From Apostichopus japonicus (lineage: Eukaryota > Echinodermata > Holothuroidea > Aspidochirotida > Stichopodidae), in assembly GCF_037975245.1 (NCBI RefSeq), contig NC_092575.1:20785841-20849840 (forward strand): 64,000 nucleotides of DNA. Direction: 5' to 3'. Positions 1 through 64,000 of the stretch are shown piece after piece. The number at the start of each line of letters is the position of its first letter. Positions within the stretch are counted from its first letter, which is position 1. A program made the position numbers and the translations under genes. The notes under the pieces are model-generated. The model was not told the DNA's origin. It saw only the letters and a program-made list of their open reading frames with translations, and made no database searches.

Positions 1-139
1 TCCTGTGTCTTGAAAACGGGGCCAAGAATTTCACAGTTTTAGCCATTTCATGAAAAGTATAAATTGTGCTTAAAAAAACTACTGGCTTGTAAATATATAC
101 CCCAAAACTTGCTGGTTCGGGTATTTATGAACGACGATA

Positions 140-226
140 CTTACCTGTCTCCAACTACTATAACGCACTACCAGTGGCGTCTTGGTAGACTAGGAAAGTG
201 GGTTAGTGTAGTTGGAGACAGGTAAG
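140..226. repeat. 19-bp perfect inverted repeat with splice-donor-like ends
   Basis: CTTACCTGTCTCCAACTAC at 140-158 is repeated in perfect inverted form at 208-226, with a 49-bp spacer. Read outward, each arm ends in CAG-GTAAG, a consensus 5' splice donor, so one donor faces each strand. No coding frame is recognised next to either. Confidence 0.6.
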
Positions 227-979
227 AGAGGAGTGAAGTAAATAGGTTAAATCACATTAGTTATGGACCTAAGGTACTGGCTTTTGAGAGCAGTCCAAGT
301 ACTGTCTACTGTAAGGTGAAAGTCTGCGGTGACAATGGGCTTAAATACGTCGTCGTCGTCGGGTTACGGAAATCAGGATTCTTTGACTGATGACTGTTAA
401 CCGACTTATCATGTTTTCGCGTTCTAACTTTTGTAATATCTACAGTACTGGCAGAAAAATGCCAGTGGCGATTTTTCTTTCTACTTGAAAAGAGGCCAAC
501 AGGGATATCCACTAGCATTCAGCTAGTGAATAACCAGAGATTTTGAGGGCCTGGAATCAGTTGGACAATCAGAAAGAAACGTTACAAACTGATTGACAGT
601 TAATAGATTAAGTTACTTCATGATTAGATAATTAATCATTCGTGCGCATACCAGCAATGAGTGACCTATCTTGCTCCCATAGTACTGTACATGCACTGCA
701 TGGAACCGATCGAGTACGCATAATTACATAAATAATGACATTAATACTAATTATGCTGTTGTACTACACTACACAAACATGACACAGTAGGCTACCGAGG
801 TGTGTTGACTTTGTGTATGTAGTCTAGCGTTACAGCTGTGCATATATGCCGTACACATATGTAGAGCTCTAATTAAGAGATTGCAGCTCCCAATCCATAA
901 TCCCAAACTGTCTGTTTGGGATTTTCCTCACAAGCTCCTAACTTACAGACCTACACCGCTCACACATCAAATTGCATTC

Positions 980-1068
980 TACAGTACGTTGATCGAGAGA
1001 GAGAATGTCTCTGAGTCGTTCTTCGACGACAGTACGTCGAGAGAGAGAGAATGTATCCGAGTCGTTCT
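980..1068. repeat. Short tandem duplication, about 41-bp unit
   Basis: Two adjacent imperfect units each contain a CGAGAGAGAGAATGT core followed by GAGTCGTTCTTC. The frame open through them looks like simple repeat rather than protein. Confidence 0.55.
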
Positions 1069-1571
1069 TCATCGGCGAGGACGGTGCGTTAGATGAGGGA
1101 GGACGCTTAAGATGTCAAGCTCAAATTTGATTGGTTTAATTTATGGTATTGCATACTTAAAACACAGGTGTAATATATATAGTATATACAGTCCTTTCGA
1201 TGCTTAGTTTAGCTCATGTAGTGAAGGATCCTGGATCGGATTACCGCAGCTGTTACAAAAAATAAAATCAAGAATTTTACTGCAGTATTTTGGTTCACAA
1301 TATTTACTGTACAGTACAAGAATATGCAACACAGTACAGTACTGTAGATACTGTATGAACCCATCTGTGTCATCACATGTCAAAATAATACAGGGCTTCA
1401 AAATTTGGGCGATTTACTGGTATATAAATGCCTACAGGTGGAGTTTGCCATTGGGCCAATAGAAAGGGAATAAAAGGGCACAGACACTGACAAGTTTAAA
1501 CATTTAAAGAACTTAAACACATGTATGGTAGTCCAGTTAAAAACATTTGAATGATTTTCATATCTACTGTA

Positions 1572-1765
1572 ACATTAGCCACTGTATTACTGCTTATTAT
1601 CAGCAAATATTATTGAGCTGATCTGAAAATCCTATACGGTATTAACTGAAATATGTGTTGGAATTCAGGAAGATGCCAGTGAGAACTTGATTCAGCCTGT
1701 AGTTTTTTTTGAGCAATGGCCTTTTTGTTTAAGCTATTTGCTAAATTTGTGAAATAACTAGGCCT
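1572..1765. repeat. Dispersed repeat, copy 1 (second copy about 35702-35905)
   Basis: Aligned by eye with about 35702-35905: both contain AACATTAGCC, CTGCTTATTATCA, GCCAGTGAGAACT and a closing TAAGGCCTG or TAGGCCTG at corresponding places, with indels. No coding content is recognised. It is probably an old non-autonomous element. Confidence 0.55.
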
Positions 1766-3270
1766 GTTAACACCATGTGTGCATAGGCAACTCTTTTGTT
1801 TACATCCATTGTATCACTAACAATGATGCAATTGTACAGTTATTGTTGTGTGGGGACTGCAAACAGTGTGTGTTCTAATAGGGAAAGTGGCTTCTCCTGT
1901 CTATTGTGTACTGTAAATCCGCTCCTCGTAGATATTGGTAAATTTCTGAAACTCTTAACTCCCACGACAACACAACTCTTTAGTTTGACTAAAGTCAAGT
2001 TATATACAGTAGAAAAATATATAATATATATGGAAAATCTGCAAAGTTTCCTTAACTGCATTTGATATATATATACATGTGATTAATGATCTCAATATAT
2101 ATGAAGAAATTATGTAACTGAATCATTCATTATTTGCTGGCATGCACTTAGTTTGATCAATTTTAATATGCTTGTGAATAATATTCGTCTGTGTTTGGTA
2201 AAATTTTGTTGAAAAATCGACCAAACAAAGATAAGGCTGTTTTAACAAGAAATTTAATACTAGAAAAACAAATTACAACAGGTTGCTGTTTAGTATACCA
2301 TGCTATACATTCTTTTCTCCATGACGAGGCAGTTTAAGTTTGCCAGGTGTCTTGTGGACTATTGGTGACTCATTGTCATTCATAAAGGCAAAGTACACAG
2401 AACATGAAAAGGAACTTCCTCCTACAAAAGGTGTCATTCCCTATTAAAGATATCAGAGGTGGTGCTCCATGGAAAACAGGGTTCATTAAAAAATATGTAG
2501 TTTAACAAAATATATTTAAAAATATATAATCTTAACAAAATATTAATATTTAAAAATATATATTGTGGTAAATATAGAATTTGTACATAGAACTTTATAT
2601 TTCATTAAAATATATATATCATCAAAGTATAGGTCTTTGTAAAATTTTATATTTTATTTAGCAGTACTTTTAAATAGATGTTGTTTGATATGTATAACAC
2701 TGAGCGTTAGTAATATATTCCGTTTTGTCTTTCGATGTTAACAAATTTATTTATTAAAATTGTCTGCGAATAATACCCCAGGGATGAAATGTCTCTGTGA
2801 GCAAACATGCTTATTTGATAATTGACTGGAGCATGAGTGACCGACCGATGTTAAATTCAACTTTTACGGCATATTTTGGGGCCAGTACAGTTGGTGGTTA
2901 TGAAATCTAACATTTTTGGGATTGAACACTGTACAATGTATTAAAATATGCAGAATCCACAGTTGGAAAACCTTGGCAAACATCCAGACAAGGTTTGTGG
3001 GAAATTCGCATACCTGGTAGGAACCCACAATGCAAAAAGAAACCAGAACCCCCCCCCCCTCCCCTCCAACAAGATATAAGCAAGATACAGTATATAAGAA
3101 TAGTAATTAATATCATTTGAAAACAAATATAGAGAACCCAGATGTACTACTGCGGATTTGAAAAAAAAAAAAAATGAATCGATTGTTCTACTTTTCCGCT
3201 CCTCGTACAAGTAACCAGCCTACTCTTCTTATACATGTATCAGAAATGTGCGGAAATCCACATCAGATAA

Positions 3271-3342
3271 CGGTTCATGGTTTTACACTATAGCCGGATC
3301 TGATCTCCTTATCTTATCAGGAGATCAGATTACCAGTGAACC
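3271..3342. repeat. Hairpin-forming inverted repeat
   Basis: Perfect 12-bp arms ATCTGATCTCCT (3298-3309) and AGGAGATCAGAT (3319-3330) with a 9-bp loop. Outer arms ACGGTTCATGG and CCAGTGAACCGT extend the pairing imperfectly. It may be a small foldback element or the remains of a MITE. Confidence 0.55.
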
Positions 3343-3639
3343 GTAACATGCCTTGACCATTTTACCATTTAATAGCTCAATAGCATTAACAATTAACAAC
3401 ATAAACATTCAAAATCAATACTGTAATTGACTCAATGTGTGGAAAGTTGGGAACTTGATTATACAGTAGTAAACCGAAATGATAGCACATGGCAGTTGTT
3501 AGCGAATGACTACTACAATTGTGATATTCAAAGCCAACTTGTATTTTACTGACATCTAAAAGTGTGCAGGCTACAGATTTGTATATTACTATTACTTTAA
3601 AGTCTACTTAAGACCCATCTTTTCACTTGTTCTTTTGTA

Positions 3640-3737
3640 AGTTAATCTGCTTTCTTTGTAAAGCGCCTCGAGCAGTGACTTTTGTCTACCGATTTGGCGC
3701 TATATAAGTCTCATTTATTATGATTATTATTATTATA
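3640..3737 (+). mobile_element. SINE 3' end fragment
   Basis: It contains GTAAAGCGCCTCGAG, then TTTGGCGCTATATAAGTC and a run of ATTATTATTATTA. The same tail layout closes the SINE at 5618-5930. The tRNA-like head is absent, so this is a 5'-truncated copy. Confidence 0.6.
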
Positions 3738-5617
3738 CTGTATTTGAAAGTGTAATATGTGTGGTATAAAGACACAAGTCATTGCTGTTGGTGAACTGTG
3801 GATGGATTGTATCCATCTGGTATTAACCAGTATCATTTGCTGCCAATTTGTGTGGGAACCATGGTTGTAAAATTTCCATGTTGAGCCCACCACTTGGCAA
3901 CATCTGTACATACTAGTCAGTGATATTGCTGGAAATATTTGCCCCACATTTGACCTTTAGTACTCAATAACCATAAATTTTATAGCTTACAGTACAGCTG
4001 TGATAGAAATTGTACAGGTCTGTTTCTCGGTTGTATTCTTACATTAGGCCCCAAAAGTCAGGAAAAAATGTTATAAAACCAGACTACCATCAGCCAACCT
4101 AGAAATGACTGAGGTATTTCTGTTTAAGTTAAGGGGAGGGATCAAGGTTTTTTTTAAAAGGGGATTTGAAAATTTACCCCAAGTTAGCCACATTTTTTTA
4201 CAGCATGCTAATATTTATCGTACACTTTCAGATTTCAGTGGTGTGTTTCTTGAACAGTTTTAACGATTATTCATACTGTTGTACATAGCTTTGGGAGTTA
4301 ATATTGTTACAGTGACAATGTGACACTCCCTTTAGTATAAAAGAGTTGGATTGGGGTTATTGCAAGGTCAAGAGAGAATTAAAAAAGGGCCATGCTGAGA
4401 ATGTCACACTACTCTGTACAGTATACTGGCATGTAGAATAGCAGACTAGGTAGGGGTGATAAAGTTATTTGAAAACTAAAGAAACAAAGTTCATTGTTTT
4501 GAAAGAGGAAGTGGATTTAAAGACAGAAAGTAAAGATTGTAAAAAAAAGGTTTAGTTGGTGTCTGATGGTACAATTGGTGCCCAGTACTTGAGGAAAAGA
4601 CATTCATTTAATGAATGATTCTGCTCACAGACTCCTTAAAACAACTGCACACATTTGTTCCACTGTGTCTAGAGTGACCTAGTAACCTTTGACATTACAG
4701 TCACTATGCAATATTGTATTAATTATCTCATCATGGGATGATATAGCTGGTAGTAAAATGTAGTTACACAGAAATCATTGATATTTCAAAGTTGTGTGAA
4801 TATGTTAGTAGTGGGTGGGGGGGGGGGGTTAAAGGAGAGTTAAAAGTCAAAGAAAAAGGAAGAAGATATTTCTTAAAGAATGACATAAGAATTATTAAAA
4901 AACAGATTTTGTTATGCTATCATATCTGAAGCAAAATTTCTTGTGAAAATAGAGAATATGCAGCAACATCATTGCATATATAAAGGAATTCAACACATTT
5001 ATATTGCAGAGCTGTTTACGGTAGTAGTTCGTGGAGTCAAAAGCGGCCAAAACTTTTCCAAACCTGGATTTTTGGTCGATAACCCAGGTTTATCTAAATG
5101 AATTTGATAAATCCAGTTTTATCAGTCAAAAATCCCAAAAGGTCGCAAGTGTTTTTCAAGTTTTACAGAGTTTCTCTTTTGTGATATTACGCCTGTCATC
5201 GTTACAGACTGAGTGATTGTGCATTTCTTAACACATACTAGCTAATTGTTTATATAATATGTATCCTTGAACCTAACTTTATAAATGCAGTTCGTGGTAT
5301 TGACTTTTAAAATCACTGAAGCTTGGAGCTTCTGTCCTCTGTAGAATAGAAACACAATAGATTGTCAAACTGTGATAATTAAGCTGTGTATTGTTGTTTA
5401 CTTTATTGATGTAAAACATTGTCTGGTGTAAGACGGTAACGACTGTAAGAGTTGAGTTTATTTGAACACCTTCTCAATAGCATGGAGGTATGTATTGGGA
5501 AGTTTTGATTCCCGTGATGAATGTATGTGATGGGGATGTATGCAACACCTTTGCCTGAAAATGAACTTGGTGGGAAGAGTAAGTGGAGCTCATGAAATTT
5601 GCTTGAATAGGCAATTA

Positions 5618-5930
5618 GAGAGCCTGGTGGCCATTTGGCTAAGGCGTCAGACTTGTGATCCAAGGGATTGCTGGTGTTCGATTCCTGCCTAGTTCATTAC
5701 GTTGTGTCTGTGGGCAAGATGCTTTATCTCAATTGCCTCTCTCCTCCCAGGGGTTAAATGGGCACCTGTGAGGTAACTTGTCATTGGGTGCAGCATGTAA
5801 CTGCACCCAACTGGAGGGATTGTCTCCTGGACAGGTTATCATTGATCAGGGGTAATTATAACTTCTGTAAAGCGCTTTGAAATCTTGGTATAAAGTGCTA
5901 TATTAATCGAACATTATTATTATGAAGATG
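5618..5930 (+). mobile_element. tRNA-derived SINE, near full length
   Basis: The head resembles a tRNA: an A-box-like GGCCATTTGGCTAAGGC at about 5629 and a B-box-like GGTGTTCGATTCC at 5673-5685, the internal RNA polymerase III promoter elements. The body contains GTTGTGTCTGTGGGCAAG and GAGGGATTGTCTCC. The tail has GTAAAGCGCTTTGAAAT, a TATAAAGTGCTATATTAA segment and (ATT)n. A minus-strand copy at about 26614-26950 shares head, body and tail, and a tail fragment lies at about 10796-10898. Confidence 0.75.
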
Positions 5931-6532
5931 AAGTCAGTTTTCCATTTCTGAGATGCCCCTTAGTTAGTTACCCTTCAGTGAGATGTCCATTTGGGTTATA
6001 AGAAGTCATCATTTGCATGAAAATTTGGTAAACAAGCAGTATTAGTGAACCACCTGGTTGGATGGTACAGTAGGTGCCCCTGTAATAATTCTAGCTATCT
6101 GTTTAGGAGGTCAAAGGTCATTTGAGGTCTAAAGTAGTCAACTTTCAGAAACCTTGAACATAAGCTTAAGTTAATTTTTCAGCTTTGGTGAATCTCATAC
6201 TTGAAATGTCTATACCTTGATATAAGTTCCTGATTACTGCTGTTGGTGTGTCGGTGGAGTCTTTGTTTGAGCATGTTATTAATTAAATTTCAAAATATAG
6301 CTTGATTTCTACCACACAGATGAAAACATGTGTTTTTGCATTGCCGTATTGTACTAGCAATCAACAGAATGCAATTAGCAATCGATGTCTTTAATTATTT
6401 CTTATTTGCTGTGAAGACACCATCATATTATATGCGTTTAATTATGTAATAATAAGTATACCATAGGCTTTGTATTATATATTTGAATTACAATAAATCA
6501 GTATTCTTCTTATTTTCATTCTTTTTCTCTAG

Positions 6533-6686
6533 AATTCCTTATCTACCAAGTTCAAGATCCAAGGAATACCAACCTTTGTCCTTCTCGATGGAGCCACTGG
6601 ATCCATCGTCACCAGCGATGGTAGGAGTTCCGTCTTGGAGGACCCCAAGGGAGAAAACTTTCCCTGGAAGCCCAAGCCATTCTCAG
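6533..6686 (+). CDS. NXN: NXN exon (first one seen)
   Basis: The acceptor is TTTCTCTAG before 6533 and the donor GTGAGG starts at 6687. It begins in phase 0 and ends after one base of a Glu codon. It encodes residues 1-51 of the visible part, including [14 protein letters not shown] and [10 protein letters not shown], which match the end of the first thioredoxin-like unit of vertebrate NXN. Confidence 0.9.
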
Positions 6687-9600
6687 GTGAGGTTATACAC
6701 CCACCCCCCTCCCCTCCCCTCCCTCCCCCCTTGTGACTGGATGTTATCCCTGACCTATGATTGTCTCGTACCCTTTGCCCCTACGGTTGTATGAAGACAT
6801 TTAAAATGACCAACTACTGTGTTTGTTTCAATCTGATGTTCTCCATATTGTAGGAAGCCATCAAGACAGATCTGGCCATTTGAAAGATTTAAGTCTGGCC
6901 TGGGACAAAATTAATCAGCCCAGGATCTTGCAATAATCTGTTATTCCAGGCCCTTAAGGCCCTAGGCTTTGAGCACTCTACCTGCCTACCCAGCACATTG
7001 ATCAGTGTAAGATATGAGGAGAATTTCGGGTCTCTCTTGGCCTTTGTATTTTACCTATGTCTTTTGCTGGCTCCTAAGCTAGAACTTAAAAAAGGCCCTG
7101 GTTTAGATGGTGCAGTACCCCCAAACAATATCCCAAACAGGTAAGTTTTGGAAATTATATGGCTTGATCAGAGTGTGGGAAAATAAATAAACTTTGTCCC
7201 TTCTGTTACTGTTACTTGTCATTCAGCCTCTGAAGAAGATTCCTGCTAGGATCTAAACGTCAGGCCAACTTACTTTTACACATTCTATTACACAGGGCTC
7301 TCTAGTGGATCAGCAGTTTGCTAACAGTTTTATTTTATTTTTATTTTTAAAATAAACTTAGTAATTCAAATTTTGTTTAGCATTATTGAAGACTCTGCAT
7401 TCATTCATCTCATTGAATACGACAGTCCCTGTGTTGAAAACTGCTGTACATGTGTCCACTTTCAAAACAACTTGACTATTTTGTACAGCATTTTTGCGAT
7501 GCTATACAGTACTTGATGAATTATTCTCTGGAGTGGTGGCCAAAATTTTACAACCTGACGAAAAAAAATTCTTTTATGGTTTTCAGGTGTGAAATGTGTG
7601 CTCTAAGACATTTTTATATAACGGTACAACAAGGAAGTAAAAAAAAAAAAAAAACCTTCCTTGTATTAAAAAAAAAAGAAATTGTAGCAAGATAAAGATT
7701 CCCCTTAATATCTATTTCAATCTTTTCAGAGGTCATCAAAGGGAAACTTTTGAAGAATACTGGCGAGGAATGTACGGACGAGGCACTGAAGGGTAAAGTA
7801 CTCGGGATATACTTCTCTGCCCATTGGGTAAGTCTTATATTTATGGAATATTTAAGAAAAGAGCCGTTATTAATATGGAATGATTTTCCCGGTGACCTAC
7901 AACAAAACTGCTCTTTTCAAACCTGGGCCAAATTTATGCGGTTTAGTAAAAAGAAAATTAAAAATGTCTGGAAGATACAAGAGAGCTTGGAGTAGCATTT
8001 AAAGCCCCTCTGTCTATCGGATGTGTCACATTTTGGAAAAAGCAACAACCAGATAGTATCGGGGCAATAATTTGAAACTGTCTTTCAAATTTGCCTGTTG
8101 TCATTGCCACACGTGTGTATTGAAGCAAAGCACGGCAGAGGGTTTTGAAGAAATGTATGTATGCCATCATTTTTCGTGCTAGCCAGAAATGCAAATATCA
8201 TCGGAGGATCAATTTGATCTGGTATCGTATCGTATAAACAGAGGACTCTCAAAAGTACTATTGAAACCGACTCTATTGCCACTTGAACAAGAAAAGCTAA
8301 GTATTCTTAGCAATCTATGTAGTTTTTATCCTTCTTTTCTTACTTTTCATTTACTTCAGTGTCCGCCTTGCAAAGGCTTCACTCCTCGACTGGTGGATTT
8401 CTATAATAAAGTGAACGAAGCGGGAAAGAACTTTGAGATCGTATTTTCGTCCGGGGATCGAAACGAAGCGTCTTTTAAGGAGTACTTTGCTACCATGCCG
8501 TGGCTTGCCCTCCCTTTCCAAGACCAACGAGCTAAGCAACTGTCGGCAATATTTGAAGTTTCAGGTGAGTCTTGACATACTGTACTATGAGGCCCGCATG
8601 TACCCCTGTGTAACCTATTAGGTAAAGCCAATGCCTGTCTTCCCATACTATGAGGCGAGCACCAGTGTGTGATCCCATCAGGTTAGCCATATATGCCAGT
8701 GAAACTATTCCCACTCGCTGTATGAATTACCGTCTTTGTGGCAAACTTAAGGTACCGTAAGTAACAGCCTGTCCGGTACATGACTGCCTGCGAGTGTTAA
8801 ACAGCCTAGGTAGCCTATTAGGTACTTAGTCTGTATAATCTACAGTAACACCCTTTTTTATCTCAATAGGTACATCACTCCATATATAATCCACTGTATG
8901 TATCTGCAAGTAATAAACAGCTTAGGTAGCCTATTAGGTACTTAGTCTGTATAATCTACACTAACACCCTTTTTATCTCAATAGGTACATCACTCCATAT
9001 ATAATCCACTGTATGTATCTGCAAGTATTAAACAGCCTAGGTTAGCCTATTACATAAGTGCTGCCTGTGTTACCATTTAGTAGGACGCATCACTGTGTGT
9101 GTAGCCTATAAGATACTGTAAGCCACCTGTCTGTGTAGCAAATTAGGAAAGTCATCATCTGCGTATCGACTCTGGTAAGGTACTGACTGCGTATATAATT
9201 TAGTCACAGTCTGTGTAGCCCGTTTAGTCACTGGCTATGAAGCCCATTTAGTCACTGGCTATGTAGCTTGTTTAGTCACTGCCGTGGAGCCCATCTTGGC
9301 ACCATTTGCATAGGCCTTGTAGTCACTGCCCTGTGTAGCCCGTTTCGTCACCGTATGTGTAGCCCATTCAGTCATTGTTTGTGTAGCTTATGTAGTCAAG
9401 GCCTGTTTATCCCACTTAATCACTGCCTGTGGAGTCCATCTTGGCACCATTTGCATAGGCCATGTAGTCACTGCCCTGTGTAGCCTGTTTCGTCACTGTT
9501 TATATAGCCCACGTAGGCAAGGCCTGTGAATCCCATTTATTCACTGTGCAGGTCGTTTAGTCACTGATTGTGTACTTCATGTTGTCATATTCTATGTATC

Positions 9601-12600
9601 CCACTTAGACTCTGTCTGTGTAGCGCGTATTTATTCACTGTTTGTGTAGCCTATTTAGTCACTGATTGTGTAGCTCATGTAATCACTGTTTGTGTAGCCT
9701 ATTTGGGTACTGTCTGTGTAGCCCATTGACTAAGTCTTTGCCTGTCACTGAGTGACCTGACACTTTGATTAACTTTGAGTCAGAGTAATGTATCGTGATG
9801 TGTTGTATAATCTGCATGTGGTTTAGACAGTGAGTTTTGGAAGTAACGATCCAACTTTTGAATACGGCTTTTTGCCCCAGTTATGTGATATTCTGCTGTT
9901 CTGTGTATATATTTACTTCATTGCATTGTGAAAAAAAGGCAACCTTTAACAACAACTCATAATTGGATACATGTATGTCATTTTGTTGAACAAAGTCTGT
10001 GGAAAGGTTTCATACAGGTGTGGTAAAAATTCTTTTAAAAGACCAACTCATATTGTTTTAACCGTGTTATTCACTTCTCATCTGCTCCTCCTATTGTTTT
10101 AACAGTGTTATTAATTTCTCATCTGCTCCTCATATTGTTTTAACTGTGTTTATTTACTTCTCAGGCATCCCGATGTTGATAATCATAGATGAATATGGTA
10201 AGGTGATCACCAGTCAGGGAAGGGCCGCGGTCACATCGGACAAGGAAGGAAAGGTAAGTGCACTTGTCCTGACAACTTTATTTCTGAAGAAAAAACATTT
10301 GAGGGCATTTTCTTAACCTGAGGAGTTTCAAAACCTCTCCTAGCCAAAAATGTGTTTGTTTCCTTCAAAAATTTCCTTGCATGGTTCTGCTTGTTTCGGG
10401 GAATAATTTTGTCGGCATAAACACACCAAAATGTAACACCAACATGGGTAAACTTGCACATGAGTTTTATCGTGGATCAGTATTTACACCAAGACCTATT
10501 AATTAATATTGTCTGCATAGTTGGATATAAAAATAAATTTGTTGTTTAACTTGCCGTTGCAAGATACTAATGATAAATTAGTCCCTGTGTTTGTGTAACG
10601 TCATAGCATATCCTCTCTATTAACTTAATTTTTGACCTAAAGAAACTGTAATTTTAATGATTTTCATTTCTGTTTGGTAGGATTTTCCATGGAAGCCTAA
10701 GCCTGTCGAACTGCTGACCGAAATGAATGTGAAAACAGTGAACTCTGAACCGTGTCTGGTGTTCTTCGCGGGTGAGTATCATGTTAATGTGTTTGACAGG
10801 TTATCGTTGACCGGGATAATATCGTTGTAAAGCGCATAGAAATGCATTTGCATATAGTTGCGCTCTATAAATGAATATATTATTATTATTATTATTAATC
10901 AGACTTACGTAGAGTAAGAAGAAAAAGCTTTGGAGTGGGTAACTAAACTGGATAGTTCTGGATAATACATTTCTTTGGTTTTTTCTTTTTCATTTTTTTC
11001 TTTTTTGTCATTACGTATATGATCATTCTTTAAATTGTATAATGTTATCTTATGTAACGTAAGTACAGTTACATGGTTTATTTGTGTGTGCAACCTTTGT
11101 TTTATTGCATGTATTGTTCATTATTTTTTTCTTTCCTTATTGTCTTAGTACGGGGGTCTGCTTCGTAAGAGCCTCGGCTTTCTCAGACCTCCTCCACTTG
11201 TCACATACATTTTCTTCTATTATTGTGTAATATATTTTGAATGTGGAAACAAATGACATCCAGTGTCAAATCTCTCAGCTTAGAAATAAATTTTAAAAAA
11301 CATAGTTCCCAGGAAATACCAAACAGGTGTTGTAAGATACTCAATTTGCTAATTACACCAACCTTGGTGTTGCATTTTACACCACCCTTCACCATCTGTC
11401 ATGATTTTCTTAGTGTCCAGCTACCATATCTTTGATTCTGAAATTATGCAACGGTCCATTTGTCCAATCCCAAATGTTAAAACACTGGACATATTTGACA
11501 CTTACTCAACTGGAATCCCAAACAAGTCAAAGAAAAGCCAGCTGCCTTTTGCAGTAGAGTTGTTATATATATATATAGCTACCGCATAGAATGCTCCGCC
11601 CCATTAACAGACTGAAAACCCAGAAACGGGGCTCATTTGCAAATTCGGAAAAGTAATCCGGAACAGGTCAAAGAGACTGACCCTGTTTTCTTGTCGCTCT
11701 GGCCCAGTGGCGGAGCGTCCATACAGTCAGGGGGGCGGATGCCCCCCCTGACGGACTCAAATGGACTGCTGGCGCCCTTTTCAGCTATTCACCACTTTCT
11801 ACTTATTCGCCATTATTTACTTTTTTATTGCGCTCTCATCTACCTATTGACATTTGTCACATTTTGTTGGCGATGACACCTATTTATTCTTCGTTTATCT
11901 GCAAATTAGCAAGGCCCGGAAAGGGTCATTTCCGGTGATACAGGGAGTATCTTTACTCAAAAAATTTCTGTACGCTCTGCGCCAACCTGTGGTGGTGCTC
12001 CGCTTAGATAAAGTCGAAAGCACCCATACAGACCATTCTCGCCCCCTCTGACCAATACCCCTAAGCTCCGCCACTGCGTGAAACCACTTAGTTATCTTGG
12101 GTTGAATGAAACTCCTCTCATGCTAAGATTTCTCTTTTCATCACGATGTGGCTTTCCAATTTTAATACTTATTTTTTTATTAATCACAGAGTTATGGGTA
12201 CCGCAAATGGTCAGAGATTTACAGTTGTATAAAAAGTAACCATCTAACCGGTACCGTTAAGTATATTCAGGGACGTAGCCAGGGAGGAGCAATGGCAGCG
12301 ATCGCCCCCCCCCCCCCCTCAACCATTTTGAGAACCCTGAAAAAATAAAATTGAACTAAAAGCAGGAAATATCATTAAAGCCCTCTTTTCAGGTTGAAAG
12401 AAGCTACACGACCCTTGTTTCCCCTAAATGTTTCCCCTAAAAGTTCGTCTGCTATACGAAATACAACACTGTTATTATAGTTTATTTCCTGCAACGTGGG
12501 AGGCAATTTGAGCAAAACTTTTCTTTGTTCATCATGGCGCTACATGAAGTGTAATAACGCTCCTCTGGGGAGGCGGGGGGGGGGGAGTGCCCCTTTTAAA

Positions 12601-15600
12601 TTCTGAGAGTACGAGAGTGCGATATATATATATGTATATAGCGTCATACTTTCATTGTGTCACATTTTGTGGTGGTGTCCCCCTCCCCTTTGGAATTTTT
12701 TTTGCATTTCCAGGTGGCTTCAGATGCAATTTGGTGCAATATTGCACACCTCAACCCACCCACTCCATTTTGTACATAATGTTGCATTTTCACGTGGCCT
12801 TAGATGCAATTTGGTGCTCCAAATGAGATTTTTTTCTCTTTGGAAATGAAAAAGGGGTTTCCTGACTTGCGAAGCGGGGCGGAATGATACTTCCGCCCCT
12901 CGATATTTTTCACTGGGGGGGGCTGGTGCCCCCCAGCCCCCCGGTTGCTATGCCCTTTAGTTATTCCATTTTTTCTAGCTCTCGCTTTTGAGCATAAAAT
13001 ATTTCTTTAACTCTGTTGTAGAGTCTTACGTCAAACCTCATAAGTCTTCCTACATCTTTGTCTTCCAAGAGAGCACGTTTAGCTTCGGCTTTCAGTTGAT
13101 TCTGCGCAGAAATATTCAGCCCTTCATATGAACCCCTCAACACGTGTACGTCTCCACATGATTCTGTGAATGTTAGATTATAAGCTTTTTGTAGCATCTT
13201 TAGTGTAGTCTGTAATTCGTCCTGCAAGCCTACCACAGATAAATACCGATCCAGGTGTTCCAAAACTCCATCTACTACGGACTTTTCATCTAACATCTCA
13301 GTCAGTAATTTCCTATTGCCTAGCAATCGGCAACTGCGTTCTCCGCTGGCTCTTTCGGTGATTTCATATCTGTTGGTCAAGGCTTGCTTTGTAACAGAAC
13401 CTAAGTATTTAACCCAGTCAGTAATTGAAAGAAGTGTGGCTTTCTTGGAGATTCGGTTGGAATGATTATGTTTCCGTGCAATATCTCTGCTGAAGAAATA
13501 ACGTGAAACAACTCGATCGTATGGTTCACGAAAGATTGCGAAGGTTGAACATTTCCTCGTGGTAATTTTGTCGTGAATAAAATCACACAAACCCAGCGTG
13601 TTGTGCCCTCTTAAAATCGGTCTGGTTGAGCTACTTACGAAGACTCCTTTTTTCGATAGCATGTCTAATTGTGTTCTGCAGCCACCTGTATAGTGAATAT
13701 CGAACTCCGAATCGCCATTTTTCTTGTACATTTTTCCCATACAGCTTTCGATACTTGTACCGCCTGATTTCTGAACATGCCAAAAGTTAATGATTGCGTC
13801 TGAGTAATATTGGCGCTGTTCTGGGTAGAGAAAGTAGTTTGGTAGGTTATGGCAACTGTTCAACTGATCATGGATTTGATGGCAGTCGTTGGAGAGCTTC
13901 GTCGTACTAGAAAGTATTTCTGTAATCCTATAAAGATTCAGAGAAAAAAAAGGAACTAACAAATTAAAAAGCCCTTTGATAATGTTTTCTGAAAACTGGG
14001 GACTCCGATAATAGTTCATTGTTCAACTTGCTTTTAGGCCGACTTCTCCCAATCAGAACCCGATGTATAGATATCATACCACAGATAATTGCTCCCACTG
14101 ACTTACACACTAAACACGTCACTTTCCAAGGCCGATAGAGCATAGATAGAAGTTTCAACTGACATGTCCTACCCCCTCCCCTCCCCACCCCATATGATAG
14201 TTAATGGCTTGGGCTATCACAAAACATTCCACTTTTGCCACAATGACAGTTTATCATAGTGCTCACCCAACCCATCTGCCAGTTATCGCTGCAGAATCGT
14301 CTTGTTTCACTCAAGATTTTCTAAAATACCTTAAATCACATTCAATCCTCCAGATTTGTAGACCATCAGTAGTTTATTTCCGATGATCGTCTTCAACTTC
14401 CAAGCATCAAAAGAATTGTGATGACTCAAAAAATTTAAAAAAAAAAGAAAAAATATTGTTGGTCATTTTAGGGCTAATTGTGATGTTATACATATATATA
14501 ATCTTAATTAGAACTTGTGAACCTCTTGTATGGTAGGAAATGTCAGTTTTCGAATGAGAGTATTAGGGCATATGCCAATCAAATTCGATAATGGTCGATT
14601 TCAGGAATTTTGGCATGCTATTCGCACCATACTGCACCAAAGAACCCATTTCTCCCCACCAGGAATTCAGAGATACAATGCCGTCCTCAATTTTTAATGT
14701 CCTCGACTTGTTTAAACAATATATGGAGCTCCCGGTCAGTTTATTTCATAACGAGAATTCTCAAGGTATATCCAAAACCTAAAACCCATATATTCCCGCT
14801 GTGGTAGTTGCCTGGAAACTGGGTTACATATTACTTTAATTCAACACCGTTGATATTTCCTATGGAATTTCCGACACTGCTAGTGCAGATACCGTTGTCA
14901 GGCTGGGGCTCGGTAATAGTGCCCCCCCATGCTGTCTACTGTGTACACCCCCACCCTCCCCTCCCCATTTGGGGCCACCATCAATGATGAGTACAAAACC
15001 TTCACCACAAGTTATAAGAAACAGATAATTGTATACCTTCTAAACTATTTTGCCCCTCCCCCTGATAGGGTAACTCATACCTACCCGCCGTTACATTAGG
15101 TATCGTGATCAGGACTGACTAGCGCAATTGTTTGTAACGGTTGCAACTTAGTGATTCATGCTACACCCCATGCCCGCCCACCAACCCACCCCCGCCCATC
15201 TAATTCAGTAAGTACTTACCGACTATTATTTCTCCCTATTTTCGGCGGCAGAACCTGGTCGTCTCTTGTATCAACGGTAGAGTCGTCACGGTGTTTTAAA
15301 AAGGAGGGCATCGGCAGCATGTTTAAAACATTACTGAAGAAAAAGCCAATGACTAACAGAAGTAAATGTTCTTTACGTAATTTTGGCAGCGTCATTTTGT
15401 ATATTTCGATCAACTTGACTTGCTCTTCTTCTTCTTCTTCTTCTTCTTCTTCTTCTTCTTCTTCTTCTTCTTCTTCTTCTTCTTCTTCTTCTTCTCAATT
15501 GACGACTTCAGCTACAGTACACAACTGTCACCACATTTATATGCTTCTGTACTGCTTATACGTTGTTAACATATAACAGTATTAGTGAGGGCTAAGTACA

Positions 15601-15686
15601 GAACTTATGCCAGGAGTGCCAGCTTCGAGGATGAAATGATCGATGAAATGCATGAATGATTATAGCCTTTGTTAAATTGTCTCGAC

Positions 15687-15742
<56 letters not shown>

Positions 15743-15779
15743 CTATATATATATATATATATCTATATATATATATATC

Positions 15780-15838
<59 letters not shown>

Positions 15839-18800
15839 TATAGGCCATGCATTGTTACTGTTTTCCCATCATCGCTGTATACACATGCCACAAGTTAGAT
15901 ATTCTAACGAGATTGGCAAAAGAGAAGGAAGTATATACTACAGCAGGATTGGCTCATCATTGGCCTTTAATTAGTGTGAACAAAGACATGACATGGGGGG
16001 GGGGCTAAAGTGTTCCTCATTTCCACATGATAGGTAACTTTATGTGCATCCTTTGACCTGTTACTTTTTATAATAAAATGACACAAAAGGAACACAATTC
16101 TCCCCACCCCCCCCACATATTCACTAACTCAGGGGCGGATCCAGGATTTTAATAATGAGGGGTTGCTGTGGTCCTGAGGTCGTTGAAACCGATTGCAATG
16201 TAGGAGAGTGGGGCCCGCCCTCAAAAACAAAAATTGTATACATGAAATGGTGACTCATAGTTAGGCTATAATTAGGTCTATAAATACATAGTTTAACACT
16301 AAGGTTTTTGCTAATATCTATGTGTGTGTTTAGGTGGGTGGCACACTCATAGATACAAAAAAGAGTTTAATTTATGTATTATCTCTTAATTTATGGTTGA
16401 TGGACCTGTACTTCAACCCAAGCGGAATGGAATACTAGGTCTCGGTCGATTCGGTGCACTGTTTGTATCTCCTCTGACTGTAGAATGTTAATTAAAGGAA
16501 ACAATTAAGAAGAAAATTACAGGAAGGGAGAGTTATTCTCTCCAATTTATATATTTCTTATATTATTATATATATTTCAATAACGATATCAATACATAGT
16601 TTTTTAACGATACCATAGTCGTAAAATCAGTGGCGGAGCTAGGGGTATTGGTCGGGGTGGGGGCAAGAATGGTCTGTAGGGGCGCTTTCGACACTATTTA
16701 AGTTTAACCATTGAAAACACATTGCAAATTCTTCTTTCAGTAGGTGCCAGTGGGGGAGCTAGGGGTATTGGTCAGGGGGGGGAGAATAGTCTGTAGGGGC
16801 GCTTTCGACACAATCTAAGCGGAGCGCCACCACAGGTTGGCGCGGAGCGTACATACATTTTTTGAGTAAAGATACTCCCTAGGTCGCCGGAAATGAGCCT
16901 TTCTAGGCCTTGCTAATTTGAAGATAAACGAAGAATAAATAGGTGTCATCACCAACAAAATGTGACAAATGTCAATAGGTAGTTGAGAGCGCAATAAAAA
17001 AGTCAATAATCACGAATAAGTAAAAAGTGGTAAAAAGCTGAAAAGGGCGTCAGCAGTCCATTTGAGTCCGTCAGGGGGGGGGGCATCTGCCCCTCTGACT
17101 GTATGGACGCTCCGCCACTGCATCACACCCTTATTGGGGGGCCTCAGCATGAGGTTTAGTCATGTGTTGGACCAAAGTTACAGCTTCGTTTCTAATCATT
17201 TTTTGCATAACTTACTGACAGATGTTAAGACGTAAGTTATACTACCATGACTGTAGTGTTATAAAGCTTGCAGAGTTAACTTAGGATCCTGAATTATCTT
17301 CTCAAGGGACCTAGGCTAGGGTTATGGACACGCAGGGTTTCGATTTTACCAACTGCAAAAGAGGTAGAGGTCTATACTCACTGAATCAGCAACGTGAAAC
17401 TCATGCTGAATGTCTTGATCCAACTCAATTCTCTCTAAAAGTTTATCCACACTAACACTAATAAGATGAACAGCACAGTGGCGGAGCGTCCATATAGTCA
17501 GGGGGCGAATGCCCCCCCCACCCTGACGGGCTTAATTTTACCACTTTTTACTTATCCGCGATTATTGACTTTTTTATTGCGCTCTCATCTACCTATTGAC
17601 ATTTGTCACAGTTTGTTGGTGTAATTTTCTGTCAAAATGCTCTAACGGCTATTTATTGTTCGTTTATCTGCAAATTAGAAAGGCCTGGTAAAGGGTCATT
17701 TGCGGCGATCTAGGGAGTATCTTTGCTCAAAAAATTCTGTACACTCCGCGTCAACCTGTGGTGGCGCTCCGCTTAGATAGTGTCAAAAGCGCCCCTACAG
17801 ACCATTCTCGCCCCCTCTGACCAAAATCCCTAGCTCCGCCACTGCTCTGGCCTATAGGTTGGAAGCGATCTTCCAGTGGCAGAAGTTGTAACAGTTATCT
17901 TAAAAGGAGAAAAAGATTCCTTAAAATAAATTGAAAGTCTCATGTTAGCATGATGTCCCTAACTGGAGGTTTGGTTGATTGAGTGGCACCTATTTGTGAC
18001 TGACTAACCCTACCATAATCTCCATCTTGTCATTGTGGTAGACTTGACTTTCCCGTTATAAACTTCTTGTCGATTACCCTCCAAAGCGTGATAGATTTGG
18101 GATGTTTGCTCAGCTGTCCCCGAATTATTTTGTCAAATTGCAACTTTTTTTTTTTGGTATTAATATTATCTTCTTATGTGGATAAAATATTTGACTATTA
18201 AGAAAACTCAAAGCATTCTCAGACCAATTGTTGTGATGACATCATTTCACCCCCGTTGTTGCCAGATACAGTCACAAAATATCACCAAAGGTGAAAAATG
18301 TGTATCTTGGCCGTCCAAAAAGATGCTGCCAGGATGTGGCTTTCAGCTAAAGATGGAGCAGAAAATATCCAGCAAATTTGTTTCGCAATCCACTTCAGCT
18401 ACAGGTATAACCTATTGAATTCATACAGAGTGACTCTAACCATTAGCATGACACAACCTCATCCAATCATGGCCATTTTCTCCCTTTCTTTTAATGATGA
18501 TGAACACTTATTCTTCCATTTAACGTCATTGAGTGTACTCATCTGTGTGTTAATGCATATATGTTGTACAAAGCCGTCACAAGAGCTTTTCTGTTTACTT
18601 TCATCAGAACTAAACGAAGGAGAAGAAGATGCCAATGCTCTGGCGGCAGCAGCCGTCATGCAACCGGTGGCCGAAGCTGTATGGGAAGCCGCTAAGGCCA
18701 AAAAGGAAGATCCTCCGCTCAGGTTCATGGTCGGCGGAGATGTAAGTAATGAAGTTATCCGTCTGCAACCAGATTTATTGAAGAGGGTCCCTGTTTTTAG

Positions 18801-19943
18801 TTCGGGAGGTTCTGCTATAAGTCCAGTGGAATTCCACATACTAGTCTGCCCACGTAGATGGTGGACGTCGATACTTTCATTGTCATGTGTTTCCACAGAA
18901 TATACTGAGATGCTAGGTAGATAACTTGAAAATAATATTTATAGATGCTTGAAATTGCTAATAGGAGTTTTGTCCTGTAGTTGGTAGATACCTGCCAATG
19001 ACATGTGTGGATGCTTTTAAGTGTCTTTGCAGAATAATTTGAATCCTATGTGGGATCCTAGTGGTAGATACTTGAAAATAATATTTATAGATGCTTGAAA
19101 TTGCTAATAGGAGTTTTGTCTTGTAGTTGGTAGATACCTGCCAATGACATGTGTGGATGCTTCAAGTGTCTTCGCAGAATAATTTCAATCCTATGTGGGA
19201 TCATAGTGGTATCATAGTGGTACTTGAAAGTAATATTTATAGATGCTTGAAAATTCCAGTAGAAGTTGCGTTATGGTTGGTTTATACCTAACAATAACGG
19301 TGTGGATGCCAATAAGTGCTAAGTAAAAAATAACATTTATGAATGCTTTAAATGCTAATAGTTTATTCACAGAATACTCTAGGGGTCCTTTGGAGGGGGG
19401 GGGGGTTGCCACAGTGGCAATTTCAAGTAACATTGGAAGAACTTTAAATTTCAATAAGAGGTTTATTCACTGAATGCTCTGTGGTCCAAAGAGGTGCCAT
19501 CTTGGTGGATGCCTGGAAGTAAGGTAGTTTGATGCTTGAAGTGCTTGGTAAGACGTTATCCACAGAAGGCACCTAGGTCCAATATGGTGACATTCCTAGT
19601 CCTAATATGTTACTATACAAACACAAGCTCATCAAATTGTTACTTTTCAATTGCATTAACAGCCAAATGTTTGTTTATGCTTTCTTTTGTTTCTCCTTTT
19701 GCTGTCGTTTGACTCCACTTTATTATCTTCGTTGCTCTTCTCTTTCAGAGTGAAGTCTCGGATGGTCTGAAAGATTTCCTGCAAATCGAGGACGATAATC
19801 TGCCTCAAATCCTCCTGCTCAACGTTCCAGAGCAAACTGTGTCCAGGTCTGAGGTCAAAGAAATCACGACCGACGTGGTCAAAGATATCACCGACAAATT
19901 TCAGGCCGGAACCTTAGTATTCCAATCTCTGGAGGGTTTGTGA
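6533..19943 (+). CDS. NXN: Nucleoredoxin, 3' seven exons (5' partial)
   Basis: The exons are 6533-6686, 7730-7827, 8360-8564, 10165-10253, 10681-10771, 18608-18741 and 19749-19943. All have AG/GT borders and matching phases, giving 966 nt (321 residues plus TGA). Vertebrate nucleoredoxin has about 435 residues, so roughly the first 115-120, the first thioredoxin-like fold, are missing. Visible blocks are [14 protein letters not shown] (about 18-31), [10 protein letters not shown], the active site YFSAHWCPPC (79-88), [20 protein letters not shown] (153-164), a second FPWKPKP, and a C-terminal PDI-like domain. Family knowledge: this is a thioredoxin-like oxidoreductase, found in cytosol and nucleus, that binds Dishevelled and restrains Wnt signalling in a redox-dependent way. 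The WCPPC redox motif is intact. A complete two-exon sulfotransferase gene lies antisense in the intron 10772-18607. Identification is firm; only the 5' end is missing. Confidence 0.93.
7730..7827 (+). CDS. NXN: NXN exon ending in ...FSAHW
   Basis: The acceptor is TCTTTTCAG and the donor GTAAGT follows TGG at 7827. It completes the split Glu and encodes residues 53-84, ending GIYFSAHW. The tryptophan of the WCPPC active site is the last codon, so the redox motif is split by the next intron. Confidence 0.92.
8360..8564 (+). CDS. NXN: NXN exon carrying CPPC
   Basis: The acceptor is TTACTTCAG and the donor GTGAGT. It encodes residues 85-152, opening with [15 protein letters not shown] and continuing through [16 protein letters not shown] and MPWLALPF. 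Both redox cysteines (85 and 88) are present. Confidence 0.95.
8580..9760. repeat. Intronic tandem repeats in NXN
   Basis: About 8776-9045 holds a duplicated unit of roughly 125 bp (AACAGCCTAGGTAGCC ... CATCACTCCATATATAATCC). About 9120-9760 holds a degenerate array of about 20-24-bp units built on GTGTAGCCCATTTAGTCACTG. Frames open through the array are repeat translations. Confidence 0.75.
10165..10253 (+). CDS. NXN: NXN exon with [12 protein letters not shown]
   Basis: The acceptor is ACTTCTCAG and the donor GTAAGT starts at 10254. It completes a split Gly and encodes the strand with the cis-Pro-type IPMLIIID segment of the thioredoxin fold, then [12 protein letters not shown]. Confidence 0.92.
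10681..10771 (+). CDS. NXN: NXN exon with the second FPWKPKP
   Basis: The acceptor is TTTGGTAG and the donor GTGAGT at 10772. It encodes [15 protein letters not shown] through CLVFFA, bridging the central thioredoxin unit and the C-terminal domain, and ends after one base of a Glu codon. Confidence 0.92.
10796..10898 (+). mobile_element. SINE 3' end fragment
   Basis: GACAGGTTATCGTTGACCGG, TTGTAAAGCGC, GCGCTCTATAAATGAAT and a (TAT)n tail correspond in order to the last third of the SINE at 5618-5930. The copy is 5'-truncated. Confidence 0.65.
11705..12076 (+). mobile_element. hAT-like non-autonomous element, copy 1
   Basis: The ends are CAGTGGCGGAGC and GCTCCGCCACTG, perfect 12-bp terminal inverted repeats. 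The body matches 17476-17844 (same orientation) and 16628-17120 (inverted), for instance GCGCTCTCATCTACCTATTG and TTATCTGCAAATTAG. The near-palindromic module GCGCCAACCTGTGGTGGTGC lies about 80-105 bp from the right end. The left flank is CTCTGGCC and the right flank CGTGAAAC, so this copy alone has no target-site duplication. There is no transposase. Confidence 0.85.
12268..12957. mobile_element. Second TIR-type element next to the sulfotransferase stop
   Basis: The left end CAGGGACGTAGCCAGGG and the right end CCCGGTTGCTATGCCCTT are imperfect inverted repeats, with G-rich and C-rich subterminal runs. The interior has no transposase. Its right edge lies about 4 bp from the sulfotransferase stop codon. 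No clear target-site duplication is visible, so the exact borders are uncertain. Confidence 0.5.
12961..13927 (-). CDS. Sulfotransferase exon 2 (catalytic domain)
   Basis: It opens by completing a split Arg codon (residue 59), then [10 protein letters not shown], and runs to LEKME and TAA at 12963-12961. It holds both PAPS-binding motifs and the whole lumenal catalytic domain. The frame stays open upstream to 14019, but that stretch includes the pyrimidine tract and acceptor and so is intron. Confidence 0.87.
12961..15395 (-). CDS. Type II membrane sulfotransferase, two exons, nested in NXN
   Basis: Exon 1 is 15395-15220 and exon 2 is 13927-12961. The donor (G-GTAAGT) and the acceptor (CTTTATAG after a pyrimidine tract) join in matching phase 2, giving 380 residues. 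Residues 11-29 are a hydrophobic signal anchor after the basic start [10 protein letters not shown], as in Golgi type II enzymes. The PAPS-binding motifs are visible: HVQKSGGTS (109-117, the 5'-phosphosulfate loop) and [12 protein letters not shown] (191-202, the 3'-phosphate site). Sequons lie at 56, 213, 309 and 330. The motifs fit the Sulfotransfer_2-type carbohydrate sulfotransferases, which include the heparan sulfate 2-O and 6-O enzymes; the substrate cannot be told. The ATG at 15395 has A at -3. The gene lies in an NXN intron, antisense, between two directly repeated transposable elements. No stop or frame shift is seen, so it is probably functional. Confidence 0.85.
13928..15219 (-). 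other. Sulfotransferase intron
   Basis: A 1,292-bp intron in phase 2, donor GTAAGTACTTAC and acceptor TTTCTCTGAATCTTTATAG. I see no further exon or recognisable element in it apart from short A- and C-rich runs. Confidence 0.75.
15220..15395 (-). CDS. Sulfotransferase exon 1 (signal anchor)
   Basis: The start ATG at 15395-15393 sits in the context ACAAAATGA. The exon encodes 58 residues: a short basic tail, a hydrophobic helix [14 protein letters not shown] (11-24), and a hydrophilic stem ending in GRNNS. The donor GTAAGT starts at 15219. Codons upstream remain open to a TTG at 15413, which I do not take as a start in an animal gene. Confidence 0.8.
15424..15496. repeat. (TTC)n / (GAA)n microsatellite at the sulfotransferase 5' end
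   Basis: About 24 uninterrupted TTC units on the + strand, which are GAA on the transcribed - strand, ending about 28 bp upstream of the sulfotransferase ATG. They therefore lie in its 5' UTR or core promoter. Pure (GAA)n tracts are known to form triplex structures and to vary in length. Confidence 0.9.
15690..15841. repeat. Long (TA)n microsatellite
   Basis: About 150 bp of TA dinucleotide interrupted by ATC and CAT words. Frames through it encode only alternating Ile-Tyr. Confidence 0.95.
16628..17120 (-). mobile_element. hAT-like non-autonomous element, copy 2 (inverted, end-duplicated)
   Basis: This is the inverted relative of 11705-12076: it starts CAGTGGCGGAGCTAGGGGTA and ends GCTCCGCCACTG at 17120. 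The end carrying the near-palindromic module is partly duplicated, since GGAGCTAGGGGTATTGGTC occurs at about 16634 and again at about 16755. The flanks CGTAAAAT and CATCACAC do not match, so there is no visible target-site duplication. Confidence 0.8.
17476..17844 (+). mobile_element. hAT-like non-autonomous element, copy 3
   Basis: The same family and orientation as 11705-12076, with ends CAGTGGCGGAGC and GCTCCGCCACTG and several internal substitutions and indels. The left flank is GAACAGCA. The right flank is CTCTGGCC, identical to the left flank of copy 1. Confidence 0.85.
18608..18741 (+). CDS. NXN: NXN exon, start of the C-terminal domain
   Basis: The acceptor is TTTCATCAG and the donor GTAAGT at 18742. 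It completes a split Glu and encodes [18 protein letters not shown] through PLRFMVGGD, matching the acidic, Ala-rich start of the C-terminal PDI-like domain in vertebrate NXN. Confidence 0.9.
18915..19560. repeat. Degenerate tandem array in the last NXN intron
   Basis: Roughly four decaying units of about 145 bp share TACTTGAAAATAATATTTA, ATAGATGCTTGAAATTGCTA and ATGACATGTGTGGATGCTT. The first two are close; the later ones are truncated. Confidence 0.75.
19749..19943 (+). CDS. NXN: NXN terminal exon
   Basis: The acceptor is CTCTTTCAG. It encodes 64 residues ([11 protein letters not shown] ... [12 protein letters not shown] ... VFQSLEGL) and the stop TGA at 19941-19943. The LLLLNVP strand and the helix rich in D, V and K align with the end of vertebrate NXN. 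Confidence 0.92.
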   Translation, partial: SEVSDGLKDFLQIEDDNLPQILLLNVPEQTVSRSEVKEITTDVVKDITDKFQAGTLVFQSLEGL

Positions 19944-22600
19944 TCTTACGGGGAAAATCTCTCCAAAAAGTTGAAATATGCTTTTAGTTTGTAAATTTTA
20001 TACTATCAATATTTTGTTAATACAAATAGGCCCATATTTACCTAAGTTGTGCGTTTTAGCCAAACAAGTTCCTTTTTTTGGGGGGGGGGGGAAACTAACG
20101 ATGAATATTTTAATGCATTTTGTAACTGTCGTCTGCCGAAGCATTGAATGAGTTTCTCGCTGTAATTTTTGCGTTTGGTTTTTAAGTTTTGTATCATTCT
20201 GACCAAAACATTTGATATTTACACCAAAATGGATACTCATCAATCGATGGTACCATTTCAAAAGTAGGTTGCTGAGGGGCTGCAGCCTTCTGCAGCCTGG
20301 CTGCATAGGATATAATCTTATCGTGCTTCACAAATTTCACAAAATAGGCACTGCAGAATTTGGCAGCTGCCCGCAGATTTTCTTTTTGAAGCAAGATCCA
20401 CCCACATGAGCTCATCACTAGTCCCGTATTGTGTCGTGTGCAATTTCTTCAAACTTATGTCCATCTTTGTCCTCCCTGGTGCGGTTCTGGACTACGGGAT
20501 CTGGACTACGGGATCTGGACTAAGGGATCACGTTATGCGATCAGGTACCTTGTCTTTCTTTAAACGTTGGTACACGGTACCAAAAGATTGAGGGCAAATC
20601 CAATGAAAATTGCAGCTTTGATAGCAATTTTTTTTTTTTTAAACATGTACATATTTACATCAATTTTTGTTTTTAATCCAGATTCTTTCATTTGCATTTC
20701 TTTCATATACTAACATTTTTCCTTTTCTTTCTTTGGGTTTCTCCGGGCATTTTCCACCAAAAGGAAGATTTAAATTGCTACTTGCTTTTTGTTTGTTTTC
20801 TTGTCCTAGTCCTGTTTGAGGTTTTTAGAGTATGTGTTATAGTATGGTGATGTTCCAAAATCTTTTGGCGATCCAAGAATGCATAGAATGTGAAATTAAT
20901 TCTGTGCATAACTGATTAAAATCCATTCAAACTGTGGGACTACAAATGAGGTTGTTTGTTTGTTAACGATAAAGTTGCTTTTAAGTCTCACCTCTTGATG
21001 TGTCAAACTATAAAAGATTACAATTATCGTCGTTTTTATAAGTAGCCCGAAAAAGTGTTTTATAGGTCAATGTTTTTTTTAAATTTTTTATATGCTTTGA
21101 GTGAACAATATAAAGGTCTGGAATATTGGTTTTTAAGGTACTTGGATTAGTTTGACAAATTCTCCCAACATTTTTTTGCGTTTCACGAGTGTCATTATTA
21201 TTATTAGTTTTTCATATTTTTGTTGCTGTAGTTATTTACATTTGTTGTTGTTGTTGTTATTGGGCTTCTCGACCTCATTAAGGAGCATCCAGATACAAAG
21301 TTTGAGATCCATCCAATCTTCTGTTTTAGATATATATCATGTTCAGTTTACAAAACAAGGCATGTAGAATGTGGGGTCAGGTAAACTCCTCTCGAATAAG
21401 AGAAAAATCCAGGCAGATTCTCTCGCTTCGCACACTTCACTGACTCGGTACTATGAGGCTGTTCCCCCCCCCACCCCCCGTTTTTATGTCAGTCCGTGCT
21501 GTTTCTCTGCCCTAAATTTCTAACTGCCATTAAATGGGACTTACTTTTATCCTCACTATCGTTGATCAAATATCACTATCTTTTATTTTAAGGATTTTAA
21601 ACTTTAATTTTCGGCCCACCTTTTTTTTTTATTTATACTGCCATGAATTTCGAGACTGGTACCAAAAGGGTCTTACTTTTAAATCTTACTGTATCAAATA
21701 TCAACAATTTATTGAAACGTACCCTCCCAGACTTAGAGATGATTGGTTTGTTTATAATGCGGCACTCTCATTAGCTTAGAGATTTCTTTTCTTAAAGGTT
21801 TTGGGGTTCATCTGACCTTACTTTAGATTATCCTTCAAGCTGACTTGCCTTCTTCAGTCTCAATAAAGTCTTAATTTCAGTCTCAAATACTTCTACTAAC
21901 ATGAACTTTGTGAACCTCTGTCATTCAGCAGGAAGCAACTAGTTTATTTCAATATTTCTTCATTGCTATTCAGCCATTGCAAATGCCTTTTATAAAAAAT
22001 AAAAAATATAAAAAAATGTTTTTGTTTGATTTCAAAGAAATTGTACAATTCAATAAATATCAAGGAAATAAATTTTGTGAAATTTGAGAATTTTAGAAAA
22101 CTTGTTATGTGAAAATATTAGTAGTTTATGTAAGTGTATTCAAATTGGGTAATCTTGAATATCTCTGATGTAACATGATGTGTTTGTGATGGTTTTTTTG
22201 AGGCAAAAAGGTGTATTTGTTTATAACAGCTGTCTATCATATTTGCATGATGCATTGCGTGATGGTTTGACATGAAAATGTACCACGTTTAAGAAAAAAG
22301 TGATTTCCCTTTCACTGGTGGAATCTTGTAATAAATTGCTTGCACTTAAATTATGACTTGTATTCATTATTTTGTATTGTCTTGCCAGTGAATGAATATT
22401 CATGATCAGGTAGTCAGTAGTCAGTATAGTAGTCAGTATAGCAGTCAGTAGTCAGTAAGGTAGTCAGTATAGGCCCCAAATTATAGCATGCTATAACTGC
22501 CAGAAGTTTTCAAAAAGTACCTTCCTTGAGGTCTTTACTCTCCAAATTGTTCTCAGACATTTTTAAGGAACATACAAGATGACAATGTCCCAGTGAAGAA
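19944..22600. other. NXN 3' UTR and start of the intergenic region
   Basis: No coding exon is recognised. A canonical AATAAA lies at 21862-21867 and is one candidate for the NXN polyadenylation signal; other AATAAA words occur at about 22050-22070. A three-unit repeat of GGACTACGGGATCT lies at about 20488-20530 and a GTAGTCAGTA simple repeat at about 22410-22470. Confidence 0.5.
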
Positions 22601-22702
22601 AATTTCCTCCAAGGTTGTAATAAGAACAGTTTAAGAATTTTGACCAAAGGTGACCATATTTGAATATATAGCATATTTGGGCCAATACAGTATACCTTTA
22701 AA
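22470..22702. mobile_element. TTAA-flanked MITE, copy A
   Basis: In inverted orientation it matches about 52214-52448. It shares TTGGGCCAATACAGTATACC at its right end, a central TTCCTCCAAGG, and a left end close to AGTATAGGCC. The ends are imperfect inverted repeats closing on TTTAA. Confidence 0.5.
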
Positions 22703-22990
22703 TAAAGAAACCATTTCAGAAAGAAGAAAAGCTGCTAAATCAGTCAAATATAAAATAACAAAGATTATCTCTGCAGACCAGAAGTGTGCCTGTCTGCATG
22801 GGCGCAGATCCTGGTGGGGACAGTGGGATGCATCCCGACCAAATTGTTTAGTGGTGGGGACATGATACACTGTGTCCCCACCAATTTGTCTTGACCAAAC
22901 GCTGCATTTAAACTTTCCCTGAACTTTGGGGCAGTTTGATCCAGCATTGTGCAAATGACATGCAGCAGTTCTCATTTTATTATATATATC

Positions 22991-24322
22991 CAGGCCCATA
23001 GCCAGCTTTTACCTGGGTGGGGGGGGGGGTTCGTCATGCGTGGTAGGACTATCTAAGCGGAGCGCCACCATTGGTTGGCGTGGAGCGTACAAGAAAATTT
23101 TCAGCTTTTCGAACCCCCCAGATGGCCAGAAACGGCACTTCCCGAGTGTTTCAAGCAAGAAGAAGTTCAGCCCCCATTTCGAAATTCTCCCCGCTTCTTG
23201 GAACACTTGACAAATATTGGGGGGCTGAACATACCTTCAGCCCCCCACTTTTTCATCGCTGCCACTGGAGTTCGGCATTTTCATGGAGTCAAACTGGAGG
23301 GCGCCCCAGTATTTATATTTTTAATTAACTATCCTTGGTGTTGAGTTCTAGGCATAGACCCCACATCATACCCTTACCCTACCCTAAACTGTAATCCTAA
23401 TTATATACTAAAGCTAAACCTATCTGCTCAAGCCTAGGTATCCCTTAAAAAGAAGAGGTGAGACCTGAATAAACCCCAAGTTCCTTACTTCATCGCTAGA
23501 CGACCTAACCCTAGTGATATCTCATCAGGTGTATCTGCTGTGATCCATCCCATAGTCTACCACACCAGACGCCGCGCTGTGAAACTGGAGTCGAGAAAGA
23601 TTTGAACTTTTACGGCGCTGTGAATATTTTGCGGCGCTTTAAAAATCAATTAGCCAATCACAGAGACTCATATATTGGCCCATATGGAATAAATAACTTA
23701 AATCTAGATGGAAGTGGTGTTAAAGAAGAGAAATATAGCAAAATGAGTACTTGTTGGTGCAGACACACATACACAGTGAAATTGATAGACATTAGCAACC
23801 ATCATGCTTGTGGTGTCTCTATTACTACTATTGTGAAGTTGAAATACAAGGAAACACAGAGATATTTTAGACTGTCTCTTCAGTAGTAGCAAGTCCGAAA
23901 GAGAGTATGCAAAAACATATTTGCATATTTCTAACTGCTATAGGGTCCAATATCTCGGTCTGCCATGTTTCGAAGCTTGAAATCACGGCGCCGCGTTCAG
24001 TGTGGACACCCCTCACCGCGCTGCGCCGAACTTTGCATCACTGCAAAGTTCGGCGCAGCGCGGCGCCAGGTGTGGATGTCCCTTTACATCAAAGTTTCCG
24101 TGTTGCCTTCAGCTGAGCGTGTGTAGGTCAATATTGTACTCCACGGTCCTGGTGGCACCCATTGTCGTTGAAAAGTGATTATACGAGCTGTATATTTAAA
24201 TATGCATTTTCGTGTAAAAAATGACAATTTGCCCTGGAAAAAACCAAAACTCCATTGACAAAAAAATTGGTCTGAGGGGGGGGTTTGTCCAAACCCCCTG
24301 AACCCCCATGGCTACGGGCCTG
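22991..24322. mobile_element. Inner TIR element nested in 22797-24687
   Basis: It begins CAGGCCCATAGCCAG and ends TGGCTACGGGCCTG, imperfect 14-bp inverted repeats next to poly-G and poly-C. The module GCGCCACCATTGGTTGGCG is at about 23057, some 65 bp from the left end. A 22-bp-arm hairpin lies at 24016-24063. The flanks show no exact target-site duplication. Open frames here do not resemble proteins. Confidence 0.55.
24016..24063. repeat. Perfect 22-bp-arm hairpin
   Basis: The 22 bases at 24016-24037 (starting CCGCGCTGCG and ending ACTTTGCA) are repeated in perfect inverted form at 24042-24063 around a 4-base loop, TCAC. The arms are GC-rich against an AT-rich background. Confidence 0.85.
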
Positions 24323-26613
24323 ATTTATTCACAGTTGTTAAATATAGGACGGAAATTGCATTTGCGGCAGTCTATATTTGTTTTCTGGAAGAGGACCCCA
24401 GACCCATCGTATACAAAAGTCTACTTGGATTATTTTTCCCCTGATTTTTTTTTCTGCCGATGCCCATGTATTTCCCCAAACTAAATTTTCTAAGCCATGA
24501 GATCTAAAATTTAAGGTTTGGGAGCATCTTTGGGTCTGGGAAGTGTTATTTCCTGCGATCTGGGAGGTATATATTTGCCCAAAAATTTCTTGTACGCTAC
24601 GCGGCACCCATCGTCGCGCTCCACTTAGATAGTGTCAGAGAACAGACACGCGTCCCCACCATTATCCAAGACTGATCTGCGCCCATGCCTGCCTATAATC
24701 TGAAACTTGTGAGCTTGGAAAGATCACGTACTACGCAGCCTGGCTGCAGTATGACACAAACAATCAAAAACTACAGAACACGAGGATCATTGGTTTCATT
24801 ATTTTTCTTTCAAGTAGCTTAATGTCTCACATGACAACCAAAAATACACCAGACCTTCAGAGCCAAACGGGATACCCTTTAGGGATATACCCCTCAACCC
24901 TTAGATAGGGGATTCCCCTTTAGACCACATATTCAAGCGATAACAGATATGGCTATTATAAGTGTTAAAGTAAACGTCCAATGAAACTCACATAATGATC
25001 ACATGCTCACACATCAATAGGTATTTTCACTGTCACCCAACAAACACAGTTGTCACCAATACATACAACTGCAATGCAACCTCAATTTCTGCATTTTTCT
25101 GCATTCTCATTTTAGCATTCTCAAAAGGTGACAAAATTTCACATTTATTGCTATGAAAGTTCACAACTGCGATAAATGCATTAACAAACAAGTTTATAAA
25201 TATAATCTGAACGATAAATCATAACAAAATAGCATTCTGTAAATTTATCTCACGCTTCACACTGTCCAAGTTAGGTAATAGTCTTACAATACCAGGGTAC
25301 AACTGCTGTACTGGGGGAGAGGGGGGAGGGGGGGGCTGACATGTGTAGTCCAAGGGACGGGTGTAAAAGGGAGGAATAGCGACTCTGCTATAGTGTGCAA
25401 TTTTTAAAACAGTGTTGAAGATTTGTTTTATTGTTTAGATTGTACCACACACATTTAACGATTTATGTACTGTACACTATATGTGTAATATTGTCTACCA
25501 GTGGGTAGAGTGGTTGGTTGGGGAGAGGGGTGGAGGACTTTACTATACTTGACTTCACCCCTGCACAACACCCTTTCGATACCCCTCAATTAATCTAAGA
25601 GATCTAATTCATTGAAGCCCAGTTGGCTGCTCCTAATTAACAAGCTATTTAGTTCAATGCAGAAAATTCTGTGTCCTACAAAAGTGTGTCTTTTTTTTTA
25701 TTTTATTTTTATTTTATTTTTCTGGGAATAATTAATGCAGTATCGTAATCGTAATTTGCTATGCAAATATGACCGCAATGCTACACAAATCCACACATGT
25801 GTAGCAGTTATTGCACACAAAACCGTAGTGCTTTCAGTAAGTTCTAAGAAACATTTTTGCTATGCAAAATGTAAATACTAACTTCTCTCTTCGAAGTCCC
25901 CTAACACAGACCAGATGACCATAATTTAAAACTCCTTGAAAATAATCTATAGAAGAAAAAAAAACCCTTCTCAAAGTGACACTGTCAGAGCAAATTGTCA
26001 GACTGAACTTTTTGCAACATTTTTTGACATTTACTGTTGCGTGAATTGGAATTATGGACTTCCTAGCCAATCACCAATTTACTTTTTAACACCATTGTTC
26101 CCCCCACACCCTTTTTTTTTTTGACAATGTGCTATGGAGAACAAAAGTAGTTCATAGTGTTTAAGATCAATTCATAACACACATTGGTAAATTGTACAAT
26201 ATGATTCTTAACTGCAGACAAGTTGAGTAAAAATATTCGACCCGTTCAAAAGCGAAATAGCCAACGATTATTCACGTTGGAATAAAGAGTTCCATTTCAT
26301 ATCTGGCCAAATGCAGGAGTAACAATTCTCATTTTATGTCATTTAGATGTTGAAAACACTTCTTTTAAATAAAAAATGACTTTTGTAAAAAGACGATATA
26401 TAATCAATTGAACCCTGTGTTTCGTAGAGGAAATGAATGGAAGGGAAAGATTATTTTGATTACGGGCATCTGGCAGTCGTACTTATTAACTATCAAATAG
26501 TACAGATACCTAATTAGTAAAACATGGTCAAAATACACAAACTGAAGTAGTACAGACAACAGATGAAAAATGGCTTCAGGTATAAATTAGAAATTCAGAT
26601 ACTCATACTTTGT

Positions 26614-26950
26614 AATAATAATAATATTGAGGATTTATTAATCGCAGACATATCCACCGATAACAGTGCTCAAAGCGCATAGCAATATTACCATGGTCAT
26701 TGATAACCTGTCAAACGTAGAGACAATCCCTCCACATTGCAGCAGCTAAACAGGGCCCAACTGACAGTTGATCTCACAGGTCCCCATTTATTCACCTGGG
26801 TGAAGAGAGGAAATGGAGATAAAGTGCCTTGCCCAACGACACAACGCAATGATCTGGCCAGGACTCATGCCTGCAAACCTTAGATCACAAGTCCACTGCC
26901 TAATAATCACTAGACCACAACGCTCTTCAACGCTTTGTATGATATAAGGA
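26614..26950 (-). mobile_element. tRNA-derived SINE, minus-strand copy
   Basis: Read on the - strand it has a head with GTGGTCTAGTGATTATTAGG, a body with TTGTGTCGTTGGGCAAGG and GGAGGGATTGTCTCTACG, and a tail with GCGCTTTGAGCAC and (TTA)n. It is collinear with the SINE at 5618-5930. Confidence 0.7.
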
Positions 26951-27407
26951 TCTCTGGATTGTTTCTGGGATAGGCAAATACTACCCTCAATATTCCATCT
27001 GGGACCTAGCTTTTTGTGCAAAGAATTTTGATTCTAATCAAATATACAATATAAATCTGCTCCACTTTCACAGAAACCAGAAGAGGAATAGGTGGCAGGG
27101 ATGTTAAATAATGAAAAGTCTTTTCAAAAGATGAGTTGAACTATTTTATAAATAGAAGTTTTTACATGGAATTTAGAAGGATAACTGTCTTATTCCCGAT
27201 TATATACTATATTCTGAACCAAAAAAGAAAAAAGGGAAAGAAAATACAAGATTAGAAAGTAGTGGAGAATATAATTATCCACACCGACGCTCAAAAATCA
27301 TTGGACAATCTTCTCATTGTTTAATCAATTTTTTTGTTTCAGAAATTTGAGGAAACTTTTGTGAAGGCCAAGGATCATATTACATGTTGCAATCCCTTAA
27401 CTGATAG

Positions 27408-27595
27408 GTTTGATTGATAGGCACAAAATTAATATTGATAAATTGTAGACGGATAAAGAAGAAAAAACCACTGCACTAGTCAAAGCTGCATACAGGAGGT
27501 CTGTATCATTTGTACAGTTTTGAGAAATGACCGCTTTAAACAAAAGACACTCATTAATCAAAGTGGCTGGATTACTTAGTCTATACACATGCCAT
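27408..27595. repeat. Dispersed repeat, copy 1 of 3
   Basis: It shares TTGTAGACGGAT, AATGACC(G/C)CTTTAAACA and GGCTGGA(T/C)TACTTAGT with about 60475-60650, and the last block with about 61850-61930. No coding content is seen. Confidence 0.5.
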
Positions 27596-29727
27596 TACGT
27601 CAACACCTCAGTAGCAACAAGTGGCAGGTGTACTTTGCATAAATGAAATCTGCCTCAGAAAAGTAGTGTTAGTTGTCATATGTAGGTTATCCGTTTTTTG
27701 CAAATATATTAACAGAATCTTTTATAGTTTAAAAGTTGCTCAATATTGATAAAACAATTGATTAACTGTTAGGACCTTGGAATGAGGAGCTAGAGTTATC
27801 ATATGCTTATAGTTCTTTAAAGAATCATTCCAGACATTTGATTTTAGGTGAATTTGATGAATATTTGGAATAGCTAGAGAAACATATCAACCCCTTTCTT
27901 TGTTTGCATGTGACATATCAACACTAACAATTTACCAAAATTAATTCTTTAACGCCCTGGCATTTTCAAATTAGGGGTCCTGACCCTTCTTATGGAGGGT
28001 CACGAGCCATAAAATTTGGAAGAAATTAATTGCAGATTTTTGTGGGGCGAAAAATGTAAAAATCTTTAAGATATAAGTTACTTCAATATTTACCACCATG
28101 TTGTAACTAAGCACCCTAAAACATAAAAACAATTCTCAGAGGGGAGGGGGATACCCCCTCCCTACAGACCTCTTCCCCAGACCGCAACATCCGCCACAAC
28201 AACAGGGTTGCCATGGTGATTTAGGTGAAAGTTGGGGTCACTGAGCAAAATAGTTTGAATACCAGGGCGTTGAGGTTTTAGAATATTCTAGACTTATTTG
28301 ACTGGAAATACTGGTACAGGAAAGGACTTATTCATTGGGCATTTCAAATGTTTTGAATATTTAAAAAAATTACATTGCCGGTAAAATTTTGACGACCTCT
28401 AATGTGTAATTCTCTAGCAGTCAAAGTTGACATTTGGTTTACAGAATAAACATCATCACAACAACATTGACCAACTTTATATACACCTATATCAGTCCCC
28501 CAAGAGTTAACATTATAGTACAAAATGAAATATTAAAGTCTCTATGTGTGTTTGCCAAATTTTAAATTCGACCTCTCCAGCTTACTGTCCTAAAAGCTCA
28601 GTGAAGATGACACTGTCATATGCAATTTTCATATTAATAATTATTATTTTTATTGAGTTATCTGTCGTTAAACAATTTGAGCGGAATAAAATTTGCCAGA
28701 TTCTACAAACTTCACTCAAAATTTTACAAGCCCCACCCAACAGATCATGCACCAATCAAATCTTGCTGTTTTGTTTACGACCGTTAGGCATAGGACTTAC
28801 GAGTATATGTAGGCTACATTTTCTGCAATGAACATGCTGATATGGGCGGTCGCAGTGATTTTACGGTAAATCGTTCGTACCATTAGGGCAACAAAAATAA
28901 ATTTCTTTCTTTTGATTGTGACAGCTTTTCTCCATTAAACCCACCTGGTCAGAGTGCATTTAGAATAAAAATAATTGAATCTACTTCGGACGTTTGTTTT
29001 CCGAAATTCATCAGCAAACAGGTATTGAGACTTTAAGTGCAACACAGGGAGAGAGAGAAAGGCCTAAGTACCGACCGACAATCCCATTTCACCAAAAGAG
29101 CACATAATGCACACAGAAATAAAGAACATCTATAGCTCTTGTAGTACGCTCACGAAACAAATGTGTAACCTCCATCACTGAAAAGAATAACAGCTGCAAG
29201 TATTATCATGTCTCTTATATTTAATATAATTCAAATATAAACAACAATAAAAATAAATGTCAACAATATGGTAACTTTGTTGTGATACTAAAGTCAATTA
29301 CCCAATCACAAGGTACAACCAATATCAACACTGGCCAATCAAATTCCTTTTTCTTAAACATTCATATTTAAACATATCTCACCAAATATTTTTTTTACAA
29401 TGCTCAAGATTTCGATTTTTTGGTGTTTTCATGCTTCAAGATGTATAAAACAGTTGCTCATTGAGTACTTGCACAATTACTCAACAATGTTCTCAAAACA
29501 GTTAATTTTCATTCCTTCAAACAATTTAGCTTCCTTTCTTTTCAAAAACAATTTCCTTCCTTGATAAAACAATCAATTTTCTTCACAATCAGAACCAATC
29601 ACCAGATTTATCTCCCAGACTAATGAATGTGTTAATTAACTCCATCACCACCACCAACCAGTGACATGCGACATCCCGCTCAGATTCTGTCCCAGGATTC
29701 TATCCAATGCATTATCTCACTTTCTCT

Positions 29728-29868
29728 TCATTTCGTCTTCTGTTTACTTGATTTATCCTGAAGTCGCTTCGCGTACTGCTGCGCCATGGAGTTGACGATG
29801 GATAAGACGAAGTAGACAATCATGGCCAGAATCAGCTTCTCAAATAGCCAGGATAACCAGCTAGGACC
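29728..29868 (-). CDS. VMP1: VMP1 exon 12 (C terminus)
   Basis: The acceptor is TGTCGCAG, and TGA lies at 29730-29728. It encodes 46 residues: WLSWLFEKL, a transmembrane helix ([14 protein letters not shown]) and the basic tail [17 protein letters not shown]. Confidence 0.93.
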
Positions 29869-32800
29869 CTGCGACAACAGAAGACATACAAACGTTAGAC
29901 GTTACTGGAGTATACCAGACATCTGGAAGAAGTATGCACATTAAAACATTCCACATCAAATTTCAAAATTTCCCAGATGGGGGGGGGGAGGGAGGGGGCA
30001 GCTGGTATGATAATACCATCCTGCGAGGACTACAGACAAACGGACAGACTGAGAGAAGTACTAACCGTTCTACTTGCTAGAAATGCTAGATTTAATTTTT
30101 CATGTTAAACGTTTAACGTCATCTGCATCGACAGTCAGCAACCTTCAGAAATTGTGGAAATGTATCAACGTATTTTGCTTTAGAATTTTCCGATCGCCAA
30201 AAGGATGGGGGGAAAGCAAATCATTGAGAAGTCCTTCTGTTTTCAAAATGTACAAAGTGGCTAACAAACAAGATCACTACCATAAGATGAATTTATCAAG
30301 TTTGAAAGCTCTGCGACCAAAACCAGAGCTAACTGTTGCTTTTTCATGTCAAATAGTAAACAAAATATGAAGCAGTGGTTGTTAGTAGGGCTGATAAACG
30401 TGCCCGCTTTTTATTTTGTTGTTGTTGTATTCATACCTTTGTGGTTTCTGTTTTCCCTTTGTGTAACTTCTCCTTCTGTTTCTCCAAGTATTCACGGAAT
30501 GGGGCCTGCATCGGTGGACCGACGTAGGGGACTTTCCTGAGAGGAGATTATGCAATTTTTTATTGACATGACATTTGAGACCAACGTGAAGCCTGCATTT
30601 GTCTTATACAACTTAAAGAGATCATCACTCGATGCTTTGTAATACCCGGTATTCGAAGCCTGTACAATGTATCAAATGTGCCATTAACACTAGTGTGTCC
30701 AAATAGACTATAAATCTCTAATTTTACTTAAAGCTCCATGATTATTAAACAGATTCAGCATTTCCTCAATGTCTTGTTGATAATAGTGTCCTAACCTACA
30801 AAGAAGTATATATTAATCTCCAACTGAAAGTACTTTTTGAATTAAAAATTTTTTTTATTGTAAGTTTGGGATACAAGATATGAAACAATACCATCATCAC
30901 ACCCAATGTTACCAGGGTTCGACTAGCAGCTCCCTGACATTACTATATTAATCTCCAACTGAAAGTACTTTTTGAATTAAAATGTCTTTTTATTGTAAGT
31001 TTGGGATACAAGATATGAAACAATACCATCATCACACCCAATGTTACCAGGGTTCGACTAGCAGCTCCCTGACATTACTAAAAGTAATTTTCCTGATATG
31101 ATTTGGTACTTTCAGTGCATTTTCGGTATAAGTACATTCCTACAAAGCAGGTTTGTGTTTGGTCAGCAACAGCTACTTCTGCCAATCTTTAGTCTCTGAG
31201 GTAAACAAACAATGGAAGACTGATTCAGAGACATTCTACAAAGAATTTTTTTCTAGGAAAAGCAGAAACTTTGTTTAGAATGAATTTAAGCCTGTGACCT
31301 AAAAGATTGCATGTCCTGTGCTCGGTCAACTGAGCCACCCAGGCCTTAGTCCGTTGTGATCCCCTATTTGGCTATTTCTTTGTCCCAAGGCCCCAGTCTG
31401 AGACCCCCAAAAAAGGTTTGAATCTCATTCTAGCAAAAATTTCTCTGTTAAAATAATTTCAAAGCTAGTAATAACACAAAAATGACACCTTTCATCTTAC
31501 AGAAGCATCATTTTTTACTTCATTCTGCTTTCCCATATAGCATGCAACCTGTTTATAAACCGCTATCTTTGGGATAAACTCCCCAACCTTGATTACCATC
31601 ATTAAAAGTTTGATTCGTTCTCGTGATGGTACCGATATTTTAATTTGGTAGCAGTAGAGGTCAAAACTCACCCGATGAGATCTACCACCAAGTCGATGTG
31701 ATGCTCACTAAACCCAACAATAACAAATATTTGCTGGAAAAAAAGAAAAGAAAAAAGTTACATATTACTGAGAATTAAAACCCCTCGAGATATAAATAAT
31801 ACAACAGAATAAAAAGACGAAAGGTTTTACAGAGAATTTCCTTCATAAAATAAAAAAAATCAATAACCCTTTTACGTGAAAAGCCCAAACCAAAGATTTT
31901 TCTAACAGCAAGCACGATTTGTGAAACTGCAAAAGTTTTGCATTATTACTTGAAAATTGTGGGAAAAATAGGAAGCATCTATTTTCAAAAGTGCATCGTG
32001 TCAAAAATAAGAGCTCCAGCAGCTGCAAACAACCAGCCAGGATGACTTAATATGCAAATAGGGGTCATCTTGACCGACCTGCATGTTCTACACAGCCTGG
32101 CTGCAGTCCCCTCAGCATCCGACCTTTGACATGGTACCTTTCATTATCTTACCATCGGCTGTCCCTTTCTCTACCTACCATTTGTAAAAGTTTTGAAAAA
32201 TAAAAGAAGACACGTTTGAGATGATACTTTACCTGTATGTGTGTTTTAATGATGGCTTTACCAATCAGCGTCGCACCAAAGAATGTCCAGAAGGGCACGA
32301 GAAAATGGCCGCACGTGATACCGGCCAGGTCGAATAATGGATTCGGAATCTGGAAGGGTTAACAGATCGCAGAGACATGAAGATACTTCCTACCTTTAAA
32401 TAATAACAGACTCCCAATCAAAAATCTGTAAATCGATTAACTTGCAGATAAAAAAAAACATTTAAGCAGTTTGTCAACTTTGTGATTTGACCCAAATCAC
32501 TTTTAATTGTTTAAAGGACGAGGAAGACAAGGCCGATAACAGAAACAAAAGAAGTAAATTGATGAAGTTGAAATGTTAGATGCATGTATACATCAAACGA
32601 AGTTTAAAACAAACGCTTTCACAGTTGGGAACATCAGACGTTTTCCTCTAGGTATGAATCTTAGGTCGTTCAAGGCATGGTGGTTTTTCAATACGCAGCC
32701 CTCAGTCTAACTTTGGCCCAAGAATGGTTTTAGTGCAGTCACTGCAATCGGTCCACAATCTTGCGCTCATTGTGTGTGCGGGCCCTTTGATGCTTGATAA

Positions 32801-35800
32801 CCATTCTGGTCTGATTTGCGCATTGCTCAATCCAGATATAGAGAATATTTTAATCTATTTTGGCCCTCTGTTTCCATCCTATCTTTTCTCTCTGGCCCTC
32901 ATAGATAATTAATTCAGAACTCCTAGTCTAAGGTTTCCAACCCCAAAAAATACATTCATTTTTAACATCTAAAGCTTGTCTGGAGGTTTGGATGGACTTG
33001 AACCTGATGTTTCAGGAGATCTCCAATAACACTATCAGATGTATACAGGATAAAGTAATATGGTTTGACTTACGGAAGCACACGCCATTATACCCAGGAA
33101 CCCTGCCTTCTCTACTAACTGTTTCATAAATAACGTAGCTCTGGTTGCTAAACTCTAGAAGAAAAAAAGAAGACACAATGGAAGAATTTACTTGGAGTTC
33201 AGAAATTAATCACTTAAAGCAAATAGAATGAGGAGACATTATATGTAGACAATGTTACATTTCATATTTCTGAAGTAAACATCTGCATTTTTATATGCAA
33301 AAGGTAACCCAGCAGTAATGATTATTTTAACTACCTTCAATCTTGGGAGTTCCCGTCCACTACCCTGGCTAAGAATATTCAACCCAGAAATTCCTCGATA
33401 ACAATTATTTTACCTGAACATCACTTCCCCTCCCTCCACCTTCTGAATACCTTTTACCTGGGCAGTCCTTTCACCAAAACGCTAGCTTTATTTGAGACTC
33501 AAGCCCTTCCCATACCCTTAGTACCTTCAACCTTGGCATTCCTTAATACTATTATTCTAATTACTTGACCTCACATCCCCTCCCTCACTCCTTTTAATAC
33601 CTTCACCCTTGGCAGTCCATTCACCAAAAAGCTAACTTAATTTGAGACTCATGCCCCTCCCTCCCCATAATACCTTTAACTTCGGCATTCCTTAGTACCA
33701 TTATACTAAGTTTATTCGGAACTCAAGTCTCCTCTCCTCCCCCCTTAATACCTTCCCCAACCCCCAGCATTCCTGAGTACTATTATACTAAAGTTACTCA
33801 GACCTCAAGTCCCCTCCGTCCCCCCACCCCCCATTCCTTAGTACTATTATACTAAAGTTATTCAGACCTTAAGTCCCCTCCATGAGTACCTCCCCCACCC
33901 CCTCACCATTCCTTAGTACTATTATGCTTACTCTGTTTGAACCGTCAGCATCTTGTTCTAACATATCTTCAAACTCTTCATAATCTTCGCTATCTGGCTC
34001 TTCGCCTGATAACCTGGCAGCCTTGGCCATGAAATAAGGTGGTAACTCGCCCAGAGCAGTACCTGCTCCCTGTAACGCAAAAACCAACAAAAATTTGACA
34101 AAATGTTAAAAGTCTTCAAAGCAGCACATGTTGATCGATAGTTGGATGTTTCCTTTAAGCAAACAACTACCAGCAAACACACAACCCAAACTAAAACTAG
34201 CACTGCTGTTATGCTGTCAATCATAATACTACCTAACAAAAAATCTGCCAAACATTAACCAGTTGATCATTGAAAACACAAGTTTACTTTAGACAATTGT
34301 GTTCAGCTTAGAATGCTTTTCAAATTTCAAGATTGGTTTTGCTTTATGAAAGAGGAGATCTATTATGCAAATACTCAGATAAGTAATTTCAACATTGATG
34401 AACAAAGAAAAAACATTACAAAAAGAAAGAAAAAACCTTTCATAAATTTGTAATTTCATTTTCACATTTAAAGAAGACATGCAAAAGAAACCATTACCAC
34501 AAGTAAGGGATACTTTTGTTTTTATCCAAGTTTCCAAATAATCCAGAGGCAAACATCATAACGTGTTATATCTGTAAAATTTTTATTCCAATGCTCGGCA
34601 ATTAAAATCTTTTAATATTTGACAGAAAAATCACTACTGGTCCTCTTATCTTCCTCCAAATACAAGCGAGGTGTCGTAATGAATGTTGAAATGACCATCT
34701 ATTTAATGACATTCTACAAAGCCTTTTAAACATAAATCTTTTAAAATTTTCTTACGAGCAACAACACAGCTCTACTTGTGGTTGCAAAGTCATGTCTTTT
34801 CAGAGGCACAAAGCTCTAGTTGAACAAGTATTGCAATGTAACCGGTTGCTAAAATATACGCTACTCACCCACATACAAGCTGCTAGTCTTACTTTAGACA
34901 GCACCATCCATATAGTCATCTTGGTACCTCTTTCTTCTGGACAAAGAATCCTGCAGGGACAGAGAAAGAGGAGGAATAATAATACAATCAAGACCAGTCA
35001 AGTATCCTTAAAGGGTGTGAAGACTCGCGCACAAAGAAACGTCTCATGCCGGTAATCTGACCTAGTGTTAGAAGTGTTAGACACCACCATCGATCCCAGA
35101 AAATACACACACAGCTTGCTACCGTCGGTAATTAGACACTAGTGTACAGTCAATACATGCAGCTACGGTCAATACCCACAACACAGTGTACATAGCAGCA
35201 ATGGACATCTCAGGTCTAGATAAAAGATAACAATGTATCACGTTTCATTACTGTCTGTATTTTGTAGAGACAAGAAAAAAAACTTCACTTGCAAGCAACG
35301 GAAAGTTAACTTTTTCAGAGGGTGGCACACGGTTTGGGGCGAGTCTTCAATGCCTTCAAACTAGTGCAGCAGAACTACCTCCTATTCAAACCCTCCTCAT
35401 AATCTACACCACTCCCGCCCCCATCCTCCCCCAAACCCCCAATTCTTCCCACCAGTTATAACGTTGCCAATACAAAATATTCACAAGCTAAACAGATTTC
35501 TGATACTGATTCAACATTTTCAATGCCCTCAAAATTTCTGGCTATTTACTGGCTAAAAATCCTGTGGATTTTACTGCTTGCCAAATAGAAAAGAAAGGCT
35601 ATTGCGATTTTCTGCCAGTAGACATTAAATAGTTAAAAACATGATAAGTTGGTTTGAACAATTTTCTACAGGTCAAAGAATCAGCTTGACATTCCTATCT
35701 AACATTAGCCCTGTATCACTGCTTATTATCATCAAATATATTCTGGGTTGCTCCATAAACCCTGTGCAGTAACTGATGTGTGGTGTTGTACAGGTAATTC

Positions 35801-38520
35801 AGGGAAAATGCCAGTGAGAACTAGATTTTAAGCCGGTAGAATTTTTTTAAGCTCTGGCTTTTTTTTTAAGCAAACTGTGGCTTAAGTTGTGAAATTTTAA
35901 GGCCTGCATTTTCAGCACAATGCGTATCATAGAAAACACATTTTGAATCTATCAATGATCATTGAAGCTGATCCAAGTCAACACTCTCTTAGATTAAATA
36001 TTGCCCTTTTGGCCTCTCATAACATAACATAATAAGAGAATCAAACAGACACTTACTCATCAGGAAAAGGTGGCTCAGGAAAGTCCACAGATAAACACTC
36101 AAAGGCTGCTAACGTCACAGATGCTATATGAGGTCCCTAAAACACAAAGGGAAAACAAATGGGTAAATATAAAAAAATTAAAAATAATTATTTGGCAAAA
36201 CAGATATCACCACTTTGCACTTGCCTAAGACAGTTACGATATTGTAGCTGTACCTAGGCTATTGTGCACTGTAATACAGCATAAACTGTTATTGCTATTG
36301 AATAATTACTATTGTACATACACATCGTTGTACAAGTATGTTGTGTTTGTTGACGATACAATTACTAGACTGAAAAATATTATGGAAAAATTATATGAAA
36401 AATTTATGGAATCCTGACAAACTTTCAAGAAAGCTTACAACTGATCTGATAGACAAGCAGCTTCATGCTAGATAATCAATCGTGAGGAGATCTGTGATGT
36501 GTAGAGTACTCACCAGGTACAGAAGGAAAGTATGAAGGCCGGTACCAAGACCGACAGAAGAAAGAATACCCAGCCCGATCCAATAGATGCACCACCCCGA
36601 ACGTTTACGTATGAACTCTATATGCTGAGAATGGAAGAAATATAGTTTGGATTAAAATGGAGAGTAATTTGTTATTTTATGAATAGCAAACCAAATAATA
36701 GTAGCCTGATACTGTTCTCCAATCATCTGCAATCTTAAAACCCCAAAACAGTGAAGTTCTGTTCTCTGACCGAGAAAGAAGCCACCGTGTTTCTGTTTTC
36801 AATGAGAGTTACGTCCTGTCAACAACACCTTATTCTTGTACCAACTTTTATCATTGTCTTCCATATTTTTTCATGATTCCCAGCCATGTCCCTGCCTCTC
36901 TTCTCGGGGACACGGAAACGATGAGTTGCATTTCACATCAACATTAAAGGTTTGTAAATACTGTTGTTCTTCGAGGGAGATAAGGCTATCAATACATTCA
37001 TTTGGTAACTCTCACAAAGTAGTAGATGACAATGTTTACTTTATCAACCTCACCTCTTGATGTGGACCTTCAAGATGATAAAAGACCGCCAAAAGAGCAA
37101 AGACTATAAACGTAGAGACAACCTTGATTCTGTTTGACCATAACCTGCAAAGAAAAATTCAAAGCAGTAAAAAACACAAAACTTACTCCAAGTAGATAAG
37201 TTTATGATATGGTATGGAATGACCAGTAACTAATATTGACCTACTTAAGCATAAAATAGACACCAAAACAAAAGACGAATAGACAATGAGAAGTTTATCC
37301 TGTACATATATACATAATGTAGCTACTGTGCAGCAATATTTCTGCGATTCTCTAGAACTTCTAGCCACTTGCTTGCAATTGTTTTTAGACCTGCCTAAAA
37401 TATCCATTTGCTAAAGAGAATTCCTACAGAGCTGTCTCCTATCTACATTCTGGTCACAAAAATCTAATTAGATTGGTGACAAGGAAGACAGCCAGTAGGC
37501 TGAATCTCCACACTTAGTAGCAAAATTTCTTCTGCAAATTTTAATTATGTCATTTTAAATAATATGTCATTTTAAAGACAACTTTTCAGATTGCAACTAA
37601 AGTATACAACACACCTCAACCTCTCCCTCCTCACAAATCATCCCTGAAAGGCCACTCTATAAACCGGTCTTTATTTCTTCTGGTTAAAGGTCATTAGCAT
37701 ATGGAAAACATGTATGCTTTCTAGAGTCCATCATATAACAATGTTCATCTTATTATCTGCTCCATGTTGCAATTTCATTTTCTTGCATTTTAACCTGGAA
37801 ACAAATTTGAACTTGAACTGCATGTGATATGTACCTGTGTAACCAGCCAACCATTGTGATACAAAGTTCCAGGAAAAAGTACTGCAAAGTGGTGAGCGGT
37901 CTTCTCCAGAGCGTGATTTGCGCCCTTTCATCTCTTTCCCGTTTCCTCCTTTCTCTCATCTCTATGAAGCTAGGTTGGTGGATTAGGGATAGCGGGTCTT
38001 GCGATTGAGGAGGTCCATTTTTAATGAGTTGGCTTACCGGAGGTTTCCTAAGACCATCTTGGTACATCTGATCTGCCTCTTTCAACTTGGCAATCTAAAT
38101 GAAGGGAATAATGCAGGGGCAGATCAAAGAGACAATCAGACATTTTGCAATCTCGATTAGATTTTATTGACTAGGCTAGGTCTAGATGATAAATGGTGCT
38201 GGGAAAACTAGAATTTCCCCTCTTCATGTGAACATATGGATCATGTCCTACCCGTCTCCAGTTGCTTTATTTTAATCTACGCCATTCGATAAATAAGTTG
38301 GCGTCTAGTTTAACAATGGTAACTTAGGTTTGGCTTAGGCCTAACTACTAAACTAGTTAATTTTACTAGCCTAGGCCTAGGGCTAAACATAGTGTAACGT
38401 TAGGGCCATGAAGTATGATGAACTAACCAAGTCCTTCTTCAAAGCTGGTGGTGGGATTTTAATTCCTCTTTTATTCAATTCTTCCTTCAACTGGGCAACT
38501 TTGAGCTTTGAATAATCCAT
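29728..38520 (-). CDS. VMP1: Vacuole membrane protein 1, complete, 12 exons
   Basis: The exons are 38520-38428, 38094-37835, 37144-37054, 36624-36514, 36136-36057, 34950-34869, 34069-33932, 33154-33074, 32349-32233, 31733-31672, 30536-30437 and 29868-29728. Every junction has GT/AG and matching phase, giving 1,356 nt and 451 residues (human VMP1 has 406, also in 12 exons). Diagnostic blocks include [69 protein letters not shown] and [14 protein letters not shown]. Family knowledge: a multi-pass ER protein with a VTT/DedA-type core that acts as a phospholipid scramblase, needed for autophagosome formation and lipid droplet and lipoprotein release. Six or more hydrophobic segments are visible. 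Residues 1-40 form a SAP-like motif absent from human VMP1. No disabling change is seen. It meets NXN tail to tail, 9.8 kb apart. Confidence 0.95.
30437..30536 (-). CDS. VMP1: VMP1 exon 11
   Basis: The acceptor is CCTCTCAG and the donor GTATGA. It encodes [20 protein letters not shown] and a lysine-rich hydrophilic stretch, matching the loop before the last helix of vertebrate VMP1. Confidence 0.92.
30808..31080. repeat. Tandem duplication in a VMP1 intron
   Basis: A unit of about 138 bp (TATATTAATCTCCAACTGAA ... CAGCTCCCTGACATTACTA) occurs twice in succession with only a few differences near AAAATTTTTTTTATTG, so it is a recent duplication. Confidence 0.9.
31672..31733 (-). CDS. VMP1: VMP1 exon 10
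   Basis: The acceptor is TTTTTTTTCCAG and the donor GTGAGT. It encodes [20 protein letters not shown] and two bases of the next Gly codon. Confidence 0.92.
32233..32349 (-). CDS. VMP1: VMP1 exon 9 (VTT core)
   Basis: It encodes 39 residues, [19 protein letters not shown] followed by [20 protein letters not shown], among the most conserved parts of the family. The acceptor is CCTTCCAG and the donor GTAAAG. Confidence 0.95.
33074..33154 (-). CDS. VMP1: VMP1 exon 8
   Basis: The acceptor is CTTCTAG and the donor GTAAGT. It encodes 27 residues, [20 protein letters not shown] followed by GIMACAS. Confidence 0.93.
33330..33931. repeat. Minisatellite abutting the VMP1 exon 7 donor
   Basis: Degenerate units combine a C-rich part (CCTCCCCCC, CCTTCACC), the word TTAGTACTATTATACTAAAG and TATTCAGACCTCAAGTCCCC. 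About six to eight units run from about 33330 to 33931. The unit nearest the exon supplies the intron's own donor sequence, since TTAGTACTATTATGCTTAC is the reverse complement of GTAAGCATAATAGTACTAA. Confidence 0.75.
33932..34069 (-). CDS. VMP1: VMP1 exon 7
   Basis: The acceptor is TGCGTTACAG and the donor AGA-GTAAGC. It encodes [20 protein letters not shown] and an acidic stretch [20 protein letters not shown], ending GSNR. The acidic loop is a signature of VMP1. Confidence 0.95.
34869..34950 (-). CDS. VMP1: VMP1 exon 6
   Basis: The acceptor is CCCTGCAG and the donor GTGAGT. It encodes [14 protein letters not shown] and [10 protein letters not shown], matching vertebrate IICPDEEGT and SKVRIEACMW. 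Confidence 0.93.
35702..35905. repeat. Dispersed repeat, copy 2, in a VMP1 intron
   Basis: The partner of about 1572-1765, collinear by eye over its length with indels. Confidence 0.55.
36057..36136 (-). CDS. VMP1: VMP1 exon 5
   Basis: The acceptor is GTTTTAG and the donor GTAAGT. It encodes [20 protein letters not shown] and EPPFPD, plus two bases of the next Glu codon. Confidence 0.93.
36514..36624 (-). CDS. VMP1: VMP1 exon 4
   Basis: The acceptor is CATTCTCAG and the donor GTGAGT. It encodes [12 protein letters not shown] and the conserved membrane segment [20 protein letters not shown]. The spacing follows the vertebrate protein, but the pre-helix residues differ. Confidence 0.92.
37054..37144 (-). 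CDS. VMP1: VMP1 exon 3
   Basis: The acceptor is TTGCAG and the donor GTGAGG. It encodes [12 protein letters not shown], a hydrophobic helix and LEGPHQE, which corresponds to the vertebrate VEGVHQ loop. Confidence 0.9.
37835..38094 (-). CDS. VMP1: VMP1 exon 2
   Basis: The acceptor is ATTTAG and the donor GTACAT. It encodes residues 32-117. IAKLKEAD completes the SAP-like helix, then comes a Pro/Gln-rich linker, the basic run [11 protein letters not shown] (vertebrate KKRREREERQ) and [15 protein letters not shown] with the first membrane helix. Confidence 0.93.
38428..38520 (-). CDS. VMP1: VMP1 exon 1 (SAP-like start)
   Basis: The ATG is at 38520-38518 and the donor TTG-GTTAGT. It encodes 31 residues, [20 protein letters not shown] then [11 protein letters not shown], in phase with exon 2. 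The LK-V-x-x-LK-x-EL-xx-RG pattern followed by a second helix KKDL-IAKL is that of a SAP motif. The exon assignment rests on splice phase and on the clean open frame. Confidence 0.8.
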
Positions 38521-38990
38521 AATTAAGTAACAGGCAAACGACGATACAAAAGAGGTTTTTGCATTTGAGGCACAATAAGGGTAGGCTAACGTTCGGCCTA
38601 ACGTTACTAATAGGAACATACGCGTTCCGAGCTCGCTTGTATTCTGTAAATAATCATTGTAAGGAGTCATCGACTCATCGCATTACGCTGGGCTATTCCC
38701 AACATGACAGTATTTTCCAGACTGAAGCTAACATCCATTAAGAGCACACAATAATAGTAGCCACTCACGGCACACGATATCGAACGGACAATATAGCAAT
38801 ATTCTGCAACAATGGTCCCTAACATGCAAAACTGAGGAGCAAATGTGCAATATATCAGAGGTTAACCGTTTTTGGTATATACTTTTAAATTTTTAGAAAC
38901 AATTATATTAGACTACCGGAGAAGACATTAGACCTTCGTCTTTCAAGGGTTGTAGTCAGTTGGGTAGGAAGCTTCCAAAAAGTGGGGGGG
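38521..38990. promoter_or_regulatory. VMP1 upstream region
   Basis: This is the sequence 5' of the VMP1 start on the - strand. It must hold the 5' UTR and promoter, but I see no TATA box or clear motif at a fixed position, so only the location is claimed. Repeats begin at about 38990. Confidence 0.35.
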
Positions 38991-39815
38991 GGGCACAACA
39001 TCAGAGGGGCACTTTCTCATTCCACAACCACCACTCATTATGCTATAAACCGATACACACCGGCCATATATACAAGGGCGGCGGAACCGGGGGGGGCACA
39101 GGGGGCACGTGCCCCCCCACTTTTCCTCAGGTTAAAAATGTGCCCTTTTTCTACATAAAAATTGAGGTGTCTCAAGTTAGCAAGAGGCCAGGGAACCAGG
39201 AAAAAACACTCGGGAAGGGCCGTTTCCGGCCATCTGAGGGGTTTGTAAAACCAAAAATTTTCTTGCACGCTCCGCGCCAACCGATGGTGGCGCTCCGCTC
39301 AGATAGTCGTGCATACAACTTTGCAAATCCTGGCTCCGCCGCTGACTTTTAAATGAATTTCTGTGGGTCAAACTCAAAGCTATTTCGAATGGAAAAAAGT
39401 TTGTTTAGATATTAACAAGAAATAAACCCTAATTCGGAAGATTCTTACATTAGTAACTAGCATGATTTCACCTCAATTTGTCTCAAAAGAAAACTTGTTC
39501 CTTGTTTCCCAATTTGCACATTGGATATTGCAGTGCTAGTATGCATATCTTCCTGGGGGGGGGGGGGGCGTTGATGGACTGATGTGTATACGCAAATAAG
39601 ATAATACAATAAGAGTTATAAAGGGTACTAAATATAAGGCTGCATCAGTCCATTCAAATTTCTGCAAAGTGCCCTTTGATGTTGGTGCCCCCCCAGATTA
39701 AAAGTGCTTCCGCCGCCCTTGCATATATATGATGTGTTAGTATGCTATCAATACTATTTATTGAGATTGGCTATTGTTAACCGTGCTCAAAAAAAGATAT
39801 GGGATGCCATTTTAG
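38990..39815. mobile_element. Old repeat split by a hAT-like insertion
   Basis: The pieces 38990-39072 and 39722-39815 join into a sequence that matches the reverse complement of about 49425-49605 (shared CATTCCACAACCACCACTC, GCTATAAACCGATACACACC, TTTATTGAGATTG and GATATGGGATGCCATTT). The second copy has no insertion, so it serves as an empty-site reference. Confidence 0.8.
39073..39721. mobile_element. hAT-like non-autonomous element with an 8-bp TSD
   Basis: 649 bp with terminal inverted repeats CAAGGGCGGCGGAA and TTCCGCCGCCCTTG, flanked by CATATATA at 39065-39072 and 39722-39729. The module GCGCCAACCGATGGTGGCGC lies at about 39276. An internal CTGGCTCCGCCGCTG at about 39330 resembles a further TIR, so the element may be composite. 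No transposase is seen. Confidence 0.85.
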
Positions 39816-39829
39816 AATTAGCATGTATA

Positions 39830-40220
39830 CAGACTAAAAATAATTAATTAATATAAAATATTAAAATTAACAAAGGCTTAAGATATCCAAAAGAGTGCAC
39901 GTGCCCTCTCAAAATAATCGTGCCCCCAGGTTCCCCCAGATGCGATTTGTAGTGTTAAAAAAATACTCAAACAAAAACTTTATCTGCCTCAATTAAAAAC
40001 ATAAATATCAGACGGACTAGGCCCGAAAATTCTTGAACATAAAGTTACTTCAAGTTGCAAAATAAAGCACCAGATAGCATCTAAGGACCCTTAATTAATT
40101 TCTCTAAGGGGAGGGGGAGACCCCATTCCTTAGACCCCTCCCCAGTACAGCATTTACAATTAAACATTGTGCCCACTAATTAAGTGCTGTGCCCCCAAGA
40201 TCGAAATATCTAGCAACGCC
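39830..40220. repeat. G/C-run-containing dispersed repeat
   Basis: It contains CTAAGGGGAGGGGGAGACCCC and GTGCCCCC(A) words typical of the non-autonomous elements in this window. A similar but shorter GAGGGGAGGGGGATACCCCC segment is at about 28138. Borders are not determined. Confidence 0.35.
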
Positions 40221-40234
40221 ACTGTATGTATGTA

Positions 40235-40472
40235 TGTATGTATATGTGATCTTCCCGCAAGCAGGAACTCGCGAAAGAAGCCATGGAGGCTTATAGACTC
40301 GCAAGCTGACCGAAGCCAATCTCTCGGCACACATTCATTTAACGTCCACGTCAGGAAGTTGTTATTGAACAACACCCTTGCCAGACGACACACATTGCTA
40401 TCGGCGGGGAATCGAACCGGGGATCTCATGACTGGGAGACGCCGGCGTTAACCACTAGGCTATACACTCCGC
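40235..40472 (-). mobile_element. tRNA-derived SINE head, second family
   Basis: On the - strand it starts GGCGGAGTGTATAGCCTAGT (A-box-like TAGCCTAGTGGTTAACGCC) and holds a canonical B box GGTTCGATTCC (complement of 40408-40418). The stems of a true tRNA do not close, so this is a tRNA-derived SINE and not a tRNA gene. It ends near a (TACA)n run at about 40235. Confidence 0.7.
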
Positions 40473-43400
40473 CTTGTATAGCTAGTTTACCCTACATGTA
40501 GGCCGGCTATGATACTGCTGGAGTAGAGACACATATATCATTCAGTAATACGATGGAATGCCAAGAGGATCGAAAAATGATGCGGTTTTCTGCTATAACG
40601 TCAGTTTTGCGAAACAGTTTGCTTTCCATAAGTACTCGTCCTAAGCGAATACCAAGTACTTTAAGTCAAGCATAAGTACGGGTTCTTTAGTATCTGAGTT
40701 CGAGTCCTAATTATGACGAGTACGAGTACTTATACATCCGAGTGTTTTCACTGAATACTCGAGTAGCCTACTTGCAAAAAGGCCCTCGAGTGCAAGTACA
40801 AAATACCTTTCGACTACTACCTCTTTCACGTCGTATGGGCTCATTATCCAAGAAAAAAAAAACTCTCAACATATTTCTTGACCTAACTAACATTAAAATT
40901 GTTATTTTAAATCTTAAAATTCCTTAAATTCGATCCAAAATATTTTATGATAAATATATGGATGTATTCAAGTTAAATAATTCAAAATATGAAGTCATTT
41001 GAGAACCCAGCTTCGTGTATCAGAGAGAATATATTAGAATTCCTCTTTTACATGACTATTGTGTCAACTATCGGTAACAAAGATATGTGACTGAGAGATG
41101 GGTGTTGTCTCTTTAGTCCCTGACCTCTAAAATCCCTTGAAACTCCAGTTCAGGTTTCAGCTGTGTTAGGTTGCCTTAGTTAGGCCATTTTGCCCGTATG
41201 GCCGTTGTTGTGATACCCGGTTGACGTGTTATAGTGTCCTTTTTTCGTTATCGTATGTTTGTTGTTGTCTGTTGGTAATGGTTGCTAGCTTCCGCTAGGT
41301 CTGTCGACTGTACTGGTACTACATGCGTGTTGTGAATGGCATGACGAATAACGTACGATCTTTATTTTCTAAGGCAAGCCAAAGAGGCCAATTTTGTAAA
41401 TCAACCATCGTTCACGATTCAAGGGTTTGGTAATCTCAACCAGTCCTTAATCAATTTTACTCCGACCTATCACGTATAATCTACTTATTTTTATTCCATA
41501 GGCCCGACATTAAACCATCACGATGTCCGGTTACATTGGCTATTTGTCAGTACAATGGAAATGAAAATCCCATCATATAATTATAGCCTACCTATACTCG
41601 ATCAACTAAACTTTGAAACTATAGTACTGTTCCACTTCCTCACGAGAGCTACTCTGAACTTGTGTCTAACATAAAGTGTTGCTATGTCATTTCTATGCTC
41701 TGATGAGGCTCATTAGTACTAAGTCCAGAGGGAGCATCTCAGAATGCGCGTTTCTACTAAACGTGAAATACTTCAAATGATTCGGGCCAATGATGAGAGT
41801 ATATGCCTACAATGGTCATTTCCTCGATATGTTGTTTCTAAGTGTAGTTTATTCTAAAGCAGTTCAATATTATAAATTGTTATAATATTCTGGGTTGCTT
41901 AAGAATAATACACTGGCTAAAGATGACTTAATTACATAGGCTACCTGCCGTTGCCTTTCATATGATGATTTATATAGGCCAATAGTACGCCATTTCGGAA
42001 CTACATTTTGCGCTACTTGTACCACAGTTTACAAAGCCGCAAATTTTGATACTGATCTGCCGCTGGGTGGGTTAGTGGGTCAGAGGAGGTGGACATTTCT
42101 AAGTGTCTGCGTAGGTACGCGAGTGTTTAATTGGGCAGCAACACATAAACTGCTTTAACGGTAATATCACACGGAAATGCAAAAATGCAATCCATACAGT
42201 AAAATGAATTAACAAGGGAGCTGCGTTAGAGCAGCAGCTCCCTGAATTAACTATGCCTTTCTCAAGTGTACTCATACCCATTACGTTAAGGTTCAACAGC
42301 ACAAGGTCACAAGATGAAAGTAATACTTATTACCAAAATTTTCTTTTGGAATGTGTTTGTCATCCGGGAGGCAGTGACGTTATGGCTAATGGCAGCTAAA
42401 CGATGATTAGTTACACTAGCAATGGAGCTATAAACCTGGGATTATAGCTCCATGCACTAGCGAAGGTGATTTTAAGGTATTTTAGAAATATGTCAGTAAA
42501 TTTGTGAGATAGATGGCCATCCATGCAAGCGATCTAAATGTGATTGTTACGAAAGTGCCAGGCTCTCTCAACTTGTTGTCAAGTAGAAATCGTTGTAGGT
42601 TGCAAGTTTCTACGATATATCGCGGTGATTTACAAATCGCTAAAAGATCAGGTAAAGTTGGCGAGTAGGACATTCCTGTTTAAACCTTCTAATCATGGAT
42701 TGGAAAAAGTTAAGACTTTATGAAATATACCAAATTAAAGTTTATACGTGTGCTCCGAAACACACAACCACAGTGGAACCTTTTTTTTTATATATATATT
42801 TATTTCGACGGCGCGCCATCACCTCACAGGCGTAGAAGTACACATATGCTACTTCTGTGAAGATTTTGCTGAGTCACAGCTGCAGACGACGGCTTTGCAT
42901 ACATTGAAATGTGATAGTCGAAAGAATGGAACATTTTGAGCGCAAGTAAGAGTTTTTTTTTATCAACCTTACCGTTGGGAATCTTCATCTTTAAAATAGA
43001 TTAAATGTCGCGAAATGCACGTGAACGATTACGTTAACCTCTCACGCTTGTCCTATAGTTGTTACTTTTAACCCATTCTTTTATAATTTGGTTCTAATGA
43101 CTTATTGAATAAACTTTCATGTATAGCTGAAATGTAAACATAGATGACATGAAAACACCATTTGTCGTTGGGCAATGTTGTATAAGTCATTGTAAAACAT
43201 GTTATGTAAGGTCATAAATCTCATGTGTTTGTATGCGGAGTTTCGTGTTGTTCCCGGGGAGATGAACTTAGCAATCCGTCTCCAAGACTTAAGATACACC
43301 AAACCATATTGATTGATGTGCCTCTAATGTTAAAAAAATTCTACAGCAATATAAACCGCACTTATGGAAGACGATTTTAACTATGTATGACAAATTATAC

Positions 43401-45551
43401 ATTAACTTGTGCTGAGAGTATAATCTAACTCCGTTTTCCAATTGAACCCGATTACTTCTTTCTTATTATACATTGCCCCTCTCGCACGGCATATATTTCT
43501 TTCTAGGACAAAAAAAAAATATTTAAAGTGCGCCATCACTTTTAGAATCTCATCTCTTATATGAGTTCCGTCTCTCCCACGGGAAAGGTCGATGGAAATC
43601 CACAAGTCGACGATTTACGATGAACTTTCTGGAAGAGAGTGAAAGAACAAAATGTTTTATGAATTAAAATTGATTGCCAAAGTTTTTCCTAAGGGAAGGT
43701 TCAACGATTCCAGCCGTGACATTTTGTTCTTTTGTCAAGAGAAGCCGCTCAAAAAGGAATCCGTGCATGAGCACCGAGGCGACCTACTGATTCATCAATC
43801 TGAAGGAATGAGAATTCTCTCTGTGGAAGTGTCCAGCAAATATATCATATTTTCTGTTAACTGGTCATTAGAACACATAACACACTGCTGCTTGATCATC
43901 CACGAGCGTCGTCATTTGGGTTGGGATGTGTGGTGGGGTGTGTGTGTGTAGGGGGGGGGGGGGGGGTTGATAAAGCAACCTTTAGAAATTATTTTTGAAA
44001 AGCAATTTCAAAGCATAGAAGTCTGAAACTGGTCGATACGTCATTTTTCGAGTATAGTGTTCATATAAAGGGGTGAGATTGGATCAAAGACAGTTGTCAA
44101 AGAAAAAATATCAATCAATATGGACAGTCACGATTTTTTCTTTATCGATAGAAATGTCAGTCCCATCCACTGATCCACCGTCCCCGACTCCCCGGGCGTT
44201 ACTGACCTCTCAGCTGTCATCGTTGCGAATACGATCCCTTGGTTTGATAATTACGATCTAACGCTGATTTCGTCTCCAAAATGGCTGCGGTCTGTGCTCA
44301 CGTTTAATTCGGGGGGGGGGCACTGTCCCCCACCATCAGACATAATGTTACAAGCAATGCTAGTGTACAGTATACTTAAATCTATAACATGAATGTACGG
44401 TACAACCTAGACAGTCAAAAATTCGACCCTCGCCTTCGAGCCCTCCTCTGGCCGACTTGAGACATTCTCCCTCCCCCAGTACAAATACAGTGGTTGCAAC
44501 CCTACTCTCTGGCATTTCCCCTAAACACAAGGTAAGATCAAATATTTTCAATTATCAAATAATCCTAAATTTCGTGACCAAAATGAACGTCCCCAGTGAA
44601 TAACATGTATAGGCATGTCCTCGTAAATTGGTCGGATTAAAAAAACAAAAAATCTCGTAACCCCCTCCCCCTCCCCCCCCAAAAAAAACAAAAAAAAACA
44701 TGCAAATTAGTTCCTTAGTATTTTAGGTTAGTTAATTTGTTTTTTGAATATTTAATTTAGTATTAAATATCACGAAGAAGCATAAAAATGAAAGACAGTT
44801 GTTTTAATGTCATTAGGGATTGATTACGAAATGTGTACATTACAACATGAGTGACGTCATAGCAACTTCTTGTATCTTGATCAAGCTTGAAAACATTCCA
44901 AACTTGTCTCGACTGCATTGTTTTCATTTATGAATATCATTATTCGAACGGAACAAGAGAAAGTGGGATATATTCCTAATGTGTATTAGGAACATGACCA
45001 CATACATGACGTCACTTACAATGTAAGTTTTGAACCTAGTAGATGAAGCTCGCTCGATGAGAAATTAAAATTCAAAAGTAATAAAAATATGAAATGACGA
45101 AGACATCATCAGTAATCCAAACTTTTTCAACAAAAATAAGAAAAAAGAGGAAAAATAACGTAAGGCGTGCAACGACGAATCCTACGGATTAACCTAACTG
45201 ACTTCAGCATACGTTACCATAGTAACCAGAATCGCGCAGACTTAGCACCAACTGTTGCAATAAAGGTTATTATAATCGAGTATTATAATTCAGGAGATCA
45301 ATATAAAAATTGGTCTAGTATACTGACATTTATTTATTCATGCTGGTTCTTCAAAATCGACTTGAAAACATAATTTCAAATGATGATATCCGAGGGGCAT
45401 AATTTTTTTGTGCATTGTCATTATTTGTTACTTTTTTTGGAGTGTTTTTTTTTTGTGTGTTACCAAACAAGCGTTTGGACAAGACTTGAATTGTGATAAA
45501 TTCATCAATGATGACTACATTGAGGGACCATTAACTCTGTACTCGTGCAGC

Positions 45552-45575
45552 AGTATATATATATATATATATATA

Positions 45576-45617
<42 letters not shown>
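45552..45617. repeat. (TA)n microsatellite
   Basis: About 65 bp of TA dinucleotide with a single AATT interruption. Confidence 0.9.
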
Positions 45618-45621
<4 letters not shown>

Positions 45622-47839
45622 TCCATATACCTTCCATCTTTCAATGTTTAAATTCATTAATTCATCACTCATTACAAGCACGGTAACTGAAGTCTCGTTT
45701 ATATTCCTGCCTTCAGCCGTTTGAATTGATTGATGTTTATACCCTGCATGGTATCAAAACAACAGTAATAAAAGATGGCGAAGTAAAAATACAAAGGAAA
45801 GAGAAAACAAAAACAGAATAGCAAAGAGAAAACCTGTTTTACGTTGTTTCTATGATCCGTTGATTATCAGTTAACAACTTACTTAAATCAGCGGATCTCA
45901 GGGCTGAATAGATTTTGCAAAGTTTGAAAAGAGCAGAACGAGATTCGAACAAGCTCTAGTTGAGTAAAAAAAAAAAAAGTTAAGTTAATTTGATATTAGC
46001 TATTCATTTACTTATACAACATATAGCCTTCTTAGTATGTAACAATTTTGGGCTGAAACTGTGGTTGCCATCCCATTTTGAGGCCATTTTGAGGCTATAT
46101 TTATCAAATTATTCTTAAGAATTCTATGAAAAAACCAGTGACGTAATTTCAATTGATAAAATAGCAATTCGTCTTGCACTTTGAAAGAATCTTTTCAGGT
46201 ATGAAATATGCATGAACCACAACCAATTAATTAAATAAGTTTACCCCATTCCATGTAAGCTCATGTTGAGAGTTCATATCATTTCTCCGAGAGCTCATTC
46301 ATATACCTATATATTTGAAGGATTATTTCGTTGGGTTGAAGTCGAAGGCTAAACAAAACAAAATGGACATCTTCTGCATCGAGTATGCCCATTCCACATC
46401 TTCGTAGCCATATTTCATGGCGAAGATATCATTTTCTCCCTCCAAATTGCGTGATATTTATATTGTAATGCCTCTGCATGGCAACGGCAGAGTGGATGAT
46501 GTCACCATGGCAATTGAGCTGAGGAGATATACTTGTGTTTCTTAATAATATATAAATAATTCATCCACAGAAGAAAACTAAACATTTCTCCGAACGAATA
46601 TCTATTTCATAAAATTCTAAATACATCGGACAGCTAAGCTTTCTTATATTTCAGGTTTCAAGTATAAATCAAAGAATATTATATTGTTTTCAGTAAAGAT
46701 TAAAAGAACATTTACGTAAATGACATCTAAGATCTATTTTGATCAACTTCCGCCTTGGAGAAATACAGGGTTTAGCTAGTTTAATCAGGTTACTTTCTGT
46801 CAACCGTATATCTCGACTTAGGGACGATATATTGAGAGTATATCTTTGCTTTCCACATAATAAGTGTAACATTGTCTGTATAATTGGAATGTCATTTAAA
46901 CTCACGTCACGTGATTCATATACCTACCCAGAAACACGTGTCACATAGTTTAGTCGTTATTTCCATAAAGCAGATTTTGTAATAATAAAATGATCAGATT
47001 ATCAACAACTTTTTGCACATTTGGCCGGTGGCAATAAACAGTAACGTTATCTTTTGTTTGTATGATCGGTATGAAACACATAAAAATTTCAGACACGAGA
47101 GAAAAATCACATAAAAAAAAAATGCTCGATCATAGAAAGTAATGTAACATCGAAGACACGTGTATAAAGTCGGTGCTGAAAACATTTGACGATTTTGACA
47201 TTGAAATCGATTTTATTTTAATTATAAATTAAACTTATCAAGTGTAAAATTAAATATAATGGAAAATGAATACCATGTTGTTAAAAGAGAAAAATGATTT
47301 GAGGCTGCCCATAATTCTGCTATATGAGCGTGTTATACATTAAAAAACACGACTAAACCTGCCAAAACAATAGTCTGAATGAATTAGTTGATGATGGTAA
47401 TACTGAAAATAGTTGGTGATATAGATATTTGGAAAATACCACGGAAAGATTGTGAGGGTTCATACAAACGCCATTATATAAGGACGGATCTATAGAAAGG
47501 GTTGGGGGGGGGGGGCGGTTCGGATTGGCGCGCGTTCCCCTTTTGGCACGGCGAAAATTAGCTACAAACATAACTTAAGAAAAAAGGGATGTTTTAGTTA
47601 CTCTTTACGATGCATGATCATTTCTTATGATGTTATATGAAGCATATAGCACACAACTGCATCATGCAGACGGTTTGATTGCGGTGAACAATCATTTTTA
47701 ATAAGTAATGGTAGTTTATCGATATCCTGCTGGTATATAAGGTCAAAGATAGTCAGCTTTCGGACAGTCTTTGACCAGTATATAGATACCACACCACAGG
47801 ACTGGAAAAAAAACCTGGATGAATCAAGCAGATACCACA

Positions 47840-48020
47840 GCGACCGTAGCCGGTGTGACAGTACAGAGTGTCCCCCTGTACAAAGTGTCTCCGCGGACAC
47901 TTTGTACCAGCATATTTAGTCCGGTCGGACATTATCTGCTGAAAATTGTGTCCCACCCTCACAGCAAATATAGTCCCACCGGACGAAATGTCCTGGTACA
48001 GAATGTCCGCAAATACTTCA
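47840..48020. repeat. Palindromic TGTCC/GGACA repeat cluster A
   Basis: Modules such as GTACAGAGTGTCC, GTACAAAGTGTC, GGACACTTTGTACC and GGTACAGAATGTCC alternate in both orientations. GTACAAAGTGTC (47878-47889) and GACACTTTGTAC (47896-47907) form a perfect 12-bp-arm hairpin. A related cluster lies at about 53930-54150. Confidence 0.7.
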
Positions 48021-49424
48021 TAGCATCTTTTGTCCCGCATAAAATTTAAGCATCTCGACATTCAAAAGGCAATTGAGTTCATTATATCGATAATTAGAGC
48101 AGATGCATACATCAGAGTTAAATGTTACAGGAAATAAATGAGACGTTGTGCGTTGCTGCAAAACAAAAAATAGAAGGGGAAAAAAGAAGAAGAAAAAGAA
48201 ACAAGTCTTCCATCTGTAGAAGATGTTAATCATGTTTTTGTTGTGATTGCTGCTATTTCATCCTCCGTATATGTTGCATGTTGTATTCGGCAACTACATT
48301 GCGTTCATAGTCATCTTTACAGAGGGAGAGATAGTATAAACCTAACTCCCCCCCCCCTCCCAACGGAGGGCAGGTACGGGATAGGGAATGCAACAGCTAC
48401 AACAAAAAATGATAATTGCAGAGGTAAAATATTACGAACTTTAGGAGTCCAAACTTCATTGTTGCCGTATTTCCCTAACACACAGTGGGTAAGTTTTGGC
48501 AAGTATGGTAACTGTACTTCATGGGTCTACGAGAGTTGCCTAGGCAATATGAAATTTCATCCGTGCGTAAAGCTCATTATAGGACGGGAACCGAGGGTGT
48601 TTTCAAGTTACGGATAAGGGGGGGGGGAGTTGGGATGGTAAGTTATCGAATTTGTGTCCTGGGGAGGGGTCTTCTTAAGTCTGTGACCTATCTGTGATGA
48701 GTTTCAAAATATTTTTGTTTGCTAATAACAACCATGAAGTAGCTGGACTAGATACTTCTCTGACCTTGAACATGTCAACACTGCCCCAACCCTCTCCGTA
48801 TGGGCTTGACACCTATTTATTGACTTTCATTACTACTTTATTGTTTACTTTTTTACCCTTCCTTATTTTTGTCACTCAATCGTCAAGGTTTTCTCCCTCT
48901 CAACAAGGTGGAGGGCCATTCCCCCACCCCCTGCCCCCTAAGCCCCGTTGTGATGGCCATGCGTGAAGCAAATTTTCATTTGTATAGACAAATGGCATTC
49001 CAGGCAATTCCAGTGATAAAGGTTCGTTGTTTCTTATTATGAATGTTTCTTATTGGACAAAAGTGGTTCAAATTAGAAAAGATATATTAGAACGATACCC
49101 TCTTCAAAAGAGCTGCAAACATACAGGAAACAAAACAAAGCCAAACAAGGGAAAGAATAAAGCAAATAGGACAGAGCAGGATGCAATATGCTAGATTTTT
49201 TGTCTCATCATGTTTCTCACATTTTAAATATGTCATTCTTGTAGAGAAAAGTTTGTTAAAAGAAAGTTAATATAGTAAAAATCAAAACATGAAATTGGAT
49301 GATAGTCATGCACAAACACGATATTCTGAATCTATATCAGACTGGGCAAAGAGTGAAAAATGATTATACATGGGATCTGGGAGGTAGGAGCCTGGGGGGG
49401 GGGGCACTGTCTGTACATGCTATT

Positions 49425-49605
49425 TTTAAATGGCATCCCATATCTTTTTATAGCACGTTTAACAATTAACAATCTCAATAAATAGTATTGATAACATACT
49501 AACACATCATACATCATATTTAAGTGATATGGCCGGTGTGTATCGGTTTATAGCATATCGAGTGGTGGTTGTGGAATGAGAAAATGTCCCTCTGATGTTG
49601 TGTGC
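49425..49605 (-). repeat. Uninterrupted copy of the repeat at 38990-39815
   Basis: Its reverse complement runs through the point where the element at 39073-39721 inserted, reading CCGGCCATATCACTTAAA there, so it represents the state before insertion (with later divergence). Confidence 0.75.
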
Positions 49606-51728
49606 CCACCCTCACTTCCTACCCCCTGCATGGGGAAATTTAACTGGAATGATGACTCTTCCTTTGTAGCTCTGATGCAACTAAAGATAATCCATGCTTT
49701 CTAGAGCATCCTTCAAGCAGGGAGGTATTGCTTGATTAGAATGATATACTACTGTCACTCTTCTTCAAACAATATGTACTTGAAACTCTCATAATCCACA
49801 TGAAGAACATCCTCTTTAGAGTTTGGTAAAGACCTCAATAAAACCATGCAGAAGTTTCCCTATTAGAATTCCCCCCTTGAACTGCTTTCCACAAACAGTA
49901 GGATTACCTATACAATGCTTTAATGTGCAACTTGATACCGTCAAAAATTTAATCTTGATTGTTAATTACAAATAAAATAGCTGATTCTCATATATCCAAT
50001 GGGTTTTTCGTTAAGACTTACACAGAAATCCATAACAGCAAAAGTTACAACAGGAAGAAGAATATGGTCGGTTATATGTTTTACTATGAGAACTTATCTT
50101 GAACACAACTTCCAGAACCAAGAAACACGCCTTCTTATTTGTTATTTAATGAAGTAATGAGGTGATAAAGAATTTCGAGCGTCACATCCCTTTGACTACG
50201 ACTGGCAGTGAAAAGTCAATGGCCTGTCTTTGCTTAAACGTATAGCAGCCGACGCAATTTTCTCTCATGATATGTTAGAGTGAAAGACAAGATTATTGTC
50301 GGTAACAAGTTAACTGCTAAGAAAATCGTCTAGACATGTCTTCTGTTAACTTCATACATACTCCCTCCATTGGTGGTCAGGGATGAGATGTCAGTACAAC
50401 CAAATCTGTGCAAAATAAAAGTTGAAAGCAATATTATGAGTAGTGAATACCACACTGTAAGTCATATATAAAATAAATTATCATCTTGAAAAGTTATGTG
50501 TAAGCTCCACTACAAAGATAATTAACATTCACCATGTTGGTTAAGTGTAGACTGTATAGTGTACAACTGAACTATGCTTAGGCATTGAGTTAATTGGATG
50601 ATCTTTTATTGTGACACCTACATGTTTATGGGATTACTGGCTCCATTTTATTAATTGGAGATTGCATGTCATAATTTTGGCGCTATATTGTACAGTTCAC
50701 TACCAAACCTGAAAAGATTTAACCACATGAGCCAATACAACTTTGGGGCATACTAATTAAATTTAATATCAGAAATTTATCAAATTAGAGTAAGCTAGGA
50801 TACAACAGAAAGTTGATGCCTTTTGGTGCTCTATTGATGTATGTGTGCATGGTATGACTGTTTAATGCCGATCAAACATTAATTGTCCTGAATCAGGATC
50901 CATGGGGGGTTCAAAACACCCTCTGTATGACCCAAATGCAAAAACAAATAATGCTAGCTTACCATTATTATAATAAAATGTACTATTATACATCATTTTG
51001 CATCAAGAGACCTAAACATTGCCTTATTTTGCCAAAGAAAAAGGGGTCCCTCTCCCAGGTTTCAGGAAATATCCCCCACCACACACACAAACACATTTAG
51101 CAATTTTCCACAACGGACCTAACAGAGTAATGGTACCAAAACTCAGTTGATACATTATCTCTCTTATCTTGTCGAAATTCCTGTCAAAACAGCCAAGTGG
51201 TAATAAGTTCACACTTTCTAAACAGAAAAGTTCCCTGTGGTTACAATATCAAACTGTCCAACACCTTTTTGAAAAACAACACACAATAGGTGGTGTCTAG
51301 CTGTGGAATGTGGTCTTAATTATTTACTCATCATTTGTTTGAACAAATAAACTGTGTCTGCTGCAGTGAAACATGTCCAGCCAAAATCACTTTTTGGGGA
51401 TGTAAATCAAATGACGACAATTGTCAGGCTATATGCTACTTAAGAACCAGAGGTGGAAACTTTGCAAGTAAATATAGGAACAAAAACTATGTACATATAA
51501 ACTTGTTAATGGGGACTTAACCTGCAAAGATTTACAGTACACTTTCTCTGTTCTCACCTACCTTCGTGATCTTTCTGTATGCTTAATACCTATTTGGAAA
51601 TAATTTATACTCAAACACAGCATTCTGCCATGCACTACAAGTTATTTGCATGGTACAAATAACAGATATGATGCCATTCATATTGGAACTAACTACAGAA
51701 AATTACTCACTTTTTAAGACATGCTTAC

Positions 51729-51886
51729 CTCATCATCACATCAGTAATGCAATAAGAAGTTGATGCTGCAGTCTTTTCAGGCACTGCCTTAGTCTCAGGC
51801 CACTTTGAATAGAAGTCAGACAGTGTTATGATGTACAGTCGCTTGGCAGCTGTCACTGGTAGAGGACCAATAAGATCTACACCAAC
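51729..51886 (-). pseudogene. Integrase core block of the decayed gene
   Basis: Open throughout with clean borders: acceptor TTCTTAACAG and donor GTAAGC. It encodes 52 residues from VGVDLIGPLPVTAAKRLYII to YCITDVMM. The GVDLIGPLP and SDFYSKWPE blocks are typical of Ty3/gypsy-class integrase cores (rve). The best-preserved part of the locus. Confidence 0.75.
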
Positions 51887-52213
51887 CTGTTAAGAAAGAA
51901 GACAGCATTTAGGTGCTAATTTCAAAAACAATTACAAGTTGCATGCTTTGCCTTGACTGTTGTTCTATTCCATTGCTTCATTCTGTACAGAGATCTAGAT
52001 AAAAACAGTGGGATATCTGATCGAAACAGGGTGTTGGTGGATTTAGGCCAATTATTTTTACCTTGCAAACATGAAAATGTAACTTACACCATACTGTACC
52101 ATATATTTACAATCTCTTCAACCACTAAACCAGAAAAATGATACGCCACTTTTTGCAACTTACAATTATATTCCTATATTGATGGTTGCTCTGCAGTTAG
52201 GCCAGAGTGTGGC

Positions 52214-52448
52214 TTAAAGGTATGCTGTATAGGCCTTAAATATGCCAAATTTCCACTATGGACAAAATTCTTTAAGTATGTTTATTTCCCTGGAGGAAAT
52301 TTACCTCACTGGGATATTCAATATCTCGTGTCATCATTTAGAATGTCTGAGCACAATTTAAAGGGTTATTACCCCTTGGAAAGTACTTTTTGAAAACTTT
52401 TAGCAATTAAAGTGGCCAAAATTTAGGGCCAATACAGACTACCTTTAA
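52214..52448. mobile_element. TTAA-flanked MITE, copy B, inside the integrase-like locus
   Basis: The ends TTAAAGGTATGCTGTATAGG and CCAATACAGACTACCTTTAA are imperfect inverted repeats closing on TTAA at both sides, the target used by piggyBac-type elements. It matches 22470-22702 in inverted orientation and lies between the second and third integrase-like blocks. Confidence 0.6.
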
Positions 52449-53929
52449 ACTTGTAAATGTTGAATTTGTCCAGAAAGGGTGACATTAACTATACTTAACC
52501 TTCACTGCATACTGCGGACATCTTGGGCAATTAAAACAGATTGAGAATTTACCTGTTTCCATAATCCAGTTACAGGAATGCTATGGAGACTTGTTCGTAG
52601 GTCTACAGGACAATGACGCTTTGACATCCTGTTGAACATAACTTGTTACATCAACGTTGATAGTTTTCCAATAGAATCTAGACATAGTCTGTTGTCTGGT
52701 TTATCTATGCAAAGATGAACACCTTCAAAGAGATAAGAAAATTCATGATCAAGGAGATACAGTATCATGTTTTTTTGCCCACCCCCCCCCCAAAAAAAAA
52801 CAACAAACAAACACACACAAATATATGGGCTGCAGGATTGGTAGTTCTAGCTGAAGAGCCTTAAAATTGAATTACAACTCTATATCGGTGTCTGAAATGG
52901 AATATTCCCATTATTGTACATATTGCATGGCCACTATTTGGGTCTGTAGATATTTAAGGAGTTTTCTTCTGCAGTGAGGTTTGGCATGTAGAGAATATGC
53001 CACACCTAAAAAAGTACTATCAGGCCTTCAATATCTGTTCTTACCAAGTTACCAACCAAAATTAATGAACGTGAATTTGTTATGTACAGTATTAGTGCCA
53101 CTTTCCTCTAGAAGTAGGCTAGGCTATATGCTATAGTCCAATAATAGCATTTTATAGTGTCCCATGCATGCAAACCAGACTAGCTCTGTAAGCATTAGTG
53201 ATCTGTTGTTATCTTTTATGATAGGCAGGGCGATAAAAGGTAGAAATTTATAATAATTTTCACAAAAATTTGTTAAGACAATTGGGTAAACAAAACGAAA
53301 AGAAATAGGCCCTAACACCTTTGTTCATGCACTTACAACTTTGCTCAAGCATACAACTGATTATAATGTTGCATAAGCAATTGCTTGACTTTTGCGAATG
53401 AGTTTTTACAACTAACCAAACGTGGTAAAAGAATATCATGATTTGTGCACCAATCAGTCCTAGAGGCCTGGTTATAGTTTAACTGTGGAATGGCCGTTCG
53501 CCATTTAACAACCAATACCATATTGTGTATCCTATACTGTAAGTTACAGACATTACCTTATAGATGTCACTAGTCAGTATGAGCTGCCTCGATTTGGGCG
53601 AGTTGAGAAGCCCTAGATAGCAAAACTTTCCTTTATTTTCGGTATGCAAGAGTTCCATTTTCAGCCAGTCTGAAAGACTGACTTTGTCTCCGTAAGATCC
53701 TTCTCTGTTTTATTCTTGTAAACCCACTTGGATAGCTCTCATCTCTTAGAATATCTGCAATTTGTCTCACGTATTCTGTTAGCTTTTCCATTTTTAGTTG
53801 TCGCACGACTTTACTGCTATATATACGGAAGCCGAAATACGACAGTTTGCTAATAATACGGATACTGCCAGAGTCCATTACTAATTAAATTTTTGCCACT
53901 CGAACGTACATGCTAATGCGGACGTAGTG

Positions 53930-54150
53930 TTCAGGGGGACACAATTTACAACCAAATATGCGACCAACAAATAATGTCCCCCTCGTTTCATCATAGCATA
54001 AACTGTCCTGGGAGACAGTCTGTACCAACTGGCCTTGTACAAAAGGTCCGGGAGACTAAATGTACTGGTAAATTTAGTATAAACTGTCCCAGTGGGACTG
54101 GGACAGTTTATACTGAATATGGAATATTTGCGACAGTTTGTACTGCTACA
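53930..54150. repeat. Palindromic TGTCC/GGACA repeat cluster B
   Basis: The same style as 47840-48020, with words such as AAACTGTCC, GTACAAAAGGTCC and GGGACAGTTTATAC. GTATAAACTGTCCCAG (54077-54092) and CTGGGACAGTTTATAC (54098-54113) form a perfect 16-bp-arm hairpin with the 5-base loop TGGGA. Confidence 0.75.
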
Positions 54151-54342
54151 CCGGCAGATGGGTTGGGGGAAGCACTATGCTTAAATTTGGCCTTTTCTTG
54201 ATAAAAATCTGAAAGGCCATGATGGTATAATTAGAATAGACTATGATAGCCGAAGCTGTCATATGATGGTTAGGATATTTCAGTTGAAAACTTCGCTCTA
54301 TAGCGCGCCTGGAGAGTGACGAATTTAGTGTGTCAGTCATTG

Positions 54343-54425
54343 GAGCAATTAATAATGTGGCATGACACCTATTGAGCCGTATGCGCTACATATTGAGTGG
54401 TGGTACTAGATATACATATATAATA
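54343..54425. repeat. Inverted-pair repeat, left copy
   Basis: It contains GACACCTATTGAGCCGTATG and ATATTGAGTGGTGGTACTAG, found in reverse complement at about 61200-61275. The pair could be two independent copies or the ends of one larger element. Confidence 0.65.
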
Positions 54426-55049
54426 ATTGCAGTACACATTTCAATTTCGGACGCTTATAAAACCGTGCAATAAGTTTTGTCTAGAATTAAAGGTATATTC
54501 AATGGTAAAAAAGGTACAACTTATATTGAAGTGCAAAATATTTTATTATCATTAGGTGTCAAGGATAAAATATGATTAGACCTATAAATGTAGCAATCTA
54601 TATCTCTTGAGGAGCATTTATCATTATGACATCATAGGCCACATTCCAATGTATGTACTGTGTACTACTAGCTACGACCATGCAGAAACTCAACCAGAAT
54701 ACGTGGGCAGGTATATGAAAACCTATAAAGTAGGCTATAGTATAAGCTGTTCTACGGCTTACTTACGAAGAATATTCACGTTCACCACGTGCGTCATAGG
54801 TGTGCGCAGATGTGCGCGTTCTCTATATCTTTATTATAAATACACAGAATATTCAAGTTCAAAATCTCTGTCATCTGCCCACGTAGAATTGTACAAGCTT
54901 TGTGTCATAAAACGGATGAGTATGTAGGCCTAAGTCAATACTTTGTCAACTCAACATAACTTGCGCGGTTATCCCCATACGCAGGTGTACGTGAGAGTTA
55001 CCTCTCTTAGTTGTTACTACTTTAGGATTATTTGCAGTTAAAGGACTGG

Positions 55050-55370
55050 TGCACAGACCCCCAACTATAGCACGCTATCATGGAAAAGTTTCATGAGATT
55101 ACGTAATCGATCTGCCTTGGTCGTAAAATGACCTCTTTTTACCAATTAGTCTGCAACGCCTGCCACAGATTTTTTCTTGTATGAGGGTCCTTGTGTGAAC
55201 GCTGTATGATTAACTACACTGTAGACATGAACATATTTCCACACAGTGTTTACACAAAGGGCCTAATGGTGTTAAGAAGCTAGTGATGTCGATTTACGAC
55301 CGTGGCAGGTCGATTACGTAATCACAAACTTTCCTAGCTATTGCGTGCCCCTAATTGGAGCCAATAAAGC
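55050..55370. mobile_element. Foldback/MITE-like element
   Basis: About 62-bp imperfect inverted arms lie at 55070-55131 and 55283-55345. Both contain GATTACGTAATCGA, GGTCGTAAA and the outer GCACGC. The centre is non-coding. Confidence 0.7.
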
Positions 55371-58300
55371 AGATCTCTGAGTAGGAATGATAGCTACTTT
55401 ATGTCAGAGAGTTCCTATCTATTTTACGTATGGAAAACTCTCTGTAAAACCACAATGTAGAAACTATATATTCGTCTATGTTATATAGTTGCTACAGGCA
55501 ACAGACATGCCAGCCAGATGTGTAGTAGTGAGTGCACTATTAAAGTGTAATTTGAAACTGTAAAACCTTCCAGCTGGCCCACCGATGGTTGATGTATAAT
55601 GTTCAATAACATCTTACATTAGAATACGCCATTTGTATAGTTTGAAGTATATATCGATGTTATAAATAATTCATCAATGTTATACAGTTACATGACACCA
55701 TCCAGACATAATACCGATATAGGCATGGAAAGTACATGTATATTACTATCGTATTATAGGTAACTTTGATATGCTACGAGCGAAACTGTTCAAAATGACG
55801 GTATCAATATAATTTGTTTATATGTATGTATTTTTTATGACTTCTTGGATCTCTAGTACTCCGTGGACTTGCTTTAAAGTGAATAGATGATGGCAGATAA
55901 AAATGACAACAAGCCTAAAAGGCGAATTGGCTAGATTGAAAGATTCAATTAGTCAGGGTTGATTCTAACACTTGAAGTGATGGCATGTTTCTCTTGTTTA
56001 CTTCGGGGATCTGAACCCACAGAATTGATATCCAATTCACATTCCATTGCATCGAAAAATGTCGAAGTAGGCCGATATGAATATGCATATAAAATCATGT
56101 AACACATTTTTTAAGAGAGATATAAACGTTCAAAAGCCAATATATAGACAAGTATACGAAGTTACAATATCCAAACTAAAACAATTCATGTAAGGATGAA
56201 AGTTGAAGACGTTCGTAACTCCGCCATTTTGTTGCTCCAATATTGAAGCAAGGAAGGAGTCACCTATAACGTGCCGTGTGAACGACACAGTGGAACAGAG
56301 CTGTAAACTCCTCAACTCTTCAACTGAGGTGAAAGGCTCTTGGGTGAAGGGTGATGCGGTGAGAGTGTTGGGGGATGGGTGTGGGGGAGGAGGAGGGATA
56401 GACACTTGACCTAATATACTCCGAGTTCCGTGTATATTCGCAATTCCAATAATGCACTATGACGCTTCACAGAGGTGTGGTTTGCGCGTTGTGCGTACGA
56501 AGCAGTCTTATAAAAGATTGTTACAACAATACTAAATCATGAACCACATAGAGTCGATGCGATATGTTCAAGTACTAAGTAGTAAATAAAGAAAGGAACG
56601 GCGACTGAATACAGGAATGAGTGAGTGACTGCAAACTGAGCGACTGACTCAGTGGATGGTTGAATAATCAAATGCATCAAAGTTGGAATGTTTTGAAAGC
56701 TTGAATGTTTGCTTGACTGAATGAACGAATCGTATAATGAATGTATGGAATGATTGTATCACCCAAATTGAATAATTGAATGATCACATGCTGAACAAAT
56801 GAATGAACGAATGAATGAACGAACGAACCAGCATGCATAAGACCACCCAAGCCGAAAAGGTGTGAGCTTATATTTGTTCTTAACGTGTAGCATATTATGC
56901 ATTTATATGCCAGGGTGTTATAACACACTAACACGTGTTATGTTTTGGGAGCATGCGAGAGCTAGATATGTTAAAGATACAATACAGTAAATCGTAGTGG
57001 TATTATATATATATTTTTTTTTATGTTTTTTATATATTTTTTATTATTTTTTTATATTTTTATATAATATAAAAAAAAAAAAAAATTATTTTATTTATTT
57101 ATTTATTTATTTTTTTAACACAGGCCGCAATAAAATGTGCCTCTAGCATAACACATGTTACCATGTTATAACACAGATGCATATAAATGCGCAATATATT
57201 CAAGTCGAAAACGCTATTATAAGCAACTGTACAATTCGGTTCGGGTGATAAGACAAAAGGAAGCTTTGACAGAACCCTTTTAGTTAATCACAAAAGCTTG
57301 CATATTAAAATCCATTATTATACTTCAATGTTGCATTGACAATTCTAATTCTAAAACCAATCTACAATACACCATTGTTCTGATAAGTTTCAGTTCATCC
57401 TCTGAAGAAGATCCTGCTAGTATGCAAACGTATAAGGCCAGCTATAGTGACCTTTCTATGATCAGTATTGATAAGATGAAAAATAACGTAAACCCTACAG
57501 GTTTTTTAATCGGACGTGTTTAATACCTCGGAACCTTCATCACATGGATTACATGTTGATTCTAACCGATCTATTTGATCAATTACGTGATTCCTATTTG
57601 TCACCAAGCGTAGCCAGGATTTCATCTTGACGGTGGGAGGGGGTGGAGGGTGGCTGGTGGATTCAATTAATTGGCCAGTCACGAGAACGCTTTGCGCTAT
57701 CTGCGTGGGGTCGAGGGGTCCGCCATAGAACCCATGGGAGGTCCAGGAAAGCAATACGATATGGTTTCATCCAATCGGTCGAGATTTTAGCCATGTAAAA
57801 TTATATTTAAATGTTCAAAATACTAGATATGATTAGCCTATATTGGTTCGTTGGGTAGAAATTATTCAAGTAGGTAAGAACTCACAAAAAATAGAAGCTA
57901 ATTATAAGGGTGGCCTAGTCATATCCGTGGTAATGTTGCAGTAGCCAGTAATCCATTACAATGGTGTCAAAGTGTGATACCAGTTTGGAGTTGTACTTAG
58001 TTGACAGCCATATAGGCTACACAGCGGGGTTGCCAGTTTTTCTGTAACACAACCAGTCAAATTGAGAGAATTTACCGGCCAAACCGAGTGAATAAAGGCC
58101 AAAACATCTTTATTCGATATCATGCCACAATACATATTTAGCCTACAAGGTGGTGGTTTGCATTCCTTTACGATAGGGTGACTCTATGTATAGGCTTCCG
58201 GCGTAGATAACTTTTCAAACTTGAAGCTTGAGGGAGAATAGGCTTAGATATTCCGCTATGCATATGAAATCTATTTTTAGTAATTAATGGAATGAGATAT

Positions 58301-59186
58301 TCCAGTTTCACACTTTTGAAACAATGTGTGAGATCTCTCTACGCTGTTCTCCAAATAATCCCCGCTCATGTTACCCCCCCCCTGCCCCTTCTCTCTCTCC
58401 CTCTTTTGTATTCTTCCTTTCTCTCTTTTTCTCTCATTTTTGGGAGAGGCGACCCCCTCCCCCCCCCCACCCCCTGGCTACGTGCTTGACTTTCACTGAA
58501 ACAAGGAACCGCAGTTTTTATCATCCTGTTCTAAAATATTTAAAAGCAAACTATACATGGCATTTAAACTTATTGTAATTAACACACTTTTTATGTTGAT
58601 TGGTTTTGTGGAAAACTCACCTTTCCTGAAAGCAAAATCTGTATTTCTCTGACTAAAATGATCATTTTTGTATGTAGGCCATGCATGGTTTTAAACGGTG
58701 ATCAACTTTCATTTCACGCTGCAGTCGTCAGGGTAATTTAACAAATGTATAAAATGAAAAATGGTTTCACTGTGGAAAAGACACGCTTGTCAGAATTTTA
58801 TATCAGGTATATTATGATTTTTTATTTCATATCTTGTATCTCATTATGACAGAGTCAATCAATCATCAAGTTATCAATCATAACCAATTTTGGTAAAGAC
58901 ATCCAAGGAATGGATTCATATAGAACATCGACAGGTGTCGTGTAAAAATTTTGCCTTCACTGGAAAAGTGTGACATTTAAAGAAAAAATACAGAAAGATA
59001 TAAAAAAACAAAAACGGGCTTGAATTTCTGCCGATAAAAATTTGTTAGAAAATATGTAAACGAAGATATGCATTGATTATTTTTTCTTGTGAAAAAAAAA
59101 AATGTTTTCCATCGTTTGATATTTAGTTCCTTAAACTGACTGCATATCCAAGGGTTTTCTTTGTCACATATCCAATATTTGCATTG

Positions 59187-59370
59187 TTACATGAGACCCT
59201 ACAGTCACCATATTACGTCATCACATGAGCATGGGAAAATCTTGATTCCTTCCTGAGTGAAGAAAGAATATTTATATGTCACATGAGACCCAGTATAGTC
59301 ACCATATAACATCATCACATGGCAAAATCTTGATCCCTTCCGAGGTAAGAAAGAATATTTGCATAACAGA
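59187..59370. repeat. Tandem duplication, about 95-bp unit
   Basis: Two successive units share ACATGAGACCC, AGTCACCATAT, CATCACATG, AAAATCTTGAT and AAGAAAGAATATTT. Confidence 0.8.
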
Positions 59371-60474
59371 TATTCTGAATCAGTCACTGCTTGATAGAAT
59401 ATTATTATCACGTGACTGTTTAAGCGATTATTCTAAGTGGTCGCCGAATTGACTCTTATATGGACAGTATAACTGCATTCTGTTAGTTGCAACCCCATAT
59501 TCCCAATATTTTGTCCCAAGAACTCAAGATATATTATGTTAGATTGAATGGCACCTACTTTACTATTCTGTTACGACCGTATCATCGTTGATTTATCTTT
59601 GAAAAGCTGTCGAATGTTTGCATAGCTCTCACGCCTTCTCTGTATACTTAGAATTTCAACAAGATGCCAACGGTTTGTAATGGACATACTTTCTTCCTCT
59701 GTGAATATAAGTGAGTTAAAGGATATGATGAAGAAGAAGAAAAAAGAATACTTTCAGCGGAATTTGTCGTGAGGACACCAGTCACTTGTCTGTTGCCAGA
59801 TGTATTAAAAAAAGAACTTCAAAAAAATCATATCTTTGCCATAAAAAATGCTACGAGGGTGCGCTTTTTGATCTGATTATGCAGACACATTTCCGGTAGT
59901 TTTATTTAGCATTTCAGCTTCAGCTTCAGCCAACGTAGTTTTCCTTTTTGCATAATTAGACATAGAAAATACATAGGTTCTCGAGTCCTTGGTTCTCAAC
60001 AGCAACTCATCTTACTATACAGAAGTAGTTCTGGTTTCTTCGATTTTATTTTTTATAGAAAATTTACGAAACTGTAAACTTTCCTTCTACATTTGAGCTT
60101 GCTTCACTACTTTCATGATCAGATAAGGAGCCCATCGTGTCTCGAAGCACCGTGATTAGAAGCACCTTAGGCAACAAAAAAATAACAGGGAAACGTACCC
60201 AGTTTATATAAACAAATAGAAATAAAGAAAACTGCTATCGTAAATAATCAGTGACGTCAAAGTTATGCATCTATTCTATAGATAGCGAGTTGTATAATAT
60301 TAAAAGACTATCCGTCACATTTGATCTATAGATGTGTTATAGAACATCATAACATAAAAAAATGACCAGCAGTCCAAGTGCATGAGATCAAAATATGAGC
60401 TCAAAGCACTCCATCAGCATTACATTGTAACAGTGATAAAAAGCATAGAGGGTTTTGGCATTTCTAGCTCGATT

Positions 60475-60650
60475 TGGATTGACTGTTTATGGCACAAAAT
60501 AAATTTGGTAAGTTGTAGACGGATCAAAAGCCACTATATAGTTGCCCAGTTTCTAATTCTGTACGCCTTTGTTTTTACTTGATAAAATGACCCTTTAAAC
60601 ACCCGAGGCTTATCAATCAAAACGGCTGGACTACTTAGTTAAATACACAT
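60475..60650. repeat. Dispersed repeat, copy 2 of 3
   Basis: Collinear by eye with about 27408-27595; a third, shorter copy is at about 61850-61930 (GACTGGACCACTTAGTC). Confidence 0.5.
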
Positions 60651-61199
60651 ATCCTTTGCTTTTCTCCAACCCCCCTACTCACCCCCCAGAAGCAACACAA
60701 TACTCTATAGAACGAAGTATTTCTGCGATATTTTTAAACTTTGTTTATACTATGCATTACGAGTTTGTCAATTAGGAAGAATAGTTTTATTTGATGTCTT
60801 CCAAGGTTACGTGGTCCATTATTTACATGAAATTAAAAGAACATATTTCTTGTTGAGTTAATAGAATATATGAAAAAACTACGTATTAACAAAAAATATT
60901 ATAGACATATCCACGGAGTGGAGAACCGATATGATCCTCTGGAATTTTCCAGACAGTAAGCATATAATTAATATGACTATCGCGAAACCACATAAAACTG
61001 TATGGAAACATATATAGGCATGCACTATAGAACCAATTTTTTTTTTAAGGTTCTCTTTCTTTATGAAATATCATCATTGAAATGTTGTCTAAATTCATGT
61101 ATAAAAACGAAGGTCAGAAGAATGCAGAACAGCAAACATGAGCAAGAAAGGTTAACAAAAATAATAGAAATTTGTACGGCAAGTATTATATATGTAGGT

Positions 61200-61275
61200 A
61201 CAATTCGCATATCTAGTACCACCACTCAATATGTATAGCGCATACGGCTCAATAGGTGTCATATGCCACAATAAA
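61200..61275. repeat. Inverted-pair repeat, right copy
   Basis: The reverse complement of about 54343-54415, sharing CTAGTACCACCACTCAATAT and CATACGGCTCAATAGGTGTC. Confidence 0.65.
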
Positions 61276-61400
61276 TTGCCTATCTGAGACACATGGTGGT
61301 CGAGTTGGTATATGTTCTTCTTTATTGATTACTTCCGGTATATATCTTCCTAATTCTTGAGGGTAGAGGGCGACACATTATTGAATTACAATCTTTCGCC

Positions 61401-61470
61401 ATGTTTGTTGTTCACAAAGCCATGATCATTTTCTTTTTAATTTTTGCCTTTGTCCCGTTAAAAGTCTACA
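61401..61470 (+). CDS. Candidate signal-peptide exon of an unidentified gene
   Basis: An ATG opens a 23-codon frame, MFVVHKAMIIFFLIFAFVPL then KVY. A short charged start followed by a hydrophobic core looks like a signal peptide. It ends at a good donor, ACA-GTGAGT (61471). Signal peptides are often on a separate first exon. I cannot find a downstream exon in the remaining 2.5 kb, so the gene, if real, runs past the window. A chance frame in AT-rich DNA is the main alternative. Confidence 0.3.
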
Positions 61471-63064
61471 GTGAGTGTTGATTTTTGTTTTTGGATTTTG
61501 TTTTTATTTCTTTAATGTGAGTATTTACAAAAGGCATACGAAATAAACAGAATATTTAATCGAATATATGTAGACCTCCACTCTTATTTCGAAAGAAAAC
61601 TGATAAATTCAATCTTTGAGAGTGCCCCAATAGAATGGTCACTCGTATTAAGAGTGAATTTCACTCTTATCAAAGAGAACATAGCTCTACACAAAGTATA
61701 GCTCTAAACCTGCAGTAAATAGAATTGTTTTACTCTCGATGGAAATAAATTGGTTAAATTCACTCTCTGCAGAGTAGTCACTTCATGTATAGTCTTAAAG
61801 AAGATTTGTTTTCTTTGTCTTTAGAATTAAGGTTGTACAGATTTGTTTTATTGTCGTATACGAATTACCATTCAAACACCTGAGTGCCATCAATTAAATT
61901 GACTGGACCACTTAGTCTAACACATCGTCTATTAAGTTCAGTTTATTCAGATGAACCACAAATTTCAATAGAAAATACATACAACTTTTATAGCCAGTTT
62001 TGTAGACGGTAAAGAGAAAACTTGGAAAACGAGAAACGTTCATTTTCTTGGGATCTCGGAGAGTTATTTTGAAATGGGTATGACGTCATAATATTATTTG
62101 CCTCAAAAATAGAGTGTAACTCTGATCTTCGAAATTGACTGTCCTTTGGTAAATTTTCGAAATAAAATCTAGATAAAAGTACAGAGTTTAGATAGACGAT
62201 ATAGATCTAACATTATGTATTGCCTGTCAAAGGTCGTTCGTGCATCGAATATGCCTTCCCTGCTTGCTGCTTTAAGATAATAAATTTTTACAATATTTTC
62301 AAATTTACAGTATAGTTGGCTCCATTTATTTCCGTTACAATGAGTTTAGCTTGAAATATTAAATCAAACTATTTCCTGTTCTGTATAGCTAAAGTGCTAT
62401 GTCATATAATTTTCACATATATAAGTCTCTAGATCTTGCGATGATTTTCGATAGGATTACAATGCTGCAAAATATAATGTTTCAAATATATGTCTGTATA
62501 TGTCATAACTTTGAACAGAAAATACGTCCGTTATGCATGGTTTATTGTAAAGTTATGGCATGTGTCAAGGTTTCTGACATTTTGTTTCCGAACATTGCAA
62601 TCTTCATAGACATTCTCTCAAAAAGCTAAAATGTATTTTAATTGCCTCCAACTTCAACTTATAAGTGAACGTAAACGAGAAGAATTCGATTAGATCTTCC
62701 GTATTAAGTCTCACATCACCGGCCTCAACAAAGACTTAGGACCCCCCTAAGCATATATCAGTTCCACAAATATATATAATCCATTCTTTCTTTGCTCCTT
62801 AATCCGCCGTAAATAGTCCTGTTTTATTTGGTATTAAATCCATCAGTGCCCCTCGTACTAATCAAGCGTAATACTTTCATTGTTACATTTTGTATTTTCA
62901 TTCCACTGCCAAGTAAGGTCCCCGGAAGGGGGGGGGGGGCGAGAATTCCAATATGTTTTCTAAAACAATAATTCTAATTTGTCAATTATGAGTCATATCT
63001 TGAACTCACTACACTTTCAATTATACATATACCTTTGTCGTTTATTTCCCTTTCATTTAACAGA

Positions 63065-63133
<69 letters not shown>

Positions 63134-64000
63134 AGCTTCGTCTATCCATGATATTTCCGTACAATAATATTCCCTTCTACATATCACCTACTCACAGCTT
63201 TAAATTGACGTTCTTTCAGATCAAATTAATTTTCCCTTCCACAACAAAAGCTAAAAAAAAAAAAAATCTTAGTGATGAAGATTTAACAAGACTTGTTAAA
63301 CATGTTACAAACTGTTTTCTCCCGTACAATACCGATGTGGTAATCATTATTAACAGAATGTTATTCTAGACTTCTGTACGCAATAATCTTACCCTCGACA
63401 ACGCTACATGGAGTGTTTCTGTTTGATAAAAAGACAATAAAAAAAAGCAAAGTTGGGAATTATAGTCAAGAAGTGGCTGGTTGTTAATGCATTTGTGTAA
63501 TTAGTTTCAAACAGATGTTACCCAATCATGTAGAAAGTAGGTCATTGCACAGATTACCAGCTGGTCCTGATGATAAGGAAGCTTGAGTTGAGGAAGATAT
63601 AAAAAATTAAGTTTTATCAGGTAAAAGTGAATTCTAAAAGAGAAACAAACGCAATCGAATACAGGTAAATGTTGGAATATTATTTATATGTGATATGTTC
63701 TGGAATTATTTAACTGTCTCGAATTCTCTTTTAAGGTCAAATGTTTCATGACAGCTTTTCTTCGGTATAGGTCTAATTTTTCCCCCCCCCCAAAAAAATA
63801 GGTTCCGTTCACGAATATAAATTACAAACTACCAAAACGATGCAGTCAATATAAGCTGATAAGCATTCGTCCTCGGTGATTGTTTTATTAATTCATTATA
63901 GTTTGTGCTAATTGGGTCATAAAGAGTTTTCCGTTTCTGGAGCGGCGCTTTAAGAACTCTGATGTTAAACTGATCGTAAAAAATCCTAAATCTTGTAATG
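61471..64000. other. Window end, no recognised gene
   Basis: AT-rich sequence with a palindromic AAGAGTGAATTTCACTCTT at about 61655, a third copy of a dispersed repeat (about 61850-61930), a (TA)n tract (63065-63131) and poly-G/C runs (about 62928 and 63782). Frames here are short and unrecognised. Confidence 0.5.
63065..63131. repeat. (TA)n microsatellite
   Basis: About 66 bp of uninterrupted TA dinucleotide. Confidence 0.95.

Follow-up and report, generated by a model that had tools for sequence, protein, structure and literature searches.

Macrotransposition by maize Ac/Ds elements was reportedly treated by Huang and Dooner in 2008 and by Wang et al. in 2022. According to the available portion of one report, two linked element ends behave in maize as one large transposon, an 8-bp duplication is formed, and the blocks excise and reinsert (PMC9910405). 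The available portions of further reports describe related structures. For Anopheles, en-bloc transposition of neighbouring P copies was proposed as a hypothesis for MITE birth (PMC1562414); the TIME-COMPs are MITE-bounded composite structures of bacterial plasmids, for which a circle alternative is discussed (PMC13367494); and the KolobokP elements are composite-like animal transposons, reported in Apostichopus japonicus too (PMC9587614). In the sea cucumber A. japonicus, a complete two-exon sulfotransferase gene lies between direct element copies, L and R, within an intron of NXN (10771-18603). Positions refer to the window, that is, the whole 64-kb stretch of DNA analysed.

Architecture of the Unit

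The features of the unit and its surroundings are listed in Table 1. The host gene is NXN, since the A. japonicus protein P0006 maps exon by exon, and the invaded intron without the unit is 1,685 bp long. The claim of the first-pass annotation that two direct copies of a TIR element bracket a complete two-exon gene was confirmed at the positions tabulated for L and R. Both copies are on the plus strand, and each begins with CAGTGGCGGAGC and terminates with GCTCCGCCACTG; the ends of the unit are one 5' end (L) and one 3' end (R) of the same family in direct orientation. Beyond L and R, the unit holds copy I and a short end fragment, which that annotation did not mention.

Table 1. Features of the 6,140-bp unit and the flanking NXN exons (window positions).
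Feature	Position	Strand	Basis
NXN exon upstream of the invaded intron	10681..10770	+	P0006 residues 287-316, 100%
Left target-site duplication of the 6.14-kb unit, CTCTGGCC	11697..11704	.	Flank comparison and TIR-pair scan
L: complete element copy of 372 bp (subfamily A), forming the left end of the unit with its 5' end	11705..12076	+	
CGTGAAAC, interpreted as the surviving half of the target duplication that L once had	12077..12084	.	Comparison with P
Predicted sulfotransferase exon 2, coding, including stop codon	12961..13927	-	P0001 mapping; Pfam Sulfotransfer_2
Predicted sulfotransferase exon 1, coding, GT donor; covers P0001 residues 1-58 plus two bases of residue 59	15220..15395	-	
75-bp end fragment of an L/R-family copy, inside the unit	16628..16702	-	
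I: third full copy of the L/R family, inverted, inside the unit	16748..17120	-	
GAACAGCA, interpreted as the surviving half of the target duplication that R once had	17468..17475	.	Comparison with P
R: complete element copy of 369 bp (subfamily B), forming the right end of the unit with its 3' end	17476..17844	+	
Right target-site duplication of the unit, CTCTGGCC	17845..17852	.	Flank comparison and TIR-pair scan
NXN exon downstream of the invaded intron	18604..18741	+	P0006 residues 316-361, 98%

The gene is complete, and the exons read in the window are identical to the NCBI A. japonicus model P0001 (380 aa). The Pfam Sulfotransfer_2 profile scored 24.5 bits on P0001, above the curated cut-off of 22, and by this profile P0001 is a predicted Sulfotransfer_2 sulfotransferase. 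In the open-reading-frame list, the sulfotransferase exon was the sole long open frame between L and R. No match to exon 2 was found among PDB chains, and the predicted structure of P0001 was poor (mean pLDDT 51.6) and was left out of the analysis. The NXN of Holothuria leucospilota (for synteny with HOLleu_39229/39236) was absent among the 120 proteins listed for each NXN search (1,390 and 2,572 matched).

The Element Family

The family of L and R has the features of a MITE, being short (sampled copies are about 365-405 bp long), non-coding, bounded by 12-bp TIRs and present in high copy number. Genome searches gave 3,622 first-look candidates with L as query and 3,081 in a second search, and 40 were scored in each. 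Perfect 8-bp target duplications were found in 26 of the 40 sampled copies, and duplications of at least 7/8 in 33; a further copy, L037, showed 8/8 low-complexity flanks once its ends were read in a longer stretch. Since L033 and L034 share flanks, as do L043 and L050, and are duplicates of each other, the 40 sampled copies are not all independent. No strong target motif was seen across the 40 insertion sites. Unlike most sampled copies, L and R lack 8-bp target duplications of their own.

According to the available text of two reports, the hAT superfamily has short TIRs of 10-25 bp and 8-bp target duplications (PMC3942097), and 8-bp duplications are also made by P elements (PMC1562414). Judged from its 12-bp TIR and 8-bp target duplication only, the family likely belongs to the hAT superfamily. 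When the viral and prokaryote collections were searched with family patterns, one 19-bp match was obtained in a viral contig, with no more of the element adjoining it, and was put down to chance. The inner 22-mer had no match in either collection.

Target Duplication at the Outer Ends

As the first-pass annotation had stated, the outer flanks of L and R are an identical CTCTGGCC. The inner flanks, CGTGAAAC on the L side and GAACAGCA on the R side, differ from CTCTGGCC and from one another. A target duplication of the family's length is present at the outer ends of the unit and absent at the inner ends of L and R. The identity could be a coincidence, had the gene already been in the NXN intron and had L and R inserted independently: the family is abundant, CTCTGGCC occurs five times on both strands of the window, and three or more copies lie in the block. 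The chance identity of a given pair of window 8-mers is only 4e-5, or 1.5e-4 among GC-rich 8-mers, and over 42 flank comparisons (21 flank pairs in two orientations) it is about 0.002 to 0.006.

A TIR-pair scan of the window, from which low-complexity words were removed first, yielded 10,090 TIR-like 12-mer pairs. Flanks identical at 8/8 were found in two of them, the L-R pair and an ordinary 649-bp element (39073-39721). The number expected by composition was 0.25 over all 10,090 pairs and 0.016 over the 663 pairs starting with CA, and a mean of 0.5 was obtained when partners were shuffled among all TIR-like pairs. With low-complexity words kept, 37 of the 39 8/8 matches among 853 CA pairs were TA microsatellite. 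A near-match of CGTGAAAC to CGTAAAAT (only 6/8) and additional occurrences of CGTGAAAC within the unit were both put down to chance.

A Source-Like Locus on the Same Chromosome

An element-free copy of the cargo, termed P, was found on the same chromosome (C15:10842839-10858016), about 9.9 Mb from the unit. P and the cargo differ by 4.2% pairwise (178/4,254 aligned sites in four segments), and the sulfotransferase gene is broken at P and intact in the NXN intron. The homology between cargo and P breaks off, with single-base precision, at the inner edge of L and at that of R: the inner 60 bp are identical to P at 57/60 and 54/60 positions, against 15/60 and 9/60 for the outer 60 bp, which belong to NXN. 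No match to the NXN intron flanks was found in 30 kb of P. The cargo interior derives from another locus, with its borders at the inner element edges. Such borders would not arise from independent insertions into a resident gene and contradict the coincidence of outer 8-mers considered above, to which we give next to no credence.

P is contiguous at both insertion points, reading CATGAAAC at the L point and GAACAGCA at the R point, from where it runs on, and between these two points the cargo is collinear with it in a single direction. The stretch on the L side has 35 distant repeat relatives (71-82%), and since at least six of these cross the L point, the order in P is ancestral on that side. 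The L-side search for close relatives of the donor flank yielded P alone, so that neither a P-locus chromosome bearing the two elements nor an excision scar turned up there. A donor locus of the sulfotransferase with the same element copies beside it had been predicted; the matching locus was found, but no element copies lie at its insertion points, so P is an element-free version of the donor and not the donor chromosome itself. Because P is uninterrupted and the borders are exact to the base, L and R are taken to have inserted into a P-like chromosome, and the L-gene-R block to have been re-inserted as the 6,140-bp unit.

P and the cargo are duplicates, as would also be seen if P had been copied into NXN by replication or end-joining and the elements had trimmed or decorated the segment later. 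Such a segmental duplication is extremely unlikely, since each of its breakpoints would need to coincide precisely with one of the two element insertion points and an 8-bp duplication would be required as well.

One internal break was found in the block. The right edge of copy I coincides with a homology break against P, where about 8.4 kb of P is missing from the unit; copy I has no target duplication of its own and is mixed for the subfamily markers. From the missing duplication and the loss of about 8.4 kb, it follows that recombination or deletion also acted in the block. A single break at copy I would suit an origin in reversed-ends transposition with re-replication, which in maize gives composite insertions whose Ac and fAc ends flank two joined flanking segments. 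In the available text on such events, the inserts are element-bounded with 8-bp duplications, and the donor copy may remain (PMC4270019). In such an insert, however, sequence from one side of the element pair should be joined to sequence from the other, whereas the cargo is collinear with P, and P has neither L nor R at the insertion points; we regard this origin as highly unlikely.

Subfamily Markers and Recombination

In the marker test, none of the 30 columns departed from state A in L or from state B in R; 24 of the columns lie in one indel region, which leaves about seven independent markers. The markers span no more than positions 83-322 in L and 61-320 in R, and since groups A and B consist of the copies nearest to L and to R, the test leans somewhat towards unmixed states. 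L differs from the majority sequence of 20 subfamily-A copies at 6/371 positions (1.6%), R from that of 20 subfamily-B copies at 15/368 (4.1%), and the two are about 10% apart. Within the marker-covered positions, the unmixed states argue that L and R are not recombinants of each other.

The markers bear on a resident NXN-intron element with CTCTGGCC flanks that gained the gene by homologous recombination, either from a circle made up of element plus gene or through gap repair templated on L-gene-R, the family serving as homology only. Identical flanks and exact inner borders are produced by this route too, the copy number of the family is very high (as the candidates for L indicate), both states were found in 10 of the 40 sampled copies at six single-base markers, and copy I, mixed and without its own duplication, may itself be a recombinant. 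A circle model was also proposed for directly repeated MITEs of bacterial plasmids, in the available text of that report (PMC13367494). Homologous recombination nevertheless expects reciprocal recombinants, and L and R are opposite and unmixed. The exchanges would have to be confined to the 60-80 bp at the element's start or the 50 bp at its end; otherwise the resident copy would have to be a mosaic that matches, or the two partners on each side would have to share a subfamily. This route is unlikely, though not negligible. The earlier proposal that L, gene and R moved as one unit was supported, the marker test favouring an en-bloc move over circle integration.

The divergences of L (1.6%), R (4.1%) and P from the cargo (4.2%) fit an insertion of L after the two lineages parted but do not date it; the value for R alone neither fits nor refutes that order.

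Proposed Mechanism

Macrotransposition, in which L-gene-R moved en bloc from a P-like chromosome into the NXN intron, is the probable origin of the unit. A P-bearing chromosome would have gained two elements in direct orientation, R at GAACAGCA and L at CGTGAAAC, with the gene between them. A transposase acting in trans would then have treated the 5' end of L and the 3' end of R as partners, rather than both ends of a single element, and the L-gene-R block would have been cut out and inserted in the NXN intron with duplication of CTCTGGCC. The present P would descend from a chromosome without L and R, so that the move would have yielded a second gene copy; the copy at P would have decayed later, leaving the moved copy as the intact one. 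We infer the transposase, the cut-and-paste step, this order of events and a donor that was an L/R-bearing P allele since lost.

A second pair of family copies with matching outer flanks, TTGAGCAC, was found at C5:4317547-4319870, and its interior recurs at two further places on C5. The GCTCCCAA flank common to copies L020 and L025 was considered as a trace of inversion and dropped, as both adjoin copies of one interior sequence. We lean slightly towards the view that miniature pairs of the family repeatedly act as composite transposons, with C5:4317547-4319870 as a second unit, and that one pair relocated a whole, putatively working gene whose original decayed.

Comparison With Known Systems

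Kolobok target duplications are TTAA. KolobokP was set aside. The unit interior is a host gene and the bounding copies are about 10% apart, whereas the KolobokP interior encodes a transposase and a nuclease in a stable lineage. As with the TIME-COMPs, two miniature copies bracket and move a gene with direct repeats at the outer ends; the TIME-COMPs, in the available text, differ in their Tn3-family ends, 5-bp repeats and bacterial hosts (PMC13367494). With the reversed-ends composite insertions, as far as the available text describes them, the unit shares genomic DNA flanked by element termini and an 8-bp duplication, but its cargo is collinear with the source and no opposite flanks are joined (PMC4270019). 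The Anopheles P proposal likewise concerns an animal and an 8-bp duplication and invokes macrotransposition; in the available portion, it has neither gene cargo nor source locus (PMC1562414).

The proposed event is a macrotransposition of the Ac/Ds kind, seen here in an animal. In maize, the way in which adjacent elements transpose by their ends has been studied extensively; in the A. japonicus genome, the product can be compared with the source sequence, unbroken at both insertion points, and an intact relocated gene with a decayed original. A concrete route is thereby given for abundant non-coding elements to relocate intron-bearing genes, and its signature, crossed target duplications together with exact borders, can be counted genome-wide. 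Like the maize macrotransposons, the A. japonicus unit has two element ends acting as one and an 8-bp duplication. Unlike them, it has miniature, non-coding copies at its borders and no apparent transposase between them, and it carries a complete host gene; the event is a natural one, and its source sequence is available.

Target Duplications of L, R and Their Family

The two directly repeated copies that bound the 6,140-bp unit in the NXN intron, L and R, were flanked on their outer sides by the same 8 bp, CTCTGGCC, and their inner flanks bore no relation to each other. Ungapped identity was 307/343 for L and R, 339/370 for L and I (the third, inverted copy), and 312/345 for R and I. Without the unit and one duplication, the 7,833-bp intron would measure 1,685 bp.

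Target duplications were examined in 40 family copies (the best 20 non-window rows of each of two lists, of 40 and 43 rows), among which two pairs have common flanks and are probably duplicates. A perfect 8-bp duplication was found in 26/40 copies and a 7/8 match in a further seven. Among the seven misses, five (L016, L020, L025, L045, and L049) showed no duplication although their ends could be read, L014 had one damaged end, and L037 gave 8/8 low-complexity flanks when its ends were read in a longer stretch. Because 33/40 copies kept at least 7/8, copies lacking a duplication are the exception in the family; yet L and R each lack their own and have one in common across the unit. From the TIRs and duplication length alone, the family is likely hAT.

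Following removal of low-complexity words, 10,090 TIR-like 12-mer pairs were scanned in the window, and 8/8 identical flanks were observed for two: the outer ends of L and R, and a 649-bp element. By composition, 0.25 such matches were expected over all pairs and 0.016 over the 663 CA-starting pairs; partner shuffling over all pairs gave a mean of 0.5. Taken alone, the scan is suggestive across the full set of pairs and stronger within the CA class; the genome supplies the weight of the evidence. An inner family segment of ∼95 bp was also seen at 23047-23151, 24538-24637 and 39211-39305, common to otherwise different elements (73–89%).

Coordinates of the features (window positions unless a chromosome is named)
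Feature	Position	Strand	Remarks
Window in genome	C15:20785841-20849840		
L, full element copy	11705-12076	+	non-coding, 12-bp terminal repeats
R, full element copy	17476-17844	+	non-coding, 12-bp terminal repeats
I, third full copy inside unit	16748-17120	inverted	
75-bp end fragment of family	within 16628-17120		beside I
Sulfotransferase exons	12961-13927 and 15220-15395	-	encode P0001 (380 aa)
NXN exons either side of invaded intron	10681-10770 and 18604-18741		
649-bp element	39073-39721		ordinary, related to family; perfect 12-bp TIR CAAGGGCGGCGG, 8-bp duplication CATATATA
Second composite of family (L052)	C5:4317547-4319870		copies 4317547-4317922 and 4319501-4319870, same orientation; outer flanks TTGAGCAC/TTGAGCAC

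Origin of the Cargo

The sulfotransferase P0001, an NCBI protein of Apostichopus japonicus to which the translated exons are identical, matched the Sulfotransfer_2 profile at 24.5 bits (cut-off 22). When the genome was searched in six frames with P0001, all 57 candidates were scored (61 matches), and the only close match outside the window was C15:10854040-10856468 (85–92% identity in four pieces), namely locus P; the next best reached 43%. The P copy carries frame-shifting indels in both exons, and the copy in the NXN intron is intact. Three adjoining open relatives (41–43%) lie at C16:12964145-12981722, and many others (25–41%) occur genome-wide.

In comparison with 30 kb around P, homology was found for window segments 12079-12479, 12473-12640, 12957-15816, 15818-16578, and 17121-17475. 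The cargo, the DNA between L and R, differed from P at 178/4,254 aligned sites in four segments, with 12473-12640 (85%) outside the count and the highest divergence in 17121-17475 (26/352). At the left junction, the unit reads L then CGTGAAACCACTTAG, and P reads ACATCGAAGC CATGAAACCACTTAG unbroken; at the right junction, the unit reads AAGATGAACAGCA then R, and P reads AAGATGAACAGCA TATCATTGC. Given these junctions, and since the NXN intron flanks had no match in the 30 kb around P, the cargo is a fragment of the P locus whose two ends are the former insertion points of L and R. CGTGAAAC (L) and GAACAGCA (R) are taken as one remaining half each of their own former target duplications.

Recombination or deletion probably gave rise to the region of I and the end fragment. 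Copy I lacks its own duplication and has mixed subfamily markers, and its right edge is another homology break against P, where ∼8.4 kb of P is absent; recombination would thus also have acted on the block.

The P stretch spanning the L point is part of one old repeat, for which all 37 hits were scored: P, the unit, and 35 others at 71–82%. Because at least six of these 35 continue across the L point, the uninterrupted order is ancestral and L the intruder. Neither a second close copy of the P outer flank on the L side nor an L/R-bearing donor or scar there was found among the 37 hits. In the simplest account, L and R would once have been present on one P haplotype from which the block departed, and an L/R-free haplotype survives.

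Transposition and Recombination

Thirty marker columns of subfamilies A and B, 24 of them inside one indel region, were taken from 20 L-related and 20 R-related copies; because copies were assigned according to which of L and R they lay closer to, the test has some bias. L showed the A state at 30/30 and R the B state at 30/30; both states at six single-base markers were seen in 10/40 copies. If a resident element had crossed over with a circle, or a gap had been repaired from both elements, L and R should be complementary mosaics, but the states observed were unmixed, which favors, without proving, transposition by the outer ends of L and R. The less favored recombination routes would avoid mosaics if the exchanges fell outside L 83-322 (R 61-320), or if the resident copy was already mosaic.

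A second composite was found on C5 by tracing a family copy without a duplication, L016, whose missing half was located 2.3 kb away, and not from a genome-wide count. Its 1,578-bp interior has no open frame above ∼85 codons, and is 92% identical to the stretch between two family copies at C5:7641861-7644180, where the second copy lacks its 3′ end (the damaged outer end) and both inner flanks are GCTCCCAA. It is also 90–92% identical to a stretch in C5:5701118-5703199 that has an element on just one side. For L045 and L049, no partner copy was found within ∼5 kb.

Comparison With Known Systems

Among the open-licence literature matches listed, there was no animal case in which two miniature elements enclose an entire bystander gene. 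KolobokP, reported from A. japonicus, is similar in outline, but has its own transposase inside (PMC9587614). Composite insertions from reversed-ends transposition (PMC4270019) fit less well because the cargo is collinear with P. The nearest MITE-bounded analog is the TIME-COMPs of bacteria (PMC13367494), and all the testable features of maize macrotransposons (PMC9910405 and PMC4270019) are found in the L–R unit.
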